64,000 nt of DNA from Pseudomonadota bacterium. Its GTDB lineage: Bacteria; Pseudomonadota; Gammaproteobacteria; Burkholderiales; Burkholderiaceae_C. The first letter of the stretch is position 1, and the number at the start of each line of letters is the position of its first letter. Positions 1-64,000 of this stretch are shown piece after piece. Under the pieces are notes generated by a model that ran no database searches, was not told where the DNA came from, and saw only the letters and a program-made list of their open reading frames with translations. The translations under genes and the position numbers were made by a program. Location of the stretch: positions 267,487 through 331,486 of the forward strand of contig JAIUPH010000037.1 in NCBI GenBank assembly GCA_020161065.1, given 5' to 3'.

Positions 1-1
1 C

Positions 2-523
2 TCTCCATCGAGATCGACATCGAAATCGACACCGCGACCGCCCCCGACACCGGCACCGGCGCTGGACACCATCGACCTGCGCATCCTGCGCGAGCTGCAG
101 GCCGACGCCGGGCTGTCGAACGTGGAGCTGGCGCGGCGCGTGCACCTGTCGCCGTCGCCCTGCCTGGCGCGCGTCAAGGCGCTGGAGCGCGCGGGCCTGA
201 TCCGCCAGTACGTGGCGCTGCTCGACGCGCAGCAGCTCGGGTTGCACCTGAACGTCTTCATCTCGATCAGCCTGAAGCAGCAAAGCCGCCAGGCGCTGGA
301 GTTGTTCGAAGCGCGCGTCTGCGCGCGCGACGAGGTGATGGAGTGCTACCTGATGACCGGCGACGCCGACTACCTGCTGCGCGTGGCGGTGCCCGACATC
401 GCGGCGCTGGAGCGCTTCATCCTCGAGCAGCTCTCGCCGATTCCGCAGGTGGAGAAGATCCGCTCCAGCTTCGCGCTCAAGCAGGTGCGCTACAAGACCG
501 CGCTGCCGCTGGGCGGGACTTGA
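2..523 (+). CDS. Lrp/AsnC family transcriptional regulator (5' end outside the window)
   Basis: DNA-binding regulator of the Lrp/AsnC type. The reading frame is open from base 2. The typical family start ([13 protein letters not shown]) begins at base 62, and an HTH with [20 protein letters not shown] follows, so a GTG at 122 cannot be the true start. The second half is the RAM ligand-binding domain, ending near [14 protein letters not shown]. In front of the HTH lies a Ser/Thr/Pro/Arg-rich stretch encoded by imperfect ATCGAN repeats with no start codon in frame, so the gene begins to the left of the window. It is convergent with the catabolic operon that ends at 539. The effector cannot be told from the sequence. 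Confidence 0.85.
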
Positions 524-538
524 GGCGCGCCGGCGTCG

Positions 539-1375
539 TCAGACCACGCGTTGGCGCTGCCGGCCGAGCGGGCCGCCGACGAGCGCCATCACGTCGCCGC
601 GCTTCAGGAACACCGGGGGCTTGAGCCCCAGGCCGACGCCGGCGGGCGTGCCGGTGACGATCACGTCACCGGGCAGCAGCGTCATGAACTGGCTCAGGTG
701 CGAGACGATCTCGGCCACGCTGAAGATCATGTCGGCGGTGCTGGTCTGCTGGCGCCGCTGGCCGTTGACATCCAGCGTCAGCTCGATCGCCTGCGGGTCG
801 GGCAGCTCGTCGGCGGTCACCAGCCAGGGACCGATGGGGCCGAAGCCGTCGAAGCTCTTGCCCTTGACCCACTGGCCGCTGCGCTTGGCCTGCCAGTCGC
901 GTTCCGACACGTCGTTGGCCAGGCAGTAGCCGGCGACGAAGTCGAGTGCCGAAGCCACCGGCACGCGCTGCGCCTTGGTGCCGATCACCACGCCGAGCTC
1001 GACCTCCCAGTCCATCGCCTGCGAGCCTTCGGGCATGGGCACGTCGTCGTCGGGGCCGGCCAGCGAGGTGAGCGCCTTGTTGAACACCACCGGCTCCTTG
1101 GGGATCTCCATGCCGGCCTCCTGCGCGTGGCGGCGGTAGTTCAGGCCGATGGCGATGAACTGGCGCACGCCGGCCACCGGCGGCCCCAGGCGCGTGCCGG
1201 CCGGCACCTCGGGCAGTTGCTGCAGGTCGACGGCGCGCAAGGCCTTCAGCGCGGCCGGTGCCAGGCGCGCGGGCGTGACGTCGTCGATCAGCAGCGAGAG
1301 GTCGCGCAAGCGGCCCTGGGCGTCGACGGCGCCGGGCTTCTCTTGGCCGGGCGGGCCATGTCGCAGCAGTTTCAT
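539..1375 (-). CDS. fumarylacetoacetate hydrolase family protein
   Basis: A 278-residue enzyme of the FAH superfamily, which performs metal-dependent C-C hydrolysis, decarboxylation or tautomerisation of oxo-acids in aromatic catabolism. The fold signature is clear: IGLNYRRHAQE near residues 76-86, metal ligands E124 and E126 in DWEVELG, D155 in LANDVSERD, the KSFDGFGPIGPW loop near 173-184 and GTPAGVG near 242. It has the single-domain arrangement with a short N-terminal arm. It is the last gene of a minus-strand operon containing a flavin monooxygenase and a VOC enzyme, so it probably acts on a ring-cleavage product. Family membership is secure; the exact substrate is not. Confidence 0.88.
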   Translation of the reverse strand: MKLLRHGPPGQEKPGAVDAQGRLRDLSLLIDDVTPARLAPAALKALRAVDLQQLPEVPAGTRLGPPVAGVRQFIAIGLNYRRHAQEAGMEIPKEPVVFNKALTSLAGPDDDVPMPEGSQAMDWEVELGVVIGTKAQRVPVASALDFVAGYCLANDVSERDWQAKRSGQWVKGKSFDGFGPIGPWLVTADELPDPQAIELTLDVNGQRRQQTSTADMIFSVAEIVSHLSQFMTLLPGDVIVTGTPAGVGLGLKPPVFLKRGDVMALVGGPLGRQRQRVV

Positions 1376-1406
1376 CGTCGGCTCCTGGTTCGGTTGGGCA
1401 GCGGGC

Positions 1407-2024
1407 TCACAACGGCACCGGCTGCGCCGGCTGGTAGCGCGTCATGCGCTTGGCGATGGTCTTGCGCCAGTCGGCGTAGGGCTCGTAGCCCGGCTGCTCC
1501 TGCGCCATCTTGCGCGTCTCGGCGATGATCGCCTCGTCGCTCTGCGACAGGTCCAGCGGGATCAGGAAGGGCTGCGGAAAGTACCAGGGCGTGTCGACGA
1601 AGAACTCGAGGTTGTTGCCGTCGGGGTCGTGGCAGTAGATGCTCCAGGCGATGCCGTGGTTGCCGATGAAGATGCTTTGCACGTTCTCGCGCTGGAAGCG
1701 CTCGTGCAGCGCGCGCAGCTCGGCCAGCGAGCAGACGCGGAACGAGATCTGGTTGATCACGCTGCCGAACTGCGGGTGGAAGGGGTTGGGCGGCAGGTTG
1801 TCGGGCCGGCCGCTGACCAGCACCAGCTGGTGATGGTCCAGCGGGTCGCGCGACAGGAACACCAGGTCCATGCCCATCACCTCGCCGCGGTCGGTGACGG
1901 TGAAGCCCAGCACGCGGGTGTAGAAGTCTTCCATCTTCGCCACGTCGCTGCAGGCAAAGCCCATGTGGCTGAACATCAGGTTGGGGGCTTGGGTGGCGGG
2001 GGTCGCTGCGGTCGTCTCGCTCAT
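1407..2024 (-). CDS. VOC family metalloenzyme, extradiol-dioxygenase-like
   Basis: A 205-residue single-domain protein of the vicinal oxygen chelate fold (two beta-alpha-beta-beta-beta modules). Compared with type I extradiol dioxygenases such as catechol 2,3-dioxygenase, H20 (SHMGFACSD) fits the first metal ligand, H65 (DHHQLVLV) the acid-base histidine and E140 (DGNNLEFF) the carboxylate ligand. The second histidine ligand falls at Q92 (NQISFRV), a Gln as used by glyoxalase I enzymes. Operon context (flavin hydroxylase upstream, FAH enzyme downstream) favours ring cleavage or isomerisation of a hydroxylated aromatic, but the Gln leaves dioxygenase activity uncertain. Confidence 0.82.
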   Translation of the reverse strand: MSETTAATPATQAPNLMFSHMGFACSDVAKMEDFYTRVLGFTVTDRGEVMGMDLVFLSRDPLDHHQLVLVSGRPDNLPPNPFHPQFGSVINQISFRVCSLAELRALHERFQRENVQSIFIGNHGIAWSIYCHDPDGNNLEFFVDTPWYFPQPFLIPLDLSQSDEAIIAETRKMAQEQPGYEPYADWRKTIAKRMTRYQPAQPVPL

Positions 2025-2058
2025 CTTGATGTCTCCGGTGGTGAACGGCGGGGGCGGG

Positions 2059-2403
2059 TCAATCGACCTCGTACTCGATGTGGCTGAGCCGGCCGTCGAA
2101 GCGCGCGGCGGCGTCCTGCACCCGCGCGCGCAAGGCGGCGCGCTCGGGCGAGGCCAGCATGCGTTCGAGGTCGGCGCGGCTGGCGAACTCGACGATGAAC
2201 TGGCAGGCGATGGCCGGCGGCTCGTCTTCCAGCTTCAGCGGCCAGCAGGCCTTGACGGCGGCCACGCCGGGCAGCGCGCGAAAGGCCGGCAGCAGCGCCA
2301 GGATGGCCTGGCGCCAGGCCGTGCCTTCGCCCGGCCGCGGCGTGCCGACCCAGAAGGCGGTGCGGATCAAGCGGGTGTTCATCGGGGGCCTCGCCGTCGA
2401 CAT
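2059..2403 (-). CDS. EthD/dimeric alpha-beta barrel small protein
   Basis: A 114-residue protein with a ferredoxin-like alpha+beta layout (FWVGTPRPGEG, LPGVAAVKACWP, CQFIVEFASRADLERML) matching the EthD/Dabb group of small dimeric proteins often found in ring-degradation operons. The ATG at 2403 overlaps the stop codon of the upstream monooxygenase gene by one base (TGATG), suggesting translational coupling. An in-frame ATG at 2382 (MNTRLIRTAFW) is the alternative and fits the fold start better. Its role is unclear; such proteins act as small oxygenases, isomerases or accessory subunits. Confidence 0.7.
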   Translation of the reverse strand: MSTARPPMNTRLIRTAFWVGTPRPGEGTAWRQAILALLPAFRALPGVAAVKACWPLKLEDEPPAIACQFIVEFASRADLERMLASPERAALRARVQDAAARFDGRLSHIEYEVD

Positions 2404-3623
2404 CAGACCAGCGGCGTGACCATCTGGTCAACGCCGAGCAGCGCCTTGCCGTAGATCTCGATGGCCACCGAGGGCAGCGCCACGGCGTGGCCGGCGGCGG
2501 TGTTGGCGTCGCGCCACCAGCGCTGCATGGGGCTGGATTCGGCGAAGCCGCCCGAGCCGTGCGCGGCCATCAGCAGGTTCAGCGCCTCCAGCGAATGGCG
2601 GATGCCGTAGGCGGTGTCGCAGCGCATGCGGGCGCGCGCCTTGTGGTCGGGGAAGGTGCCGGCCTCGGCGTGGCGCTGCACCTCGTCGCAGGCGCGGTGG
2701 ATGTGCAGCTCGGCGGTGTCGATCTTCATCGCCGCTTCGGCCACCTGGATCTGGAACGCCGTGGAGTCCGACTGCCGCGCATAGGTGGTGTAGGTCACCG
2801 CGCGCTTGGGCGCCATGGCGACCACGTAGTCGAGCGCGGCGCGCGCCATGCCCAGCTGCGGGCCGGCCAGGATCAGCGCCGCCACCGGCACGAAGGCCTG
2901 CGCCGCGCAGACCTCGCTGCCCTTGAACTCGGTCGGGTAGTCCCAGGCCAGGATCTTGGGCACCGAGTACATGCGGTGCTGCGGCACGAACACGTCGTTG
3001 GCCACCAGGCAGGCGCTGCCGCTGCCGCGCATGCCCACGGTGTGCCAGGTGTCCTCGATCGTCAGCTCGTGCATCGGGATGTAGGCGATGAACTGGTCGA
3101 TCACCTTGCCGCTGTCGTCCTGCTCGGTCAATCCGACCAAGCCCCAATCGGCGTGCAGGCAGCCCGAGGCGTAGTACCACTTGCCGGAGACGACGAGGCC
3201 GCCTTCGACCGCCTTGCGGTGCGTCTGCGAGCTGGGCGTGAAGACGCCGGCGACGCGCGCCAGCGGCTTGTCCTTGAAGATCTCGTCCTGCGTGCGCGCC
3301 GGCAGCAGCGAGGCGAACCAGTTGCACACGCCGATCAGGTTCTGCACCCAGGCCGTGCCGGGGCAGGCCTCGGCCAGCGTGGCGGCCACCGCCACGTGGG
3401 TGCGCACCGGCGCGCCGAAGCCGCCGTAGCGCCGCGGCTGCATGATGCGGAACAGGCCCGCCGACTCGATGGCGAGGATGTTCTCCTCGGCGGCGCGGCG
3501 CTCGCGGTCGGTCTGCGCGGCGTTCTTGCGCAGCAGCGGCTGCAGGTCGCGCGCGCGGCGCACCAGTTCGTCGCGCTGCGCGGCTTCGTCGAGCAGCAGC
3601 GCGGGGTCGTCGTCTCGTTTCAT
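2403..3623 (-). CDS. flavin-dependent monooxygenase, oxygenase subunit (acyl-CoA dehydrogenase fold, HsaA-like)
   Basis: A 406-residue protein with the acyl-CoA dehydrogenase fold, of the group D two-component monooxygenases (relatives: HsaA, HpaH-type hydroxylases, IacA). Such enzymes use reduced flavin from a partner reductase to hydroxylate phenols or indoles. Visible landmarks are an N-terminal helix domain with NILAIESAGLFRIMQPRRYGG, CPGTAWVQNLIGV, the middle beta domain WYYASGCLHADWGLV, and the C-terminal AAHGSGGFAE/WWRDANTAAGH region typical of the hydroxylase branch. The flavin reductase gene lies immediately upstream in the same operon, supporting a hydroxylase rather than a dehydrogenase role. 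The substrate is probably aromatic. Confidence 0.87.
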   Translation of the reverse strand: MKRDDDPALLLDEAAQRDELVRRARDLQPLLRKNAAQTDRERRAAEENILAIESAGLFRIMQPRRYGGFGAPVRTHVAVAATLAEACPGTAWVQNLIGVCNWFASLLPARTQDEIFKDKPLARVAGVFTPSSQTHRKAVEGGLVVSGKWYYASGCLHADWGLVGLTEQDDSGKVIDQFIAYIPMHELTIEDTWHTVGMRGSGSACLVANDVFVPQHRMYSVPKILAWDYPTEFKGSEVCAAQAFVPVAALILAGPQLGMARAALDYVVAMAPKRAVTYTTYARQSDSTAFQIQVAEAAMKIDTAELHIHRACDEVQRHAEAGTFPDHKARARMRCDTAYGIRHSLEALNLLMAAHGSGGFAESSPMQRWWRDANTAAGHAVALPSVAIEIYGKALLGVDQMVTPLV

Positions 3624-3695
3624 GGTGGGGTCTCCGGGTGGGTGGGGTGGCGTGGGCTGGCGTGGGCTGGCCTTGGGGTCGGGCAGGCGCGCGGC

Positions 3696-4244
3696 TTACC
3701 AGCCGTCGCCGGTGCCTTGCCAGTGCACGGGCGGCTCGTGCGCATGCAGTTGCTTGTAGGCGCCGCCGTAGAAGATCAGCGGCGGGGCTTCGGCGCCGCA
3801 GGCCAGGTGCTCGATCTCGCCGATCACCAGCAGGTGGTCGCCCGCGGGGTGGATGTCGACCACGCGCGCCACGGCGTGCGCCAGGCTGCCCTGCAGCAGC
3901 GGCACGCCGCCGGGGCTGGCGAAGAAGGGCGGCTGCAGCCGCTCGTCGCGGCGGCCGCCGAAATGCGCGCTCAGGTGCTGCTGGTGCTCGGCCAGGAAGT
4001 TGACGCCGTAGCCGTCGCCAAGGCCGACCTGGCCGTTGAACGCCGACTGCCGCCGCACCGACACCAGCACCAGCGGCGGCGTCATCGACACCGACAGGAA
4101 GGCGTTGGCCGTCATGCCGGCCGGCGTGCCGTCGGCGCGGCGGTGGCTGATCACGGTGACGCCGGTGGCGAAGCGCCGCATCACGGCGCGGAACAGCGCG
4201 GGGTCAACGGTAGCGGCGTCAGCGGCGGTGGCGGTGGCTGGCAT
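3696..4244 (-). CDS. flavin reductase family protein (reductase partner of the monooxygenase)
   Basis: A 182-residue FMN/FAD reductase of the HpaC/HsaB class that supplies reduced flavin to the monooxygenase encoded next. The start is set at the ATG at 4244 (MPATATAADAATVDP), because the upstream extension to 4340 is low-quality sequence running into the shared promoter region. Family motifs are FRAVMRRFATGVTVIS, GMTANAFLSVSMTPPLVLVSV, a central HFGGRRDERL and HLLVIGEIEHL with PLIFYGGAYKQL at the end. It is the first gene of the minus-strand operon and is divergent from a TetR-type regulator that probably controls it. Confidence 0.88.
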   Translation of the reverse strand: MPATATAADAATVDPALFRAVMRRFATGVTVISHRRADGTPAGMTANAFLSVSMTPPLVLVSVRRQSAFNGQVGLGDGYGVNFLAEHQQHLSAHFGGRRDERLQPPFFASPGGVPLLQGSLAHAVARVVDIHPAGDHLLVIGEIEHLACGAEAPPLIFYGGAYKQLHAHEPPVHWQGTGDGW

Positions 4245-4334
4245 GTTCGGTCGGTCGGCGTCTTGATGTGGCGCATTGTTGGAACGCGGGCGCCGCCGCG
4301 CCACGCAGACATTCCATGCGTCGGAACGCCGAAG

Positions 4335-4347
4335 CGTCACGGTGACG
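4335..4347. promoter_or_regulatory. candidate TetR operator between divergent genes
   Basis: A perfect inverted repeat CGTCAC-G-GTGACG lies in the 180-bp gap between the flavin reductase and TetR genes. Local dyads of this type in such a gap are the usual operator of divergently placed TetR regulators. No footprint-type evidence is possible from sequence alone, and GC-rich DNA makes short palindromes common. Confidence 0.35.
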
Positions 4348-4424
4348 TTTCGTCAATGCGGCTGCGACAATGGAGCGCATGCGAGCGGGGCGCCGACCCC
4401 GCCGCCGGAGATTGGAGACAAGGC

Positions 4425-5126
4425 ATGGACGCGCCTCGGCAGTCCCCGTTGCCGCCGCCGCCGGCGGTGGCCGACCACCGCGTGGCGCTGGCGCAGCGCA
4501 AGCGCGAGCAGATGCGCCGGCGCATCCTCGAAGCGACGATGCAGGTCTTCGCGCGCGTCAACGACGACGCGCCGGTGATCGAGGACGTGGTGCGCGAGGC
4601 CGACATCGCGCGCGGCACCTTCTACAAGCACTTCAGCTCGCTCGACCAGGCGCTGGTGGCCGCCGGCAGCGCGGCCAACGACCGCATGATTGCCGACATC
4701 CTGCCGCTGTACGACTGCCTGAAGGAGCCGTGGCAGCGCTCGTCGGTGGGCTTTCGCGTCTACATGGTGCGCGCGCTGCAGGACCCGAAGTGGGCGCTGT
4801 TCGTCTCGCGCATGGACGCCTGGTCGCACGAGTCGCTGATCACGCGCTACATGCAGGACGACTTCCGCCGCGGCCAGGCGCTGGGCCAGTTCGAGCTGGA
4901 CGACGTGGCCGCCGCGGTCGACTTCTTCAAGGGCGCCTCGTCGGGCGGCGTCTACGCCATCAGCCGCGGCGTGGCCGACCCCGACGCCTACATGGACCAG
5001 GCCGTGCGCATGGCCTTGCGCTCGCTCGGCTGCACGCCCGAGCTGCGCGAGCGCGGCGTCGCCTTCTCGCGCAAGCACCTGGCCGACTGGCGCAACGGCG
5101 AGCGCTCGGCCTGGACGCCGCTGTGA
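4425..5126 (+). CDS. TetR/AcrR family transcriptional regulator
   Basis: A 233-residue regulator with a TetR HTH in residues about 25-75 (RRRILEATMQVFARV ... IEDVVREADIARGTFYKHFSSLDQAL) and an all-helical ligand domain after it. The ATG at 4425 is preceded by GGAGACAAGG. It is transcribed away from the flavin-monooxygenase operon and is the obvious candidate for its repressor; the inducing ligand is presumably the substrate or a metabolite. The C-terminus (ERGVAFSRKHLADWRNGERSAWTPL) is not a recognised extra domain. Confidence 0.88.
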   Translation: MDAPRQSPLPPPPAVADHRVALAQRKREQMRRRILEATMQVFARVNDDAPVIEDVVREADIARGTFYKHFSSLDQALVAAGSAANDRMIADILPLYDCLKEPWQRSSVGFRVYMVRALQDPKWALFVSRMDAWSHESLITRYMQDDFRRGQALGQFELDDVAAAVDFFKGASSGGVYAISRGVADPDAYMDQAVRMALRSLGCTPELRERGVAFSRKHLADWRNGERSAWTPL

Positions 5127-5148
5127 GCGGGGCCGGGCCGCGCGCGCC

Positions 5149-6456
5149 TCAGCAGCGCGGCGGCGGCGGCGCGGCGGTCGACGGGTCCTGCAGCAGCATC
5201 TGCACGTTGCCCAGCGTGCGCTCGGCGAAGCCGCCTTCGCAATAGCTCAGGTAGAAGTGCCACAGGCGCAGCAGCGCCTCGGGGTAGCCGCGCTCGCGCA
5301 CCGCGCCGGCGTTGGCCAGCAGCCGTTCGCGCCAGGCGGCCAGCGTGGTGGCGTAGTGCGGCCCGATGTCTTCCAGGTCGACCAGGCGCAGCCCCGAGGC
5401 GCGCACGATGGACGCGGTGAGCGCGCCCACCGACGGGATGCAGCAGCCGGGGAAGACGTGGCGCTTGATGAAGTCCACCGAATCGCGCGCCGCGGCGTAC
5501 TGGCGGTCGTCGATCGTGATGGCCTGCAGCGCCATCGTGCCGCCGGGCGCCAGCAGCGCCTGGCAGCGGCCGAAGAAGGTGTCGAAGTACTGGTGGCCGA
5601 CGGCCTCGATCATCTCCACCGACACCAGCTTGTCATAGCGGCCTTGCAGCTCGCGGTAGTCGGCCAGCAGCAGCGTGATGCGGTCGCCGAGGCCGGCTTC
5701 GGCGATGCGCTGCTGCGCCAGCGCATGCTGCTGGCGCGAGATCGTGGTGGTGGTGACGCGGCAGCCGTGGTGGCGCGCCGCGTGCAGCGCCAGCGCGCCC
5801 CAGCCGCTGCCGATTTCCAGCAGGTGGTCGCCGGGCCGCAGGGCCAGCTTGCGGCACAGCCGCTCCAGCTTGGCGTGCTGCGCCTGCTCCAGCGTCAGGC
5901 CCGGCGTCTCGAACAGCGCGCACGAATAGGTCAGCGTCGGGTCGAGGAACAGCTCGAAGAAGTCGTTGCCGATGTCGTAATGCGCGGCGATGTTGCGGCG
6001 GCTGCCGCGCCGCGTGTTGCGCGCCAGCGCGTGCAGGCCGCGCCGCGTCCAGTCGGCCAGGCGCGGCCAGCCGCCGCCGTCCAGGCCGTCGAGCACGCCG
6101 CGGTTGACGAGCAGGATGCGCACCAGCGCCGTCAGGTCGTCGGCCTGCCAGTCGCCGGCCATGAACGATTCGCCGGCGCCGACCGAGCCGCCGAACGCCG
6201 CCTCGGCGTAGAAGCGCCGGTCGCGCACCTGCAGCGTGGCGTGCAGCGTGCAGCGCGCGCTGGCGCGGCCATAGGTTTCGCGGCCGCTCGGGTCGACCAC
6301 GGTGATGCGGCCATGCTCGATCTGCGCCAGCCGGCCGCGCAGCAGCCGCTCGGCGCCGCCGTCGAACCAGCGCTCCAGCGGCCGCCGGCGCGCGCCCTCG
6401 GCGTCGTTGCGGATCGAGCGGGCGCGGTCGGCCAGGGTGGCGGCGTCGGGTCTCAT
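5149..6456 (-). CDS. cfa: cyclopropane-fatty-acyl-phospholipid synthase
   Basis: A 435-residue SAM-dependent enzyme that methylenates cis double bonds in membrane phospholipid acyl chains. The sequence has the full two-part layout: an N-terminal lipid-binding domain (GRITVVDPSGRETYGR, GGSVGAGESFMAGDWQADDL) and the catalytic domain with AHYDIGNDFFELFLD, the catalytic Cys in TYSCALF, SAM motif LLEIGSGWGALAL, VSVEMIEAVGHQYFDTFF, FIKRHVFPG and FYLSYCEGGFAER. The start at 6456 overlaps the upstream stop as ATGA. It is the last gene of a six-gene lipid operon behind an ECF-type promoter. Confidence 0.93.
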   Translation of the reverse strand: MRPDAATLADRARSIRNDAEGARRRPLERWFDGGAERLLRGRLAQIEHGRITVVDPSGRETYGRASARCTLHATLQVRDRRFYAEAAFGGSVGAGESFMAGDWQADDLTALVRILLVNRGVLDGLDGGGWPRLADWTRRGLHALARNTRRGSRRNIAAHYDIGNDFFELFLDPTLTYSCALFETPGLTLEQAQHAKLERLCRKLALRPGDHLLEIGSGWGALALHAARHHGCRVTTTTISRQQHALAQQRIAEAGLGDRITLLLADYRELQGRYDKLVSVEMIEAVGHQYFDTFFGRCQALLAPGGTMALQAITIDDRQYAAARDSVDFIKRHVFPGCCIPSVGALTASIVRASGLRLVDLEDIGPHYATTLAAWRERLLANAGAVRERGYPEALLRLWHFYLSYCEGGFAERTLGNVQMLLQDPSTAAPPPPRC

Positions 6457-7229
6457 GGTCGGTCTCCGGGAAGGGCGGGGTGGTCGTGCACCGGCACGCG
6501 CTTGAGCCACAGGCGCAGCGCCTGCCAGTGGATGGCGGCCGTCACCTGCGCCGTCATCAGCGGAAAGCGCAGCAGCGCGGCGGCCAGCGCCGCGCCGCCG
6601 ATGGCCCGGCGCTGCAGCGCCAGCGTGGCGCCGAACACCGGCGCCGCGCCGGCGGCCGCGCCCTGGCGGCGCAGCGCCATGTGCACCGCCAGCGCGGGGC
6701 CCGGCGTGCTCAACCGCCAGTGGTAGGCGAGGTCCATCGGATGAAAGGGCGAGACGTGCATCGCCTTGTCGCTGCGCGCCAGCAGCCAGGGCGCACCGGG
6801 CCCGGCCTGCTGGCGCAGCACGTAGCAATGGCGCTCGCCCCAGGGGATGTTGTTGACCTCGGCGACCACGGCTTCCAGCTCGCGGCCGGCGGCGTCGAAG
6901 CAGTAGTAGAAGCTGACCGGGTTGAAGCCGTAGCCGAAGTAGCGCAGGTGCGTCAGCAGCCGCACCGGGCCGGCCGGGCGATGGCCGCCGTCGCGCGCCA
7001 CCAGGTCGCGCACGGCCTGGTCCAGCGGCTGCGCGGGGTCGCCCAGGTGGTCGCGGCGGTCGAAGCGCGCCGGCGCCGGGCGTTCGACCGACCACAGCCA
7101 GCGGCCGCGGAACACCTGGTCCAGCTCGGCCAGGTCGAGGTAGAGCATGAACAGCCGGTAGCGGAAGGCATGCGGCCGCGGCGCCAGCCGCCGGTGGTCA
7201 AGCCACCCGTGGTAGATCGCGCTGTTCAT
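6453..7229 (-). CDS. DUF1365 family protein
   Basis: A 258-residue member of DUF1365, a family almost always found beside the FAD oxidoreductase and CFA-synthase genes. The characteristic start AIYHGWLDHRRLAPRPHAFRYRLF, LLTHLRYFGYGFNPVSFYYCFD, WGERHCYVL and KAMHVSPFHPMDLAYHW are all present. It starts 32 bp inside the end of the upstream FAD oxidoreductase gene and ends in a 4-bp overlap with cfa, so the three are tightly coupled. The biochemical role is not settled to my knowledge. In Rhodobacter a homologous gene set is under RpoE/ChrR control and linked to furan fatty acid formation, suggesting action on acyl chains. Confidence 0.88.
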   Translation of the reverse strand: MNSAIYHGWLDHRRLAPRPHAFRYRLFMLYLDLAELDQVFRGRWLWSVERPAPARFDRRDHLGDPAQPLDQAVRDLVARDGGHRPAGPVRLLTHLRYFGYGFNPVSFYYCFDAAGRELEAVVAEVNNIPWGERHCYVLRQQAGPGAPWLLARSDKAMHVSPFHPMDLAYHWRLSTPGPALAVHMALRRQGAAAGAAPVFGATLALQRRAIGGAALAAALLRFPLMTAQVTAAIHWQALRLWLKRVPVHDHPALPGDRP

Positions 7230-8522
7230 GGGGGTTGCGGGCGGCGTCGAAGCGCTGCAGTGCCATCAGCGCGCTGACCACGCCGTCTTCATGGAAGCCG
7301 TAGCGCCAGTAGGCGCCGCAGTAGTGGGTGCGGCCTGGCGTGAGGGGCCCGAGCGTCGCCAGCGGTGCGCCGCTGATTTCCGCATGGCGCTGCTGCGCGG
7401 CGACGGCGGCGGTGGTGAAGAGCGGGTGCGCGTAGGTGATGCGGCGCAACACGCGCCGCGGGTCGATGGCCTGCGCGCCGGCATTGAGCGTCACGCACCA
7501 GGTGTGGCGCGATCGCAGGCCCTGCAGGATGTTCATCTGGTAGGTCAGCGCCACGCGCGGCGCCGCGCCCGGCAGCACGTGGTAGTTCCAGGCCGCCCAG
7601 GCGCGGCGCGCGCGCGGCAGCAGCGCGGTGTCGGTGTGCAGCACGGCCTCGTTGCGCTGGTAGGCGAAGGCGCCCAGCACCTCGCGCTCGGCCGGCGAAG
7701 GGTCGGCCAGCAGTTGCAGCGCCTGGTCGGCATGGCAGGCCAGGAAGACGTGGTCGAAGCGCTCGGCGCTGCGGCCGCGCAACTGCAGTTGCACGCCGTC
7801 GCCCAGGCGCCGCACGTGCTGCACGGGGCTGTTCAGGCGGATGCGGTCGCGCCACGGCGCGATCAGCCGCTCGACGTAGCGCGCCGAGCCGCCGCGCACC
7901 ACGCGCCAGGTCGGCCGGTCGTTGACGCTCAGCATGCCGTGCTGGTGCAGGAAGCGCACGAAGAAGCGGGCCGGAAAGTCGAGCATCAGCGCCGGGTCGG
8001 TCGACCAGATGGCCGCGCCCATCGGCACCAGGTAGTCGCTGACGAAGCGGCCGCCGAAGCCATGCTCGCGCAGCAGCTCGCGCAGCGGCGTCTCGGCGCC
8101 GCCTTGCTGCAGCCACTGCGGCGCCACGCGGTGGAAGCGCAGGATCTCGGCCAGCATGCCGATGAACGAGGGCCGCAGCAGGTTGCGCCGCTGCGCGAAC
8201 AGGCCGCCGAGCGAGCTGCCGTTGTATTCCAGCCCGCGCGCGTCGTTGCGCACCGAGAAGCTCATCGAGCTGGGCTGCGAGGCGACGCCCAGCTCGTCGA
8301 GCAGCGCGACGAAGTGCGGGTAGGTGCGGTCGTTGAAGACGATGAAGCCGGTGTCGACGTGCTGCACCTCGTCGCCCAGCTCGATGCGGTGCGTGTGCGC
8401 GTGGCCGCCGACGTGGGCGTCGGCCTCGAACATCGTGATGCGGTGGCCGGCGGCGTGCAGCCGGTGCGCGGCCACGTTGCCGGCGATGCCGCTGCCGACG
8501 ATGGCGATGGCAAGCGGCCGCG

Positions 8523-8526
<4 letters not shown>
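7198..8526 (-). CDS. FAD-dependent oxidoreductase (amine-oxidase fold, lipid-cluster type)
   Basis: A 442-residue flavoprotein with an N-terminal dinucleotide fold (AIAIVGSGIAGNVAAHRL ... ITMFEADAHVGGHAHT). It belongs to the NAD/FAD-binding group that accompanies DUF1365 and cyclopropane fatty acid synthase genes. Typical inner motifs are VDTGFIVFNDRTYPHF, SFSVR, MGAAIWSTDP and PTWRVVRGGSARYVERL. The start ATG at 8526 overlaps the stop of the desaturase gene by 4 bp. The probable role is oxidation or desaturation of a phospholipid acyl chain; this is an inference from gene context and from related Rhodobacter loci. Confidence 0.87.
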
Positions 8527-9409
<883 letters not shown>

Positions 9410-9413
<4 letters not shown>

Positions 9414-10183
9414 GGACGCGGCCTCCCCGGCACGAAGGCGTTGGTGCGGCGCGCATAGTCGGCATAGGCGCTGCGCTGCTGGCCGAGGTGCGCTTCCAGC
9501 AGCGGCACGCCCGAGACCTTGAGCAGCAGCAGCGTCATCAGCAGCGGCGAGACCACGCTCCACCAGCCGCCGCCGGCCGCCGCCACCAGCCAGGCGCCCC
9601 ACCAGACGCAGCATTCGCCGAAGTAGTTGGGGTGGCGCGAATAACGCCACAGTCCGCTGTCCAGCACGCGGCCGCGCTGCGCCGGGTCGGCCCGGAAGCG
9701 CGCGAGCTGCCGATCGGCCAGCGCCTCGAAGGCGATGCCGAAGGCCATCAACGCCAGGCCGATGCCGTCCAGCATCCGCCAAGGCGCGGCGCTGGCCGCC
9801 GCGGCCATCAAGGGCCAGGCGACCACCCAGCCCAGCAACGCCTGCAGCGCGAACACCAGCCACAGGCTCTTGAGCCCGAAGTGCGGCTGGTGGCGCGCGC
9901 GCATGGCCTGGTAGCGCGGGTCTTCGGGCCGCCCGCGCGCGCGCCAGGCGAGGTGCAGCGACAGCCGCAGCGCCCAGACCAGCGCCAGCGCCAGCAGCGG
10001 CCCGGCGCGCGGCCCGGTCTCGTGCGGCAGCGCCGCCGCGGCCACGGCCGCCGGCAGCCAGACCAGGAACGACCAGGCGATGTCGACGATGCTCACGTCG
10101 CGCAGCGGCAGGCTGGCCAGCCAGACCGCGAAGGCCAGGCCAGCGCCGGCGGCCAGGCCCAGCAAGGCGGCGGCGGCCGTCAT
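9410..10183 (-). CDS. DUF1295 / steroid 5-alpha-reductase-like membrane protein
   Basis: A 257-residue multi-pass protein of the DUF1295 group. It has about seven hydrophobic segments and the C-terminal signature LWRYSRHPNYFGECCVWWGAWL shared with isoprenylcysteine methyltransferases and steroid reductases. The start ATG at 10183 (MTAAAALLGLAAG) overlaps the upstream methyltransferase stop by 4 bp. The family is enriched beside cyclopropane-synthase-like genes. The reaction is unknown; reduction or methylation of a lipid is plausible. Confidence 0.85.
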
Positions 10184-11223
10184 CGGCGCGGCTCGAACAG
10201 GTAGTGCGCCACCCACCAGGCCTGTCCGCGCTCATAACCGAACAGCTCGGCGCACGACAGGAAGAACAGCCGCCAGCGCATCCACCACAGGCCGGCCTGT
10301 TCCGCCCCATAGGTGGCGGCCAGCAGCGGCCAGACCTCGGCGCGGCGCGCGTCCAGGTTGTCCAGCCAGGCCTGCGCGGTGCGCGCGTAGTGGCTGCCGT
10401 CCCAGCGCCAGCGCGAGACCAGGCGCAGGTCGTCCTGCAGGCGCAGCGCGAGGTCGTCGCTGGGCATCATGCCGCCGGCGAAGAAGTGGCGCGCCATCCA
10501 GTCGGAGCCGTCGCGGTCTTCGAAGGCGTAGGGCGTGCTCCGGTGCACGAACACGTGCATGAAGAAGCGCCCACCGGGCCGCAGCCAGCCGGCCACGCGG
10601 CGGAACATCTCCGGCCAGTTGCGCAGGTGCTCGAACATCTCCACCGAGACCACGCGGTCGAAGCGCTCGCCGTCGGGCGGGCTGAAGCCGGCGACGTTGG
10701 CGGTGATGACCTGCAGGTTGGCCAGGCCGCGGCGCCGCGCCTCGGCCTCGATGTGTTCGCGCTGCGAGTGCGAGTTCGACAAGGCCGTGATGCGGCTGGC
10801 CGGAAAGTGCTCGGCCATCCACAGCGACAGCGAGCCCCAGCCGCAACCCAGTTCCAGCACGCGCTGGCCGTCGGCCAGGCCGGCGCGGCTGCAGGTGGCG
10901 TCCAGCGCGGCGGCCTCGGCGTCGTCGAGCCGCTGCACGCCCGGCGGCCACCAGGCCGAGCTGTACTTGCGGTGCCGCCCCAGCACCTGGGCGAAGAAGG
11001 CGGCCGGCAGCTCGTAGTGCTGTTCGTTGGCCTTCTCGGGCAGCAGCGCGACCGGCGCTTCGCGCATCGCGGCGACGAAAGCCTCGCTGCGCGCGGCGGC
11101 CGCGTCGGCATCGCCGGCGTCGATCTCGGCCAGCCGCTGCTGCAACAGCCGCCGGATGCCGCGGCGGACCAGGCGGTCGGGCACCACGCCGCGCTCGGTG
11201 AAGGCCAGGGCAAGCTGGGACAT
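10180..11223 (-). CDS. SAM-dependent methyltransferase, cyclopropane-synthase-like (second paralogue)
   Basis: A 347-residue class I methyltransferase related to cyclopropane fatty acid synthase and to coclaurine-methyltransferase-like proteins. SAM motif I is VLELGCGWGSLSLWMAE, followed by VVSVEMFEHLRNW. Two differences from the canonical enzyme encoded at 5149-6456 are visible: it lacks the N-terminal lipid-binding domain, and the position of the catalytic Cys is Ser (KYSSAWW). It therefore probably adds a methyl group to a lipid rather than making cyclopropane rings. The start at 11223 is supported by GAGGAG seven bases upstream and by the mapped promoter-like site at 11284-11313, which puts a longer start at 11274 almost on the transcription start. 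Confidence 0.88.
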   Translation of the reverse strand: MSQLALAFTERGVVPDRLVRRGIRRLLQQRLAEIDAGDADAAAARSEAFVAAMREAPVALLPEKANEQHYELPAAFFAQVLGRHRKYSSAWWPPGVQRLDDAEAAALDATCSRAGLADGQRVLELGCGWGSLSLWMAEHFPASRITALSNSHSQREHIEAEARRRGLANLQVITANVAGFSPPDGERFDRVVSVEMFEHLRNWPEMFRRVAGWLRPGGRFFMHVFVHRSTPYAFEDRDGSDWMARHFFAGGMMPSDDLALRLQDDLRLVSRWRWDGSHYARTAQAWLDNLDARRAEVWPLLAATYGAEQAGLWWMRWRLFFLSCAELFGYERGQAWWVAHYLFEPRR

Positions 11224-11283
11224 GGGCGGGCTCCTCGGCGGTGGCGGTTCTTGTCGGGCCGTCGTGCGGCCCATCGTTGAGGG

Positions 11284-11313
11284 CTTCTACGCGCGCGCGC
11301 TGGAATCGGATCA
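11284..11313 (-). promoter_or_regulatory. ECF-sigma promoter for the lipid-modification operon
   Basis: On the minus strand TGATCC (11313-11308), an 18-bp spacer and TAGAAG (11289-11284). The same arrangement occurs facing the sigma factor gene and the DUF2177 gene. TGATCC is the -35 element I recall for RpoE/ChrR-type (ECF11) promoters. Predicted transcription would start near 11277, giving a leader of about 54 bases to the methyltransferase ATG. Confidence 0.72.
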
Positions 11314-11329
11314 CCGCCGTCCGCGGCCG

Positions 11330-11359
11330 TGATCCAATCGGCCATGGACCGCGTACAAG
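11330..11359 (+). promoter_or_regulatory. ECF-sigma promoter for the sigma/anti-sigma operon (autoregulation)
   Basis: TGATCC (11330-11335), an 18-bp spacer and TACAAG (11354-11359), divergent from the matching minus-strand site 16 bp away. Transcription would begin near 11366, which rules out the in-frame ATGs at 11329 and 11344 as starts of the sigma gene. Confidence 0.72.
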
Positions 11360-11445
11360 CGCGCATGGGGCGCGTAAGTCCATCCTGCTGGCGTCCGGCC
11401 ACCGTGCCGGCGCGCTGGCGCGCGGTTCCGCCTCGCCTGGGCATC

Positions 11446-12060
11446 GTGACTGCCGCCGACCAACCGATGCCGCCGCTGCCGACCACCGACGAGCTTCACC
11501 AATGGCTGCAGGCCGTCGCCGAGCGCGGCGACCGCGGCGCCTTCGCCGCGCTGTTCCGCCATTTCGCGCCGCGGCTGAAAGGCTTTCTCGTGCGCTCGGG
11601 CTGCAGCGAGGCGCTGGCCGAGGAACTGGTGCAGGAAGCGATGGTGCAGTTGTGGCGCCGCGCCGCCTCGTTCGACCCGGCGCGCGCGCGGCTCTCGACC
11701 TGGCTCTATACCATCGTGCGCAACCTGCGCATCGACCAGCAACGCCGCCTGGCCGCCCGCCCTGGCGCCGAGGCGGCGACCGACGACGACGCGGCCGACG
11801 ACGGCTTCGACGCGCTGGGCGGCGACGCCGCGCTGCAGCCCGAGGCGCAGTTGCTGGCCGCGCAGCGCGAGCGCAAGCTGCGCCGCGCGCTGGCCGCGCT
11901 GCCGCCCGAGCAGGCGCAGGTGCTGCGGCTGTCGTTCTACGAAGAGCACGCGCATCCGGCGATCGCCCGCGACCTGGGCATTCCGCTGGGCACGGTGAAG
12001 TCGCGCATCCGGCTGGCGGTGGCGCAACTGCGGCGCCTGCTCGACGGGCTCGAACCATGA
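11446..12060 (+). CDS. ECF RNA polymerase sigma factor, RpoE/ChrR group
   Basis: A 204-residue extracytoplasmic-function sigma factor. Region 2 is seen in FAALFRHFAPRLKGFLVRSG and LSTWLYTIVRNLRIDQQRR, and region 4 in LAALPPEQAQVLRLSFYEEHAH with the HTH AIARDLGIPLGTVKSRIRLA. The GTG at 11446 is chosen because the promoter-like site at 11330-11359 excludes upstream ATGs; an ATG at 11467 (MPPLPTTDE) is equally possible, and neither has a strong ribosome-binding site. The gene for a ChrR-type anti-sigma factor follows after 7 bp, so the pair should form a stress-released switch, probably for singlet oxygen or membrane peroxidation. Confidence 0.9.
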   Translation: MTAADQPMPPLPTTDELHQWLQAVAERGDRGAFAALFRHFAPRLKGFLVRSGCSEALAEELVQEAMVQLWRRAASFDPARARLSTWLYTIVRNLRIDQQRRLAARPGAEAATDDDAADDGFDALGGDAALQPEAQLLAAQRERKLRRALAALPPEQAQVLRLSFYEEHAHPAIARDLGIPLGTVKSRIRLAVAQLRRLLDGLEP

Positions 12061-12067
12061 TCGACCG

Positions 12068-12751
12068 ATGATCCACCACCACCCCGCCGACGACCTGCTG
12101 CTGGCGCACGCCGCCGGCCGGCTGCGGCCCGGCCCGGCGCTGCTGCTGGACGTGCACCTCGAAGGCTGCGCCGACTGCCGCCGACAACGGCAGTTGCTGC
12201 ACGCGGTGGGCGGCGCGCTGATCGAAGACGCCGAACCGCTGACGCTGGCGCCCGAAGCCTGGGCGCGCACGCTGGCGCGCATCGACGCCGGCGGGCCGCC
12301 GCCGGCGCCACGCTCCGCGGCCGGTGTCAGGGCGGGCCCCGGCGCGCCGGGCGGCGGGGCGCTGGCGCCGCCGGCCGGCATGAACTGGCCGCAAGCCTTG
12401 CGTGCCTGCCGCAGCGGCGGCTGGCGCTGGATGGGCCCCGGCATGCGCTTCGCGCGGCTGACGCTGCCGGCCGATCCGCAGGCCGGGCTTTTGCTGCTGC
12501 GCATCGGCCCCGGGCGCAGCCTGGCGCGCCACGGCCACGACGGGATGGAACTCACCCAGGTGCTGCACGGCCGCTTCGACGACGGCCGCAGCGGCTTCGG
12601 CCCCGGCGACTTCGACGCCACCGATGACACGGTGCGCCACCAACCGGTGGTGCAGCCGGGCGGCGAATGCGTGTGCCTGGCCTACGTGGAACGGCGGCTG
12701 CGCTTCGAGGGGCGCGTGGCGGCCTGGATCGGCGGCTGGGTCGGGCTGTAG
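12068..12751 (+). CDS. chrR: ChrR family anti-sigma factor with zinc and cupin domains
   Basis: A 227-residue anti-sigma factor. The N-terminal zinc-binding anti-sigma domain has H5, H30, C34 and C37, matching the H6/H31/C35/C38 set of Rhodobacter ChrR. The C-terminal cupin domain has H155, H157, E161 and H191, with the same spacing as the ChrR metal site. The two domains are joined by a Pro/Ala/Gly-rich linker near residues 76-105. It sits 7 bp behind the sigma gene. The family sequesters its sigma factor until singlet oxygen or organic peroxides destabilise it, and this stimulus is inferred here. Confidence 0.9.
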   Translation: MIHHHPADDLLLAHAAGRLRPGPALLLDVHLEGCADCRRQRQLLHAVGGALIEDAEPLTLAPEAWARTLARIDAGGPPPAPRSAAGVRAGPGAPGGGALAPPAGMNWPQALRACRSGGWRWMGPGMRFARLTLPADPQAGLLLLRIGPGRSLARHGHDGMELTQVLHGRFDDGRSGFGPGDFDATDDTVRHQPVVQPGGECVCLAYVERRLRFEGRVAAWIGGWVGL

Positions 12752-13225
12752 TCAGGCCGAGACCGCTCTTGGCGGCACGAAGCGGCGCAGCGCGGCATGG
12801 GCCGCCGCGGCGCTGGCTGCGGTGACGAAAGCGCCCCAGGCCAGGTCGACCAGCGTCACGCTCCACGGCCAGCCGCGCAGCGTGGCCTGGTTGGTCAGGT
12901 CGTAGGTGGCATAGGCCACCAGCCCGAAGGCGGCGCCGCGCACCGCGGCGGCGCGAACGCCGGCGGCCGGCAGCACCGCGAACCCGGTGACGCCGGCCAG
13001 GTAGATCACGTAGAAGGCGGCGGCCGCCCGCACGTCGAAACCGGCCTGCATCAAGTGGCCGATCGCCGGGCGGTACAAGCGCTCGGCCATCGTCACCAGC
13101 CACAGCGCATCGAGCGCCAGGAAGGCCACGGCGCCGGCGGCGTAGGCGACGGCGAAAGCGCTCGCAGATGGGCGCGTGGCAGGCTGCTGGTGCTGCCGTG
13201 GTGGCGGCGGTGGTCGTGGGGTCAT
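12752..13225 (-). CDS. DUF2177 family membrane protein
   Basis: A 157-residue protein with four hydrophobic segments and the DUF2177 signature VAFLALDALWLVTMAERLYRP near the start, then DLTNQATLRGWPW and DLAWGAFVTA. The ATG at 13225 is chosen; it lies about 42 bases behind the predicted start from the promoter at 13274-13303. It ends directly against the stop of chrR, on the opposite strand. DUF2177 genes recur in sigma/ChrR/lipid loci, and the promoter places this one in the same regulon. Function is unknown. Confidence 0.85.
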   Translation of the reverse strand: MTPRPPPPPRQHQQPATRPSASAFAVAYAAGAVAFLALDALWLVTMAERLYRPAIGHLMQAGFDVRAAAAFYVIYLAGVTGFAVLPAAGVRAAAVRGAAFGLVAYATYDLTNQATLRGWPWSVTLVDLAWGAFVTAASAAAAHAALRRFVPPRAVSA

Positions 13226-13273
13226 CGGCGCTGGTCCATTCCGAAGCCGCGCGGCCATCGCGCCGCGCTGCGG

Positions 13274-13303
13274 CTTGTACGCAGCGCGCGTGGCGGCGGA
13301 TCA
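13274..13303 (-). promoter_or_regulatory. third ECF-sigma promoter, for the DUF2177 gene
   Basis: On the minus strand TGATCC (13303-13298), an 18-bp spacer and TACAAG (13279-13274), the same as the promoter in front of the sigma gene. This extends the regulon to a gene on the far side of the sigma/anti-sigma pair. Confidence 0.7.
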
Positions 13304-13352
13304 CGGCAAACTCGGCCCGACCCGAATCCAGCCCCGAACACCACGCGACCCC

Positions 13353-14534
13353 ATGGCCTTGGCACCACCGATCAAGATCGCCGCCGCCTACTTGCGCGGC
13401 GGCACCAGCAAGGGCGTGTTCTTCCGCCTCGCCGACCTGCCCGAGCGCTGCCGCGTGCCCGGCGCCGCGCGCGACCGGCTGCTGCTGCGCGTGCTCGGCA
13501 GCCCCGACCCCTACGGCAAGCAGATCGACGGCATGGGCGGCGCGACCTCGTCGACGTCGAAGGCGGTCATCGTTTCGCCGTCGACGCGGCCGGGGCACGA
13601 TGTCGACTACCTGTTCGGCCAGGTCGCGATCGACCGGCCGGCCGTCGACTGGTCGGGCAACTGCGGCAACCTGTCGGCCGCGGTGGGGCCTTTCGCCATC
13701 GCCGGCGGCCTGCTGCCGCCGCCGCGCGTCCCGCGCGACGGCCTGTGCAGCGTGCGCATCTGGCAGGCCAACATCGGCAAGACCATCGTCGCTCACGTGC
13801 CGATGAGCGACGGCCAGGTGCAGGAGGCCGGCGACTTCGAGCTCGACGGCGTGACCTTTCCGGCGGCCGAGCTGCGGCTCGAATTCATCGACCCGGCCGA
13901 TGAAGGCGAGGGCGCCATGTTCCCCACCGGCCGCGTCGTCGACACGCTCGACGTGCCCGGCATCGGCACGCTGCCCGCGACGCTGATCAACGCCGGCATC
14001 CCGACGATCTTCGTGAACGCGCGCGACATCGGCTGCAGCGGCACCGAACTGCAGGCTGCGATCAACGACGACCCGCAGGCGCTGGCGCGCTTCGAAGCCA
14101 TCCGCGCGCAAGGCGCGCTGCAGATGGGGCTGATCGGCGACCTGGCCGAAGCCGCCGCGCGCCAGCACACGCCGAAAATCGCCTTCGTCGCGCCGCCGGC
14201 CGACTACACCGCATCGAGCGGCCGGCCCGTGAAGGCCGCCGACATCGACCTGCTGGTGCGCGCGCTGTCGATGGGCAAGCTGCACCACGCGATGATGGGC
14301 ACCGCGGCGGTGGCCATCGCCGCGGCGGCGGCGGTGCCCGGCACGCTGGTCAACCTGGCGGCCGGCGGCGGCCCGCGCGGCGCCGTGGGCTTCGGCCACC
14401 CGTCGGGCAGCTTGCGCGTCGGCGCCGAGGCCAAGCAGGTCGACGGCCGCTGGGTCGTCACCAAGGCCGTGATGAGCCGCAGCGCGCGCGTTCTGATGGC
14501 GGGTTATGTAAGCGTACCGAGCGACAGCTTCTGA
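13353..14534 (+). CDS. PrpF family protein (2-methylaconitate isomerase-like)
   Basis: A 393-residue isomerase of the PrpF/diaminopimelate-epimerase-like fold. Markers are AAAYLRGGTSKGVFFR at the start, DGMGGATSSTSKAVIV near 58-73, WSGNCGNLSAAVGPFA near 96-111 and GHPSGSLRVGAE near the end. PrpF isomerises 2-methylaconitate in the methylcitrate cycle, while close relatives act as 4-oxalomesaconate tautomerase in gallate/protocatechuate breakdown. No prpC, prpB or acnD is next to it, so the call is limited to the family. The start ATG at 13353 fits the usual length. Confidence 0.87.
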   Translation: MALAPPIKIAAAYLRGGTSKGVFFRLADLPERCRVPGAARDRLLLRVLGSPDPYGKQIDGMGGATSSTSKAVIVSPSTRPGHDVDYLFGQVAIDRPAVDWSGNCGNLSAAVGPFAIAGGLLPPPRVPRDGLCSVRIWQANIGKTIVAHVPMSDGQVQEAGDFELDGVTFPAAELRLEFIDPADEGEGAMFPTGRVVDTLDVPGIGTLPATLINAGIPTIFVNARDIGCSGTELQAAINDDPQALARFEAIRAQGALQMGLIGDLAEAAARQHTPKIAFVAPPADYTASSGRPVKAADIDLLVRALSMGKLHHAMMGTAAVAIAAAAAVPGTLVNLAAGGGPRGAVGFGHPSGSLRVGAEAKQVDGRWVVTKAVMSRSARVLMAGYVSVPSDSF

Positions 14535-14577
14535 GCCGCCGGGCCCCGGCGGGTCGGCGGGTCGGCCGGTCGGCCGC

Positions 14578-16059
14578 TCAGGCCTGCAGCAGCGCGCGCA
14601 GGGTCGCCGCGCCGAGGTGCTCGTCGATGAAGTCGGCCAGGCCGTCGAAGCGCTCGTCCAGCGTGCGCACCGCGCGGCCGAACAGCGCGTCCAGCACGGC
14701 CGCGTCTTCGAACAGGCCGTGCGCGGCGATGCCCAGCACGCTGCCGCGCTGCCAGCCGATGGCCTGGCCATCAGCATCGAACAACACCGGCACGGCGGTG
14801 GCGTCCAGCGCTGCGGTGCGGCCGCAGCGGATCTCGTAGGCCGGCAGCGCAAGGCTCGACAAGCGCTGCCAAGGCGCGGCCAGCGCGCTGCCAAAGCGCA
14901 CCGGCGCCGCGCGCAAGCGCTTGGGCGCCGCGTAGCGCGTGGCCAGCGGCAGCAGGTCCAGGCCCGGCAGCGGGCCATGCGGCTGGCCGTCGGCGCCTTC
15001 GGGGTCGTCCAGCACGCGGCCCAGCATCTGCAGGCCGCCGCAGATGCCCAGCAGCGGCCGGCCGCGGCGCGCATGCGCTGCGATCGCCTCGGCCAGGCCG
15101 TGCGCGCGCAGCCATTCGAGGTCGCCGCTGACCTGCTTGGAGCCGGGCAGCACGATCCAGTCGGCACCGTCAAGCTCGGCCGCATGGCGCGCCCAGCGCA
15201 GCCGCGCGGCGCCGGCCAGCGGCTGGAACTCGTCGACGTTGCTCAGGTGCGGCCAGGCGATCACGGCCACCCGCGGCCCTTGGCCCGCAGCCGGGAGGGT
15301 CTGTTGATCTTGAGCGTTAGCCTTCGGCGGCGCCTGCAAACCGTCTTCGTCGGGCAGGCCGTGCTCGCGCCACATCGGCAGCACGCCCAGCAGCGGCACG
15401 CCGGTCAGCGCGCGCAGTTGCTCCGGGCCGGGCGCCAGCAGCGCGGCGTCGCCGCGGAACTTGTTCAGTACGAAGCCGGCCAGCGCGCCGCGCAGGTCGT
15501 CGGGCAGCAGCGCCCAGGTGCCGTGCAGGTGGGCGAAGGCGCCGCCGCGGTCGATGTCGGCCACCAGCAGCGCGCGCAATGCGCCGCGCTCGCGCGCCCA
15601 GCGCGCGCTGCCGAGGTTGACGAAGTCCTGCGGTGCCAGGTTGATCTCGGCCGGCGAGCCGGCGCCTTCGATCACCAGCACCTCGTGCCGCGCAGCCAGG
15701 CGCTCGAAGCTCTGGCGCGCGGCGGCTGCCAGCGTCGCGCTGCGCTCGCGCCACGGCCGCCGGGATAACGCGGCATCGGCGCGGCCTTGCAGCACCACCT
15801 GGCTGGCGGTGTCGCGCTCGGGCTTCAGCAGCACCGGGTTCATGTCGACCTGCGGCGGCTGGCGCGCCGCCAGCGCCTGGAAGTACTGCGCCGAGCCGAT
15901 CTCGCCCACGCCGCCGTCGGGCGCCGGCACCACGCGCGCGTTGTTGCTCATGTTCTGCGCCTTGAACGGCGCCACGTCCAACCCCTGGCGCGCGGCCCAG
16001 CGGCACAGCGCGGTGGCCAGCAGGCTTTTGCCGGCGCCGCTGCTGGCGCCCCAGACCAT
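14578..16059 (-). CDS. cobQ: cobyric acid synthase
   Basis: A 493-residue glutamine-dependent amidotransferase that amidates adenosylcobyrinic acid a,c-diamide at four side chains in cobalamin biosynthesis. The N-terminal P-loop/dethiobiotin-synthetase-like domain has GASSGAGKSLLATALCRWA and PFKAQNMSNNARV. The C-terminal class I glutaminase domain has PLLGICGGLQMLGRVL with the nucleophile Cys and AYEIRCGRT. The proposed ATG at 16059 leaves 11 bp after the btuD-like gene. It is the last gene of the B12 operon; with no other cob genes here it may serve salvage. Confidence 0.92.
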   Translation of the reverse strand: MVWGASSGAGKSLLATALCRWAARQGLDVAPFKAQNMSNNARVVPAPDGGVGEIGSAQYFQALAARQPPQVDMNPVLLKPERDTASQVVLQGRADAALSRRPWRERSATLAAAARQSFERLAARHEVLVIEGAGSPAEINLAPQDFVNLGSARWARERGALRALLVADIDRGGAFAHLHGTWALLPDDLRGALAGFVLNKFRGDAALLAPGPEQLRALTGVPLLGVLPMWREHGLPDEDGLQAPPKANAQDQQTLPAAGQGPRVAVIAWPHLSNVDEFQPLAGAARLRWARHAAELDGADWIVLPGSKQVSGDLEWLRAHGLAEAIAAHARRGRPLLGICGGLQMLGRVLDDPEGADGQPHGPLPGLDLLPLATRYAAPKRLRAAPVRFGSALAAPWQRLSSLALPAYEIRCGRTAALDATAVPVLFDADGQAIGWQRGSVLGIAAHGLFEDAAVLDALFGRAVRTLDERFDGLADFIDEHLGAATLRALLQA

Positions 16060-16070
16060 CAGGGCGGTTC

Positions 16071-16880
16071 TCAATCGGGTTCCAGCGCCAGCGCCACGCG
16101 CGGGCGGCCGGCGGCGTCGGGCTCGATGCGGATGGCGCCGCCGAATACGCGTACCAGCGTGGCCTGCACGGCGGCGTCGGTGGGCGCGCCGGCGGCCAGC
16201 AGGTGGCCATCGGCCAGCACCAGCAGGCGGTCGGCCTGCAAGGCGATGGGCAGGTCGTGCAGCACGGTCAGCACGCCGCGCGGCTGCGCCGCGTCCTGCG
16301 CCAGGCGGCGAAACAGCCGCGCCAGCGCCACCTGGTGCGGCGCGTCGAGGTGCGTGGTGGGTTCGTCCAGCAGCAGCAGCGGCGCCTCGGTGGCCAGCAC
16401 GCGTGCCAGCAGCACGCGCTGGCGTTCGCCGCCCGACAGTTCGTGCAGCCGGCGGCCGCGCCAGGCGCTGCATTCGGTCAACGCCATCGCGCGGTCGACC
16501 GCGGCGCGGTCGGCGGCGCCAGGCGTGCCGAGCAGGCCCAGGTGGGCGATGCGGCCCAGCTCGACGGTCTCGCGCACGCTCAGCTCGCCGCTCACGTCGC
16601 CTTGCTGCGCCAGCCAGGCCAGGCGGCGGGCGCGCACGGCGGGCTTGACGGCGCCGAGGTCCTGCCCGTCCAGCAGCACGCGGCCGCCGTGCGGCGGCTG
16701 CAGCCCGGCCAGCGTGCGCAGCAGCGTGGACTTGCCGGCGCCGTTGGGCCCGACCAGCGCCGTCCAGCCGGCGCCGAGCTCCAGGCTCACGCCTTGCAGC
16801 ACGTCGCGCCGGCCCAGGCGCACGCGCAGCTCGCGGGCCTGCAGTGCCGGCGTGGCGATAGCAGTGGCGGTGGCGGTCAT
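16071..16880 (-). CDS. btuD: cobalamin/siderophore ABC transporter ATP-binding protein
   Basis: A 269-residue ATPase of the BtuD/FecE class that powers cobalamin import across the inner membrane. Walker A is GPNGAGKSTLL, the signature LSGGERQRV, Walker B LLLLDEPTTHLD, with a switch His in LTVLHDL. It overlaps the permease gene by 4 bp and shares the riboswitch-led operon with btuB, so cobalamin is the likely substrate. Confidence 0.9.
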   Translation of the reverse strand: MTATATAIATPALQARELRVRLGRRDVLQGVSLELGAGWTALVGPNGAGKSTLLRTLAGLQPPHGGRVLLDGQDLGAVKPAVRARRLAWLAQQGDVSGELSVRETVELGRIAHLGLLGTPGAADRAAVDRAMALTECSAWRGRRLHELSGGERQRVLLARVLATEAPLLLLDEPTTHLDAPHQVALARLFRRLAQDAAQPRGVLTVLHDLPIALQADRLLVLADGHLLAAGAPTDAAVQATLVRVFGGAIRIEPDAAGRPRVALALEPD

Positions 16881-17926
16881 GGCGTGGCGCGCTGCCGCAG
16901 CAGCCGGAACAGATAGCCGCCGCCCAGCACCGCGGTGACCACGCCCACCGGCAGCTCTTCGGGGGCGACCAGCGCGCGGGCCAGCACGTCGGCCGCCAGC
17001 AGCAGCGCGGCGCCCATCGCGGCGCTGGCCAGCAGCAGCCAGCGGTGCGGACCGGGGGCGTGGCGGCGCACCAGGTGCGGCGCCACCAGGCCGACGAAGG
17101 CCACCAGCCCGGCCTGCGAGACGGCCAGCGCCGTGCCGAGGCTGAGCATCAGCACCAGCGCCAGGCGGATGCGCGCCAGGTCGAGGCCCAGGCTGCGGGC
17201 GCTGTCCTCGCCCAGCGTCAAGGCGTCCAGCGCGCGTGCATAACGCGATACGAGAACGGTCAGCAGGAGCAGGCCGCCGGCCATCAGCGCCAGCGCGTCC
17301 CAGCCCAGGAAGCTGGTGCTGCCCAGCAAGAACGCCTGCTTGCCGCGCAACGCCTCGGGCGAGGCGACGGTGACGAGGTCGCTCACCGCGCCCAGCAGCA
17401 CGCCCACCACCACGCCGGCCAGCAGCAGGCGCAGCGTGTGCACGGCGCCGCGGGCCAGGCTCAGCGTCATCGCCACGCCGGTGAGGGCGCCGACGAAGGC
17501 GGCGGTGACCAGGCCCACGCGCTCGATCCAGGCCACGGTGGCCAGGCTGATGGCGCCGCCGCCGGCGGCCGCGGCGGCCAGCACCAGCACCACGCCCAGG
17601 CCGCCGCCGCTGGCGCTGCCCAGCAGGTAGGGGTCGGCCAGCGGGTTGCGGAACAGGCCTTGCGCGATGGCGCCGGCCAGCCCCAGCAGCGCGCCGACCA
17701 GCGCCGCGCCCAGCGTGCGCGGCGCGCGGATCTGGCCCAGCAGCAGCGCGGCGTCGGGGCCTTGCAGGTCGGCCCACAAGGCGCGCGGCGAGAAGCCGGC
17801 GGCGCCGGTGGCCAGCCCGGCCAGCAGGCCCAGCGCGAGGGCGATGGCCAGCCAGCCGGCCAGGCGGCGGCGGCGCTGCGCGTCGCTCGCCTCGCCGAGC
17901 ATGCCTTGGTGGGCCAGCCAGGTCAT
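16877..17926 (-). CDS. btuC: cobalamin ABC transporter permease (FecCD family)
   Basis: A 349-residue inner-membrane permease with the multi-helix FecCD/BtuC pattern. Typical segments include LRAPRTLGAALVGALLGLAG (written here as IRAPRTLGAALVG), GLFRNPLADPYLLGSASGG, GSTSFLGWDAL and VSQAGLVAFVGLVAPHLVR followed by HAPGPHRWLLL. It forms the channel for the ATPase encoded next and is located 39 bp behind btuB. Confidence 0.9.
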   Translation of the reverse strand: MTWLAHQGMLGEASDAQRRRRLAGWLAIALALGLLAGLATGAAGFSPRALWADLQGPDAALLLGQIRAPRTLGAALVGALLGLAGAIAQGLFRNPLADPYLLGSASGGGLGVVLVLAAAAAGGGAISLATVAWIERVGLVTAAFVGALTGVAMTLSLARGAVHTLRLLLAGVVVGVLLGAVSDLVTVASPEALRGKQAFLLGSTSFLGWDALALMAGGLLLLTVLVSRYARALDALTLGEDSARSLGLDLARIRLALVLMLSLGTALAVSQAGLVAFVGLVAPHLVRRHAPGPHRWLLLASAAMGAALLLAADVLARALVAPEELPVGVVTAVLGGGYLFRLLRQRATP

Positions 17927-17965
17927 CCGCTCGCTCAGGTCAAACGTTGGCGGCCAGCGGCGCCG

Positions 17966-19837
17966 TCAAGGCGGCGTCCAGCGCAGCGCCAGTTGCGCGC
18001 TGCGGCCGGCGCTGGCGTAGGCGCGGGCCAGTTCGTAGGCTTTGTCGCCGGCGTTGTCGATGCGCGCCTGCAGGCTCAAGCCCGCCGTCAGCCGGGTGCT
18101 GGCGTAGAGGTTGACCAGCGCGTAGCCGCCCAGCGGCTGCGTGTTGGCGGCGTTCTCGTAGCGGCGGCCGGCGGCCTGCACTTCGGCGCCGAGGGTCCAG
18201 CCGGCCAGCGGCGCCTCGGCGCCGAGCGTGGCCAGGCGCCGGGCGCGGCGCGGCAGGATCTTGTCGGTGTCGGCGTTGCGCGGGTCGTGCCAGTCGAGCG
18301 AGCCGCGCAGCGTGACGCCGGCCACTTGCGTGCGGCCGGCCAGCGTGGCGCCCTTCAGCTCGGCGCGGCCGACGTTGACATAACAGCCATACAAGTCGGC
18401 ACAAGGCCCCGGCGGGCCGAAGGCGATGAGCTGGCTGACCTTGTTGCGCCAGGCCGTAAGGCTGGCCTCGCTGGCGGCGGCCGGCGTCCAGCGCAGGGCC
18501 AGTTCGACGTTGCGCCCGCTCTCGGGCACCAGCGCCGGGTTGCCGTAGGCGCTGAAACGCTGGTACAGCGTGGGCGCGCGAAACGAGGTGGCCGCCGATG
18601 CCGTCAGCCGCCATTGCGGCACGAAGGCCCAGCCCCAGGCCAGGCTGCCGGTGGTCTTGCCGCCGAACTCGCTGTCGTCGTCGTGGCGCAGGTGGGCCTG
18701 CAGGCCATGTTCGCGGTCGGCGCCGAAGTCGCCGCGCCAGCCGAGCGCGACGGCGTCCTGGTGGCGCTTGCCTTGCAGCGTGGCCGTGTAGGCGGTGGCG
18801 GGGTTGAGCAACTCGTCCTCGCGCCGCTCCAGCGTGGCGGTGACGAGGTTGCGGCCCAGGCGCTGCTCGTGCTGCAGCGTCAGGTTGCGCAGCGTGGTCT
18901 CGGTGCGGTAGAAGTCCGGCCGCGATTCGTAGGTGCTGTCGGTCTGGCCGAACTGCAGCCGCGTCGATGCCTGGTTATTCCAACGGCCTTGCCAGGCCAG
19001 GCTGCCGCTGCGCAGCGATTGCTCGCTCCAGTCGTCGAAGCCGGGCGTGAAGCCGTCGTACTGCGCTTTCAGGCGGCTGGCCAGCAGCGAGGCGTCGATG
19101 CGGTGCACGGCGTCGAACTGCCAGCCGGCGCGCGCCTGCAGCGAGCTGCGGCGCCAGCCGTCGTCGTCTTCGCTGTGGGCGCCGGCGGCCGGCGTGCGCG
19201 AATCGAAGCCGTCGCTGCGGCCGTGGGCGGCGGACAGCGAATAGTCGAGCCCCTGCGCCGCGCCGCTGATGCCGGCCTGCAGCTGCGCCGTGCCGTACGA
19301 GCCCGCCACCAGCGACGCCCAGGGCCTGGCCGCGCCCTGGCCGCGGCGGGTGAAGAGCTGCACCACGCCGCCGACGGCGTCGGAGCCGTAGATCGCGGCG
19401 GCCGGGCCGCGCAGCACCTCGATGCGGTCGATCTGCTCCAGCGGGATCTGCTCCCACAGCGCGCCGCCGACGGCCTGCGAGTCGACGCGCACGCCGTCGA
19501 TGAAGACGGCGGTGTGGCGGTTCTCGGCGCCGCGGATGAAGACGCCGGTGGTGGCGGCGGGGCCGCCGCTGCGCGAGATCTCGATGCCGGGCAGCCGCGC
19601 CAGCAGGTCGGCCACGGCGACGGCGCCGCTGCTTTCGATGGCGGCGCGGTCGACCACCGAGAAGTCGGCCAGCACCGACGACAGCGGCTGCGCCGTGCGG
19701 TTGGCGGTGACGACCACGGTGTCGGGCGCCGGCTGGGCCGGCGCCGGCGTGGCGGCGATCAAGCCAATGACGGGAACGAAGGGAACGACGGCGGCGGCCA
19801 GCGTGTGCCGCGCACGAGCGGGAGAAAACGAAGTCAT
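17966..19837 (-). CDS. btuB: TonB-dependent cobalamin receptor
   Basis: A 623-residue outer-membrane beta-barrel receptor for vitamin B12. A signal peptide (VPFVPVIGLIAATPAPAQ) is followed by a TonB-box-like DTVVVTANR, the plug domain (LLARLPGIEISRSGG, GAENRHTAVFIDGVRV, IDRIEVLRGPAAAIYGSDAVGG) and a barrel ending in an aromatic-poor ALRWTPP. The ATG at 19837 is the only in-frame ATG downstream of the riboswitch, although no good Shine-Dalgarno precedes it. The cobalamin riboswitch upstream identifies the ligand. Confidence 0.92.
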   Translation of the reverse strand: MTSFSPARARHTLAAAVVPFVPVIGLIAATPAPAQPAPDTVVVTANRTAQPLSSVLADFSVVDRAAIESSGAVAVADLLARLPGIEISRSGGPAATTGVFIRGAENRHTAVFIDGVRVDSQAVGGALWEQIPLEQIDRIEVLRGPAAAIYGSDAVGGVVQLFTRRGQGAARPWASLVAGSYGTAQLQAGISGAAQGLDYSLSAAHGRSDGFDSRTPAAGAHSEDDDGWRRSSLQARAGWQFDAVHRIDASLLASRLKAQYDGFTPGFDDWSEQSLRSGSLAWQGRWNNQASTRLQFGQTDSTYESRPDFYRTETTLRNLTLQHEQRLGRNLVTATLERREDELLNPATAYTATLQGKRHQDAVALGWRGDFGADREHGLQAHLRHDDDSEFGGKTTGSLAWGWAFVPQWRLTASAATSFRAPTLYQRFSAYGNPALVPESGRNVELALRWTPAAASEASLTAWRNKVSQLIAFGPPGPCADLYGCYVNVGRAELKGATLAGRTQVAGVTLRGSLDWHDPRNADTDKILPRRARRLATLGAEAPLAGWTLGAEVQAAGRRYENAANTQPLGGYALVNLYASTRLTAGLSLQARIDNAGDKAYELARAYASAGRSAQLALRWTPP

Positions 19838-19929
19838 GGAGGAAAAAGGACAGACCGATCGCGCTCGTCCGCTTCCCCGCGGCTTGCGCCCCACGGCGCG
19901 CCGCGCTGCATCGAGCGCGGGCACGCCAC

Positions 19930-20150
19930 CTCGTTGGCCGGTATCCGGGCTGACGGACAGGACCCGTGACGCCTTCCCGGGGCGGCAGCGCGCAAAGCAG
20001 CGCTGCTGCATCCAGTGGCTTCGTGTCACGGGACTGAAGCGCGGCGGCAGCCGCGCTTCCATCCGCTTACCGTTGCGGGGGCAGCTCAGGTTAGGCTGCG
20101 GCCGCCGTGGCGGGCTGCGGGCCTCCCTGATTCCCGTTGAACCGTCTCAG
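19930..20150 (-). promoter_or_regulatory. cobalamin (adenosylcobalamin) riboswitch
   Basis: On the minus strand the leader of btuB carries a B12-box match (AGCCCGGATACCGGCC, about 19936-19954), GCCACTGGATG around 20010, and an upstream GGTTCAACGGGAATC element near 20130-20145, in the order expected for the class. The leader then continues about 90 bases to the btuB ATG. It should lower expression of btuB-btuC-btuD-cobQ when cobalamin is plentiful. Outer limits are approximate. Confidence 0.85.
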
Positions 20151-20197
20151 CTGAACGCCTCGACGAGCACCAACGCGGCCATGTTAACCGACGCGCC

Positions 20198-21292
20198 TCA
20201 GGCCGCCGGCGGCGCGAGGTCCAGTTCCACCCGGTTGCGGCCCTTGCTCTTGGCGCGGTAGAGCGCGGCGTCGGCGCGTTCGAGCAGCGAGGCCTGCGTG
20301 TCGCCCGGCCGGTAGGCGGTGGCGCCGATCGACACGGTGACGCGCAATGCGGCCGGTTGCTCGATGGCCAGTTGCTCGATGCCGGCGCGCAGCCGTTCGC
20401 AGGCGACGCCGGTGGCCGGCGTCGACACCGGCGACAACAGCACGACGAACTCTTCGCCGCCGTAGCGGGCGATGTAGTCCGAGCGCCGCAGGCTGGCCTG
20501 GATCGCCTGGGCGACGCCGCTCAACACCTGGTCGCCGGCGAGGTGGCCATGCTCGTCGTTGATGCGCTTGAAGTGGTCGATGTCGACCATCAGCGCGAGA
20601 AAGGTCGTCGACGTGCGCTCGCAGCGGGCGATCTCGCGCGCCAGCGTCTCCACCAGGTGGTGGCGGTTGAAGACGCCGGTGAGCGCGTCGTGCTGGGCCA
20701 TCTCGCGGATCGTCCGCAGCGATGCCGACAGCCGCCGCCGCAGGCCGCTGAGGTAGCCGACCAGCGGGCAGACGACGGCCAGCGTGGCGGTCAGCGCGAT
20801 CCACTGGAACCACTCGACGCGCAGGTCGGTCTGCGCCGGCCGGTTGACGGCCAGCAAGCCGATGACGGCGGCATAGGCCGTCGCCGCCAACGCGCCCATC
20901 ATCAGCAGTTGCCGCGTGTTCAACTGCAGCACGCCGAAGATCACGATCACGACCAGCAGCATCAGCAAGGCGCCGCGCACCTCGTTGGCGTGGTACAGCA
21001 CCAGCGCGACGGCGCCGATCGCCACCGCCATCTGCGCCATCGTCATGCTCGGATCGGCGAAGCGCAGGTTGGCGCCGCTCTTGATCAGGCCCAGGAAGGC
21101 CAGGTTGGCGACGGCGACGACGGCCGACCAGGCCAGCGTGAAGCCTTGCGGCAGCAGGCCGAAGCGCTCCACCACGAACAGCAGCAGCGCGCAGGGCAGG
21201 TACACCACCAGGGCCAGCCGCAGGCGCTGCAGGCGCAGGACCTGCTGGTCCTCGATGCTGTCGGAAGGCGGGGTCAGTGGCGCTGCAACCAT
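20198..21292 (-). CDS. GGDEF diguanylate cyclase with membrane sensor
   Basis: A 364-residue protein with about six membrane segments (residues about 20-190) and a C-terminal GGDEF domain. The domain starts at MAQHDALTGVFNRHHL, has the Mg-binding DIDHFKRINDEHGH and an intact active site YGGEEF, so it should make cyclic di-GMP. An RxxD inhibitory site (RRSD) stands exactly five residues before GGEEF, predicting product inhibition. The start ATG at 21292 is chosen over upstream in-frame ATGs which read into arginine-rich non-domain sequence. It separates btuB from btuF but shares no obvious function with them. Confidence 0.9.
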   Translation of the reverse strand: MVAAPLTPPSDSIEDQQVLRLQRLRLALVVYLPCALLLFVVERFGLLPQGFTLAWSAVVAVANLAFLGLIKSGANLRFADPSMTMAQMAVAIGAVALVLYHANEVRGALLMLLVVIVIFGVLQLNTRQLLMMGALAATAYAAVIGLLAVNRPAQTDLRVEWFQWIALTATLAVVCPLVGYLSGLRRRLSASLRTIREMAQHDALTGVFNRHHLVETLAREIARCERTSTTFLALMVDIDHFKRINDEHGHLAGDQVLSGVAQAIQASLRRSDYIARYGGEEFVVLLSPVSTPATGVACERLRAGIEQLAIEQPAALRVTVSIGATAYRPGDTQASLLERADAALYRAKSKGRNRVELDLAPPAA

Positions 21293-21505
21293 GGCCGGAG
21301 GTGTCGCCGTCGAGCGGCAGGTGATAAGGGCGCTCGCCCGCCATCGCCGCAAGCGCGAGCGGGGGAGTGGTCGCGCCTCCGATGGCCAGGTCGGGAGCCA
21401 GTGTAGGGTTGGCACGATCGGCCGCAGCGCCCGGCGGGCGATTCAAGTCGACGCGCCGGCGGCCGATAGGCAATACGTCGCATGCAACGTGAGGCGAAAA
21501 CAACC

Positions 21506-21844
21506 ATGAGTGCCATCGCATCGCTGAGCCGCGGGTCGGTCGCCGGGTCGGGCAGCGCGTCGGGCGGCGGCAGCGACGTCGCCCGGCTGCAGCAGCAGCT
21601 GAAGTCGCTGCAGCAGCAACTCAAGGACCTGTCGCAAAGCGACATCGACGCCAAGACGAAGCAGACGCAGACGCAGTTGCTGCAGGCGCAGATCCAGGCC
21701 GTGCAGGCGCAGATCCAGGCCGTGCAGCAGCGCAGCCAGGCGCCGCAGGCCGGCCAGGCGCAGCAGCAGGCCCAGGCGTCGGAAGCGTCGAGCCGCGCGG
21801 CGCCGGCGGCGCAGGACGGGCAGGGCTTGGACGTCTACGCCTGA
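21506..21844 (+). CDS. FlxA-like small coiled-coil protein
   Basis: A 112-residue Gln-rich protein. After a Ser/Gly-rich lead there is a coiled-coil stretch (LQQQLKSLQQQLKDLSQSD, about residues 29-47) and a tandem QIQAVQAQIQAVQQR region, typical of the FlxA-like family. The start ATG at 21506 has GAGG about 12 bases upstream; an in-frame ATG at 21482 is the alternative. FlxA-like proteins are small and sometimes flagellum-coregulated, but no flagellar genes are here. Function is unknown. Confidence 0.7.
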   Translation: MSAIASLSRGSVAGSGSASGGGSDVARLQQQLKSLQQQLKDLSQSDIDAKTKQTQTQLLQAQIQAVQAQIQAVQQRSQAPQAGQAQQQAQASEASSRAAPAAQDGQGLDVYA

Positions 21845-21886
21845 GCAGGCGGCCCGCGTCGCCGATCGCGTCGCGGATCGCGTTGC

Positions 21887-22834
21887 CTAGCGCGTCATCG
21901 ATCGCGGCGGCGCGCCGCGATCCAGCCGCACCAGGCAGTCGGCCAGCAGCGCGGCGGCTTCGCCCAGGCGCGGACCCGGGCGCGTCAGCATGTCGTAGGC
22001 GGCGGGGTCGAAGCCGCACAGGCGCTGCTCGCGCACGGCCGCCAGCGTCGACCAGCCGGGCCGTTGCGCCAGCGCCGGCAACGCGCGCCGCGTGCCCATG
22101 ATGAGGTCGGGCCGCGCGCGCACCACGTACTCGGGGTTGAGCTTGGGGAACGGCCCCAGCTCGGGCGGCACGATGTTGGCGAGGCCCAGGCGCGCCAGCG
22201 TCTCGCCGACGAAGGATCGCGCGCCGGCGGCATAAGGCCCGTCGCCGATCTCGAAGTAGACGCGCTGTCCGCGCAAGTGGCTGGGTACGCGAGCGGCTGC
22301 CGCGTCGATCTCGCGCTGCAGCCGCGCCCAGACGCGCTCGCCCTCGTCGGGCACGCCCAGCAGCCGCGCCACCAGGTTCAGGCTGCGGCGCATGTCGGCG
22401 TGGCTGTCGGACTTCAGGCGCACGACCTGCAAGCCCAGCGCCTGCAGCCGGTCGAGCACGCGCGAAGCGGTGGAGGCCAGGATGACGTCGGGCTTGAGCG
22501 CTGCGATGGCCTCGATCTGCGCATCGTCCAGTCCACCCAGGTGCGGCAGCCGCGCCACCTCGGCCGGCCAGTCGGAATAGCGGTCGACGCCGACCAGCCG
22601 CTCGCCGGCGCCCAGCACCCAGGCAGTCTCGGTCAGCGACGGCAGCATCGAGACGATGCGTCGCGGCGGCGCGTCGAAGCGGTGTTCGACGCCGCGGTCG
22701 TCGACCACGGCGATGGCTTGGGCCTGCGCGGCCGGGGCGACCAGCGTGGCCAGCGTGGCCAGCGCGGTCAATACCAGCCAGCCGGCGGCCAGCCAGCGCC
22801 CGGCGCGGCGGCGCGAGAAACTAGCTTCGATCAT
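21887..22834 (-). CDS. btuF: periplasmic cobalamin/metal-chelate binding protein
   Basis: A 315-residue ABC substrate-binding protein of the BtuF/FhuD fold. It begins with a signal peptide (AAGWLVLTALATLATLVAPAAQAQA), then RRIVSMLPSLTETAWVLGAGERLVGVDRYSDWP, and LKPDVILA, characteristic of BtuF. The C-terminal lobe follows a long helix (VWARLQREIDAAAARV). It is transcribed in the same direction as the MFS gene 58 bp upstream and lacks its own B12 riboswitch. Given btuBCD nearby, cobalamin is the likely ligand. Confidence 0.85.
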   Translation of the reverse strand: MIEASFSRRRAGRWLAAGWLVLTALATLATLVAPAAQAQAIAVVDDRGVEHRFDAPPRRIVSMLPSLTETAWVLGAGERLVGVDRYSDWPAEVARLPHLGGLDDAQIEAIAALKPDVILASTASRVLDRLQALGLQVVRLKSDSHADMRRSLNLVARLLGVPDEGERVWARLQREIDAAAARVPSHLRGQRVYFEIGDGPYAAGARSFVGETLARLGLANIVPPELGPFPKLNPEYVVRARPDLIMGTRRALPALAQRPGWSTLAAVREQRLCGFDPAAYDMLTRPGPRLGEAAALLADCLVRLDRGAPPRSMTR

Positions 22835-22892
22835 CGTGGCATTGTGCCCAGCGGCCCGGCCGTCCCGGACGTCCCGGCCGTGGCGGTGACGC

Positions 22893-24113
22893 TCAGGCTC
22901 GTTGCGGCGGCTGCGGCAGCAGCCGGTAGGCCAGCGCGCCCAGCGCCAGCATCGCGGCCACCGCCAGCAGCGCCGCGGCGAAGGGGTCGGCGCCACGCGC
23001 CGCCGCCTGCGACGCCACCCAGCCGCTGCCCCATTGCACCAGCGCGACGCCGATGAACATCGCCATCGTGAAGACCGACAGCGCGCGGCCGATCACCGCC
23101 GGCGGGTAGGCGGCGCGCACGTCGGCGTACTGCAGCACCATGAAGCCCGAGAGCAGCGCCACCGCCAGCGCCAGCACGGTGTCGGCCAGCAGCCCGCGCA
23201 GCAGGCCGATCAGCGCGAACAGCGCCGCGGTGGCCAGCGCGCAGCCGACGATCAGCCGCCGGCGCCGGCGCGCCGAGGGCGGGTCGAAGCGGCCGAACAG
23301 CGGCGGCGACAGCAGCGAGACCACCGACACCGCCAGCGCCACGTGGCCGCTGGCCACCAGCGAGAGGCCGTGGCGGTCGATCAGCAACGGCCCCAGCCAG
23401 AGGCCGCGCAGCGCCATGAACGAAGCGTAGTTGGCCGCCCCCATCAACATGATGCCCCAGGTGTAGGGCAGCAGCAGCAGCGCGCCGAAGCCGCGCAGCG
23501 CCTGGCCCAGCGATTCGCGGCCCTGCGGCGGCGCGGCCGGCGGCGGTGGCCGCACGCGCCACCACACCAGCACCCAGGCCAGCGCGGCGCCGGCGGCCAG
23601 CACCCACATGCCGGCGCGCCAGGAGCGCGCCTCGATCAGCCACGCCAGCGGCGAGCCGGTGACCAGCATGCCGATGCCGCCGAGCATCAGCGTCAGCCCC
23701 GACAGCATGGCGAAGCGCTCGCCGGGGAACTGCTGCGCGATGAACAGCGTGCACGCCAGGAAGGCCGGCGCGCAGCCGATGCCGATCAGCACCTGGCCGG
23801 CGATCAGCGCCTCATAACTGTGTGATCCGGCGGACAGCCCTGCGCCCAGCACGGTCAGCGGAAAGGCCGTCAGCACCGTGCGGCGCAGGCCGAACAAGTC
23901 CATGCCGACGCCGATCAGCAGTTGCAGCGCGCCGAAGGCGAAATGAAAGCTCGCCGCGAACAGGCCGATCTGCTGCGGCGAGAGCCCGAACTCGGCCTGC
24001 AGCGGCGGCGCCAGGATGGCAGCCATCGTGCGGAAGGCCTGGCTCATGCCGAAGGCCGCGGTCAGCGCCAGCAGCATGGGCCAGGCGGCGCGCGGCGACA
24101 GGGCGGGGGACAT
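22893..24113 (-). CDS. MFS transporter
   Basis: A 406-residue major facilitator with about 12 hydrophobic segments. The loop between helices 2 and 3 has GVGMDLFGLRRTVL, a variant of the family motif A, and a second copy-like loop (LFGRFDPPSARRRRRL) occurs mid-protein. The start at 24113 (MSPALSPRAAWPML) avoids a short upstream extension. It lies upstream of btuF on the same strand, but the transported compound cannot be inferred. Confidence 0.85.
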   Translation of the reverse strand: MSPALSPRAAWPMLLALTAAFGMSQAFRTMAAILAPPLQAEFGLSPQQIGLFAASFHFAFGALQLLIGVGMDLFGLRRTVLTAFPLTVLGAGLSAGSHSYEALIAGQVLIGIGCAPAFLACTLFIAQQFPGERFAMLSGLTLMLGGIGMLVTGSPLAWLIEARSWRAGMWVLAAGAALAWVLVWWRVRPPPPAAPPQGRESLGQALRGFGALLLLPYTWGIMLMGAANYASFMALRGLWLGPLLIDRHGLSLVASGHVALAVSVVSLLSPPLFGRFDPPSARRRRRLIVGCALATAALFALIGLLRGLLADTVLALAVALLSGFMVLQYADVRAAYPPAVIGRALSVFTMAMFIGVALVQWGSGWVASQAAARGADPFAAALLAVAAMLALGALAYRLLPQPPQRA

Positions 24114-24177
24114 CGGAGGGGAACGGGAGGCGCCGCCCATGAGCGGGCGGCGCCAAGGCGACGCAAGGCGGCCGGCT

Positions 24178-24573
24178 TTACAGCGCGGCGTCCTTCAGCT
24201 TCTTCAGCGCACGCGCCTTGATGCGCACGGTGGCCGGCTTGGCGGCGAACACGCGCTCGACCTTGGTGAAGGGGTCGATGCCCTTGCGCTTGGGCTTGGC
24301 GGGCACTTGCTGCACGCCGATCTTGATCAGCCCGGGCAGCGTGAAGGCGCCGGCGCCCTTCTTGTGTACGGCGCCGAGGATCGCCGTCTCCAGCGCCGCC
24401 AGCACGGCCTTCACGGCCTTGGGCTCGACGCCCGACTGCTCGGCCAGGTGGCTGGCCAGCGACGACTTGGTGAAGGTGTCCTTGACGGGCTTGATGGTCT
24501 TCGCGGCTGCCGGGGCGGCGGCCTTCTTGGGGGTGCGGCTCGCCTTGGCGGCGGCCTTCTTCGCAGTTGCCAT
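24178..24573 (-). CDS. HU-like DNA-binding protein with Lys/Ala-rich N-terminal tail
   Basis: A 131-residue histone-like protein. Residues 1-30 are a Lys/Ala/Pro-rich tail (AKKAAAKASRTPKKAAAPA), followed by an HU/IHF fold (FTKSSLASHLAEQSGVEPKAVKAVLAALETAILGAVHK; FTLPGLIKI; a basic arm KPKRKGIDPFTKVERVF). The C-terminal part VRIKARALKKLKDAAL closes the fold. HU proteins are about 90 residues, so the tail is an added, histone-H1-like element. A role in nucleoid compaction is likely. Confidence 0.88.
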   Translation of the reverse strand: MATAKKAAAKASRTPKKAAAPAAAKTIKPVKDTFTKSSLASHLAEQSGVEPKAVKAVLAALETAILGAVHKKGAGAFTLPGLIKIGVQQVPAKPKRKGIDPFTKVERVFAAKPATVRIKARALKKLKDAAL

Positions 24574-24589
24574 GAGTCTCTTGGAGGTT

Positions 24590-24622
24590 GAGAAAAAGAA
24601 ACGAGGGCGCTGTCGGCCCTCG
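24590..24622 (-). terminator. Rho-independent terminator of bacterioferritin gene
   Basis: On the minus strand CGAGGGC, a 7-base loop and GCCCTCG (24622-24602) are followed by TTTCTTTTTCTC. It lies 30 bp past the bfr stop codon and before the HU-like gene. Confidence 0.8.
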
Positions 24623-24651
24623 CTGCTGATTCTAGGGACCTGCGGCGCGGC

Positions 24652-25131
24652 CTACGACGCGCCGTCGCCCATCTGCGACTGCAGCCAGTTGGGCTCGCCG
24701 ACCTTGGCCACCAGCTCGATCTGCGTCTCGAGGTGGTCGATGTGCTCTTCGGTGTCGTCGAGGATGTCCTCCAGCAGATCGCGCGAGACGTAGTCGCGCA
24801 CCGACTCGCAGTGCGCGATGGCGTCCTTCAGCACGCCGTGCGCGCCGACCTCGGCCTTGAGGTCGCAGTGCAGGATCTCGACCGCGCTCTCGCCGATCAT
24901 CAGCTTGCCCAGGTCCTGCAGGTTGGGCAGGCCTTCGAGCATCAGGATGCGCTCGATCAGCCGGTCGGCGTGCTTCATCTCCTCGATCGACTCCTCGTAC
25001 TCGTGCTTGGCCATGCGCGCGAAGCCCCAGTTCTTCAGCATGCGGGCGTGCAGGAAGTACTGGTTGATCGCGGTGAGTTCGTTCTTGAGCTGGCGGTTGA
25101 GAAACTCCAGCACCTTGGCATCGCCTTTCAT
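24652..25131 (-). CDS. bfr: bacterioferritin
   Basis: A 159-residue haem-containing iron-storage protein that forms a 24-subunit shell. E18, E51, H54, E94 and H130 of the ferroxidase centre and the haem ligand M52 ([11 protein letters not shown]) are present. Position 127, usually Glu, is Thr here (DTEEH), though a Glu follows at 128. No bfd gene lies beside it. A terminator follows at 24590-24622. Confidence 0.93.
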
Positions 25132-25326
25132 CGGCGGCTCCTTGACGTTTGAGGTGCGCCTATTGTGCGAGGCAAGTCAGGCGTCCGCGAAGGCGCGCGC
25201 ATACCCGAGCCTGCCGTGGTGGCGCTCGGAGCGCGAAGCGTTTTCATTCGCGCCGCGCGGCGCGAGTGCGCCCTGGTGCGAGTGCAACGAGCGGCGTCGT
25301 TAGCCGACGTTGCCCGACGCCACTAC

Positions 25327-25349
25327 GCGGCGCCGTGACCCGGCGCCGC
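25327..25349. other. strong GC hairpin after the cold-shock gene
   Basis: A perfect 9-bp inverted repeat GCGGCGCCG-TGACC-CGGCGCCGC lies 6 bp past the cold-shock gene stop. There is no T tract, so it may stabilise the 3' end or work with Rho rather than terminate alone. Confidence 0.45.
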
Positions 25350-25354
25350 GGCCT

Positions 25355-25594
25355 TCAGTGCGTGGCCGGCTGCGGGCTCGCTTCGGCACCGGCCAGCGGC
25401 CGGATGTTCTGCGCCAGCTGGCCCTTGGGGCCGGCCACCATCTCGAAGGTGACGCGGCTGCCCTGCTTGAGCGTTCTGAAGCCGTCCATCTGCACCGCGG
25501 AGAAATGCGCAAACACGTCGGCGCCGCCGCCATCGGGCTCGATGAAGCCGAAGCCCTTGGCGTCGTTGAACCACTTGACCACCCCGAAGGCCAT
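25355..25594 (-). CDS. CspA-family cold-shock protein
   Basis: A 79-residue RNA chaperone with one cold-shock domain. RNP1 is KGFGFI (residues 13-18) and RNP2 is VFAHF (residues 27-31), preceded by the usual GVVKWFNDAKGFGF start. A short Pro/Ala tail ends the protein. A 5' leader of about 50 bases containing an AT-rich stretch lies between the promoter-like site at 25630-25659 and the start. Confidence 0.92.
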   Translation of the reverse strand: MAFGVVKWFNDAKGFGFIEPDGGGADVFAHFSAVQMDGFRTLKQGSRVTFEMVAGPKGQLAQNIRPLAGAEASPQPATH

Positions 25595-25629
25595 TTGTCT
25601 CTCCCGCCGCTTTGCTTTGAAGATCAGAA

Positions 25630-25659
25630 ATTTTCAGTTCATGAGTCAGATCTTGTCAA
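25630..25659 (-). promoter_or_regulatory. sigma-70-type promoter for the cold-shock gene
   Basis: On the minus strand a perfect TTGACA (25659-25654) is followed after 18 bp by GAAAAT. The tract is clearly AT-richer than its surroundings and in the right position for the cold-shock gene at 25594. Confidence 0.45.
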
Positions 25660-25838
25660 GTCTCGCCAGATCGATGGCGGCCACGATCCGATGACGATGT
25701 CGCATCACGGCGCGCCGAGCGGGCGTTTTCGGGGCTCATATCGACGCTTGAAACGCCGCGCGTTGGGCCAACATCCGATCCTTGGGCCCTGGCCGGCGCG
25801 CTGCGCACGGGCCAAAGCCTTGCTGGATAGAATGAGCC

Positions 25839-26194
25839 ATGCCTGATGAAGGACCCCCGCAACTGCCGCCCAAGGCGCCGCCGCGCGTGCGGCGCGAGGG
25901 CGGTGCAGGGGCCGTCGTCGCGGAGCGCAAGGCGGCGCGGACGAAGCCGCCGTCGCTGTATCAGGTGGTGCTGCTGAACGACGACTACACGCCGATGGAA
26001 TTCGTCGTGATGGTGCTGCAGCAGTATTTCCTGCGTGACCTCTCGACGGCCACGCACATCATGCTCAAGATCCACCACGAAGGCCGTGGCGTCTGCGGGG
26101 TCTACCCCAAGGACATCGCGGCGACCAAGGTCGAACTCGTCCTGGCCGCGGCGCGCCGCGACGGACACCCGCTGCAGTGCATTATGGAGGCCGC

Positions 26195-26198
<4 letters not shown>
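25839..26198 (+). CDS. clpS: ATP-dependent Clp protease adaptor ClpS
   Basis: A 119-residue N-recognin that delivers N-end-rule substrates to ClpAP. The core [24 protein letters not shown] (residues about 42-65) and [25 protein letters not shown] (seen as [13 protein letters not shown]) are conserved, and the N-terminal 35 residues are a flexible Pro/Arg-rich arm. It overlaps clpA by 4 bp (ATGA). A TAGAAT box at 25828-25833 lies only five bases before the ATG, so the message may be nearly leaderless. Confidence 0.94.
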
Positions 26199-28507
<2,309 letters not shown>

Positions 28508-28537
28508 CCGCTGGCCGTCCCCGGCTTGCCGTGACAA

Positions 28538-28560
28538 GGCCCGCTTCGGCGGGCTTCTTT
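28538..28560 (+). terminator. Rho-independent terminator of clpS-clpA
   Basis: GCCCGC-TTCG-GCGGGC followed by TTCTTT, a stable UUCG-type tetraloop hairpin 30 bp past the clpA stop. Confidence 0.85.
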
Positions 28561-28564
28561 GTGT

Positions 28565-29065
28565 TCAGCGTGAACCGCGGCGCCGCAGCCCGGCCAGCAG
28601 TCCAGCGGCGCTGATCGCCAGCAGCAAGGCCGTCGACGGCTCGGCAACCGTGGTGGTGCCCACCGACGCCTTCCCCGCGGTGATATTGCGATGGGTCGTG
28701 CCCGATTGCTCGAAGCTGTCGAAATTTCCGATCAGGATCGAGCCGCCCGCCGACGTCAGGCCGGTGAACGTGATCTGCAAAATCGGATCGTTGTCGTCCG
28801 ATGGCTCGACGACGATGATGGCGGGCAGCGACGATGCGTTGAAATCGGCAGTTAGCGGCGTGTAGTGGAACCCCGCAACGGTGCCGCCCGCCGTCGTGAT
28901 GTCGTAGTCCAGCAGCGTCGTGATGCCGTCGTTGGTCGTGAACGTGCCGGTCAGCGTCCCGCCATCGTCGAACGTCACGCCATCGAGTGAGAAAACGATG
29001 TTCGCGGCTGCAGGCCATGCCGCCAGCGACAAGACTGCGCCCAGAATCGAAAGCAAACGTTTCAT
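28565..29065 (-). CDS. PEP-CTERM sorting-domain exported protein
   Basis: A 166-residue secreted protein. It has a signal peptide (LLSILGAVLSLAAWPAAA), a beta-rich central domain (VTFDDGGTLTGTFTTND, VAGFHYTPL) and a C-terminal PEP-CTERM signal: AEPST, a hydrophobic helix (ALLLAISAAGLLAGL) and RRRGSR. The exosortase/EpsH system is expected to process it at the cell surface. No exosortase or exopolysaccharide genes are in the window. Base composition is lower in GC than that of neighbours, as often seen for this class. Confidence 0.85.
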   Translation of the reverse strand: MKRLLSILGAVLSLAAWPAAANIVFSLDGVTFDDGGTLTGTFTTNDGITTLLDYDITTAGGTVAGFHYTPLTADFNASSLPAIIVVEPSDDNDPILQITFTGLTSAGGSILIGNFDSFEQSGTTHRNITAGKASVGTTTVAEPSTALLLAISAAGLLAGLRRRGSR

Positions 29066-29364
29066 GGAACACCTCTCTTACGTCTGTTGAAGTTACACCT
29101 GCACCGTCTCTCGGTGCGGCGTCGAGCACAGGCCTTGCGGCCTCGTGACTCGCAGGCGTTCGACGCATAAAGTGCGCCCAAGCCTTGAATGCGATAGCAA
29201 TCAGATAATTGGGATCCTAGGTGGAAGCCGGCGCTTGGCGGCTGTAAACCGGGCCGACACGCCGGCGGCCGCGGGCACTTTCCGTCGGCAGCGGCGAACC
29301 AGCATCGAGATCGGCAAACTTTCGTCACATCATCGTTACAGCCGTAATCCTAAGGAGGCTCGCC
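29066..29364. other. intergenic region with lower GC between divergent genes
   Basis: This 299-bp gap separates the PEP-CTERM gene (minus) from a methyltransferase gene (plus). It is visibly AT-richer than the rest of the window. Ribosome-binding sites are seen at both ends (GAGAGG on the minus side, AAGGAGG at 29353 on the plus side). No convincing promoter pair, RNA gene or ORF was seen. Confidence 0.6.
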
Positions 29365-30174
29365 ATGACCTCGTCGTCCAACGCCCCGCGCCCGCGTTCC
29401 GGCACCGTCAACGGCCCCTTGTGGGGCGAGCGTGCCGGCGACTGGGCGGCGATCCAGGAAGCGCAGTTCCGCCAGGCTTACGACGAGGTGCTGGACCGAC
29501 TGGCGCTGCCGCGCGGCGCGCGGCTGTGCGACGCCGGCTGCGGCGCCGGCCTGGCCGCGCAGATCGCGGCCGGCCGTGGCTTGCAGGTCTGCGGCGTCGA
29601 CGCGGCGCAGGCGCTGCTGGCGATCGCCCGGCAGCGCGTGCCCGGCGCCGACCTGCGCCACGGCGACCTCGAAGACCTGCCGTTCGCCGACGGCAGCGTC
29701 GACGCGGTGACCGGCTTCAACGCCTTCCAGTACGCGGCCGATCCGGTGGCCGCGCTGGCCGAGGCGCGGCGCATCACGCGCGCCGGCGGCGTCGTCGTCG
29801 TGATGACCTGGGGTTCGCCGCAGGGCATGGAGGCGGCATCGCTGGTGGCGGCGCTCAAGCCGCTGCTGCCGGCGCCGCCGCCCGGCGCGCCGGGGCCGTT
29901 TGCGCTTTCCGACCCCGAAGCCTTGCGCCAGCTGGCCACCTCGGCCGGCTGCCGGCCGGTGGAGGTGCATGACACGCAAACCGCGTGGCAGTACCCCGAC
30001 CTGGCGACCGCCTTGCGCGGCCTGGCCTCGTCCGGCGTGGCGGCGCGCGCCATCGCGCACTCGGGTGCGGCCGCCGTCGACGCGGCGCACGAGACCGCGC
30101 TGGCGCCGTTTCGCCGCCCCGACGGCAGCTACCGCATCGGCGCGGCCTTCCGCTGGATGCTGGCGCAGGCCTGA
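29365..30174 (+). CDS. class I SAM-dependent methyltransferase
   Basis: A 269-residue methyltransferase of the UbiE/type 11 kind. SAM motif I is LCDAGCGAGLAAQIA (residues about 53-67), with an acidic loop GVDAAQALLAIARQR, motif II-like DLEDLPFADGSVDAVTGFNAFQY and post-motif VTRAGGVVVVMTWG. A strong AAGGAGG precedes the ATG. The substrate is unknown; it is not joined to another gene on its strand. Confidence 0.85.
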   Translation: MTSSSNAPRPRSGTVNGPLWGERAGDWAAIQEAQFRQAYDEVLDRLALPRGARLCDAGCGAGLAAQIAAGRGLQVCGVDAAQALLAIARQRVPGADLRHGDLEDLPFADGSVDAVTGFNAFQYAADPVAALAEARRITRAGGVVVVMTWGSPQGMEAASLVAALKPLLPAPPPGAPGPFALSDPEALRQLATSAGCRPVEVHDTQTAWQYPDLATALRGLASSGVAARAIAHSGAAAVDAAHETALAPFRRPDGSYRIGAAFRWMLAQA

Positions 30175-30175
30175 A

Positions 30176-30952
30176 TCAGGCGACGGGCTCGCGCCGGTAG
30201 AAGCGCTGCAGCAGCGCCTCGAACGCCGGGTGCTCGCTGCGCAGCAGGCCCGGGTTGACGAAGAAGGCCTCGCTGGCGACCGCGAAGAACTCTTCCGGCG
30301 CGTGCGCGGCGTAGGGGTCCAGCGCCGTCTCTTCGCCGGCGTCGACACGCGCCGCGAAGCGTTCGTACTCGTCGTGCAGCGTGGCGGTCCACTCGTCGCG
30401 GCCGATGTCGGGCGGCAGCGGCGGCACGCCGTCGGCGATGCCGTCGGCCATGTCCAGCACGTGAGCAAATTCGTGGATCACCACGTTGTAGCCCTCGGCC
30501 GCGCTGCGCCCGCTGCCGCGCACGTCGCGCCACGACAGCATCACCGGGCCGCCTTGCACCGCCTCGCCCGACAGCACCTCGTCGTACTCGTGCAGCACGC
30601 CGTCGTCGTCGAGGTGCTCGCGGCGCACCTTCACTAAGTCGGGCTGCAGCACGATGCCGACGAAGCCGTCGTAGCGCGCCAGCCCCAGCTGCAGCACCGG
30701 CAGGCAGGCCTGCGCCGCGACGGCGACCACCACGTCGTTGGTCAGCCGCAGCGGCGGCACCGCACTGAACTCCTTGCGGTCGAGGAAGAGGCTGGTCATG
30801 CGGCGCAGCGCCGGCGCGCCGGGCGTGCCTTCGAGCTTGAGGAAGGGGTAGCGCACCAGCGTGCGCTTCCACAAGTCGTCGGGGATCGGCCGGCGGCGCA
30901 GCGCCGCGGCTTCGCGCCGCTCTTGCAGCCAGTGCTGCAGGCTGCTCAACAT
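30176..30952 (-). CDS. mtfA: zinc-dependent peptidase, MtfA family
   Basis: A 258-residue cytoplasmic protein with the gluzincin-type motif HEFAHVLD (residues about 160-167) and a downstream EEFFAVASEAFF carrying the third ligand Glu. In E. coli MtfA binds the Mlc repressor and controls sugar uptake; in other bacteria only the peptidase activity is known. The start ATG at 30952 lies 5 bp past the lpxH stop, so the two genes are likely cotranscribed. Confidence 0.88.
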   Translation of the reverse strand: MLSSLQHWLQERREAAALRRRPIPDDLWKRTLVRYPFLKLEGTPGAPALRRMTSLFLDRKEFSAVPPLRLTNDVVVAVAAQACLPVLQLGLARYDGFVGIVLQPDLVKVRREHLDDDGVLHEYDEVLSGEAVQGGPVMLSWRDVRGSGRSAAEGYNVVIHEFAHVLDMADGIADGVPPLPPDIGRDEWTATLHDEYERFAARVDAGEETALDPYAAHAPEEFFAVASEAFFVNPGLLRSEHPAFEALLQRFYRREPVA

Positions 30953-30957
30953 CGGCG

Positions 30958-31761
30958 TCAGGTGCCGGTGCCAGCGGCGGGTCCAGCGCCGGTGCCGGCG
31001 GTGGCCTGCGCCGGCGTCAGGCGCTGCAGCCCGGCGGCCGACAGCCGCAGCACGTCGGCGCGCGGCCGTGCGCCGTCGTCCAGGTCCCAGTCGCTCAGCA
31101 CCACGCGGCGCAGGCCGTCGCCGAGCTCGTGCGCGGCCGGGCGGTGGGTGTGGCCGTGGATCAGCGTCGCGGCGCCGGCTTGCAGCAGCAGCGCGCGGCA
31201 GGCCTCGGCGTCGAGGTCGCCTTGCGTCTCCACGCCCGATGCCTGGTGCGCCCTGCTGCGCTCGCGCATCGCGCGCGCCGTCGCCAGCCGCTCGGCCAGC
31301 GGCCGGGCCAGGAAGTCGCGCTGCCACGCCGGCGAGCGCACCTGCGCGCGAAAGGCCTGATAGGGCGCGTCGCCCAGGCATTGCGCATCGCCATGGACGA
31401 GCAGCCAGCGCTGGCCGAAGGCGTGCAGGCAACTCGGGTCGGCCAGCGCCGTCATGCCGGCGGCGGCGCACAGCTCGGCGCCGACCAGGAAGTCGCGGTT
31501 GCCCGGCATGAAGCCGATGCTGATGCGGCGCGCCGCCGCGGCGATGGCCGCGACCACGCCTTGCTCGAAGGGCTGCTGGCGCATGTCGTCGCCGACCCAG
31601 GCTTCGAACACGTCGCCCAGCAGGCACACGGCGTCGGCCGTCGTGCCGGCCAGGTAGGCGCCGAAGGCCGCCGCGGTGCGCGGCAGGCCCGGGGCCAGGT
31701 GCAGGTCGGACACGAAGTCGATGGCGCGCCAGTGCGGCGGCGCCACCCAGTCCGGGATCAC
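30958..31761 (-). CDS. lpxH: UDP-2,3-diacylglucosamine diphosphatase
   Basis: A 267-residue calcineurin-like phosphoesterase of lipid A synthesis. Metal-binding motifs run in order: [10 protein letters not shown] near 17-26, [13 protein letters not shown] near 46-58, GNRDF near 86-90, LLVHGDA near 119-125 and HGHTHRPA near 199-206. A low-complexity Thr/Gly/Ala tail follows. It overlaps ppiB by 4 bp. Confidence 0.92.
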
Positions 31762-32261
31762 GCCACCGCGTAGACGCGCTGGATCACCACGTCGTCCAGA
31801 GGCACGTCGTCGTGGAAGCCCTTGCGGCCGGTGCGCACGCGCTCGATGGCGTCGACGACGTCGGCGCCTTCGGTGACGCGGCCGAACACCGCATAACCCC
31901 AGCCTTGCGCGTTCTCGGCCTTGAAGTCGAGGAAGTCGTTGTCGGTGGCGTTGATGAAGAACTGCGCCGTCGCGCTGTGCGGGTCGTTGGTGCGCGCCAT
32001 CGCCAGCGTGTACTTCTTGTTCTTGAGGCCGTTGTTGGCCTCGTTCTTGATCGGTGCGTCGGTGCCCTTTTGCTTCATGCCGGGCTCGAAGCCGCCGCCC
32101 TGCACCATGAAGCCCTTGATGACGCGGTGGAACACCGTGTTGTCGTAGTGGCCCTTGGCCACGTAGGCGAGAAAGTTCTTCGTGCTCTCGGGGGCCTTCA
32201 CGTCATCGAGCTCGATGGTGATCGTGCCGGCGCTGGTTTCCATCTTCACGGTCTTGCTCAT
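31758..32261 (-). CDS. ppiB: cytoplasmic peptidyl-prolyl cis-trans isomerase B
   Basis: A 167-residue cyclophilin without a signal peptide. Active-site segments are [32 protein letters not shown] and [17 protein letters not shown]. The ATG at 32261 is chosen because GGAG lies eight bases upstream; a GTG at 32270 in the same frame would be too close to it. It follows a periplasmic paralogue by 5 bp. Confidence 0.92.
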
Positions 32262-32266
32262 TGCAT

Positions 32267-32818
32267 TCACTCCACGCTTGCTTTCTTGATGACCACGTCG
32301 GTCTGCGGCACGTTCTGGTGCGGGCCCTTGTTGCCCACCGCCACGGCCTTGATCTTGTCGACCACGTCCATGCCTTCGACCACCTTGCCGAACACGGCGT
32401 AGCCGCCGCCGGCGCTGTCGAGCATCGGGTTGTCGGCCACGTTGATGAAGAACTGCGCCGTCGCCGAGTTGAGCGCCGGCGTGCGCGCCATCGCCAGCGA
32501 GCCGCGCGTGTTGCTCAGGCCGTTGCGCGCCTCCAGCGGGATCGGCGCGCGCACGGCCTTCTGGTTCAGGTCCGGCGTGAAGCCGCCGCCCTGGATCATG
32601 AAGCCGTCGATCACGCGGTGGAAGATGGTGCCGTCGTAGTGGCCGGCCTTCACGTACTGCAGGAAGTTGTCGACCGACTTTGGCGCCTTGTCGGGCGCCA
32701 GCTCGACGACGATGTCGCCCACGCTGGTGGCCAGGCGCACCTTCTGCGCCGCGGCGGGGAGGGCGGGGCCCAGCAGGCCGACGGCCAGCGCGCCGGCCAG
32801 CAGCCAGCGCTTGTGCAT
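32267..32818 (-). CDS. ppiA: periplasmic peptidyl-prolyl cis-trans isomerase (PpiA-like)
   Basis: A 183-residue cyclophilin with a signal peptide ([21 protein letters not shown]). The fold motifs [32 protein letters not shown] and [17 protein letters not shown] parallel those of the downstream ppiB product, from which it probably arose by duplication. GTG codons at 32827 and 32821 are possible alternative starts: GGAGAG lies six bases before the first. Confidence 0.9.
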
Positions 32819-32926
32819 CACGATCACGTTCGTCTCTCCATGGGGCCTTGCCAGGGTGGCCCCTCGTATACTGGTCGATTCTATCGGGCCGACCTCTTCA
32901 CAGTCGCCGCCATTGCCTGGCACCGC

Positions 32927-34324
32927 ATGAGCCTTCGCATCCACAACACGCTGACCCGCCGGGTCGAAGACTTCGCGCCCATCGAGCCCGGCCACGTGCG
33001 CATGTACGTGTGCGGCATCACCGTCTACGACCTGTGCCACATGGGCCATGCGCGCATGATGGTGGCCTTCGACATGGTCTACCGCTGGCTGCTGACCAGC
33101 GGCTACCGCGTGACCTTCGTTCGCAACATCACCGACATCGAAGACAAGATCATCCGCCGCGCGCTGGAGCGCGGCATCACCATCCGCGCGCTGACCGACG
33201 AGATGATCGCCGCGATGCACCGCGACTTCGCCGCCATCGGCGTGCTGCCGCCCACGCACGAGCCGCGCGCCACCGAGTACGTGCCGCAGATGCTCGACAT
33301 GATCGGCAAGCTCGAAGCCAAGGGCCTGGCCTACCGCGCCGCCGATGGCGACGTCGACTTCGCGGTGCGCAAGCTGCCGGGCTACGGGCGGCTGTCGGGC
33401 AAGTCGCTGGACGACCTGCGCGCCGGCGAGCGCGTGGCCGCCGACGACAGCAAGCAGGACCCGCTGGACTTCGTGCTGTGGAAGGCCGCCAAGCCCGAAG
33501 AGCCCGACGAAGCCAAGTGGGCCTCGCCCTTCGGCCCGGGCCGGCCGGGCTGGCACATCGAGTGCTCGGCGATGTCGTGCGCGCTGCTCGGCGAGCACTT
33601 CGACATCCACGGCGGCGGCATGGACCTGCAGTTCCCGCACCACGAGAACGAGCTCGCCCAGAGCGTGGGCGCCAATGGCGGGCCTTTCGTCAACGTGTGG
33701 ATGCACAACGGCTTCCTCAATGTGCAGCGCGAAGCGGGCATGGCGCCCGAGAAGATGTCGAAGTCGCTCGGCAACTTCTTCACCATCGCCGAGGTGCTGC
33801 AGCGCTACGACGGCGAGACGCTGCGCTTCTTCATGCTGCGCACGCATTACCGCAGCCCCTTCAATTTCGGCGAAGCTAACCTGGAAGATGCGCGCAGCGC
33901 GCTGCGCCGGCTGTATACCGCGCTGGAGGCCGGCGGCTCGCCGATGGACGACGCGGCGATCGACTGGACGCAGCCCGAGGCGGCCGCCTTCCGCGCCGCG
34001 ATGGACGACGACTTCAACACGCCGCTGGCCACCGCCGTGTGGTTCGAGCTGGCCAGCGAAGTCAACCGCAGCCGCGACCCCGCCAAGGCCGGCCTGCTGC
34101 GCGCGCTGGGCCGCGTGCTGGGCGTGCTGCAGCAGCGGCCCAGCGCCTTCCTGCAGGCCGGGGCGGGGCTGGACGAGGCCGCCATCGCCGCCATGATCAG
34201 CGCGCGCGCCGCCGCCAAGGCCGCGCGCAACTTCGCCGAGGCCGACCGCATCCGCCAGCAGCTGGCCGCGCAAGGCATCGAGCTGAAAGACTCGGCCCAG
34301 GGCACGACCTGGGTGCGCGGCTAG
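32927..34324 (+). CDS. cysS: cysteinyl-tRNA synthetase
   Basis: A 465-residue class I aminoacyl-tRNA synthetase. The zinc ligand C29 stands in YVCGITVYD, the HIGH-type motif reads HMGH, the second zinc site lies in WHIECSAMS and [17 protein letters not shown], and the KMSKS loop is [16 protein letters not shown] box at 32867-32872 could be the -10 of its promoter. It is divergent from the cyclophilin genes. Confidence 0.96.
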
Positions 34325-34347
34325 TCGCGCGGGGCGGCATCGCGGCC

Positions 34348-35019
34348 ATGCCTGCCAGAAGCACTCCGCCCGTGCCGGCCTCGCCCGGCTACTGGGACGA
34401 CGCCTGCAAGCACCTCTCGCGCCGCGACCGCGTGATGAAGCGGCTGATCCCGCAGTTCGGCGACGCGCGGCTGCAGACCCGCGGCGACGCCTTCACGACG
34501 CTGGCGCGCTCCATCGTCGGCCAGCAGATCTCGGTGAAGGCGGCGCAATCGGTGTGGGAGCGCTTCGTCGCCTTGATGGCGCTGACGGCGCTGCCGCGCC
34601 GGCTGCCGCTGCAGCCCGAACAGGTGCTGGCGCTGGCCCCGGCGCTGCTGCGCGAGGCCGGCCTCTCGGCGCGCAAGACCGAGTACCTGCACGATCTGGC
34701 GCGCCACTTCGGCGACGGCCGCGTGCACGTGGCGCAGTGGCAGCAGATGGACGACGAGGCCATCATCGCCGAGCTGGTGGCCATTCGCGGCATCGGCCGC
34801 TGGACGGCCGAGATGTTCCTGATCTTCCACCTCATGCGCCCCAACGTGCTGCCGCTGGACGACATCGGGCTGCTGCGCGGCATCAGCGTCAACTACTTCA
34901 GCGGCGAGCCGGTCTCGCGCGCCGAAGCGCGCGAGGTGGCCGAGGCCTGGGCGCCGTTCCGCTCGGTGGCCACTTGGTATATTTGGCGCAGCCTCGATCC
35001 GCTGCCGGTGGAGTATTGA
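34348..35019 (+). CDS. DNA-3-methyladenine glycosylase II (AlkA-like)
   Basis: A 223-residue helix-hairpin-helix glycosylase that removes alkylated bases. It carries [12 protein letters not shown], the hairpin [17 protein letters not shown] and the catalytic Asp in LPLDDIGL. It is shorter than E. coli AlkA and lacks its N-terminal domain, as usual for this bacterial group. Its stop overlaps the accA start by one base. Confidence 0.9.
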
Positions 35020-35990
35020 TGAGCAAGCGTCACTTTCTGGACTTCGAGCACCCGATTGCCGAGCTCGAATCCAAGATCGACGAACTGCGCTACGTGCAGA
35101 ACGAATCAGCGGTCGACATCTCCGACGAGATCGAACGCCTCAGCCAGAAGAGCCTGCTGCTCACCAAGGACATCTACTCCAGCCTGAGCCCCTGGCAGGT
35201 GACGCAGATCGCGCGCCACCCGCAGCGGCCGTACACGCTGGACTACGTGGGCGAGATTTTCACCGACTTCCAAGAGTTGCACGGCGACCGCCACTACGCC
35301 GACGACCTGTCCATCGTCGGCGGCCTGGCGCGCTTCAACGGCCAGCCCTGCATGGTGCTGGGCCACCAGAAGGGGCGCGACACGAAAGAGCGCACGGCGC
35401 GCAACTTCGGCATGTCGCGGCCCGAGGGCTACCGCAAGGCGCTGCGGCTGATGCAGCTGGCCGAGAAGTTCGGCCTGCCGATCTTCACCTTCGTCGACAC
35501 GCCGGGCGCCTACCCCGGCATCGGCGCCGAAGAGCGCAACCAGTCCGAGGCCATCGGCCGCAACATCTACGAGATGGCGCAGCTTCAGGTGCCCGTCATC
35601 TGCACCATCATCGGCGAAGGCGGCTCCGGCGGCGCGCTGGCCATCAGCGTGGGCGACCAGGTGCTGATGCTGCAGTTCAGCGTCTACTCGGTGATCTCGC
35701 CCGAAGGCTGCGCCTCCATTTTGTGGAAGACCGCCGACCGCGCGGCCGACGCCGCCGAGGCGCTGGGCATCACCGCGCACCGCTTGAAGGCGCTGGGCGT
35801 GATCGACAAGATCGTCAACGAACCCGTCGGCGGCGCGCACCGCGATCCCAAGTGGATGGCCGCGCAGCTCAAGCGCGGCCTCAACGACGCGCTGCGCCTG
35901 GTGGGCGACTTGAAGCCCAAGGAACTGCTGCAGCGCCGCTACGAGCGCTTGCAGTCGTACGGCCGCTTCGCCGACACCAAGGAACGCTGA
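35019..35990 (+). CDS. accA: acetyl-CoA carboxylase carboxyltransferase subunit alpha
   Basis: A 323-residue subunit that transfers the carboxyl group from biotin to acetyl-CoA in fatty acid synthesis. Family segments are [66 protein letters not shown] and [11 protein letters not shown]. The start at 35019 uses the TGATG overlap, with GGTGGAG upstream. The accD partner is not in the window. Confidence 0.96.
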
Positions 35991-35992
35991 CC

Positions 35993-37300
35993 GTGGCGGC
36001 CGGTGACGGCCGGACCCTCAAGGTCGCGGTGGCCGCCAGCGGCGGCCACGATTCCACCGCGCTGCTGCATTGCACCGCGCGCAGCGCCGCCGCGCTGGGC
36101 GTGGAGGTGCATGCGCTGCACGTCCACCACGGCCTGCAGCCGGCGGCCGACGACTGGTTGGCGCACGTCGCCGCGCAATGCCGGCGCTGGGGCGGCATCC
36201 GCTTCCACGCCCAGCGCGTGAGCGAGCGGCCGGCCGCCGGCGACAGCATCGAAGCCTGGGCGCGCCGCGTGCGCTACCAGGCGCTGGGCGACCTGGCGCG
36301 GCAGGCCGGCTGCGGCCTGGTGCTGCTGGCCCATCACCGCCGCGACCAGGCCGAGACCGTGCTGCTGCAGGCCTTGCGCGGCGCCGGCCCGGCCGGGCTG
36401 GCGGCGATGCCGGCGCTGGTCCAGCGCGACGGCCTGCTGTGGGCGCGGCCCTGGCTGGACCAGCCGCGCGAGGCCATCGACGCCTACCTGCGCCGCCACC
36501 GGCTGCGCCCGGTGCTCGACCCGTCCAATGAAGAAACGCGTTATGCGCGCAGCCGGCTGCGCCTGCGGCTGTGGCCGGCGCTGCTGGCGCACGGCGCCGA
36601 TGCCGAAGCGGCGCTGGCCGCGGTGGCGCGGCGCGCGCAGGAGGCGCGCACCCTCATCGACGAGGTGGCGCGCGCCGACCTGGCGCGCGTGGCCGACGCC
36701 CAAGGCCTGCGCATCGCCGACTGGCTGGGCCTGGACGCGGCCCGCCGGGCCAACGTTCTGCGTCACTGGCTGGCGGCGCAGACGCGCGCGCCGCGGCCCG
36801 AGACGCTGATCGAGCGGCTGCTGCGCGAGCTGCCGCAGCCGCGCGCCGGCCGCTGGCCGCTGGCCGCCGATGCCGAGCTGCGCCGCCACGGCGGGCGGCT
36901 GGCCGTCGTCGAGCGGCGGCCGGTCGTCGTCGGCCCGGTGCTGGCGCTGGATTTGAGCGGCCCCGGCGCGCACCCGCTGCCCGCCTGGGGCGGCACGCTG
37001 CAGGTCAGCCGCGCGGCTGCCAACGCCGGCGTGCCGGCAGCATTGCTGCGCCGTGCCGTGCTGCAGCCGCGCGGCGGCGGCGAGCAGTTCCAGGCCCACG
37101 CCGGCGGCGTGCCGCGCGCGCTGAAGAAGCAGTACCAGGACGCCGGCGTGCCCGCCTGGCAGCGCGGCGGGCCGCTGGTGCACGCCGGTGCGCAGCTCGT
37201 CTACGTGCCGGGCCTGGGCCTCGACGCGCGCGCGCTGCAGCAGCCCGGCCGGCCGCGCGTCACGCTGCAGTGGCTGGCCGATGCGCTGCCAGGCCCATGA
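35993..37300 (+). CDS. tilS: tRNA(Ile)-lysidine synthase
   Basis: A 435-residue ATP-dependent enzyme that modifies C34 of the AUA-reading tRNA-Ile. The PP-loop SGGHDS is at about residues 16-21, with HVHHGLQPAADDW, LAHHRRDQAETVLLQALRGAG and a C-terminal domain ending RVTLQWLADALPG. The start is GTG at 35993, three bases past accA, with AAGGA upstream. The usual order accA-tilS-lysC of Burkholderiales is kept. Confidence 0.93.
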   Translation: MAAGDGRTLKVAVAASGGHDSTALLHCTARSAAALGVEVHALHVHHGLQPAADDWLAHVAAQCRRWGGIRFHAQRVSERPAAGDSIEAWARRVRYQALGDLARQAGCGLVLLAHHRRDQAETVLLQALRGAGPAGLAAMPALVQRDGLLWARPWLDQPREAIDAYLRRHRLRPVLDPSNEETRYARSRLRLRLWPALLAHGADAEAALAAVARRAQEARTLIDEVARADLARVADAQGLRIADWLGLDAARRANVLRHWLAAQTRAPRPETLIERLLRELPQPRAGRWPLAADAELRRHGGRLAVVERRPVVVGPVLALDLSGPGAHPLPAWGGTLQVSRAAANAGVPAALLRRAVLQPRGGGEQFQAHAGGVPRALKKQYQDAGVPAWQRGGPLVHAGAQLVYVPGLGLDARALQQPGRPRVTLQWLADALPGP

Positions 37301-37352
37301 AAGCCGCGCCACTACAATTCGCGGTTTCCCGCGGCCCTGACACCTTCTCTTC

Positions 37353-38627
37353 ATGGCACTGATCGTTCACAAGTACGGCGGCACCTCGATGGGCTCGACC
37401 GAGCGCATCCGCAGCGTGGCGCAGCGCGTGGCCAAGTGGGTGCGCGCCGGCCACCAGCTGGTGGTGGTGCCCTCGGCGATGAGCGGCGAGACCAACCGCC
37501 TGCTGGGCCTGGCCAAGGAGCTGATGCCGGCCAGCGTCAGCGCCGAAAGCCAGCGCGAGCTGGACGCCATCGCCGCCACCGGCGAGCAGGTTTCGGTGGG
37601 CCTGCTGGCGCTGGCGCTGCAATCGCAAGGGGTGCCGGCCGTCAGCTACGCCGGCTGGCAGGTGCCGATTGCCACCGACTCGGCCTTCACCAAGGCGCGC
37701 ATCGAGTCGATCGACGACACCCGCGTGCGCGCCGACCTGGCCGCCGGCAAGGTGGTCATCATCACCGGCTTCCAGGGCATCGACGAAGACAGCAACGTCA
37801 CCACGCTGGGCCGCGGCGGCAGCGACACCTCGGCGGTGGCCGTGGCCGCGGCGATGAAGGCCGACGAGTGCCTGATCTACACCGACGTCGACGGCGTCTA
37901 CACCACCGACCCGCGCATCGTTCCCGAGGCGCGGCGGCTGTCCACCGTCAGCTTCGAAGAGATGCTGGAGATGGCCAGCCTCGGCTCCAAGGTGCTGCAG
38001 ATCCGCTCGGTGGAATTTGCCGGCAAGTACCGCGTGCCGCTGCGCGTGCTGTCGAGCTTCACGCCCTGGGACATTCCGGTCGAAGAGGAATGCCGCTCGG
38101 GCACGCTGATCACTTTCGAGGAAGACGAGAAGATGGAACAAGCCGTCGTGTCCGGCATCGCGTTCAACCGCGACGAAGCCAAGATCACCGTGATGGGCGT
38201 GCCCGACAAGCCGGGCATCGCGTACCAGATCCTCGGCCCGGTGGCCGACGCCAACATCGACATCGACGTCATCATCCAGAACGTCTCGCACGACGGCAAG
38301 ACCGACTTCTCGTTCACCGTGCACCGCAACGACTACGCGCGCACGCTGGAACTGCTGAAGGCCACCGTGCTGCCGGCCACCGGCGCCGCGCAGGTGATGG
38401 GCGACCCCAAGATCTGCAAGGTGTCGATCGTCGGCATCGGCATGCGCAGCCACGTGGGCGTGGCCAGCAAGATGTTCCGCACGCTGTCGGAAGAGGGCAT
38501 CAACATCCAGATGATCACCACCAGCGAGATCAAGACCAGCGTGGTGATCGACGAGAAGTACATGGAGCTGGCCGTGCGCGCGCTGCACAAGGCCTTCGAT
38601 CTGGACCAGGAAGCCGCCGCCGCGTAG
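37353..38627 (+). CDS. lysC: aspartate kinase
   Basis: A 424-residue enzyme for the first step of the aspartate amino acid family (Lys, Thr, Met). Catalytic motifs are [11 protein letters not shown] at the start, [16 protein letters not shown] and [12 protein letters not shown]; two ACT domains follow ([35 protein letters not shown]) for feedback control. It stands 44 bp before a tRNA-Ser gene. Confidence 0.96.
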
Positions 38628-38670
38628 CCGGCGCGCCGACTGCGGCTAGAATGTGCAGCTGCTTCGAGCT

Positions 38671-38763
38671 GGAGTCGTGACCGAGTGGCCGAAGGTGCTC
38701 CCCTGCTAAGGGAGTATGTGGGCAAAACCTGCATCGAGGGTTCGAATCCCTCCGACTCCGCCA
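38671..38763 (+). tRNA. tRNA-Ser (anticodon GCU)
   Basis: A 93-base tRNA. The acceptor stem GGAGTCG pairs with CGACTCC, the anticodon stem CTCCC/GGGAG frames the loop CTGCTAA with anticodon GCT, a long variable arm is present as for serine tRNAs, the T arm has GGTTCGAATCC, and the CCA end is encoded. A TAGAAT box at 38647-38652 fits a -10 element. Confidence 0.97.
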
Positions 38764-38778
38764 GCCAAGACCGCCATC

Positions 38779-38800
38779 AGCGCCCTCCGGGGCGCTTTTT
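38779..38800 (+). terminator. Rho-independent terminator of the tRNA-Ser gene
   Basis: AGCGCCC-TCCG-GGGCGCT followed by TTTT, 15 bp past the tRNA end. Confidence 0.85.
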
Positions 38801-38801
38801 C

Positions 38802-38834
38802 GTGGGCCATTTGGTGGGACATTTGGTGGTCCAT
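38802..38834. repeat. 12-bp tandem repeat beside tRNA-Ser
   Basis: Two copies of GTGGG(C/A)CATTTG and a partial third (GTGGTCCAT) stand head to tail right after the tRNA terminator. Position next to a tRNA 3' end makes a former recombination site conceivable, but no integrase gene is nearby. Confidence 0.6.
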
Positions 38835-38896
38835 CCCGCGGCCCTCCGCAGGCCTCACCGCGCGCTGACCATCGCCCCGCGCATCCCCATCCGCCC

Positions 38897-39673
38897 TTAG
38901 CGCACCTTCGCCAGAAAGGGCGCCATGAACGCCGCCGGCTCGCCGGTGGCGAAAGCGGCGGCGAACTCGTCGACGCCGCGCGTGATGGCGCTGTCGAGGT
39001 CGGTCTGCTGCCACTCGCGCAGCAGGCGCTTTTGCTGGCGCAGCACCTGCGGGCCCAGCGCGGCCAGGTGGCGGGCCATGCGCTGCACTTCGTCGTTCAG
39101 CCGTTCCTGCGGCACGACGGCGTCGACCAGCGACCATTGCAAGGCCTGCGCCGCGTCGATCGTGTCGCCGGTCAGCAGCAGCCAGCTGGCGCGGGCCTGG
39201 CCGATCAGCCGCGGCAGCAGCGCCGCGTGGATGATCGACGGGATGCCGACCTTCACCTCGGGCATGCCGAACTGCGCGCGGTTCGAGGCGATGCGCAGGT
39301 CGCAGGCCGCGGCCAGTTCCAGCCCGCCGCCCAGCGCCCAGCCGGGGATGCGCGCGATCACCGGCACCGGGCAATGGCGCACCGCCTCGCACAGGCCGCG
39401 CAGGCCGTCGATGAAGACGCGGGCGCTCTCGCGCGTCAGCGCGCTCATCTCCTTGATGTCGGCGCCGGCGACGAAGGCCTTGTCGCCGGCGCCGCGCAGC
39501 ACCACGACGCGCAGCGCGGGGGCGCGGCTCAAGCGCGCGAAGGCCTCGCGCAGGTCGGCGATGGCCCGCGTGCCGAGGATGTTCAGGCTGCCGGCATTGC
39601 GCACGCTGACGGTGGCGATGCCGGCGGCGTCGACGCTCACGTCGGCGTGCGGCAGGGCGGGGTGGTCGGCCAT
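38897..39673 (-). CDS. enoyl-CoA hydratase/isomerase family protein
   Basis: A 258-residue crotonase-fold protein. The oxyanion-hole segments are KAFVAGADIKEM (about 64-75) and IPGWALGGGLELAAACDLRIAS (split here over 107-129). The first catalytic Glu position in GGGLELAA is retained, and the second region reads GMPEVKVGIPSIIHAALLPRLIG. It is a stand-alone minus-strand gene at the edge of the catabolic region and may hydrate a side-chain enoyl-CoA. The precise substrate is unknown. Confidence 0.85.
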   Translation of the reverse strand: MADHPALPHADVSVDAAGIATVSVRNAGSLNILGTRAIADLREAFARLSRAPALRVVVLRGAGDKAFVAGADIKEMSALTRESARVFIDGLRGLCEAVRHCPVPVIARIPGWALGGGLELAAACDLRIASNRAQFGMPEVKVGIPSIIHAALLPRLIGQARASWLLLTGDTIDAAQALQWSLVDAVVPQERLNDEVQRMARHLAALGPQVLRQQKRLLREWQQTDLDSAITRGVDEFAAAFATGEPAAFMAPFLAKVR

Positions 39674-40063
39674 GTCGTCGTCTCCACGGCAAGGGGGTCG
39701 GCAGCGGTCCCGTTGAAGGCGTCGGGCGGGTGGCCGCCCGCTCCAAAGGGAGGGGGGCCGCGCCCGGCGCCGCCGCTATCTTGGCGGCCCAAGCGAGCAA
39801 TCGGCATCGAGGAGAACCCACATGGCCCTGCTTCGGCTGCGGCTGCAGGAACTGCGAATGAAGCACGGGCAATGGACGCCGGCCAATGGCGATGGCGATG
39901 GCGATGGCGACGGCGATGGCGTGCCGCCGGCCGCGGCCTGCGCCGCGCCGCCGGCGGCCGCGCGGCCGCCAGCGGCCATCGGCGGCGCGCTGCGCGCTGC
40001 CACGGGCCCCCTCACCAAAGGGTGGGGCAGCGGCGCGGCACGCTGCTTAAGGTAGCGGCCATC
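39674..40063. other. 390-bp gap without a supported gene
   Basis: The gap between two divergent enoyl-CoA hydratase genes holds a plausible RBS-ATG pair at 39822 (GAGGAG upstream). The reading frame from there encodes only a 77-residue low-complexity peptide with (DG)n from the hexanucleotide repeat and Ala/Pro runs, so it is not called as a gene. No promoter or RNA structure was recognised with confidence. Confidence 0.5.
39885..39920. repeat. hexanucleotide GGCGAT tandem repeat
   Basis: About six head-to-tail copies of GGCGAT, one with a C for T change. The 6-bp unit would not shift a reading frame. It lies in the gap before an enoyl-CoA hydratase gene. Confidence 0.75.
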
Positions 40064-40906
40064 ATGAGCGCCGAGGTGCTGATCGTCGAGAAGGTGGGCA
40101 AGACCGCGCTCATCACGCTGAACCGGCCGCGCTGCAAGAACGCGCTCGATGCCGCGTTGATGCAGGCGCTGCCGGGCGCCATCCGCGCCGTGCGGCAGGA
40201 TGCGTCGATCGCCTCGGTGGTGCTCACCGGCGCCGGCGGCGCCTTCTGCTCCGGCGTGCAGTTGGCGGCCCCGGGTGAAGATGGTGAAGAAGGTGCCGAT
40301 GTTTACGGCGGCAACGGCGCCGAGCAGTCCTTCGCCGGGCGCGAGCTGGTGCTCGATGCGCACCGCTGGCTCGGCGAGCTGGTCGATCTGGAAAAGCCCG
40401 TCGTCGCGGCGGTCGACGGCTTCGCTTTCGGCGCCGGCTTCTCGCTGGCGCTGGCGGCCGACTTCGTCATCGCTTCCGATCGCGCGCGCTTCGCGGCCGG
40501 CTTCGCGCGCATCGGCCTGGTGCCCGACCTGTCGCTGCTGCACGTGTTGCCGCGCCTGGTGGGCCTGGCGCGCGCCAAGGAGATTGCCTTCAGCGCGCGC
40601 GACATCGGCGCTGAAGAGGCGCTGCAGATGGGCCTGGTGCAGGCCGTGGTGCCGCCCGAGCAACTGGCCGTCGCTGCGCTGGCCTTCGCGCGCCGCTTCG
40701 ACGATGCGCCCACCGCGGTGCTGGGCATGACCAAGAGCATCCTCAACCGCGCGTTCGAAAGCGACCGCCATGCGCTGGCCCAGCTCGAAGCGGCGCTGCA
40801 AGGCCTGCTGGCCGGCAGCCGCTACCACGCGCAGGCGGTGCAGCGCTTCGTGGCGCGCGAGGCGCCGGCTTACGGCGGCGCGCCGCGCTTCGCCGCGGCG
40901 CGATGA
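40064..40906 (+). CDS. enoyl-CoA hydratase/isomerase family protein
   Basis: A 280-residue crotonase-fold protein. GGAFCSGVQLAAPG and VDGFAFGAGFSLALAADFVIAS mark the oxyanion hole; RFAAGFARIGLVPDLSLLHVLPRLVG follows in the region of the second acid/base. In the position of the first catalytic Glu there is Ser (GAGFSLAL) and the later Glu is Asp, suggesting an isomerase-like or otherwise altered reaction. It starts a plus-strand run leading into a thiolase 27 bp on. Confidence 0.85.
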   Translation: MSAEVLIVEKVGKTALITLNRPRCKNALDAALMQALPGAIRAVRQDASIASVVLTGAGGAFCSGVQLAAPGEDGEEGADVYGGNGAEQSFAGRELVLDAHRWLGELVDLEKPVVAAVDGFAFGAGFSLALAADFVIASDRARFAAGFARIGLVPDLSLLHVLPRLVGLARAKEIAFSARDIGAEEALQMGLVQAVVPPEQLAVAALAFARRFDDAPTAVLGMTKSILNRAFESDRHALAQLEAALQGLLAGSRYHAQAVQRFVAREAPAYGGAPRFAAAR

Positions 40907-40933
40907 CGTGACAACCTTCAACAGGAGCAAGGC

Positions 40934-42112
40934 ATGACAAGCAAAGTGGTGGTCGCCGGGGTCGGCATGATCCCCTTCAAGAAGCCCGGGCAGGCCGACG
41001 GCTACGCGGTGATGGGCGGGCAAGCCGTGCGCCTGGCGCTGGCCGATGCCGGCGTCGGCTTCCAGGCCATCCAGCAGGCCTATGCCAGCTACATCTACGG
41101 CGACTCCACCGGCGGCCAGCGCGTGCTGTACGACGTGGGCATGACGGGGCTGCCGATCTTCAACGTGCACAACAACTGCGCCAGCGGCTCGTCGGCGCTG
41201 TACCTCGCGCGCCAGGCCATCGCCAGCGGCGAGGCCGACGTGGTGCTCGCCTTCGGCTTCGAGCAGATGAACCCCGGCGCGCTGGTCAACCACTTCAGCG
41301 ACCGCGCCTCGCCGCTGGAGCTGTTCATGCAGCAGTGCGAAGGCCTGGCGCCGCCCGAGGTGCCGTCGGCGCTGCGCCTGTTCGGCGCCGCCGGGCGTGA
41401 GCACATGAAGCGCTTCGGCACGCCGCTGGAAAGCTTCGCCAAGATCCGCGCCAAGGCCAGCCGCCACGCCGCCAACAACCCGCTGGCGGTGTTCCGCAAG
41501 GTGGTCAGCACCGAGGAGGTGATGGCCGACCAGGTGATGTGGCCCGGCGTGATGACGCGGCTGATGGCCTGCCCGCCGACCTGCGGCGCCGCCGCCGCGG
41601 TGCTGTGCAGCGAGGCCTATGCCAATGCGCACGGCCTCGATGCGCGCGTGTGGATCGCCGGCCAGGCGCTGGCCACCGACGGCCCCGAGACCTTCAAGTC
41701 GGGCGACGCGCGCCACCTGGCCGGCTTCGGCATGTCGCGCGCCGCCGCCAAGCGCGTCTACGAGCAGGCCGGCGTCGGCGCCGACGATGTCGACGTGGTC
41801 GAGCTGCACGACTGCTTCGCCCACAACGAGCTGCTGACCTACGAGGCGCTGGGCCTGTGCCCCGAGGGCGGCGCGCAGAAGTTCATCGACGACGGCGACA
41901 ACACCTACGGCGGGCGCTACGTCGTCAACCCCTCGGGCGGCCTGCTGTCCAAGGGCCACCCGATCGGCGCCACCGGCCTGGCGCAATGCTTCGAGCTGGT
42001 GTCGCAACTGCGCGGCAGCGCCGAGCAGCGCCAGGTGGACGGCGCGCGCGTCGCGCTGCAGCACAACGTGGGCATCGGCGGCGCCGCGGTCGTCACGATG
42101 TACCGCGTCTGA
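40934..42112 (+). CDS. thiolase-superfamily protein, SCP-x/lipid-transfer type
   Basis: A 392-residue thiolase-like enzyme. The nucleophile Cys lies in FNVHNNCASGSSALY (residues about 75-89), the HDCFAHNE motif replaces the usual NEAF-type loop, and SKGHPIGATGLAQ is the third motif. This matches the SCP-x/non-specific lipid-transfer branch, whose members cleave branched or steroid-like beta-keto acyl-CoAs. The order with enoyl-CoA hydratases on either side suggests side-chain beta-oxidation of a bulky acyl chain. Confidence 0.87.
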   Translation: MTSKVVVAGVGMIPFKKPGQADGYAVMGGQAVRLALADAGVGFQAIQQAYASYIYGDSTGGQRVLYDVGMTGLPIFNVHNNCASGSSALYLARQAIASGEADVVLAFGFEQMNPGALVNHFSDRASPLELFMQQCEGLAPPEVPSALRLFGAAGREHMKRFGTPLESFAKIRAKASRHAANNPLAVFRKVVSTEEVMADQVMWPGVMTRLMACPPTCGAAAAVLCSEAYANAHGLDARVWIAGQALATDGPETFKSGDARHLAGFGMSRAAAKRVYEQAGVGADDVDVVELHDCFAHNELLTYEALGLCPEGGAQKFIDDGDNTYGGRYVVNPSGGLLSKGHPIGATGLAQCFELVSQLRGSAEQRQVDGARVALQHNVGIGGAAVVTMYRV

Positions 42113-42125
42113 AGCGAGGCGACCT

Positions 42126-43169
42126 ATGGGCAAGACGATTTCCGGCGCGCTGGTCCTGCTGGCCGTCGCCGCCGCGGGCGCCGGCGCGCAGCCGGTGGCG
42201 GGGACGGCCGCGCAGCCGGTCCCGGTCACGGTCGACAACTTCGTGCGCGCCGAGACCGACCGCTATTTCGCCGCCGCCGCATCCACCGGCTTCGGCAAGT
42301 TCTTCCACTACCGCGACTTCGCGCCGCTGGAGCAGGTGCGCGTCGTTCGCGTCAACCGCGACACGCTGTATTCGGTCGGCGTGTTCGACCTCGACGCCGG
42401 GCCGCTGACCGTCACGCTGCCCGACGCCGGCACGCGCTACCTGTCGCTGGTGGCGTACAACGAAGACCACGTCGCCTCGCCGGCGATCTACCGGCCGGGC
42501 CGCCACACCTTCAGCCGTGAACAGGTCGGCACGCGCTACGTTACGCTCGGCGTGCGCATCCTGTTCGACCCCGCCGATGCGGCCGATCGCGGCCGCGCCA
42601 ACGCGCTGCAGGACGCCATCGGCGTGCAGCAGGCCGCCAGCGGCCGCTTCGAGGTGCCGGCGTGGGACGCGGCGGGCCTGAAGCGCGTGCGCGACGCGCT
42701 GCTGGCACTGGGCCGCACGCTGCCCGACACGCGCCGCATGTTCGGCGGCCGCGAGCAGGTCGACCCCGTGCGGCATCTGATCGGCACCGCCATGGCCTGG
42801 GGCGGCAACCGCGAGGCCGATGCGCTGTACCTCAACGTCACGCCGGCGCGCAACGACGGCCAGACCGTCTACCGCCTGCGCGTGGCCGAGGTGCCGGTGG
42901 ACGGCTTCTGGTCGGTCAGCGTCTACGACGAAGCCGGCTGGTTCAAGCCCAATCCGTACCAGGCCTACACGCTGAACAGCGTGACGGCCAAGCGCGGCGC
43001 CGACGGCGCGGTGGACATCCAGTTCGGCGGCTGCGACGGCCGCACCGCCAACTGCCTGCCCACGCCGCCGGGGTGGAACTACATGGTGCGGCTGTACCGC
43101 GCGCGCGCCGAAGTGCTGGACGGCCGCTGGACCTTCCCCCAGGCGCAGGCGCAGGCGCTGCCGCGCTGA
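42126..43169 (+). CDS. DUF1254/DUF1214 domain exported protein
   Basis: A 347-residue protein with a signal peptide (GALVLLAVAAAGAGAQ). The DUF1254 part contains VVRVNRDTLYSVGVFDLDAGPLTVTLPD and YLSLVAYNEDHVA. The DUF1214 part includes DGFWSVSVYDEAGWFKPN and WNYMVRLYRARAEVLDGRW. The function of the family is unknown; it is abundant in degraders of hydrophobic compounds. It precedes a longer paralogue by 36 bp. Confidence 0.85.
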   Translation: MGKTISGALVLLAVAAAGAGAQPVAGTAAQPVPVTVDNFVRAETDRYFAAAASTGFGKFFHYRDFAPLEQVRVVRVNRDTLYSVGVFDLDAGPLTVTLPDAGTRYLSLVAYNEDHVASPAIYRPGRHTFSREQVGTRYVTLGVRILFDPADAADRGRANALQDAIGVQQAASGRFEVPAWDAAGLKRVRDALLALGRTLPDTRRMFGGREQVDPVRHLIGTAMAWGGNREADALYLNVTPARNDGQTVYRLRVAEVPVDGFWSVSVYDEAGWFKPNPYQAYTLNSVTAKRGADGAVDIQFGGCDGRTANCLPTPPGWNYMVRLYRARAEVLDGRWTFPQAQAQALPR

Positions 43170-43205
43170 AGCCGCTCCGGCCTAACCTTGGAAACGAGAC
43201 GACCC

Positions 43206-44618
43206 ATGTTTCACCGCATCGCTGCCTTTGCATCACTGCTCACCGCGCTGCTGCTGCCCGCAGCCGCCGGCGCGCAAGCCCCGTTGTCGGCCGACAAGGC
43301 ACGCGCGCTCGCCAAAGAGGCCTACATCTACGGCTACGCGCTGGTCGACCACTACCGCATCCAGTACTCGTACTTCGTCGACCAGGGCGGCCCCGAATAC
43401 AAGGGGCCGTGGAACCAGCTGTACAACACCGCGCGCGTCTACACGCCGGCCGACCGCGCCATCCAGTCGCCGAACTCCGACACGCCGTACTCCTTCATCG
43501 GCGCCGACCTGCGCGCCGAGCCGCTGGTGATCAGCGTGCCGGCGGTGGAGCCGGGCCGCTACTACTCGGCGCAGTTCGTCGACGCCTACACGCACAACTT
43601 CGCCTTCGTCGGCAGCCGCGCCACCGGCAACGGCGCCGGCCGCTTCCTGCTGGCCGGGCCGCGCTGGACGGGCGACAAGCCCGCCGGCGTCGACCGCGTG
43701 ATCCGCTCCGAGACCGAATTCGCCTACGTGATGTGGCGCACCCAGTTGTTCGGCCCGCAGGACATCGACAACGTGCGCAAGGTGCAGGCCGGTTACCGCG
43801 TGCAAACGCTGTCGGCCTACCTCGGCCAGCCGGCGCCGCCGGCCGCCGCCGCGGTCGACTTTCCGCGCCCGCTGACGGTGCCCGAGCAGCGCACGTCGCT
43901 GCGCTTCTTCGAGCTGCTGAACTTCGTGCTGCAGTTCTGCCCTCCGCACGCCAGCGAACAGGCGCTGCTGCAGCGGCTGGCAAGGCTGGGCGTCGGCCCC
44001 GGCCTGCACGTCGACGGACCGCAGCTGACGCCTGAATTGCGCGCCGCCGTCGAGGCCGGCATGGCCGACGCCTGGGTGGCGCTGGCCGCGCTGGACGCGC
44101 GCATGGCCAAGGGCGAGGCCACCAGCCGCGACCTCTTCGGCTCGCGCGAGCGGCTGCGCAACAACTACCTGTACCGCATGCGCGGCGCGTCGGGCGGCAT
44201 CTACGGCATGGACGCCGAAGAAGCGCTGTACCCGGTGTACTACGCCGACGCGGCCGGCCGCCCGCTCGACGGCAGCAAGCGCTATGCGCTGCGCTTCGCC
44301 CCCGGCCAACTGCCGCCGGCCAACGCCTTCTGGTCGCTGACGATGTACGAGCTGCCGCTGCGCAACCTGGTGGCCAACGCGATCGACCGCTACCTGATCA
44401 ATTCGCCGATGCTGCCGGCGCTCAAGCGCGACGCCGACGGCGCGATCACGCTCCACATCCAGCGCGAGTCGCCCGGCGCCGACCAGGAAAGCAACTGGCT
44501 GCCGGCGCCGCCGGGACCGTTCTTCGTCGCCTTGCGCCTGTACGGGCCCAAGCCCGAGGCCTTGAACGGCCAGTGGCAGCGGCCGCCGATGCAAATGGTC
44601 GACGGCGCCGGCCGCTGA
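43206..44618 (+). CDS. DUF1254/DUF1214 domain exported protein (long paralogue)
   Basis: A 470-residue exported protein with signal peptide (AAFASLLTALLLPAAAGAQ). DUF1254 segments are KEAYIYGYALVDHYR, IQSPNSDTPYSFIGADLRAEPL and VEPGRYYSAQFVDAYTHNFAFVG. The DUF1214 end has FWSLTMYELPLRNLV, the repeated-family IQRESPG and NWLPAPPGPFFVALRLYGPK. The ATG at 43206 is preferred to an upstream start without a signal sequence. Two such paralogues in tandem in a degradation region suggest a shared role with the hydrophobic substrate. Confidence 0.86.
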   Translation: MFHRIAAFASLLTALLLPAAAGAQAPLSADKARALAKEAYIYGYALVDHYRIQYSYFVDQGGPEYKGPWNQLYNTARVYTPADRAIQSPNSDTPYSFIGADLRAEPLVISVPAVEPGRYYSAQFVDAYTHNFAFVGSRATGNGAGRFLLAGPRWTGDKPAGVDRVIRSETEFAYVMWRTQLFGPQDIDNVRKVQAGYRVQTLSAYLGQPAPPAAAAVDFPRPLTVPEQRTSLRFFELLNFVLQFCPPHASEQALLQRLARLGVGPGLHVDGPQLTPELRAAVEAGMADAWVALAALDARMAKGEATSRDLFGSRERLRNNYLYRMRGASGGIYGMDAEEALYPVYYADAAGRPLDGSKRYALRFAPGQLPPANAFWSLTMYELPLRNLVANAIDRYLINSPMLPALKRDADGAITLHIQRESPGADQESNWLPAPPGPFFVALRLYGPKPEALNGQWQRPPMQMVDGAGR

Positions 44619-44647
44619 CGGCAAACGAACCGCTTGGAACCACGCCC

Positions 44648-45433
44648 ATGGCCCTGCATCACCTGCGGCTCGAGGTCTGCGACCGCGTCGCGACCGTCAC
44701 CATCCATCGCCCCGACAAAGGCAACGCGCTGGCGCCCGCCGTGCTGGACGAGATTGCCGCGCTGTTCGGCCAGCTCGCCACGCGCGACGACGTGAGCGTG
44801 ATCGTCTTCACCGGCGGCGAGCGCTACTTCTCCGCCGGCTTCGACCTCGACGAGATCCGCAAGCTGCAGCAGGTGTCCAACGAGGCCTACATCGCGCTGT
44901 TCCACCGCGCCTACCGGGCGGTGCTGTTCTGCCCGCAGCCGGTGATCGCCGCGGTCGGCGGCGCCGCCATCGCCGGCGGCTTCGACCTGACGATGATGTG
45001 CGACATCCGCTATGCCTCGACGCGCGCCAGGTTCGGCCAGCGCGAGGTGGTGCTGTCGCTGACGCCGATCATGGACCCGCTGTGGCGCATCATCGGCCTC
45101 GGCCGCGCCAAGGAGGTGGCGCTCAGCGGCCGCCTGTACGGCGCCGACGAGGCCGAGCGCATGGGCTACGTCAGCCGCGTCTTCCCCGAAGGGCAGTTGC
45201 TGGCGTCGGTGGCCGCCATCGCGCGCGACATGGCCGTGCACGACCGCCGCACGCTGGTGGAGACCAAGCGCTTGTCCAACCAGGTGCTGAACCAGGACCT
45301 CGACGGCGCGATGCGCCTGCAGGAGTGGCTGTTCCGCAGCTACATCGGGTCCGACGACAACCACCGCCGCATCGACGCGCTGCAGGCCACGCTGGCCGCC
45401 GCGCGCCGCCCGGCCTTGCAGGAGCCGACATGA
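44648..45433 (+). CDS. enoyl-CoA hydratase/isomerase family protein
   Basis: A 261-residue crotonase-fold protein with ERYFSAGFDLDEI and VGGAAIAGGFDLTMMCDIRYAS for the oxyanion hole. The usual first Glu of GGG(C/A)EL is Asp (GGFDLTM), and the second region reads FGQREVVLSLTPIMDPLWRIIG. It overlaps the alkylsulfatase gene by 4 bp, so it is expressed with it. Third family member of the region, with a clearly different active site. Confidence 0.85.
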   Translation: MALHHLRLEVCDRVATVTIHRPDKGNALAPAVLDEIAALFGQLATRDDVSVIVFTGGERYFSAGFDLDEIRKLQQVSNEAYIALFHRAYRAVLFCPQPVIAAVGGAAIAGGFDLTMMCDIRYASTRARFGQREVVLSLTPIMDPLWRIIGLGRAKEVALSGRLYGADEAERMGYVSRVFPEGQLLASVAAIARDMAVHDRRTLVETKRLSNQVLNQDLDGAMRLQEWLFRSYIGSDDNHRRIDALQATLAAARRPALQEPT

Positions 45434-47457
45434 CACGTTCTTACGCCACGGGCCTGGGCGCGGCCTGTCTCATGATGATGGCGCTGGCATCGGCGCCGGC
45501 CCAGGCGCAAGCCCAAGCGCAAGCGCAACCGCAATCGCAAGCGCAAACGCAAGCGCCAACACCAACCGCGGCCAAGCCCGCCGCGCCAGCCACCGCCACG
45601 CGCAACGCCGCGGTGCTGCAGCAACTGCCGTTCGCCGACCGTGCCGATTTCGAAGCCGCCAACCGCGGCCTGGTGGCGCGCTTCGAAGGCCTGGTGAAAG
45701 GCGACAGCGGCCAGCTGATCTGGGATTCGCATGCCTATGATTTCCTGCTGCAGGAGCAGGCGCCGGCCACCGCCAACCCGAGCCTGTGGCGGCAGGCGCA
45801 GCTCAATGCCGTGGCGGGGCTGTTCAAGGTCACCGACCGCGTCTACCAAGTGCGCGGCATGGACCTGGCCAACATGACGGTGATCGAAGGCGACAGCGGC
45901 CTCATCGTCATCGACCCGCTCACCTACGCCGAGACGGCGCGCGCCGCGCTGGCGCTGTACCGCCAGCATCGGCCACCGAAGCCGGTGCTGGCGGTGATCT
46001 ACTCGCACAGCCACGTCGACCACTTCGGTGGCGTGCGCGGCGTGGTCGACGAGGCCGACGTCTTGGCCGGCAAGGTGAAGATCATTGCGCCCGCCGGCTT
46101 CATGGAGCACGCGATCAGCGAGAACCTGTACGCCGGCACGGCGATGTTCCGCCGCGCCATGTACCAAAGCGGCGCCGCCGTGCCGCGCGGCGAACGCGGC
46201 CACCTCGACGCCGGTCTCGGCAAGGTGGCCCTGGTCGGCGGCACGGTGACGCTGATCGCGCCGACGCAAGCAATCGAGAAGGCCACCGAGTCGCACGTCG
46301 TCGACGGCGTCGCCATCGAGTTCCAGCTGACGCCCGACACCGAGGCGCCGTCGGAGATGAACGTCTACCTGCCGCAGCAGCGCGCGCTGGGCATGGCCGA
46401 GAACGCGGTGCGCATGATGCACAACATCCTGACGCCGCGCGGTGCGCTGGTGCGCGACGCCAAGGGCTGGTCGCGCTACCTCGACGCGAGCCTGCTGCGC
46501 TACGGCGAGCGCGCCGACGTGATGTTCACCCAGCACAGCTGGCCGACCTGGGGCGGCGAGGCCATCCGCACGCTGCTGGCCGACCAGCGCGACCTGTACG
46601 CCTTCATCCACGACCGCACGCTGCACCTGATGAACCAGGGGCTGACGCCCGACGAGATTGCGCAGGCCGTACCGCGGCTGCCCGGCACGCTGGACCGCCA
46701 GTGGTACGCGCGCGGCTACTACGGCACGCTGAGCTTCAACGTGCGCGCGGTGTACCAGCGCTACCTCGGCTTCTACGACGCCAACCCCGCGCACCTGGAC
46801 CCGCTGCCGCCGGTGCAGGCCGGCCAGCGCTACGTGGCGGCGATGGGCGGCGGCGCCAACGTGCTGGCCATGATGCGCGCGGCCATGGCGCAGGGCGACC
46901 ACCGCTGGGCCGTGCAGCTGGGCAACCACCTGGTGTTCGCCGAGCCGCAGAACGCCGCGGCGCGCGAGGCGCAGGCCGATGCCCTGGAACAGCTGGCCTA
47001 CCAGAGCGAATCGGCCATCTGGCGCAACATGTACCTCACCGGCGCCACCGAGCTGCGCCAGGGCGTGCCGGTGCCGTCGGGCCGCGTCACGGTCGACCTG
47101 GCCAAGGCGGCGACGCCGGCGATGTTCTTCGACTTCATGGCGATCCGGCTCGACGCCGACAAGGCGCAAGGCCACGACATGACGCTGAACTGGCGCTTCG
47201 ACGACCTCGACCAGTCGTTCGCGCTGACCTTGCGCAACGGCGTGCTGACGCAGCGCGAAGGCATGCAGCACGCCAAGGCCGACGCCACGGTGCGCATGAG
47301 CAAGGCGGTGCTCGACCGCATCAGCCTGCGCCAGCTCGACTTCGCCACCGCGCTGAAGCAGGGCGACATCCGCGTCGAAGGCCAGGCCGGCAAGCTGCCC
47401 GAGCTGCTGGGGCTGCTGGTCGCCTTCTCGCCGGCGTTCAACATCGTCACGCCTTGA
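45430..47457 (+). CDS. alkyl sulfatase, SdsA-type (metallo-beta-lactamase fold)
   Basis: A 675-residue secreted sulfatase that hydrolyses primary or secondary alkyl sulfates such as dodecyl sulfate. A signal peptide is followed by a Gln/Ala/Thr-rich low-complexity linker (about residues 26-55) encoded by short repeats. The catalytic MBL domain has HSHVDHFGG at 193-201; other pieces are APAGFMEHAISENLYAG and AVRMMHNILTPRGA. A helical dimerisation domain and a C-terminal SCP2-like domain (MLNWRFDDLDQSFAL type, from about 560) complete it. It begins within the stop of the enoyl-CoA hydratase gene. Confidence 0.92.
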   Translation: MTRSYATGLGAACLMMMALASAPAQAQAQAQAQPQSQAQTQAPTPTAAKPAAPATATRNAAVLQQLPFADRADFEAANRGLVARFEGLVKGDSGQLIWDSHAYDFLLQEQAPATANPSLWRQAQLNAVAGLFKVTDRVYQVRGMDLANMTVIEGDSGLIVIDPLTYAETARAALALYRQHRPPKPVLAVIYSHSHVDHFGGVRGVVDEADVLAGKVKIIAPAGFMEHAISENLYAGTAMFRRAMYQSGAAVPRGERGHLDAGLGKVALVGGTVTLIAPTQAIEKATESHVVDGVAIEFQLTPDTEAPSEMNVYLPQQRALGMAENAVRMMHNILTPRGALVRDAKGWSRYLDASLLRYGERADVMFTQHSWPTWGGEAIRTLLADQRDLYAFIHDRTLHLMNQGLTPDEIAQAVPRLPGTLDRQWYARGYYGTLSFNVRAVYQRYLGFYDANPAHLDPLPPVQAGQRYVAAMGGGANVLAMMRAAMAQGDHRWAVQLGNHLVFAEPQNAAAREAQADALEQLAYQSESAIWRNMYLTGATELRQGVPVPSGRVTVDLAKAATPAMFFDFMAIRLDADKAQGHDMTLNWRFDDLDQSFALTLRNGVLTQREGMQHAKADATVRMSKAVLDRISLRQLDFATALKQGDIRVEGQAGKLPELLGLLVAFSPAFNIVTP

Positions 47458-47491
47458 AGGCGCCGGCGCGGGCACTGCGCACAGAGCCAGC

Positions 47492-48187
47492 GTGAAGCCG
47501 CCGGTCGTCCACATCGAGGTGCCGGCGCGGCCGCGCAAGCGCCCGCGGCAGACGCGCTCGGTCGCGCTGGTGGAGGCGCTGAAGACCACCGGCCGCGCCA
47601 TCCTCGAACAGCAAGGCCGCGCCGCGCTGACGCTGGTGGAACTGTCGGAGCGATCGGGCGTCGCCGCCAGCTCGATCTACGAATACTTCCCGACCATCGA
47701 GTCGCTGGTCGCCGCGATCTACACCGACTACCGCAGCGAGTCGCGGCGCGACGTGCTGCGCCACATCGAGGCGCTGCCGCCGTCGACCGGGCTCTACGAA
47801 GGCCTGCTGTCGATGCTGCGCTTCGGCACGCAGGCGGTGCAGAAGTGGGCGCGGGTGGACCCGGCGTTCAACCTCAAGGCCACGTGGTTCGAAGAACTGG
47901 TGCGGCTGAACCTCGTCGAGTCGGAGAACTTCTGGTCGGCCGTCGCCATGCCGGCGCTGATGGAGAAGTTCGCCGCCGAGGTGCTGGTGCGCGACCGCGA
48001 GAAGGCCGCCTTCCTCGCCCACCACGTGCTGCTGGCCGTGCCGCGCGCCATCGTGCTGGGCCGCCCGCAGTACCTGGGCGAGGCCGACACGCCGGCGCTC
48101 ATCGCCCGCATGCTGCACGCGCTGCTGACCTCGGACCTTGGGCCCGCGCCCGCGGCGGACGCGGCGCCCGCAGCGGGTCCGGCGTGA
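47492..48187 (+). CDS. TetR/AcrR family transcriptional regulator
   Basis: A 231-residue regulator. The HTH is GRAALTLVELSERSGVAASSIYEYFPTIESL (written here across about 46-76), and an all-helical ligand domain follows. It starts with GTG at 47492, 34 bp behind the alkylsulfatase. It probably regulates the flanking catabolic genes. The tail is Ala/Pro-rich. Confidence 0.85.
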   Translation: MKPPVVHIEVPARPRKRPRQTRSVALVEALKTTGRAILEQQGRAALTLVELSERSGVAASSIYEYFPTIESLVAAIYTDYRSESRRDVLRHIEALPPSTGLYEGLLSMLRFGTQAVQKWARVDPAFNLKATWFEELVRLNLVESENFWSAVAMPALMEKFAAEVLVRDREKAAFLAHHVLLAVPRAIVLGRPQYLGEADTPALIARMLHALLTSDLGPAPAADAAPAAGPA

Positions 48188-48355
48188 TGGCCGACGGAAG
48201 GCGGAGTGAGCCCGCGGCAAGCCACCGGCAAAGCGCCAAGTTGCGTGGCGCGACAAGCACTTGGGCGGCGTCCGCGGCACACCGAATCCGGATAGGGAAA
48301 CGCGGCCTCGCTGCCTAGACTGAAGCCGTCGCCAGCATCGAAACGGTCGCTTCCC

Positions 48356-49795
48356 ATGTCGCCATCGCCCAGCTCGCTCGAACACCGCAGCCACCTGCTG
48401 CTGACCGATCCGGCGGCGCTGGCCGGCCACTCGCTGCAGGCTTGGACACAGCTGCCGCGCGCCGAGCTCGACGCGCTGCAACTCGCCGCGCTGCAGCAGC
48501 GCTTCGGCCAGCTGCGCGAGCGCATCCCCATGCTCAAGAAGCTGGCCGACGCGCAAGGCATCGACCGCGTCGAGCGGCTCGACGACGTCGCGCCGCTGCT
48601 GTTCGAGCACACGGTCTACAAGTCGTACCCGCCGTCGCTGCTGGACAAGCGGCAGTTCGCATCGATCAACAAATGGCTCGGCAAGCTGGTCACGCCGGAG
48701 ATCGCCGAGCAACTGGCGGCCGCCGACGTGAGCGGCTGCGAAGGCCTGGACGACTGGTTCCAGCGCATGGACGAAGCGGTGCCCGAGCTGCGCATGAGCC
48801 ACACCTCGGGCACCTCGGGCACGGTGTCGTTCCTGCCGCAAAGCGTGAGCGAATGGCGCAAGGCCTGCGCCGTGCGCAAGCTGCACATCTGGGGCATGGC
48901 AGGCGCCGACACGCCCGACCCCGGCCTGCACACCGTCTACCCGTACTACCGCCGCGGCTACCTGAGCCACGTGCGCGCCAACGACTTCTTGATCGAGGCG
49001 CTGCTGCCCGGCGAGGCCCACTTCCACAGCGCCTACCCGGGCACGCTGTCGAGCGACATGCTGCACCTGGGCGCCAAGATCCGCGCCGCGCACGCCAAGG
49101 GCACGCTCGACCGGCTGGAGATCAGCCCCGCGATGAAGGCGCGCAAGCTGGCCTTCGACCGCGAGCAGGCCGCCATGCCGCAGCACCTGGCCGGCTTCTT
49201 CGAGCACATGGCCGACGAGTTGCGCGGCCAGCGCGTCTACATCGGCGCCACCTGGAACCTGCTGCACGGCATGGCCAAGGCGGGGCTGGAGCGCGGCTTG
49301 CGCGACGTCTTCGCCGCCGATTCCTACATCACCACCACCGGCGGCGCCAAGGGCGTGGTGCAGCCCGAGGGCTGGCGCGACGACGTGCTGCGCTTCACCG
49401 GCGCGAAGCTGCTGCACGAGACCTACGCGATGTCGGAGACGCCCAGCGGATCGCACGCGCGCTGCGAGCACGGGCACTACCACTTCGCGCACACGGTGAT
49501 CCCGTTCCTGCTGGACCCCGACACCGGCAAGCCGCTGCCGCGCAGCGGCCGCCAGACCGGCCGCGCGGCGTTCTTCGACCTCGGCGCCGACACGCGCTGG
49601 GGCGGCTTCATCACCGGCGACGAAGTCACCGTGGAGTGGGACCAGCCCTGTCCCTGCGGCCGCCCCAGCCGCTGGGTGGCCACGCCGGTGCAGCGCTACA
49701 GCGACCAGAACGGCGGCGACGACAAGATCACCTGCGCCGCCACCGAGGCCTCGCACCGCGAGGCGGTTGCCTACCTCAACACCTTCGAGGGCTGA
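48356..49795 (+). CDS. LuxE-like acyl-protein synthetase / ANL ligase
   Basis: A 479-residue adenylating enzyme of the LuxE/PaaK-like class. The ATP-binding loop is SHTSGTSGTVSF at 148-159 and a TE-like motif YAMSETPSG occurs near 355. The C-terminal part (VEWDQPCPCGRPSRWV, DDKITCAATEASH) ends before a classic ANL cap domain. In luminous bacteria LuxE activates fatty acids and passes the acyl group to LuxC, and a luxC-like gene follows here with 5 bp between. A promoter-like motif lies at 48292-48320. Confidence 0.85.
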   Translation: MSPSPSSLEHRSHLLLTDPAALAGHSLQAWTQLPRAELDALQLAALQQRFGQLRERIPMLKKLADAQGIDRVERLDDVAPLLFEHTVYKSYPPSLLDKRQFASINKWLGKLVTPEIAEQLAAADVSGCEGLDDWFQRMDEAVPELRMSHTSGTSGTVSFLPQSVSEWRKACAVRKLHIWGMAGADTPDPGLHTVYPYYRRGYLSHVRANDFLIEALLPGEAHFHSAYPGTLSSDMLHLGAKIRAAHAKGTLDRLEISPAMKARKLAFDREQAAMPQHLAGFFEHMADELRGQRVYIGATWNLLHGMAKAGLERGLRDVFAADSYITTTGGAKGVVQPEGWRDDVLRFTGAKLLHETYAMSETPSGSHARCEHGHYHFAHTVIPFLLDPDTGKPLPRSGRQTGRAAFFDLGADTRWGGFITGDEVTVEWDQPCPCGRPSRWVATPVQRYSDQNGGDDKITCAATEASHREAVAYLNTFEG

Positions 49796-49800
49796 CCGCC

Positions 49801-51303
49801 ATGGCGAACGCACAACCCAACGCACAACCCGTCGCACAACCGATCGCACAACCGATCGCGCCGATGATCATCCGCGGCCGGTTGATCACCGACGACCTGG
49901 TCGAGGTCGGCGGCCGCGGCGGCGACCTGGCCTTTCGCACGCCGGACTGGAACCGCCACCTCGAACGGTTGCCGCTGGGCAACCCGGCGCGGCTGGCCGA
50001 CCTGTACATGCTGAGCTTCGACGACATCGTCGACTACGCGGTGGAACTCGGCCGCCGGCTCGATCTGGCGAGCAACCGCCACCTGCAGGAGGCCTGCGAG
50101 CTGTCGTACCTGACCGCGCCGACCACGCCCTCGCTGGTGAAGGCCAGCTACCAGGGGCTGGCGCGCGTGCTGGAGCGCGAGCACATCGTCGAGGCGGTGG
50201 AAGCCAGCGTCGGCATCCGCCATCTCGAAGGCTGGGTGCCGCAACGTTTGCGCGACGGCACCGAGCTCGAAGTGCGCTGCTTCGGCGCGCGCACGCTGCA
50301 CATCGTGGCCGGCAACGCGCCGGCGCTGTCGCTGTGGACGATCCTGCGCAACATGGTGTTGCGCAGCGACGCCATCATCAAGGCGCCGTCGAACGACCCG
50401 TTCACCGCGCTGGCCATCGCGCGCACGATGATCGAGATGGCGCCCGACCATCCGCTGACGCGCCACGTCAGCGTCGCCTACTGGAAGGGCGGCGACACGC
50501 GCTTCGAAGAACGGCTGTACCAGCCGCAGCACATCGAGAAGATCGTCGCCTGGGGCGGCTTCGCGTCGATGAAGCACGTCACGCGCTACATCCAGCCCGG
50601 GCTGGAGCTGATCTCGCTGGACCCCAAGCGCAGCGCCAGCATCATCGGCGCCGCGGCCTTCGCCAGCGACGCCGCGCTGCGCGAGGCCGCCGTGCGCCTG
50701 GCCAGCGACATCGGCGCGCTCAACCAGAAGGGCTGCGTGTGCGCCCGCGTCGTCTACGCGCAATGCGGCACCGACGAGGACGGCGTGGCCAAGCTGGCCG
50801 CCTTCGGCCGCCTGGTGTACGACGCGCTGCTGAAGCTGCCCAACTCCTTGAGCACGGCGCCCAAGCGCTACGACGCGGGGCTGAAGGCCGAGCTCGACGC
50901 GCTGCGCCTGGACGACGAGTGGTACCAGGTGATCGGCGGCCAGGACGGCGAGGGCGCCATCATCGTCTCGAAGATCCCCGAGGCGGTGGCCTTCTCGGCC
51001 ACGCTCGACGACCGCACCGCCAACCTGGTGCCGGTGGATTCGCTCGACGAGGTGATGGCCGCCGTCGACGCCTACACGCAGACCGTGGGCATCTACCCCG
51101 AGGCGCTGAAGGACGAGCTGAAGAACGTGCTGCCGCTGCACGGCGCGCAGCGCATCGTCTCGCTCGGCTACGCGGCGGCCATGAAGCTGGCCGCGCCGCA
51201 GGACGGCATCGAGCCGATGCGCCGCATGGGCAAGTGGATCAGCAACCAGATCGCCGCCCCCGACACCACGCCGGCGCCCTGGATGCGGCCGCCGATCGAC
51301 TGA
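49801..51303 (+). CDS. LuxC-like acyl-CoA/acyl reductase
   Basis: A 500-residue aldehyde-forming reductase related to LuxC. After a repetitive (NAQP/VAQP/IAQP)n start, the LuxC fold begins at MIIRGRLITDDL (residue 22). The catalytic Cys is C312 in GALNQKGCVCARV and a substrate segment reads LHIVAGNAPALSLWTILRNMV. The region 190-290 binds NADPH. It should reduce an acyl group activated by the upstream ligase to an aldehyde. No luxA or luxB gene is in the window. Confidence 0.88.
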   Translation: MANAQPNAQPVAQPIAQPIAPMIIRGRLITDDLVEVGGRGGDLAFRTPDWNRHLERLPLGNPARLADLYMLSFDDIVDYAVELGRRLDLASNRHLQEACELSYLTAPTTPSLVKASYQGLARVLEREHIVEAVEASVGIRHLEGWVPQRLRDGTELEVRCFGARTLHIVAGNAPALSLWTILRNMVLRSDAIIKAPSNDPFTALAIARTMIEMAPDHPLTRHVSVAYWKGGDTRFEERLYQPQHIEKIVAWGGFASMKHVTRYIQPGLELISLDPKRSASIIGAAAFASDAALREAAVRLASDIGALNQKGCVCARVVYAQCGTDEDGVAKLAAFGRLVYDALLKLPNSLSTAPKRYDAGLKAELDALRLDDEWYQVIGGQDGEGAIIVSKIPEAVAFSATLDDRTANLVPVDSLDEVMAAVDAYTQTVGIYPEALKDELKNVLPLHGAQRIVSLGYAAAMKLAAPQDGIEPMRRMGKWISNQIAAPDTTPAPWMRPPID

Positions 51304-51333
51304 CACGCACCCACACGACGAGGAGAACGACCC

Positions 51334-52386
51334 ATGACCCGCTTCACCGCCTACTGCGCCTGCGAGGCCCGCGGCCGGCTGCTGCCGCAGCCCTTCGAGC
51401 GGCGCGCGCTGCGCGCCGACGACGTGGCCATCGACATCGCCTACTGCGGCGTCTGCCACTCCGACGTGCACCAGGTCCACAACGACTGGAACAACACCGT
51501 CTACCCCTGCGTGCCGGGCCACGAGATCGTCGGCCGCGTTTCGGCCGTGGGCCCGGCGGTAACGCGCCACCGCGTCGGCGACCGCGTCGCCGTCGGCTGC
51601 TTCGTCGACAGCTGCGGCGAATGCGCGGCCTGCCGGCGCGGCGAAGAGCAGCACTGCAGCGCCGGCGTGACCGCCACCTACAACGGCAAAGACCGCGTCA
51701 GCGGCGAGACCACGCTGGGCGGCTATGCCGATCGCATCGTCGTGCGCGAGAAGTTCGTGCTGCGCCTGCCCGAGGCGCTGGACGCCGCGCAGGCCGCGCC
51801 GCTGCTGTGCGCCGGCATCACCGTGTGGACGCCGATGCGCGAGCACGGCGTCGGCGCCGGCTCGAAGGTGGCGGTGGTCGGCCTCGGCGGCCTCGGCCAC
51901 ATGGGCGTGAAGCTGGCCGTCGCTTTGGGCGCGCAGGTCACGGTGATCACCACCTCGCCCGCCAAGGTGGACGACGCGCGCGCGCTCGGGGCGCACGAGG
52001 TGCTGCTGTCGACCGACCCGAAGGCGATGATGGCGGCCATCAACCGCTTCGACTTCATCCTCGACACCATTCCGAGCAAGCACAACGTCAACCCCTACCT
52101 GATGCTGCTGGGCACGCGCGGCGTGCTGGTGGTCGTCGGCGCCATCGACCTGCTCGAACCGGTGCACGGCGGCCTGCTGATCCGCAACAACCGCAAGCTG
52201 GCCGGCTCGCTGATCGGCGGCCTCGCCGCCACGCAGGACCTGCTGGACTTCTGCGCCGAGCACCGGGTGCTGCCGCAGTGCGAGCTGATCGCCATCGACA
52301 CCATCAACGAAGCCTACGCGCGGCTGCAGGCCAACGACGTGAAGTACCGATTCGTGATCGACATGGCGTCGCTGGCGCGCGCCTGA
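51334..52386 (+). CDS. zinc-dependent alcohol dehydrogenase, NADP(H)-type
   Basis: A 350-residue medium-chain dehydrogenase of the YahK/cinnamyl alcohol dehydrogenase branch. The catalytic zinc site is CGVCHSDVH and GHEIVGRV, structural zinc is held by the Cys cluster CGECAACRRGEEQHC, and the Rossmann motif is VVGLGGLGHMGVKLA. With LuxE-like and LuxC-like proteins upstream it would turn the aldehyde into an alcohol, or run backwards in catabolism. Confidence 0.9.
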   Translation: MTRFTAYCACEARGRLLPQPFERRALRADDVAIDIAYCGVCHSDVHQVHNDWNNTVYPCVPGHEIVGRVSAVGPAVTRHRVGDRVAVGCFVDSCGECAACRRGEEQHCSAGVTATYNGKDRVSGETTLGGYADRIVVREKFVLRLPEALDAAQAAPLLCAGITVWTPMREHGVGAGSKVAVVGLGGLGHMGVKLAVALGAQVTVITTSPAKVDDARALGAHEVLLSTDPKAMMAAINRFDFILDTIPSKHNVNPYLMLLGTRGVLVVVGAIDLLEPVHGGLLIRNNRKLAGSLIGGLAATQDLLDFCAEHRVLPQCELIAIDTINEAYARLQANDVKYRFVIDMASLARA

Positions 52387-52447
52387 GCGATAGGGCGCCG
52401 CTGGCGGGCGCGTGAGCGACCAGGCGCCGCTGGCGGGCGGGCGAGCG
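52384..52447. repeat. 29-bp tandem repeat after the alcohol dehydrogenase gene
   Basis: Two copies of TGAGCGA(TAG/CCA)GGCGCCGCTGGCGGGCG and a degenerate third start at 52384, 52413 and 52442. The first copy includes the dehydrogenase stop codon. Confidence 0.7.
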
Positions 52448-52449
52448 TC

Positions 52450-52533
52450 AGCCGCCGAACCAGTTCGCCAGGCGCAGGCCGGGGTGGCCAGCGGGTGCAC
52501 GAACTCCGACACCGTGTTGGTATCCAGCAGCCA
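52450..52533 (-). pseudogene. remnant of a VapC/FitB-type PIN-domain toxin gene
   Basis: The minus strand encodes WLLDTNTVSEFVHP, the N-terminal hallmark of PIN-domain toxins (LLDTNVVSE). A stop codon directly precedes it, no start codon remains in place and the frame loses similarity after about 15 residues. It appears to be a decayed fragment; no intact antitoxin partner was recognised. Confidence 0.45.
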
Positions 52534-52572
52534 TCACCGCGGCCAGTGCATCGCTGGCCTGTTCCGGCCACT

Positions 52573-52899
52573 TCAACGGCGTTGACGGTGCGAGCCGCGG
52601 CGGGCCCGAGGCTGGCGCGCGGTGGGCTTCGTACTTGCGTTGGACTTGCGATTCGATTCGAGTTCGGATTCGGGCTTGGAGGCGGGCTCGCCTTCCGACA
52701 TCGCGGCAAGCCAGGCGAGCGGCGGCCGGCCGCCGTCGGGGCTGCGGTCTCGCACGTCGGCGAAGGGGTCATCCTGCCAGTCGTCGCCGGCCGCGGCGGC
52801 GGCGGCTCGTGCGGCCGCGTACTGCCGCCGCCAGGCCTGCAAGGCTGGGCCGAAGCCGCCCTGCGCGCCTTGCCGCCGCCGGTACCGGGCCATCGACAT
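52573..52899 (-). CDS. hypothetical small basic protein
   Basis: A 108-residue protein with GGAGG nine bases before the ATG at 52899; a second ATG at 52893 is possible. The N-terminal half (ARYRRRQGAQGGFGPALQAWRRQYAAARAA) looks helical and DDWQDDPFADVRDRSPD is acidic, while the tail is Ser/Glu/Arg-rich and of low complexity. No family is recognised. Whether the gene is live is uncertain. Confidence 0.45.
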   Translation of the reverse strand: MSMARYRRRQGAQGGFGPALQAWRRQYAAARAAAAAAGDDWQDDPFADVRDRSPDGGRPPLAWLAAMSEGEPASKPESELESNRKSNASTKPTARQPRARRGSHRQRR

Positions 52900-52918
52900 C
52901 AGCAAGTACCTCCGTCGC

Positions 52919-53854
52919 TCAACCCACCGCGCGCGCCGTCTGCGACGGCAGCTCGCCGAACAGGCGGCGGTAGTCGGCGGCGAAATGGCCGAGGTGGAAG
53001 AAGCCCCAGCGCGCACCGGCGTCGCCGACCGACAGCGTTGACGCCGGCGTGGTGCGCAGCAGGCGCCGCACGCGGCCCAGGCGCAGGCAGCGCAGGTAGG
53101 TCGAAGGCGGCTGGCCCAGCACGTTGACGAAGCTGTTCTGCAGCGTGCGGCGCGACACGCGCAGCGCGGCGCACAGCTCCAGCACCGAAGGCGGGCGCTC
53201 GGCGCGGTCGAGCGCCAGCGCCTGGCTGCAGCGGACGATCTGCTGGTGGCTCAGGTGCGTGACGTCGGGCCGCGCCTGTTGCTGGCCGTCGTGGTAGGCC
53301 TGGAACACGGCTTCGAGCAGGTGTTCGCGCAGCGAGGCGCGCACCTCGGGGCTGGCCATGCGCGGCGCCTGGCGCTCGACCTCCGCCAGGCCCCACTGCA
53401 GGTTGGCCAGCGGGCGCGGCCCGGGCCTGATCATCGCGTAGTGGGTGCCGGCGCCGCGCAGGCCCAGCGCTTCGGCCAGGCGGTCGAACTCGTCGGCCGG
53501 CATCGTGATGCCGCACAGCTCGATGCCGGGCTTGAGCTGGAACATCCAGTCCTCGCCGCCGCGCAGCACGCCGCTGGCGGTGGCGATCACCTGGCGCGGG
53601 CCGCCGCCCGCCGGGCCGCCGCGCACGCCCCAGCCCAGCGCGACGCAGCGCGCGTCCAGGTGGCTGTGCTGCACGATGCGGCGGTCCACGCTTTCGCGGT
53701 AGACGCACAGGCCGCCGAGGTCGGCCTGCATCAGCGCTCCGCCGAAGAAGCCGCTGTCGACCTGCACGTAATGCTGGTTGAAGTTCAGCAGACCGGCCGC
53801 GTGCTCCTGCGGGTCGGCATAGCGCTGCAACGAATAGTGGCCATCCATGGGCAT
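52919..53854 (-). CDS. AraC family transcriptional regulator
   Basis: A 311-residue regulator. The N-terminal 180 residues form a ligand-sensing domain of the cupin-like or EutR-like kind (QHSHLDARCVALGWGV, EDWMFQLKPGIELCGI). The C-terminal double HTH has PSVLELCAALRVSRRTLQNSFVNVLGQPPSTYL and ARWGFFHLGHFAADYRRLFGE (each split). The ATG at 53854 is supported by GAGGCGG upstream. It is divergent from the exported amine oxidase operon and is its likely activator. Confidence 0.87.
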   Translation of the reverse strand: MPMDGHYSLQRYADPQEHAAGLLNFNQHYVQVDSGFFGGALMQADLGGLCVYRESVDRRIVQHSHLDARCVALGWGVRGGPAGGGPRQVIATASGVLRGGEDWMFQLKPGIELCGITMPADEFDRLAEALGLRGAGTHYAMIRPGPRPLANLQWGLAEVERQAPRMASPEVRASLREHLLEAVFQAYHDGQQQARPDVTHLSHQQIVRCSQALALDRAERPPSVLELCAALRVSRRTLQNSFVNVLGQPPSTYLRCLRLGRVRRLLRTTPASTLSVGDAGARWGFFHLGHFAADYRRLFGELPSQTARAVG

Positions 53855-53978
53855 CAGCCGCCTCGGGAAAACACGGCCCGCCGGCGGCCCGCGCCGTGCC
53901 GATCCGGGATCACGAATTATCGCGGCGGCTCCTATCGTCGTTCGCAATTCGGTTGAGCGATCGAAAAGGATGGTCCCC

Positions 53979-55487
53979 ATGTCTTTGCCCCCTCAAGACG
54001 ACGGCGCCGCGGCGCCGCCGAACCCCGGCCGCCGCGGCTTCATCGGGCGCGCCGGCGTTGCCGGTGCGGTCGGTGCGGTCGGTGCGGTCGGTGCCGCCGG
54101 CGTCATCAACGCCGTGGGCAGCGGCGCCGCCCAGGCCGCCGCGCCGGCGCGGCGGCAGCGGCCGCGCACGGCCGGCGTCGACTACGACGTGATCGTGCTC
54201 GGCGGCGGCTTCGCCGGCGTGACGGCGGCGCGCGACAGCATGAAGAACGGCTACGCCACGCTGCTGCTGGAAGCGCGCAACCGCCTCGGCGGCCGCACCT
54301 TCACCAGCGAGTTCGCCGGCCACCCGATCGAGCTGGGCGGCACCTGGATCCACTGGACGCAGCCTTTCGTGTGGTCTGAGGTCCAGCGTTACGCGCTGGA
54401 GGTCGACGAGACGCCGACGGGCAGCGTGCAGCCGGGCGCCGAGTTGCGCGTGCTGGTCGACGGCCGCTGCGAGGTGCTCAACCGCCCCGAGCAACTGGGG
54501 CCGGCGGTGGCCGCCATCAACCAGCTGTTCGCCACCGCGCAGCGCTACTGGGAGCGGCCGTACGACTCGGCGTACCAGTGGAACGACATCCTCAAGGCCG
54601 ACCCGCTGAGCGCCGCGCAGGCGCTGCAGGAGATGACGCTGACGCCGCTGCAGCGCGTCGTCGCCGAGGCCTACGCGGCCGGCCTGTCGCACGGGCCGAT
54701 CGAGCAGGTGTCGTTCCTGGAGATCAACCGCTGGTGGGCGCTGCCGGGCGGCAGCATGACGGCGCTGCACGATTCCTGCGGGCGCTACCGCTTCAAGCAC
54801 GGCACCGTGAGCCTGATCCGCAAGATGGTCGACGACGGCCGGCCCGAGGTGCGGCTGGCCAGCCCGGTGAAGTCGGTCGAGGAGCAGCGCAACCGCGTCG
54901 TCGTCACCACCGTGGCCGGCCAGCGCTTCAGCGCCGCGGCGGTGATCGTCGCGCTGCCGATGAACGTGGTGCAGCAGGTGCAGTTCACGCCGGCGCTCGA
55001 CCCGCTGGTGGCCGAGGCCGGCCGCGAGCGCCATGCCGGCACCGGCATCAAGCTGATGGTGCGCGTCAAGGGCCAGCTGACGCGCACCCGCATCACCGCG
55101 GTGGCGCCGGCCACGCATCCGCTGCCCTTCGTGGGCACCTACGCGGTGGCCGACGACCACACCATCCTGGTCGTCTTCGGCCCCGACCAGAAGCGCATCA
55201 ACTACACCGACCGCGCCGCCGTGCAGCGCGCGCTGCGCGACTACTTCCCCGACGCGGTGGTCGAGGACCTGCAGTTCCACCCCTGGAGCGACGACCCCTA
55301 CAGCCGCGGCACGTGGTGCAACTACAAGCCCGGCTGGTTCGGCAAGTACGTGGCGCATTTCCAGAAGGACCGCGGCCGCGTCTTCTTCGGCCAGGGCGAC
55401 CACGGCGAAGGCTGGCGCGGCTTCATCGATGGCGCCATCGGCGCCGGCGGCGCCGCCGCGCTGCGCGTCAAGACCAAGCTGGGCTGA
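53979..55487 (+). CDS. Tat-exported flavin monoamine oxidase/dehydrogenase
   Basis: A 502-residue FAD enzyme. A twin-arginine signal (RRGFIGRAG) opens it, then a repeat-coded (GAV)n helix. The FAD site is VIVLGGGFAGVTAARDS, with ARNRLGGRTFT and IELGGTWIHWTQPFVW. The C-terminal FAD-binding part is FFGQGDHGEGWRGFIDGAI. It resembles amine oxidases of the nicotine-oxidoreductase (NicA2/Pnao) type, which pass electrons to cytochrome c rather than to oxygen. A cytochrome c gene follows after 3 bp, supporting such a link. The substrate is unknown. Confidence 0.87.
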   Translation: MSLPPQDDGAAAPPNPGRRGFIGRAGVAGAVGAVGAVGAAGVINAVGSGAAQAAAPARRQRPRTAGVDYDVIVLGGGFAGVTAARDSMKNGYATLLLEARNRLGGRTFTSEFAGHPIELGGTWIHWTQPFVWSEVQRYALEVDETPTGSVQPGAELRVLVDGRCEVLNRPEQLGPAVAAINQLFATAQRYWERPYDSAYQWNDILKADPLSAAQALQEMTLTPLQRVVAEAYAAGLSHGPIEQVSFLEINRWWALPGGSMTALHDSCGRYRFKHGTVSLIRKMVDDGRPEVRLASPVKSVEEQRNRVVVTTVAGQRFSAAAVIVALPMNVVQQVQFTPALDPLVAEAGRERHAGTGIKLMVRVKGQLTRTRITAVAPATHPLPFVGTYAVADDHTILVVFGPDQKRINYTDRAAVQRALRDYFPDAVVEDLQFHPWSDDPYSRGTWCNYKPGWFGKYVAHFQKDRGRVFFGQGDHGEGWRGFIDGAIGAGGAAALRVKTKLG

Positions 55488-55490
55488 ACC

Positions 55491-55889
55491 ATGAAGCGAC
55501 TCACCGTCTTGCTCAGCCTCGGCCTCGGCCTCGGACTGATGGCCGCGCCGTCGGCCTTCGCGCAGGGCCGCTGCGATGCCGCGGCGCGCCAGCGCGGCAC
55601 GCAGCTCTTCGAAGCGCGCTGCGCGATCTGCCACAGCGCCGACCACAAGGCCGGGCACCAGTTCGGCCCCAACCTGGCCGGCGTGCTGGGCCGCCCGGTC
55701 GGCAAGGTCAAGGGCTTCGAGTTCTCCAAGCCGATGGGCGATGCCGGCGGCGCCTGGGACGCGGCCTCGCTGCAGGCCTTTCTCGAAGCGCCCTCGGTGG
55801 TCTATCCCGGCACCGCGATGGCCTTCGGCGGCATGGCCGCGGCCGACGAGCGCGCCGCCGTCGCCTGCTTCCTGTCGGGCCGCAAGTAG
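55491..55889 (+). CDS. class I cytochrome c, periplasmic
   Basis: A 132-residue c-type cytochrome with signal peptide (LSLGLGLGLMAAPSAFAQ). The haem site is CAICH (residues 44-48), and the axial Met is probably M110 in YPGTAMAF. It has the mitochondrial-like cytochrome c2 shape (HQFGPNLAGVLGRPVG). Placed immediately behind the flavin amine oxidase gene, it likely accepts that enzyme's electrons. Confidence 0.9.
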   Translation: MKRLTVLLSLGLGLGLMAAPSAFAQGRCDAAARQRGTQLFEARCAICHSADHKAGHQFGPNLAGVLGRPVGKVKGFEFSKPMGDAGGAWDAASLQAFLEAPSVVYPGTAMAFGGMAAADERAAVACFLSGRK

Positions 55890-55897
55890 GGCGCGCG

Positions 55898-57364
55898 ATG
55901 ACGACGACCGCAAGGCCCTTGGCCACATCGCTGGCCACGCGGTTGGCCACGCTGCTGGCCACGCTGTGTCTGGCCTCGGCCGCGCTCGCGCAGCCGGCGC
56001 CCAAGGCGTCGCCCAAGCCGCCCAACATCCTGTTCATCCTGGCCGACAACCTGGGCTACGGCGAACTGGGCGTCTACGGCGGCGGCGTGCTGCGCGGCGC
56101 GGCCACGCCGCGCATCGACGCGCTGGCCGCCGAAGGCCTGCGGCTGACCAACATGAACATGGAGCCGCAGTGCACGCCCAGCCGCTCGGCCATGCTGACC
56201 GGCCGCCACGCCATCCGCTCGGGCACTTACGCGGTGCCGTTCGGCGGCGTTGCCGAAGGCCTGACGCAATGGGAGGTGACGCTGGCCGAGACGCTGTCCG
56301 ACGCCGGCTATGCCACCGCGCTGTACGGCAAGTGGCACCTCGGCAGCCACGACGGCCGGCTGCCCAACGACCAGGGCTTCGACGAGTGGTACGGCATCCC
56401 GCGCACCAACAACGAGGCGATGTGGCACGGCACGCCCGGCTACGACCCGAAGCACATGCCGCCCGAGCCGGTGCTGGAAGGCCGCAAGGGCGGCAAGAGC
56501 CGCGAGGTGATGGTCTACGACCTGGCGCAGCGCCGGTTGCTCGATGCGGAAGTCACGCGCCGCTCGATCGACTTCATGCAGCGCCAGGCCGCCGCCGGCA
56601 AGCCCTTCTTCGCCTTCGCCAGCCTGACGCAGCCGCACTTTCCGACGCTGCCGAACCCGGCCTTCGCCGGCAAGACGGGCAACGGCGACTGGGCCGACAT
56701 GCTGGCCGAGATGGACCACCACGTGGGCGCCATGCTCGACGCGCTGGACCGCCTGGGCTTGCGCGAGGACACCATCGTTGTCTTCGCCAGCGACAACGGC
56801 GCCGAGTTCATCAAGCCCTGGGACGGCTGGGCCGGCCCCTGGCGCGGCGGCTACTTCACGGCCTGGGAAGGCGGCATCCGCGTGCCCTTCATGATCCGCT
56901 GGCCCGGCAAGGTGGCCGCCGCGCGCGTCAGCAACGAGATCGTGCACGGCGTCGACCTCTTCACCACGCTGGCCCGCTTCGCCGGCGCCCAGGTGCCGGC
57001 CGACCGGCCGATCGACGGCGTCGACCAACGCGACTTCTTCCTCGGCAAGACCGAGCGCTCGGCGCGCGAGGGCGTGCTGATCTGGGTCGACAACCGGCTG
57101 CAGGCCGTGAAGTGGCACCAATACAAGGTGCACTTCTACCAGCAGGACAACATGATGTCGCCGGCCGAGCGGCTGCCGCTGCCGCTGGTGTTCAACCTGC
57201 ACGAGAACCCGCGCGAGGACGAAGGCAAGCGCTCCTACACGGGCTGGGTGCTGGGCCCGATGCTGAAGATGGTCAACGCCTTCAACGCCAGCCTGAAAGC
57301 GAACCCGCCGATTCCGATGGGCACGCCCGATCCGTACCGGCCGCCGGCGGCCAGTGCCCCGTAG
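55898..57364 (+). CDS. arylsulfatase (type I formylglycine sulfatase)
   Basis: A 488-residue exported sulfatase. After a signal peptide with LAT repeats, the metal site starts NILFILADNLGYGELGVYGG. The formylglycine Cys is C92 in QCTPSRSAMLTGR, and GKWHLG, FFAFASLTQPHFP and FASDNGAEF follow as in arylsulfatases. It needs a formylglycine-generating enzyme, which is not in the window. It lies between cytochrome c and DUF1302 genes in the exported block. Confidence 0.9.
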   Translation: MTTTARPLATSLATRLATLLATLCLASAALAQPAPKASPKPPNILFILADNLGYGELGVYGGGVLRGAATPRIDALAAEGLRLTNMNMEPQCTPSRSAMLTGRHAIRSGTYAVPFGGVAEGLTQWEVTLAETLSDAGYATALYGKWHLGSHDGRLPNDQGFDEWYGIPRTNNEAMWHGTPGYDPKHMPPEPVLEGRKGGKSREVMVYDLAQRRLLDAEVTRRSIDFMQRQAAAGKPFFAFASLTQPHFPTLPNPAFAGKTGNGDWADMLAEMDHHVGAMLDALDRLGLREDTIVVFASDNGAEFIKPWDGWAGPWRGGYFTAWEGGIRVPFMIRWPGKVAAARVSNEIVHGVDLFTTLARFAGAQVPADRPIDGVDQRDFFLGKTERSAREGVLIWVDNRLQAVKWHQYKVHFYQQDNMMSPAERLPLPLVFNLHENPREDEGKRSYTGWVLGPMLKMVNAFNASLKANPPIPMGTPDPYRPPAASAP

Positions 57365-57389
57365 CTAACTCAATACGAGAGGAGTGTTC

Positions 57390-59057
57390 ATGAGCGACCG
57401 AATCATCCGGTCCGGCCGGCTTCGCCGTGCCGCGCCGTTCGCCCGGGCCCTGGCCGTGGCCCTGGGCGCGGGCCTCGCCGTCGACGCCGGCGCGTTCGAG
57501 ATCGACACCGGCAACCCCGAGCTGAAGATCCACTGGGACCAGACGCTGCGCTACAACTTCGGCAAGCGCGTGCAGGCGCAGGACCCGGCGATCCTGGCCA
57601 ACCCGAACAAGGACGACGGCGACCGCAACTTCGCCAAGGGCAGCACCGTCACCAACCGGATCGACCTGCTGTCCGAGCTGGACATCGTCTACAAGGACGA
57701 CCTCGGCCTGCGCCTCAGCGCCGCCGGCTGGGCCGACCAGGCCTACACCGGCCGCCTGGACAACCGCAGCGTGGCCACCTCCAACCACCTGGTAAACGGC
57801 GAGCAGGCGCTGGGCCTGTCGCCCTACACCCGGCGCTACAGCCGCGGGCCGTCGGGCGAGTGGCTCGATGCCTTCGTCTTCGGCTCGTTCGACCTGGGCG
57901 GCAAGCTGCTCAGCGTGCGCGCCGGCCAGCATTCGATCTACTGGGGCGAAAGCCTGCTCGACCCGGTCAACGGCATCGCCTACGGCCAGGCGCCGCTGGA
58001 CCTGAACAAGGCCTATTCGACGCCCGGCATCGAGGTCAAGGAGCTGTTCCGCCCGGTGCCGCAGCTCTCGGCCACGCTGCAGGCGACGCCCGAGCTGTCG
58101 CTGGCCGCGCAATACCTCTTCAAGTGGCGCGACAACCGCTTCCCCGAATCGGGCAGCTACCTGATGGACATCGACCCGCTGCAGCACGGCGGCGATGCCT
58201 ACATCCTGGCGCCCGGCGTCTTCTTCACGCAGGGCCGCGCGATCACGCCGAAGAACGGCAGCGAATGGGGCCTTGCCGCGCGCTGGAGCCCGCGCTGGCT
58301 GGACGGCACCGCGGGCCTGTACGTGCGGCGCTTCAGCGACAAGATGCCGCAGCTGGTCGTCAACGCCGGCACCGGCGAATACCTGCTGAACTACGCGGCC
58401 GGCGTGCAGCTCTACGGCCTGAGCCTGGCCAAGCAGGTGGCCGGCATCAGCGTCGGCGCCGACTTGAACCTGCGCCGCAACATGCCGCTGAACAACGATG
58501 GCGCGCTGGTGATGTCGGCCGCCGACTTGCCGGCGCGCGGCGACACGCTGGCCCCGCGCGGCAAGACGCTGCACGGCGTGGTCAACGCGCTGGCCGCGGT
58601 CGGCAAGACGCCGCTGTTCGACGCCGCCAGCTGGGTGGCCGAGCTGAGCTGGACGCGGCTGCTGTCGGTGCAGAGCGATCCGCAGGGCAGCTTCACCGGC
58701 CGCGCGGGCTACGACGCGATCGACCGCGTCAGCAAAGACTTCTTCGGCATCGGCTTGAAGTTCACGCCCAAGTGGTTCCAGGTGTTCCCGGGCGCCGACC
58801 TGTCGACCGCCTTCGCCTATTCCACCGGCCTCGCCGGCAACTCGGCCGTGCTGGGCGGCGGCAACAAGCGCAGCGGCAGCTTCTCGGTCGACCTCGGGCT
58901 CGACTGGTACCAGCGCCATCGCTTCGACCTGCAGTACGTCGGCTACTTCGGCGACCGCACGATCGACCCGGCCAGCGGCGCCGTTACGGTGGTGCCCGGC
59001 AACGGCGCCATCCGCGACCGCGGCGCCGTCTACCTGACCTTCAAGACCACCTTCTGA
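57390..59057 (+). CDS. DUF1302 outer-membrane beta-barrel-like protein
   Basis: A 555-residue protein with an N-terminal signal sequence (ARALAVALGAGLAVDAGAFE). It has the DUF1302 pattern: IHWDQTLRYNFGKRV, TNRIDLLSELDIVY, LRAGQHSIYWGESL (VRAGQ here) and a C-terminal strand YLTFKTTF ending in Phe, typical of outer-membrane proteins. DUF1302 and DUF1329 genes occur together in degraders of steroids, terpenes and esters and are thought to serve uptake or export. GAGGAG precedes the ATG. Confidence 0.87.
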   Translation: MSDRIIRSGRLRRAAPFARALAVALGAGLAVDAGAFEIDTGNPELKIHWDQTLRYNFGKRVQAQDPAILANPNKDDGDRNFAKGSTVTNRIDLLSELDIVYKDDLGLRLSAAGWADQAYTGRLDNRSVATSNHLVNGEQALGLSPYTRRYSRGPSGEWLDAFVFGSFDLGGKLLSVRAGQHSIYWGESLLDPVNGIAYGQAPLDLNKAYSTPGIEVKELFRPVPQLSATLQATPELSLAAQYLFKWRDNRFPESGSYLMDIDPLQHGGDAYILAPGVFFTQGRAITPKNGSEWGLAARWSPRWLDGTAGLYVRRFSDKMPQLVVNAGTGEYLLNYAAGVQLYGLSLAKQVAGISVGADLNLRRNMPLNNDGALVMSAADLPARGDTLAPRGKTLHGVVNALAAVGKTPLFDAASWVAELSWTRLLSVQSDPQGSFTGRAGYDAIDRVSKDFFGIGLKFTPKWFQVFPGADLSTAFAYSTGLAGNSAVLGGGNKRSGSFSVDLGLDWYQRHRFDLQYVGYFGDRTIDPASGAVTVVPGNGAIRDRGAVYLTFKTTF

Positions 59058-59068
59058 AGAGACCACCG

Positions 59069-60436
59069 ATGAACCGACGCAACAACACATGGCTGCCGGC
59101 CGCGCTGCTGGGGGCGCTGCTGGTTTCGCAGACCAGCGCACTGCAAGCCGCGGTGACGGCCGACGAGGCCAGGAAGCTGGGCACCAGCCTGAGCCTGGTG
59201 GGCGCCGAGCGCGCCGGCAACGCCGACGGCAGCATTCCCGCCTACAGCGGCGGCCTGGCCGCGGCGCCGGCCGGCTACGACAAGGCGCGCGGCGTGCGCC
59301 CCGACCCCTTCGCGAACGAGAAGCCGCAGTTCTCCATCGACGCGCGGACGATCGACAAGCACGCCGACAAGCTGACCGAAGGCACCAAGGCGCTGATGAA
59401 GGCCTACGCGGGTTTTCGCATCGACGTCTACCCGACGCACCGCACGGCGGCCTACCCGAAGTTCGTGCTCGACCAGACGGTGAAGAACGCCACCCAGACC
59501 CGGCTGTCGGCCGATGGCTTGAGCATCGAGGGCGCCGGCCCCGGCGTGCCGTTCCCGATGCCCGGCAACGGCAACGAGGTGATGTTCAACTACCTCGCGA
59601 ACTTCCAGGGCGTGGCCTTCGTGCTGCCGCGCTACAGCGCCTACAACGTGGACGCCGGCGGCCACCAGGTGCTGACGGCGCAGGGCGTGTGGAGCCAGGA
59701 CATGCCGTACTTCGACCCCGCGCGCGCCGCCGACAACCTGCTGGTGCGCAGCCGCGCCGCGTACAGCGGCCCGGCGCGCCGCAACGGCGAGGCGCTGCTG
59801 GCCATCGAGCCCAAGGACTACACCAAGGCCGACAGCCGCGCCTGGCAATACCTGCCGGGCCAGCGCCGCGTGCGCCTGGCGCCCGACATCGCGTACGACA
59901 CGCCCAACTCCAGCACCGCGGGCATGTCGACCTACGACGACGTGCTGCTGTTCAACGGCAAGCTCGACCGCTTCGACTTCAAGCTGGTGGGCAAGAAGGA
60001 GATCTACGTCCCGTACAACACCTACCGCTTCACCTACCACGACAAGCCCGACGAGGTGCTGCAGCCCCGCTTCATCAACCCCGATGTGCTGCGCTGGGAA
60101 CTGCACCGCGTGTGGGTGGTGGACGCCACGCTGAAGAAGGGGCAGCGCCACGTCTATTCGCGCCGCACCTTCTACCTGGACGAAGACAGCTGGACGCTGC
60201 TGGCCAGCGACCAGTACGACGGCCGCGGCGCGCTGTGGCGTCCGGGCTTCAGCTACTTCACGCAGAGCTACGACGTGCCGGCGCCGAGCAACATCGCCTC
60301 CGGCCACTACGACCTGGTCGCCGGCACCTACTACATCAACACCTGGCCCGGCGCCGGCGGCATGAAGGTGTTCGACGCGCTGCTGCCCGAACTGTCGTGG
60401 GCGCCGGACAGCCTGGCGGGCAAGGGGGTGCGGTAG
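59069..60436 (+). CDS. DUF1329 exported protein
   Basis: A 455-residue protein with a signal peptide (LPAALLGALLVSQTSALQAA) and the DUF1329 features: LGTSLSLVGAERAGNADGSIPAYSGG, SIDARTIDKHADKLTEGTKALM, RRVRLAPDIAYDTPN, GKKEIYVPYNTYRF and VVDATLKKGQRHVYSRR. It resembles LolA/LolB-like lipid carriers in fold by family knowledge. It follows DUF1302 after 11 bp as its usual partner. Confidence 0.87.
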   Translation: MNRRNNTWLPAALLGALLVSQTSALQAAVTADEARKLGTSLSLVGAERAGNADGSIPAYSGGLAAAPAGYDKARGVRPDPFANEKPQFSIDARTIDKHADKLTEGTKALMKAYAGFRIDVYPTHRTAAYPKFVLDQTVKNATQTRLSADGLSIEGAGPGVPFPMPGNGNEVMFNYLANFQGVAFVLPRYSAYNVDAGGHQVLTAQGVWSQDMPYFDPARAADNLLVRSRAAYSGPARRNGEALLAIEPKDYTKADSRAWQYLPGQRRVRLAPDIAYDTPNSSTAGMSTYDDVLLFNGKLDRFDFKLVGKKEIYVPYNTYRFTYHDKPDEVLQPRFINPDVLRWELHRVWVVDATLKKGQRHVYSRRTFYLDEDSWTLLASDQYDGRGALWRPGFSYFTQSYDVPAPSNIASGHYDLVAGTYYINTWPGAGGMKVFDALLPELSWAPDSLAGKGVR

Positions 60437-60486
60437 GGCGGCTGGCGGCCTTGGCACCAGCGCCGACGGTTCGGGCATCGCGAGGC

Positions 60487-60507
60487 TGTATGGCAATTTG
60501 ACATACA
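60487..60507. promoter_or_regulatory. palindromic operator of the TacA/TacT-like toxin-antitoxin pair
   Basis: TGTATG-N9-CATACA, with the inner CAA-T-TTG also symmetric, leaving only one mismatched pair. It ends seven bases before the antitoxin ATG. Ribbon-helix-helix antitoxins of this type autoregulate by binding such a site. Confidence 0.7.
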
Positions 60508-60514
60508 CTTCGTC

Positions 60515-60811
60515 ATGCCTGCCACGACCGCCGACACGACCACCCGCTCCGACGAAACCGCGCGCATCAGCCTGCGGACCAGCCGCGAAGCCAAGGCGCT
60601 GATCGAACGCGCCGCAACGCTGATGGGGACGACGGTTTCGGGGTTCATGCTGCAGAGCGCGTACGACGCCGCGCAGCGCGCGGTGGCCACCAGCGAGACC
60701 TTGCTGCTGTCGCAGCGCGCCTTCGATGCTTTCGTGGTGGCGGGCGACAAGCCGGCCAAGCCGGCCAAGCCGAACAAGGCGCTAAGGGCGCTGATGTCTC
60801 GGCGTCGCTGA
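60515..60811 (+). CDS. DUF1778 (TacA-like) ribbon-helix-helix antitoxin
   Basis: A 98-residue antitoxin. The RHH DNA-binding part is ARISLRTSREAKALIERAATLMG (split here over about 16-38), followed by TVSGFMLQSAYDAAQRAV and a C-terminal peptide with LSQRAFDAF that masks the toxin. A Lys/Pro/Ala-rich tail (KPAKPAKPNKALR) is longer than usual. Its stop overlaps the toxin start by one base. Confidence 0.88.
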   Translation: MPATTADTTTRSDETARISLRTSREAKALIERAATLMGTTVSGFMLQSAYDAAQRAVATSETLLLSQRAFDAFVVAGDKPAKPAKPNKALRALMSRRR

Positions 60812-61323
60812 TGCCCCCGGCGCCGCTGATGGCGATCCGCATCGAGCTGCTCTCCGCCACGCACGCCCGTTCGTCGTTCGACTGCGGGGACGAGGCGCTC
60901 AACGAATTCCTGCGGCGCTTCGCCGGTCAGCAGCAGCGCCGCGGGCTTGGCAAGACCTATGTCGCGGTGGACGTTCGCAGCGCCGAGGTGGCGGGTTTCG
61001 TCACCCTCAGCGTCGGGCAGGTGGCGGCGCGGGTGATGCCGCCGCAGCTGAAGTTGCCGCGCTACCCCGTGCCCGTTCTTCGCATGGGTCGCCTGGGTGT
61101 CGACAAACGGTCGCAAGGCCTCGGCATCGGGCAGGACTTGCTCGCTTTCGCGCTGCGCCTGGCGGTCGAGTTCTCGGAAAAGGTGGGCCTCTACGCCGTC
61201 GTCGTCGACGCCAAGGACGAACGCGTGGCCGCCTTCTACCGCAAGCTGGGTTTCGAGGCGACGCTGGACGACCCGCTGTGCCTGTTCATCCCCGTGTCCA
61301 AGCTCGCGCAAGCTTCAACCTAG
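60811..61323 (+). CDS. GNAT-family (TacT-like) acetyltransferase toxin
   Basis: A 170-residue acetyltransferase. LDEFLRRFAGQQQRRGLGKTYVA-type start (NEFLRRFAGQQQRRGLG), the acetyl-CoA loop RSQGLGIGQDLL near 108-119 and AFYRKLGFEA near 141-150 match TacT toxins, which acetylate charged tRNA and block translation. The start at 60811 (MPPAPLMAIR) shares a base with the antitoxin stop; an ATG at 60829 is a possible shorter start. Confidence 0.88.
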   Translation: MPPAPLMAIRIELLSATHARSSFDCGDEALNEFLRRFAGQQQRRGLGKTYVAVDVRSAEVAGFVTLSVGQVAARVMPPQLKLPRYPVPVLRMGRLGVDKRSQGLGIGQDLLAFALRLAVEFSEKVGLYAVVVDAKDERVAAFYRKLGFEATLDDPLCLFIPVSKLAQAST

Positions 61324-61440
61324 CGCGGCCGTCCGTCCCGAAAGCCGCGGCGGGGCAAACCCGACCCGCTACGTAGGAGTGGGGCGGGCGCGGCGCGCGC
61401 TGCCTAGCATGGCCTCCGCAACGCCACCAGGAGCGACGCC

Positions 61441-63000
61441 ATGAAAGTGAACTTCGCGCGCGCGCTGCGCCCGCTGGCCGTGCGCCATGCCGAGCGCGAG
61501 GCGCTGGTCAACATCGAGCGCAACCGCCGCTACACCCATCGCGAGCTGCAGGCGCTGACCAACCGCATCGTCAACATGATGCGCCAGCGCCTGGGCCTGC
61601 GCCGCGGCGACTGCTACCTGTGCATCCTGGAGAACGACAACCTCTCGCTGCTGCACGTGTGGACGGCGCTCAAGGGCGAGGCGGCGGTGGCCTACACCAA
61701 CCTGCGCGATTCGTTCGACGAGCACCGCTGGCAGGTGGAATTCCTGCGGCCCAAGGTCGTGTTCATCGAGAACGCGCTGCTCGACCGCTACTTCGACATG
61801 CTGCGCGACCTGGGCGCCACCGTCGTCTGCATGGACCCGCCGGGTGAGCCGCGCGAAGGGCTGCACCATTTCTTCGACCTGCTCGAAGGCGTGAGCGACG
61901 CCGAGCCCGATGTCGAGCACGTGGCCGACGCCGACGTGCTGGTCTACCGCTTCACCGGCGGCACCACCGGCAAGAGCAAATGCGCGCAGTACACCATGGA
62001 CAACTGGCTGGCGATGCGCGACGGCCTGTACGCGGAAGAAGACCCGATCTACGACGAAGCCACGCGCGAGCTGCACGTGGCGCCCATCAGCCACGGCTCG
62101 GGCCTGGGCCTGCTGCCCTGCCTGTTCCGCGGCGGCTGCACGGTGACGCAGAACGCGCCCGACCTGAAGGCCTGGTGCCGCAACGTCGAGGCCGAGAAGA
62201 TCACCAAGGCCGGCCTGGTGCCGACCCTGGTGTACTGGCTGCTCGACCTGCCCGAGGCCGCGCAGCACGACTTGTCGACGCTGCGCACCATCACCTACGG
62301 CGCCGCGCCGATCAGCCCCGCCAAGCTGGAGCAGGTGCGCGCGCGCTTCGGCAACATCTTCGTGCAGCTGTACGGCGCCACCGAATGCCTGCAGGCCGTG
62401 GCGCTGCTGTCCAAGGCCGACCACACGCCCGAGCACCTGGCCTCGGCCGGGCGCGTGGCGCCCGGCGTCGAACTGCTGGTGGTCGACGACGAGGGCCGCG
62501 AACAACCCACCGGCAGCACCGGCGAAATCTGGCTGCGCAGCCGCGCGACGATCTCCGGCTACCGCGGCAACCCCGAAGGCACCGCCGCCGAGTTCGCCGG
62601 CGGTTTCTGGAAGTCGGGCGACCTCGGCTACGTCGACGCGCAAGGCTTCCTCTACATCGTCGACCGCAAGAAGGACATGATCATCACCGGCGGCTTCAAC
62701 GTCTACGCGGTGGAGGTCGAGGCGGCGCTCAACGCGCATGCGGCGGTGGCGATGTCGGCGGTGGTCGGCGTGCCGCACGACGACTGGGGCGAGGCCGTGC
62801 AGGCCGAGGTGGTGCTGCGCCCGGGCTGCGAGGTCGAAGCCGTCGAACTGGTCGAGCATGTGAAAGGACTGCTGGGCCGCTTCAAGGCGCCCAAGGCGGT
62901 GGTCCTCGTCGACGCGCTGCCGGTCAGCGCGGTGGGCAAGGTGCTGCGCCGGCAGGTGCGGGACAAGTACTGGAAGGACCGGGCGCGGCGGGTGTCGTGA
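61441..63000 (+). CDS. AMP-dependent acyl-CoA synthetase
   Basis: A 519-residue ANL-family ligase. The P-loop is RFTGGTTGKSK at 170-180, the A5 motif YGATE near 317, A7/A8 GDLGYVDAQGFLYIVDRKKDMI and the catalytic Lys K500 in SAVGKVLRRQVR. It activates a carboxylic acid to its CoA ester. The family includes fatty, aromatic and steroid-side-chain acids. It has its own upstream gap with a TGCCTAGCA motif (61399-61409) also seen before the luxE-like gene. Confidence 0.88.
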   Translation: MKVNFARALRPLAVRHAEREALVNIERNRRYTHRELQALTNRIVNMMRQRLGLRRGDCYLCILENDNLSLLHVWTALKGEAAVAYTNLRDSFDEHRWQVEFLRPKVVFIENALLDRYFDMLRDLGATVVCMDPPGEPREGLHHFFDLLEGVSDAEPDVEHVADADVLVYRFTGGTTGKSKCAQYTMDNWLAMRDGLYAEEDPIYDEATRELHVAPISHGSGLGLLPCLFRGGCTVTQNAPDLKAWCRNVEAEKITKAGLVPTLVYWLLDLPEAAQHDLSTLRTITYGAAPISPAKLEQVRARFGNIFVQLYGATECLQAVALLSKADHTPEHLASAGRVAPGVELLVVDDEGREQPTGSTGEIWLRSRATISGYRGNPEGTAAEFAGGFWKSGDLGYVDAQGFLYIVDRKKDMIITGGFNVYAVEVEAALNAHAAVAMSAVVGVPHDDWGEAVQAEVVLRPGCEVEAVELVEHVKGLLGRFKAPKAVVLVDALPVSAVGKVLRRQVRDKYWKDRARRVS

Positions 63001-63194
63001 GGCCTTGCTGGCGAGGCATGCCGCCGGCGTGGACGACATCAAGGGCGGCCTGCCGGCGCCGCAGCGCGACTTGGTGAGCCTTCTGCGCCGGCGCTTCGAG
63101 ATCGCGCCGCCGACGCGCGCGCCCGCGTCGAAAGCGGGGCTGCATCGGCGGCACGCCAGTCTCGCGGCGGCTTGCGCCAAGGACCGTTGGCCCA
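63001..63194. other. 194-bp gap between convergent genes
   Basis: No ORF, hairpin with a T tract or RNA signal was recognised between the acyl-CoA synthetase stop and the TPR gene stop. Confidence 0.5.
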
Positions 63195-64000
63195 TCAGTG
63201 CGCCGGCGCATCCGGCAGCGCCGAAGGCCCGAAGATTCTGCGCACGAGCTCTTCGATTGGCGCCGCTTCGGGCAATCCCATTTCGACCGCGGCGCGATGC
63301 GCCTGCGCCAGCAGCGCGGCAACCTCCGAAGCGTCATCGCCCCTGCCGCGCAGTGCAAGACCGATGGCCAGCTTCGTGCGCGCCACCAACAGTTCGCGGA
63401 CGTCGCCGAGGCGTTCGTAGACGGGAAGCGCCTCCTCGCGGCGAATGCGCAGCGCCTCGTCGAGCTGGCCGCGGGCTTGGAAGATGTCGGCGATCTTGCC
63501 CATCGTGACGGCCTTGGCGCGGACGTCGCCGAGGCGTTCGTAGACGGGAAGCTCCTCGTCGCGGCGAATGCGCAGCGCCTCGTCGAGCTGGCCGCGGGCT
63601 TGGAAGATGTCGGCGATCTGGCCCATCGTGACGGCCTTCTCGCGGACGTCGCCGAGGCGTTCGTAGACGGGAAGCGCCTCGTCGCGGCGAATGCGCAGCG
63701 CCTCGTCGAGCTGGCCGCGGGCTTCGAAGATGTCGGCGATCTTGCCCATGGTGATGGCCTTGGCGCGGACGGCGCCGAGGCATTCGAAGACGGGAAGCGC
63801 CTCCTCGCGGTGAATGCGCAGCGCCTCGTCGAGCTGGCCGCGGGCTTCGAAGATGTAGGCGATCTTGCCCATCGTGACGGCCTTGGAGCGGACGTCGTCG
63901 AGGCGCTCATAGACGGGAAGCGCCTCCTCGCGGCGAATGCGCAGCGCCTCGTCGAGCTGGCCGCGGGCTTGGAAGATGTCGGCGATCTTGCCCATCGTGA
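63195..64000 (-). CDS. tetratricopeptide-repeat protein (5' end outside the window)
   Basis: At least 268 residues of a TPR protein are visible and the frame runs off the right end. Five nearly identical 41-residue repeats (MGKIADIFQARGQLDEALRI, then R(R/H)(E/D)EALPVYERLGDVR) are followed by a C-terminal helical cap (LLVARTKLAIGLALRGRGD, ALLAQAHRAAVEMGLPEAAPIEEL). The start codon is not in the window. Such kinesin-light-chain-like repeats occur in signalling and NTPase-fused proteins; the N-terminal domain that would identify it is missing. Confidence 0.85.
   Translation of the reverse strand, partial: TMGKIADIFQARGQLDEALRIRREEALPVYERLDDVRSKAVTMGKIAYIFEARGQLDEALRIHREEALPVFECLGAVRAKAITMGKIADIFEARGQLDEALRIRRDEALPVYERLGDVREKAVTMGQIADIFQARGQLDEALRIRRDEELPVYERLGDVRAKAVTMGKIADIFQARGQLDEALRIRREEALPVYERLGDVRELLVARTKLAIGLALRGRGDDASEVAALLAQAHRAAVEMGLPEAAPIEELVRRIFGPSALPDAPAH
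63381..64000 (-). repeat. 123-bp tandem repeats in the TPR gene
   Basis: Equivalent CAT positions at 63501, 63624, 63747, 63870 and 63993 are exactly 123 bp apart. Copies differ by only a few substitutions, indicating recent expansion or gene conversion. The array continues past the window edge. Confidence 0.9.

Follow-up and report, generated by a model that had tools for sequence, protein, structure and literature searches.

A predicted autoregulated ECF11 sigma factor/ChrR regulon with a membrane-lipid operon in a betaproteobacterium

Within the window (the whole stretch of DNA analysed here, 64,000 nucleotides long), a sigma/anti-sigma switch and its predicted membrane-lipid targets are packed into one 8-kb block. 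It holds the following features, with the supporting matches in brackets and the promoter sites read directly:

5149..6456, minus strand: CFA2, a cyclopropane-fatty-acid-synthase-family methyltransferase (PF02353, 6.4e-85; 6bqc, 1.3e-53)
6453..7229, minus strand: DUF1365 protein, UfaO-like (PF07103, 1.1e-84)
7198..8526, minus strand: FAD amine-oxidase-family protein, UfaD-like (PF01593, 3.2e-25)
8523..9413, minus strand: acyl-CoA-type fatty acid desaturase (PF00487; 4ymk, 1.1e-26)
9410..10183, minus strand: DUF1295 membrane protein (PF06966, 3.7e-68)
10180..11223, minus strand: CFA1, a SAM-dependent methyltransferase of the coclaurine N-methyltransferase-like group (6gkv, 4.1e-65)
11284..11313, minus strand: putative ECF11 promoter of the lipid operon (TGATCC at 11313-11308, N16, CGTA, G, AAG)
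11330..11359, plus strand: putative ECF11 promoter of the sigma/chrR operon (TGATCC-N18-TACAAG)
11446..12060, plus strand: ECF sigma factor, ECF11/RpoE-ChrR type (R. sphaeroides RpoE, 2q1z_A, 6.8e-34)
12068..12751, plus strand: ChrR zinc anti-sigma factor with a cupin-like domain (TIGR02451, 166 bits, cut-off 124.5)
12752..13225, minus strand: DUF2177 four-helix membrane protein (PF09945, 2.3e-39)
13274..13303, minus strand: putative ECF11 promoter of the DUF2177 gene (TGATCC-N18-TACAAG)

The sigma gene, which starts at either GTG 11446 or ATG 11467, is followed directly by chrR, and both products match the solved R. sphaeroides complex (RpoE is the best solved relative of the sigma factor; ChrR matches 2z2s_B at 2.8e-31). 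The initial annotation had stated that the anti-sigma factor keeps every metal ligand of Rhodobacter ChrR at the same spacing, and all eight are indeed present: H5, H30, C34 and C37 at the N-terminus match H6, H31, C35 and C38 of the R. sphaeroides protein, while H155, H157, E161 and H191 in the cupin domain match H141, H143, E147 and H177. These residues are invariant in all 16 aligned sequences. The locus thus shares with the R. sphaeroides sigma-E/ChrR system a sigma factor paired with a zinc anti-sigma factor whose eight ligands have identical spacing in both.

When positions and letters were re-read, the three promoter sites were exact as first described. The initial annotation had written them as TGATCC-N18-TANAAG (the lipid-operon site being TAGAAG in that notation). 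However, because CG precedes TA at all three, the motif is better given as TGATCC-N16-CGTA-N-AAG, with a -10 element of CGTA and a spacer of 16 instead of TANAAG and 18. The refined motif is identical to the published ECF11 promoter consensus, TGATCC-N16-CGTA, which is also the ChIP-seq consensus of the P. syringae PSPTO_1043/1042 system, where orthologues of the core regulon recur. It stands before the sigma gene and its putative targets, and the -35 boxes of the divergent lipid and sigma/chrR promoters are 16 bp apart.

A comparison of 80 related loci places the exact motif, spacer of 16 included, before 77 of 79 sigma genes, and one of the other two has a spacer of 15. The motif also lies upstream of CFA1 (42/64), DUF2177 homologues (15/68, or 13/68 if a narrower stretch is scanned) and ufaD (9/72), and before none of the ufaO (0/71), DUF1295 (0/64), CFA2 (0/48), desaturase (0/9) or chrR (0/81) genes in these loci. 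Spacers of 11-15 and 17-22 combined gave three sites near any examined gene. The trailing AAG is local, occurring in 30 of 140 distinct sites of relatives. Of the 22 exact N16 sites first classed as lying outside the examined gene starts, 17 could be placed: six are within ufaD on the opposite strand (a coding coincidence), five stand before fasciclin genes, four are 744-825 bp ahead of DUF2177 (coinciding in L078 with the start of an additional ORF), one precedes a DUF3455 gene, and one stands before a CFA1 match in L084 that the start list had omitted. A survey of 150 genomes of the same family found TGATCC-N16-CGTANAAG in 8 of the 15 that have ChrR and in 5 of the 135 that lack it; one of the eight (G088) has it solely away from its ChrR locus. 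Linkage of sigma/ChrR to lipid genes is not universal among relatives. Two of 15 loci in one set (L067 and L071) have neither the exact motif nor lipid genes nearby, and a lipid-gene match of at least 60 bits is absent in 5 of the 80 loci (L135, which is L071 again, L094, L121 and the short loci L084 and L140).

Taken together, the promoter sites, their conservation and the ChrR ligands make it very likely that the locus is an autoregulated ECF11 sigma/ChrR regulon with three cognate promoters. The earlier proposal of a locally encoded, autoregulated ECF/ChrR pair in a betaproteobacterium, with its own promoter, cognate sites and ligands, is well supported at the level of sequence.

The six-gene lipid operon comprises the furan-fatty-acid gene families (DUF1365/UfaO, FAD oxidase/UfaD and a CFA-like methyltransferase) and, beyond that set, a desaturase, DUF1295 and a coclaurine-N-methyltransferase-like enzyme. 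The enzymes of the furan-fatty-acid pathway are known from work in R. sphaeroides, where their genes belong to the core regulon as in the regulon predicted here, and in R. palustris, where ufaD, ufaO and ufaM (RPA2569-2571) are consecutive, in the same order as the last three genes of our operon. Here the enzymes were assigned from family membership and genomic neighbourhood. UfaD is RSP_1091, and its P. syringae orthologue bears the name flavin-containing amine oxidase. Likeness to UfaD and to UfaO, which carries DUF1365, is at family level only, and DUF1365 is common without ChrR, the family being found in 111 of the 150 genomes. CFA2 is a candidate UfaM-like enzyme of the CMAS family. CFA1, the first gene of the operon, matches the CFA synthase 6bqc more weakly (5.3e-26) than 6gkv and is possibly a FufM-like furan-fatty-acid methylase. 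We take AT4G33110 to be coclaurine-N-MT-like, and FufM is reported to share 37.87% identity with it. In R. palustris, fufM (RPA0924) lies elsewhere in the genome, whereas the candidate methylase here begins the same operon. On balance, we favour the view that the operon yields furan fatty acids, and these would probably be the dimethylated ones.

The most serious alternative, to which we give a smaller though substantial share of the probability, accepts the regulon but assigns it superoxide or general envelope stress as the signal and, in place of a furan, a cyclopropane or some other methylated acyl chain as the product. Among the systems compared, the most similar operon is that of S. maltophilia (rpoEc-chrR-chrA/smlt2375-2367), where a divergent lipid operon with a desaturase, an FAD oxidoreductase and two CFA-family enzymes is sigma-dependent by RNA-seq and aids menadione tolerance. 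That system serves superoxide tolerance and does not affect tolerance of singlet oxygen or hydrogen peroxide. It differs from ours in having chrA within the sigma operon and a lipid cluster of nine genes in another order, with no DUF2177 named. Furthermore, the photosynthetic reaction-centre family PF00124 had no match in this genome, which counts against a singlet-oxygen signal. On the other hand, DUF1365 and an FAD oxidase adjoining a CFA-family enzyme constitute the furan-fatty-acid gene set, and P. syringae ECF11 promoters respond to both singlet oxygen and tBOOH. The singlet-oxygen or peroxide signal proposed in the initial annotation would thus be one candidate among several oxidants, and the furan product is a prediction.

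The extent of the regulon was assessed by searching the genome (6,291,011 bases, 6.29 Mb), with expected counts computed from the base composition of the window (71.4% G+C). TGATCC-N18-TANAAG has three matches, all inside this 2-kb stretch, vs 0.25 expected (0.03 for the refined pattern), as the initial annotation had anticipated in calling the sites unlikely by chance. Its proposed search with TGATCC-N17..19-TANAAG gave six, the N18 matches being exactly the three locus sites. Allowing one mismatch, TGATCC-N16-CGTANAAG has five matches, of which the three exact ones are all at the locus. The matches away from the locus fall inside long open frames or overlap them, although frames of this kind are frequent at 71% G+C. 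The description of the regulon as self-contained stands for the strict and one-mismatch motifs only; working P. syringae ECF11 promoters can deviate more. Exact sites occur here at one locus only, whereas R. sphaeroides sigma-E directly transcribes approximately 13 genes, with targets that include rpoHII, which extends the response, and the P. syringae targets are many and dispersed, among them phrB, katG and a glyoxalase. It is possible, if rather unlikely, that weaker promoters elsewhere, such as one for photolyase, also belong to the regulon: functional P. syringae sites depart from the consensus, phrB is part of the core regulon in other bacteria, and fasciclin genes bear the motif in some relatives. 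However, the sole photolyase match has no upstream site within two mismatches of the ten core bases, and one-mismatch sites off the locus number only two. DUF6134 had no match in this genome, nor in the control genomes, so this result does not establish that it is missing here. The sole same-genus genome in the draw (G094) has no match to ChrR, DUF2177 or DUF1365; it offered no clean empty site, because in the 19.9 kb around its PrpF gene nothing but PrpF reached 150 bits against the window's first 34 kb.

Chance or composition can be dismissed as an origin of the three sites: although the first pattern was derived from the sites themselves, and TGATCY-N16-CGTA, built on the independent published consensus, shows no genome-wide excess (4 observed vs 6.1 expected, the off-locus match overlying an ORF start), three of those four matches fall within 2 kb (Poisson P ~1e-9 for at least three in 2,020 bp), the exact motif is rare in the genome, and its spacer is conserved exactly across the 80 loci. 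Within the window, the motif with up to two mismatches has four matches vs a mean of 0.36 over 100 shuffles, one of which reached four.

Sigma/ChrR switches of this type are already known, and the noteworthy part is the compact layout together with two uncharacterised membrane proteins. Compared with R. sphaeroides, the locus adds the desaturase, DUF1295 and DUF2177, and the one photolyase match in the genome showed no upstream site. For DUF1295, a search for a solved relative at E<=0.1 found none. The structure model of DUF2177 is confident (pLDDT 94, pTM 0.85; alignment of the window sequence and 35 of 68 extracted homologues), yet it had no PDB match at E<=0.001, and a fold-based function was set aside. 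The exact motif precedes DUF2177 in 9 of 13 cases where the gene is detached from the CFA1-DUF1295 operon vs 9 of 58 others, a count that ignores kinship, treats L101 as not detached (its DUF1295 match overlaps DUF2177) and leaves out L075, which has no flank. This is suggestive of DUF2177 gaining its own promoter once detached. A function of the protein within the regulon is predicted.

In Chlamydomonas, one list of 104 SAK1-dependent singlet-oxygen genes contains CFA1, CFA2, DUF1365, DUF1295, DUF2177 and fasciclin, although the organism is eukaryotic, the regulator is another one, and homology was judged from the printed annotation only. Because these families recur in both responses, we tentatively raise the less probable idea that DUF2177 and DUF1295 are hitherto unrecognised components at the core of a furan-fatty-acid defence module against lipid oxidants common to proteobacteria (under ECF11) and green algae (under SAK1), of which this locus would be a compact version, with sigma autoregulation and the lipid operon competing at back-to-back promoters.

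In the mechanism we propose, ChrR would carry two zinc ions, one bound by the N-terminal anti-sigma domain and the other by the cupin-like domain, and would sequester the sigma factor until an oxidant associated with damage to membrane lipids (presumably singlet oxygen, an organic hydroperoxide or superoxide) inactivates it. The freed sigma factor would then produce three transcripts from TGATCC-N16-CGTA, namely sigma-chrR, the six-gene lipid operon and DUF2177, and the lipid operon would desaturate and methylate phospholipid acyl chains, probably to furan fatty acids.

In summary, this work extends a well-studied stress circuit to many betaproteobacterial genera, with spacer-exact comparative evidence. 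With three promoters and nine genes, the system is small enough for transfer to a laboratory strain. DUF2177 and DUF1295, families without an assigned function, gain a concrete context in membrane-lipid oxidation and, if the Chlamydomonas parallel is true, bacteria and algae would rely on a single shared module to withstand singlet oxygen.

The window locus is a real and well-conserved ECF11 (RpoE-ChrR-type) regulon of a known kind, in which the restriction of the motif to the locus and the single lipid operon that includes a desaturase amount to a modest variation. Direct reading confirmed the positions at which the initial annotation had placed three promoters:

11284-11313, minus strand, promoter of the lipid operon
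11330-11359, plus strand, promoter of the sigma factor and chrR genes
13274-13303, minus strand, promoter of the DUF2177 gene

The form proposed there, TGATCC-N18-TANAAG, describes the same sites but wrongly counts a CG as spacer; CG precedes the TA in all three, so that the element is TGATCC-N16-CGTA-N-AAG. It is thus the same as the ChIP-seq consensus of the ECF11-type sigma factor PSPTO_1043 of P. syringae (TGATCC-N16-CGTA; PMC5507510) and as the rpoE2 promoters of Shewanella (TGATCC...CGTA; PMC4336711). The AAG end is local: among 140 distinct sites from related loci, it is present in 30.

The best solved relatives of the sigma and anti-sigma factors are R. sphaeroides RpoE (2q1z_A, 6.8e-34) and ChrR (2z2s_B, 2.8e-31), respectively. 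Every metal ligand of ChrR is indeed kept, as had been claimed from the sequence: H5/H30/C34/C37 and H155/H157/E161/H191 are the counterparts of the published H6/H31/C35/C38 and H141/H143/E147/H177 (PMC6852236), and all eight are unchanged throughout the 16 sequences aligned (the window's and 15 others). C201 and C203, likewise invariant in all 16, correspond to C187 and C189, which are reported to be dispensable for the response in R. sphaeroides (PMC6852236). The interdomain linker (window 12287-12376) has 30 residues, vs 19-27 in the 15 aligned homologues.

A scan of the whole genome (6,291,011 bases, 41 contigs), as the initial annotation had suggested, gave six matches to TGATCC-N17..19-TANAAG, of which only the three window sites have the 18-base spacer. 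Allowing at most one mismatch, TGATCC-N16-CGTANAAG matched five times, the three exact matches being at the locus. The independent consensus TGATCY-N16-CGTA is not in excess across the genome, with four matches observed against 6.1 expected from the base composition of the window; three are at the locus and the fourth overlaps the start of an open frame. The non-random part is the clustering of three of these four within 2,020 bp (Poisson P ~1e-9).

Relatives bear out the association. Of 150 same-family genomes, our own included, 15 carry ChrR (TIGR02451 above its cut-off), and TGATCC-N16-CGTANAAG occurs in 8 of these 15 vs 5 of the other 135 (Fisher P 1.3e-6), although in one of the eight (G088) the match lies away from the ChrR locus. 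When genome_contigs was searched with the ChrR alignment, 146 relatives were confirmed. In the best 80 of these 146, exact TGATCY-N16-CGTA stands upstream of 77/79 sigma genes, 42/64 CFA1 (methyltransferase) genes, 15/68 DUF2177 genes and 9/72 ufaD genes, and of none of the ufaO (0/71), DUF1295 (0/64), CFA2 (CFA-synthase-family methyltransferase; 0/48), desaturase (0/9) or chrR (0/81) genes; genes lying too close to the end of a locus, or whose match starts only after residue 40, are excluded from these counts. The loci are non-independent trials, 32 of the 80 records being labelled Variovorax by our own count and 11 of the 15 unnamed loci reappearing among the named ones. The two exceptional sigma genes have a spacer of 15 (L096) or no motif (L135), and spacers of 11-15 and 17-22 together gave three sites near any examined gene in these 80. 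One mismatch at spacer 16 raises CFA1 to 53/64 and ufaD to 31/72, and also matches chrR (11/81), DUF1295 (3/64) and desaturase (1/9). Because the family of the window's genome contains genomes with loci identical to named Variovorax, Ramlibacter, Pelomonas and Roseateles records, the assignment to a betaproteobacterium was well founded. Among the unnamed loci, two (L067 and L071) lack both the exact motif and lipid genes near the sigma/ChrR pair, and 5 of the 80 named loci have no lipid-gene match of at least 60 bits. The sole same-genus genome of the draw (G094) gave no match to ChrR, DUF2177 or DUF1365, so that even members of one genus may differ in having the block.

Two layouts dominate among the ChrR loci. 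In the commoner, ufaD-ufaO-CFA2 diverge from sigma-chrR, and CFA1-DUF1295-DUF2177 lie beyond chrR and point towards it; an ECF11 motif often stands upstream of CFA1. All three loci of this layout that we inspected (L083, L087 and L107) have an extra open reading frame between DUF1295 and DUF2177, which in two is a DUF6134 gene:

L087:11165-11797, DUF6134 gene between DUF1295 and DUF2177
L107:11125-11763, DUF6134 gene between DUF1295 and DUF2177

DUF6134 had no match in the window's own genome, but control genomes gave none either. At another relative's locus, an ECF11 motif lies upstream of a DUF3455 gene (L112:5048). The second layout, which the window shares with 9 of the 80 named loci, joins the lipid genes and the desaturase in a single operon that diverges from sigma. 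The divergent -35 boxes are 16 bp apart in the window and 12-237 bp apart in the nine loci (12-34 in eight of them). Two holoenzymes would hardly have room there together, and it is therefore plausible that sigma autoregulation competes with the lipid operon.

From its promoter, this operon reads CFA1, DUF1295, fatty acid desaturase, an FAD amine-oxidase-family gene (UfaD-like), DUF1365 (UfaO-like) and CFA2 (UfaM-like). DUF1365 is common, occurring in 111 of the 150 same-family genomes, and is therefore not by itself a marker of this regulon. CFA1 is nearest to coclaurine N-methyltransferase (6gkv, 4.1e-65), CFA synthase being far weaker (6bqc, 5.3e-26). Arabidopsis AT4G33110 is presumably also coclaurine-N-methyltransferase-like. 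In R. sphaeroides and R. palustris, UfaM, UfaD and UfaO carry out furan fatty acid synthesis, with FufM contributing a second methyl group (PMC7380195). As FufM is reported to be 37.87% identical to AT4G33110 (PMC10940516), CFA1 is predicted to be the FufM-like step.

As to the signal, the photosynthetic reaction-centre family had no match in the window's genome. Singlet oxygen and tBOOH activate the ECF11 promoters of P. syringae (PMC5507510); activation of the sigma factor in S. maltophilia made cells more tolerant of superoxide, with no effect on their tolerance of singlet oxygen or hydrogen peroxide (PMC11832516).

DUF2177 was found in 14 of the 15 ChrR genomes vs 25 of the 135 others (Fisher P 1e-8), and is thus strongly linked to ChrR yet not confined to such genomes. 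Its model is a confident four-helix membrane bundle, with no PDB fold match at E<=0.001; DUF2177 genes also neighbour heliorhodopsin genes (PMC11109279). In the mostly non-subscription literature searched, three papers name DUF2177 and the one of them that also treats singlet oxygen and cyclopropane synthases leaves ChrR unmentioned, DUF1295 was not named alongside ChrR or furan fatty acids, and at least two of five such DUF names came together only in PMC4067076 and one Aeromonas paper. ChrR, betaproteobacteria, singlet oxygen and sigma factor coincided there only in one lake-community paper, and ChrR, Variovorax and anti-sigma nowhere. Given that coverage, this silence counts as weak evidence for novelty.

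An algal parallel is in print. Among 104 singlet-oxygen genes dependent on SAK1 in Chlamydomonas (Table 5 of PMC4067076) are CFA1, CFA2 and DUF1365 (log2 induction 5.92, 4.05 and 3.50) and DUF1295, DUF2177 and the fasciclin FAS2 (3.04, 3.25 and 4.01). Near the ChrR loci of relatives, the ECF11 motif precedes fasciclin-domain genes:

L103:5859, minus strand, motif before a fasciclin-domain gene
L122:5825, minus strand, motif before a fasciclin-domain gene
L125:5786, minus strand, motif before a fasciclin-domain gene
L129:5806, minus strand, motif before a fasciclin-domain gene
L153:14290, plus strand, motif before a fasciclin-domain gene

These genes are probable members of an extended regulon, and they match the singlet-oxygen-induced fasciclin of Chlamydomonas. 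The most valuable lead from this locus is the gene set that it has in common with the algal singlet-oxygen response.
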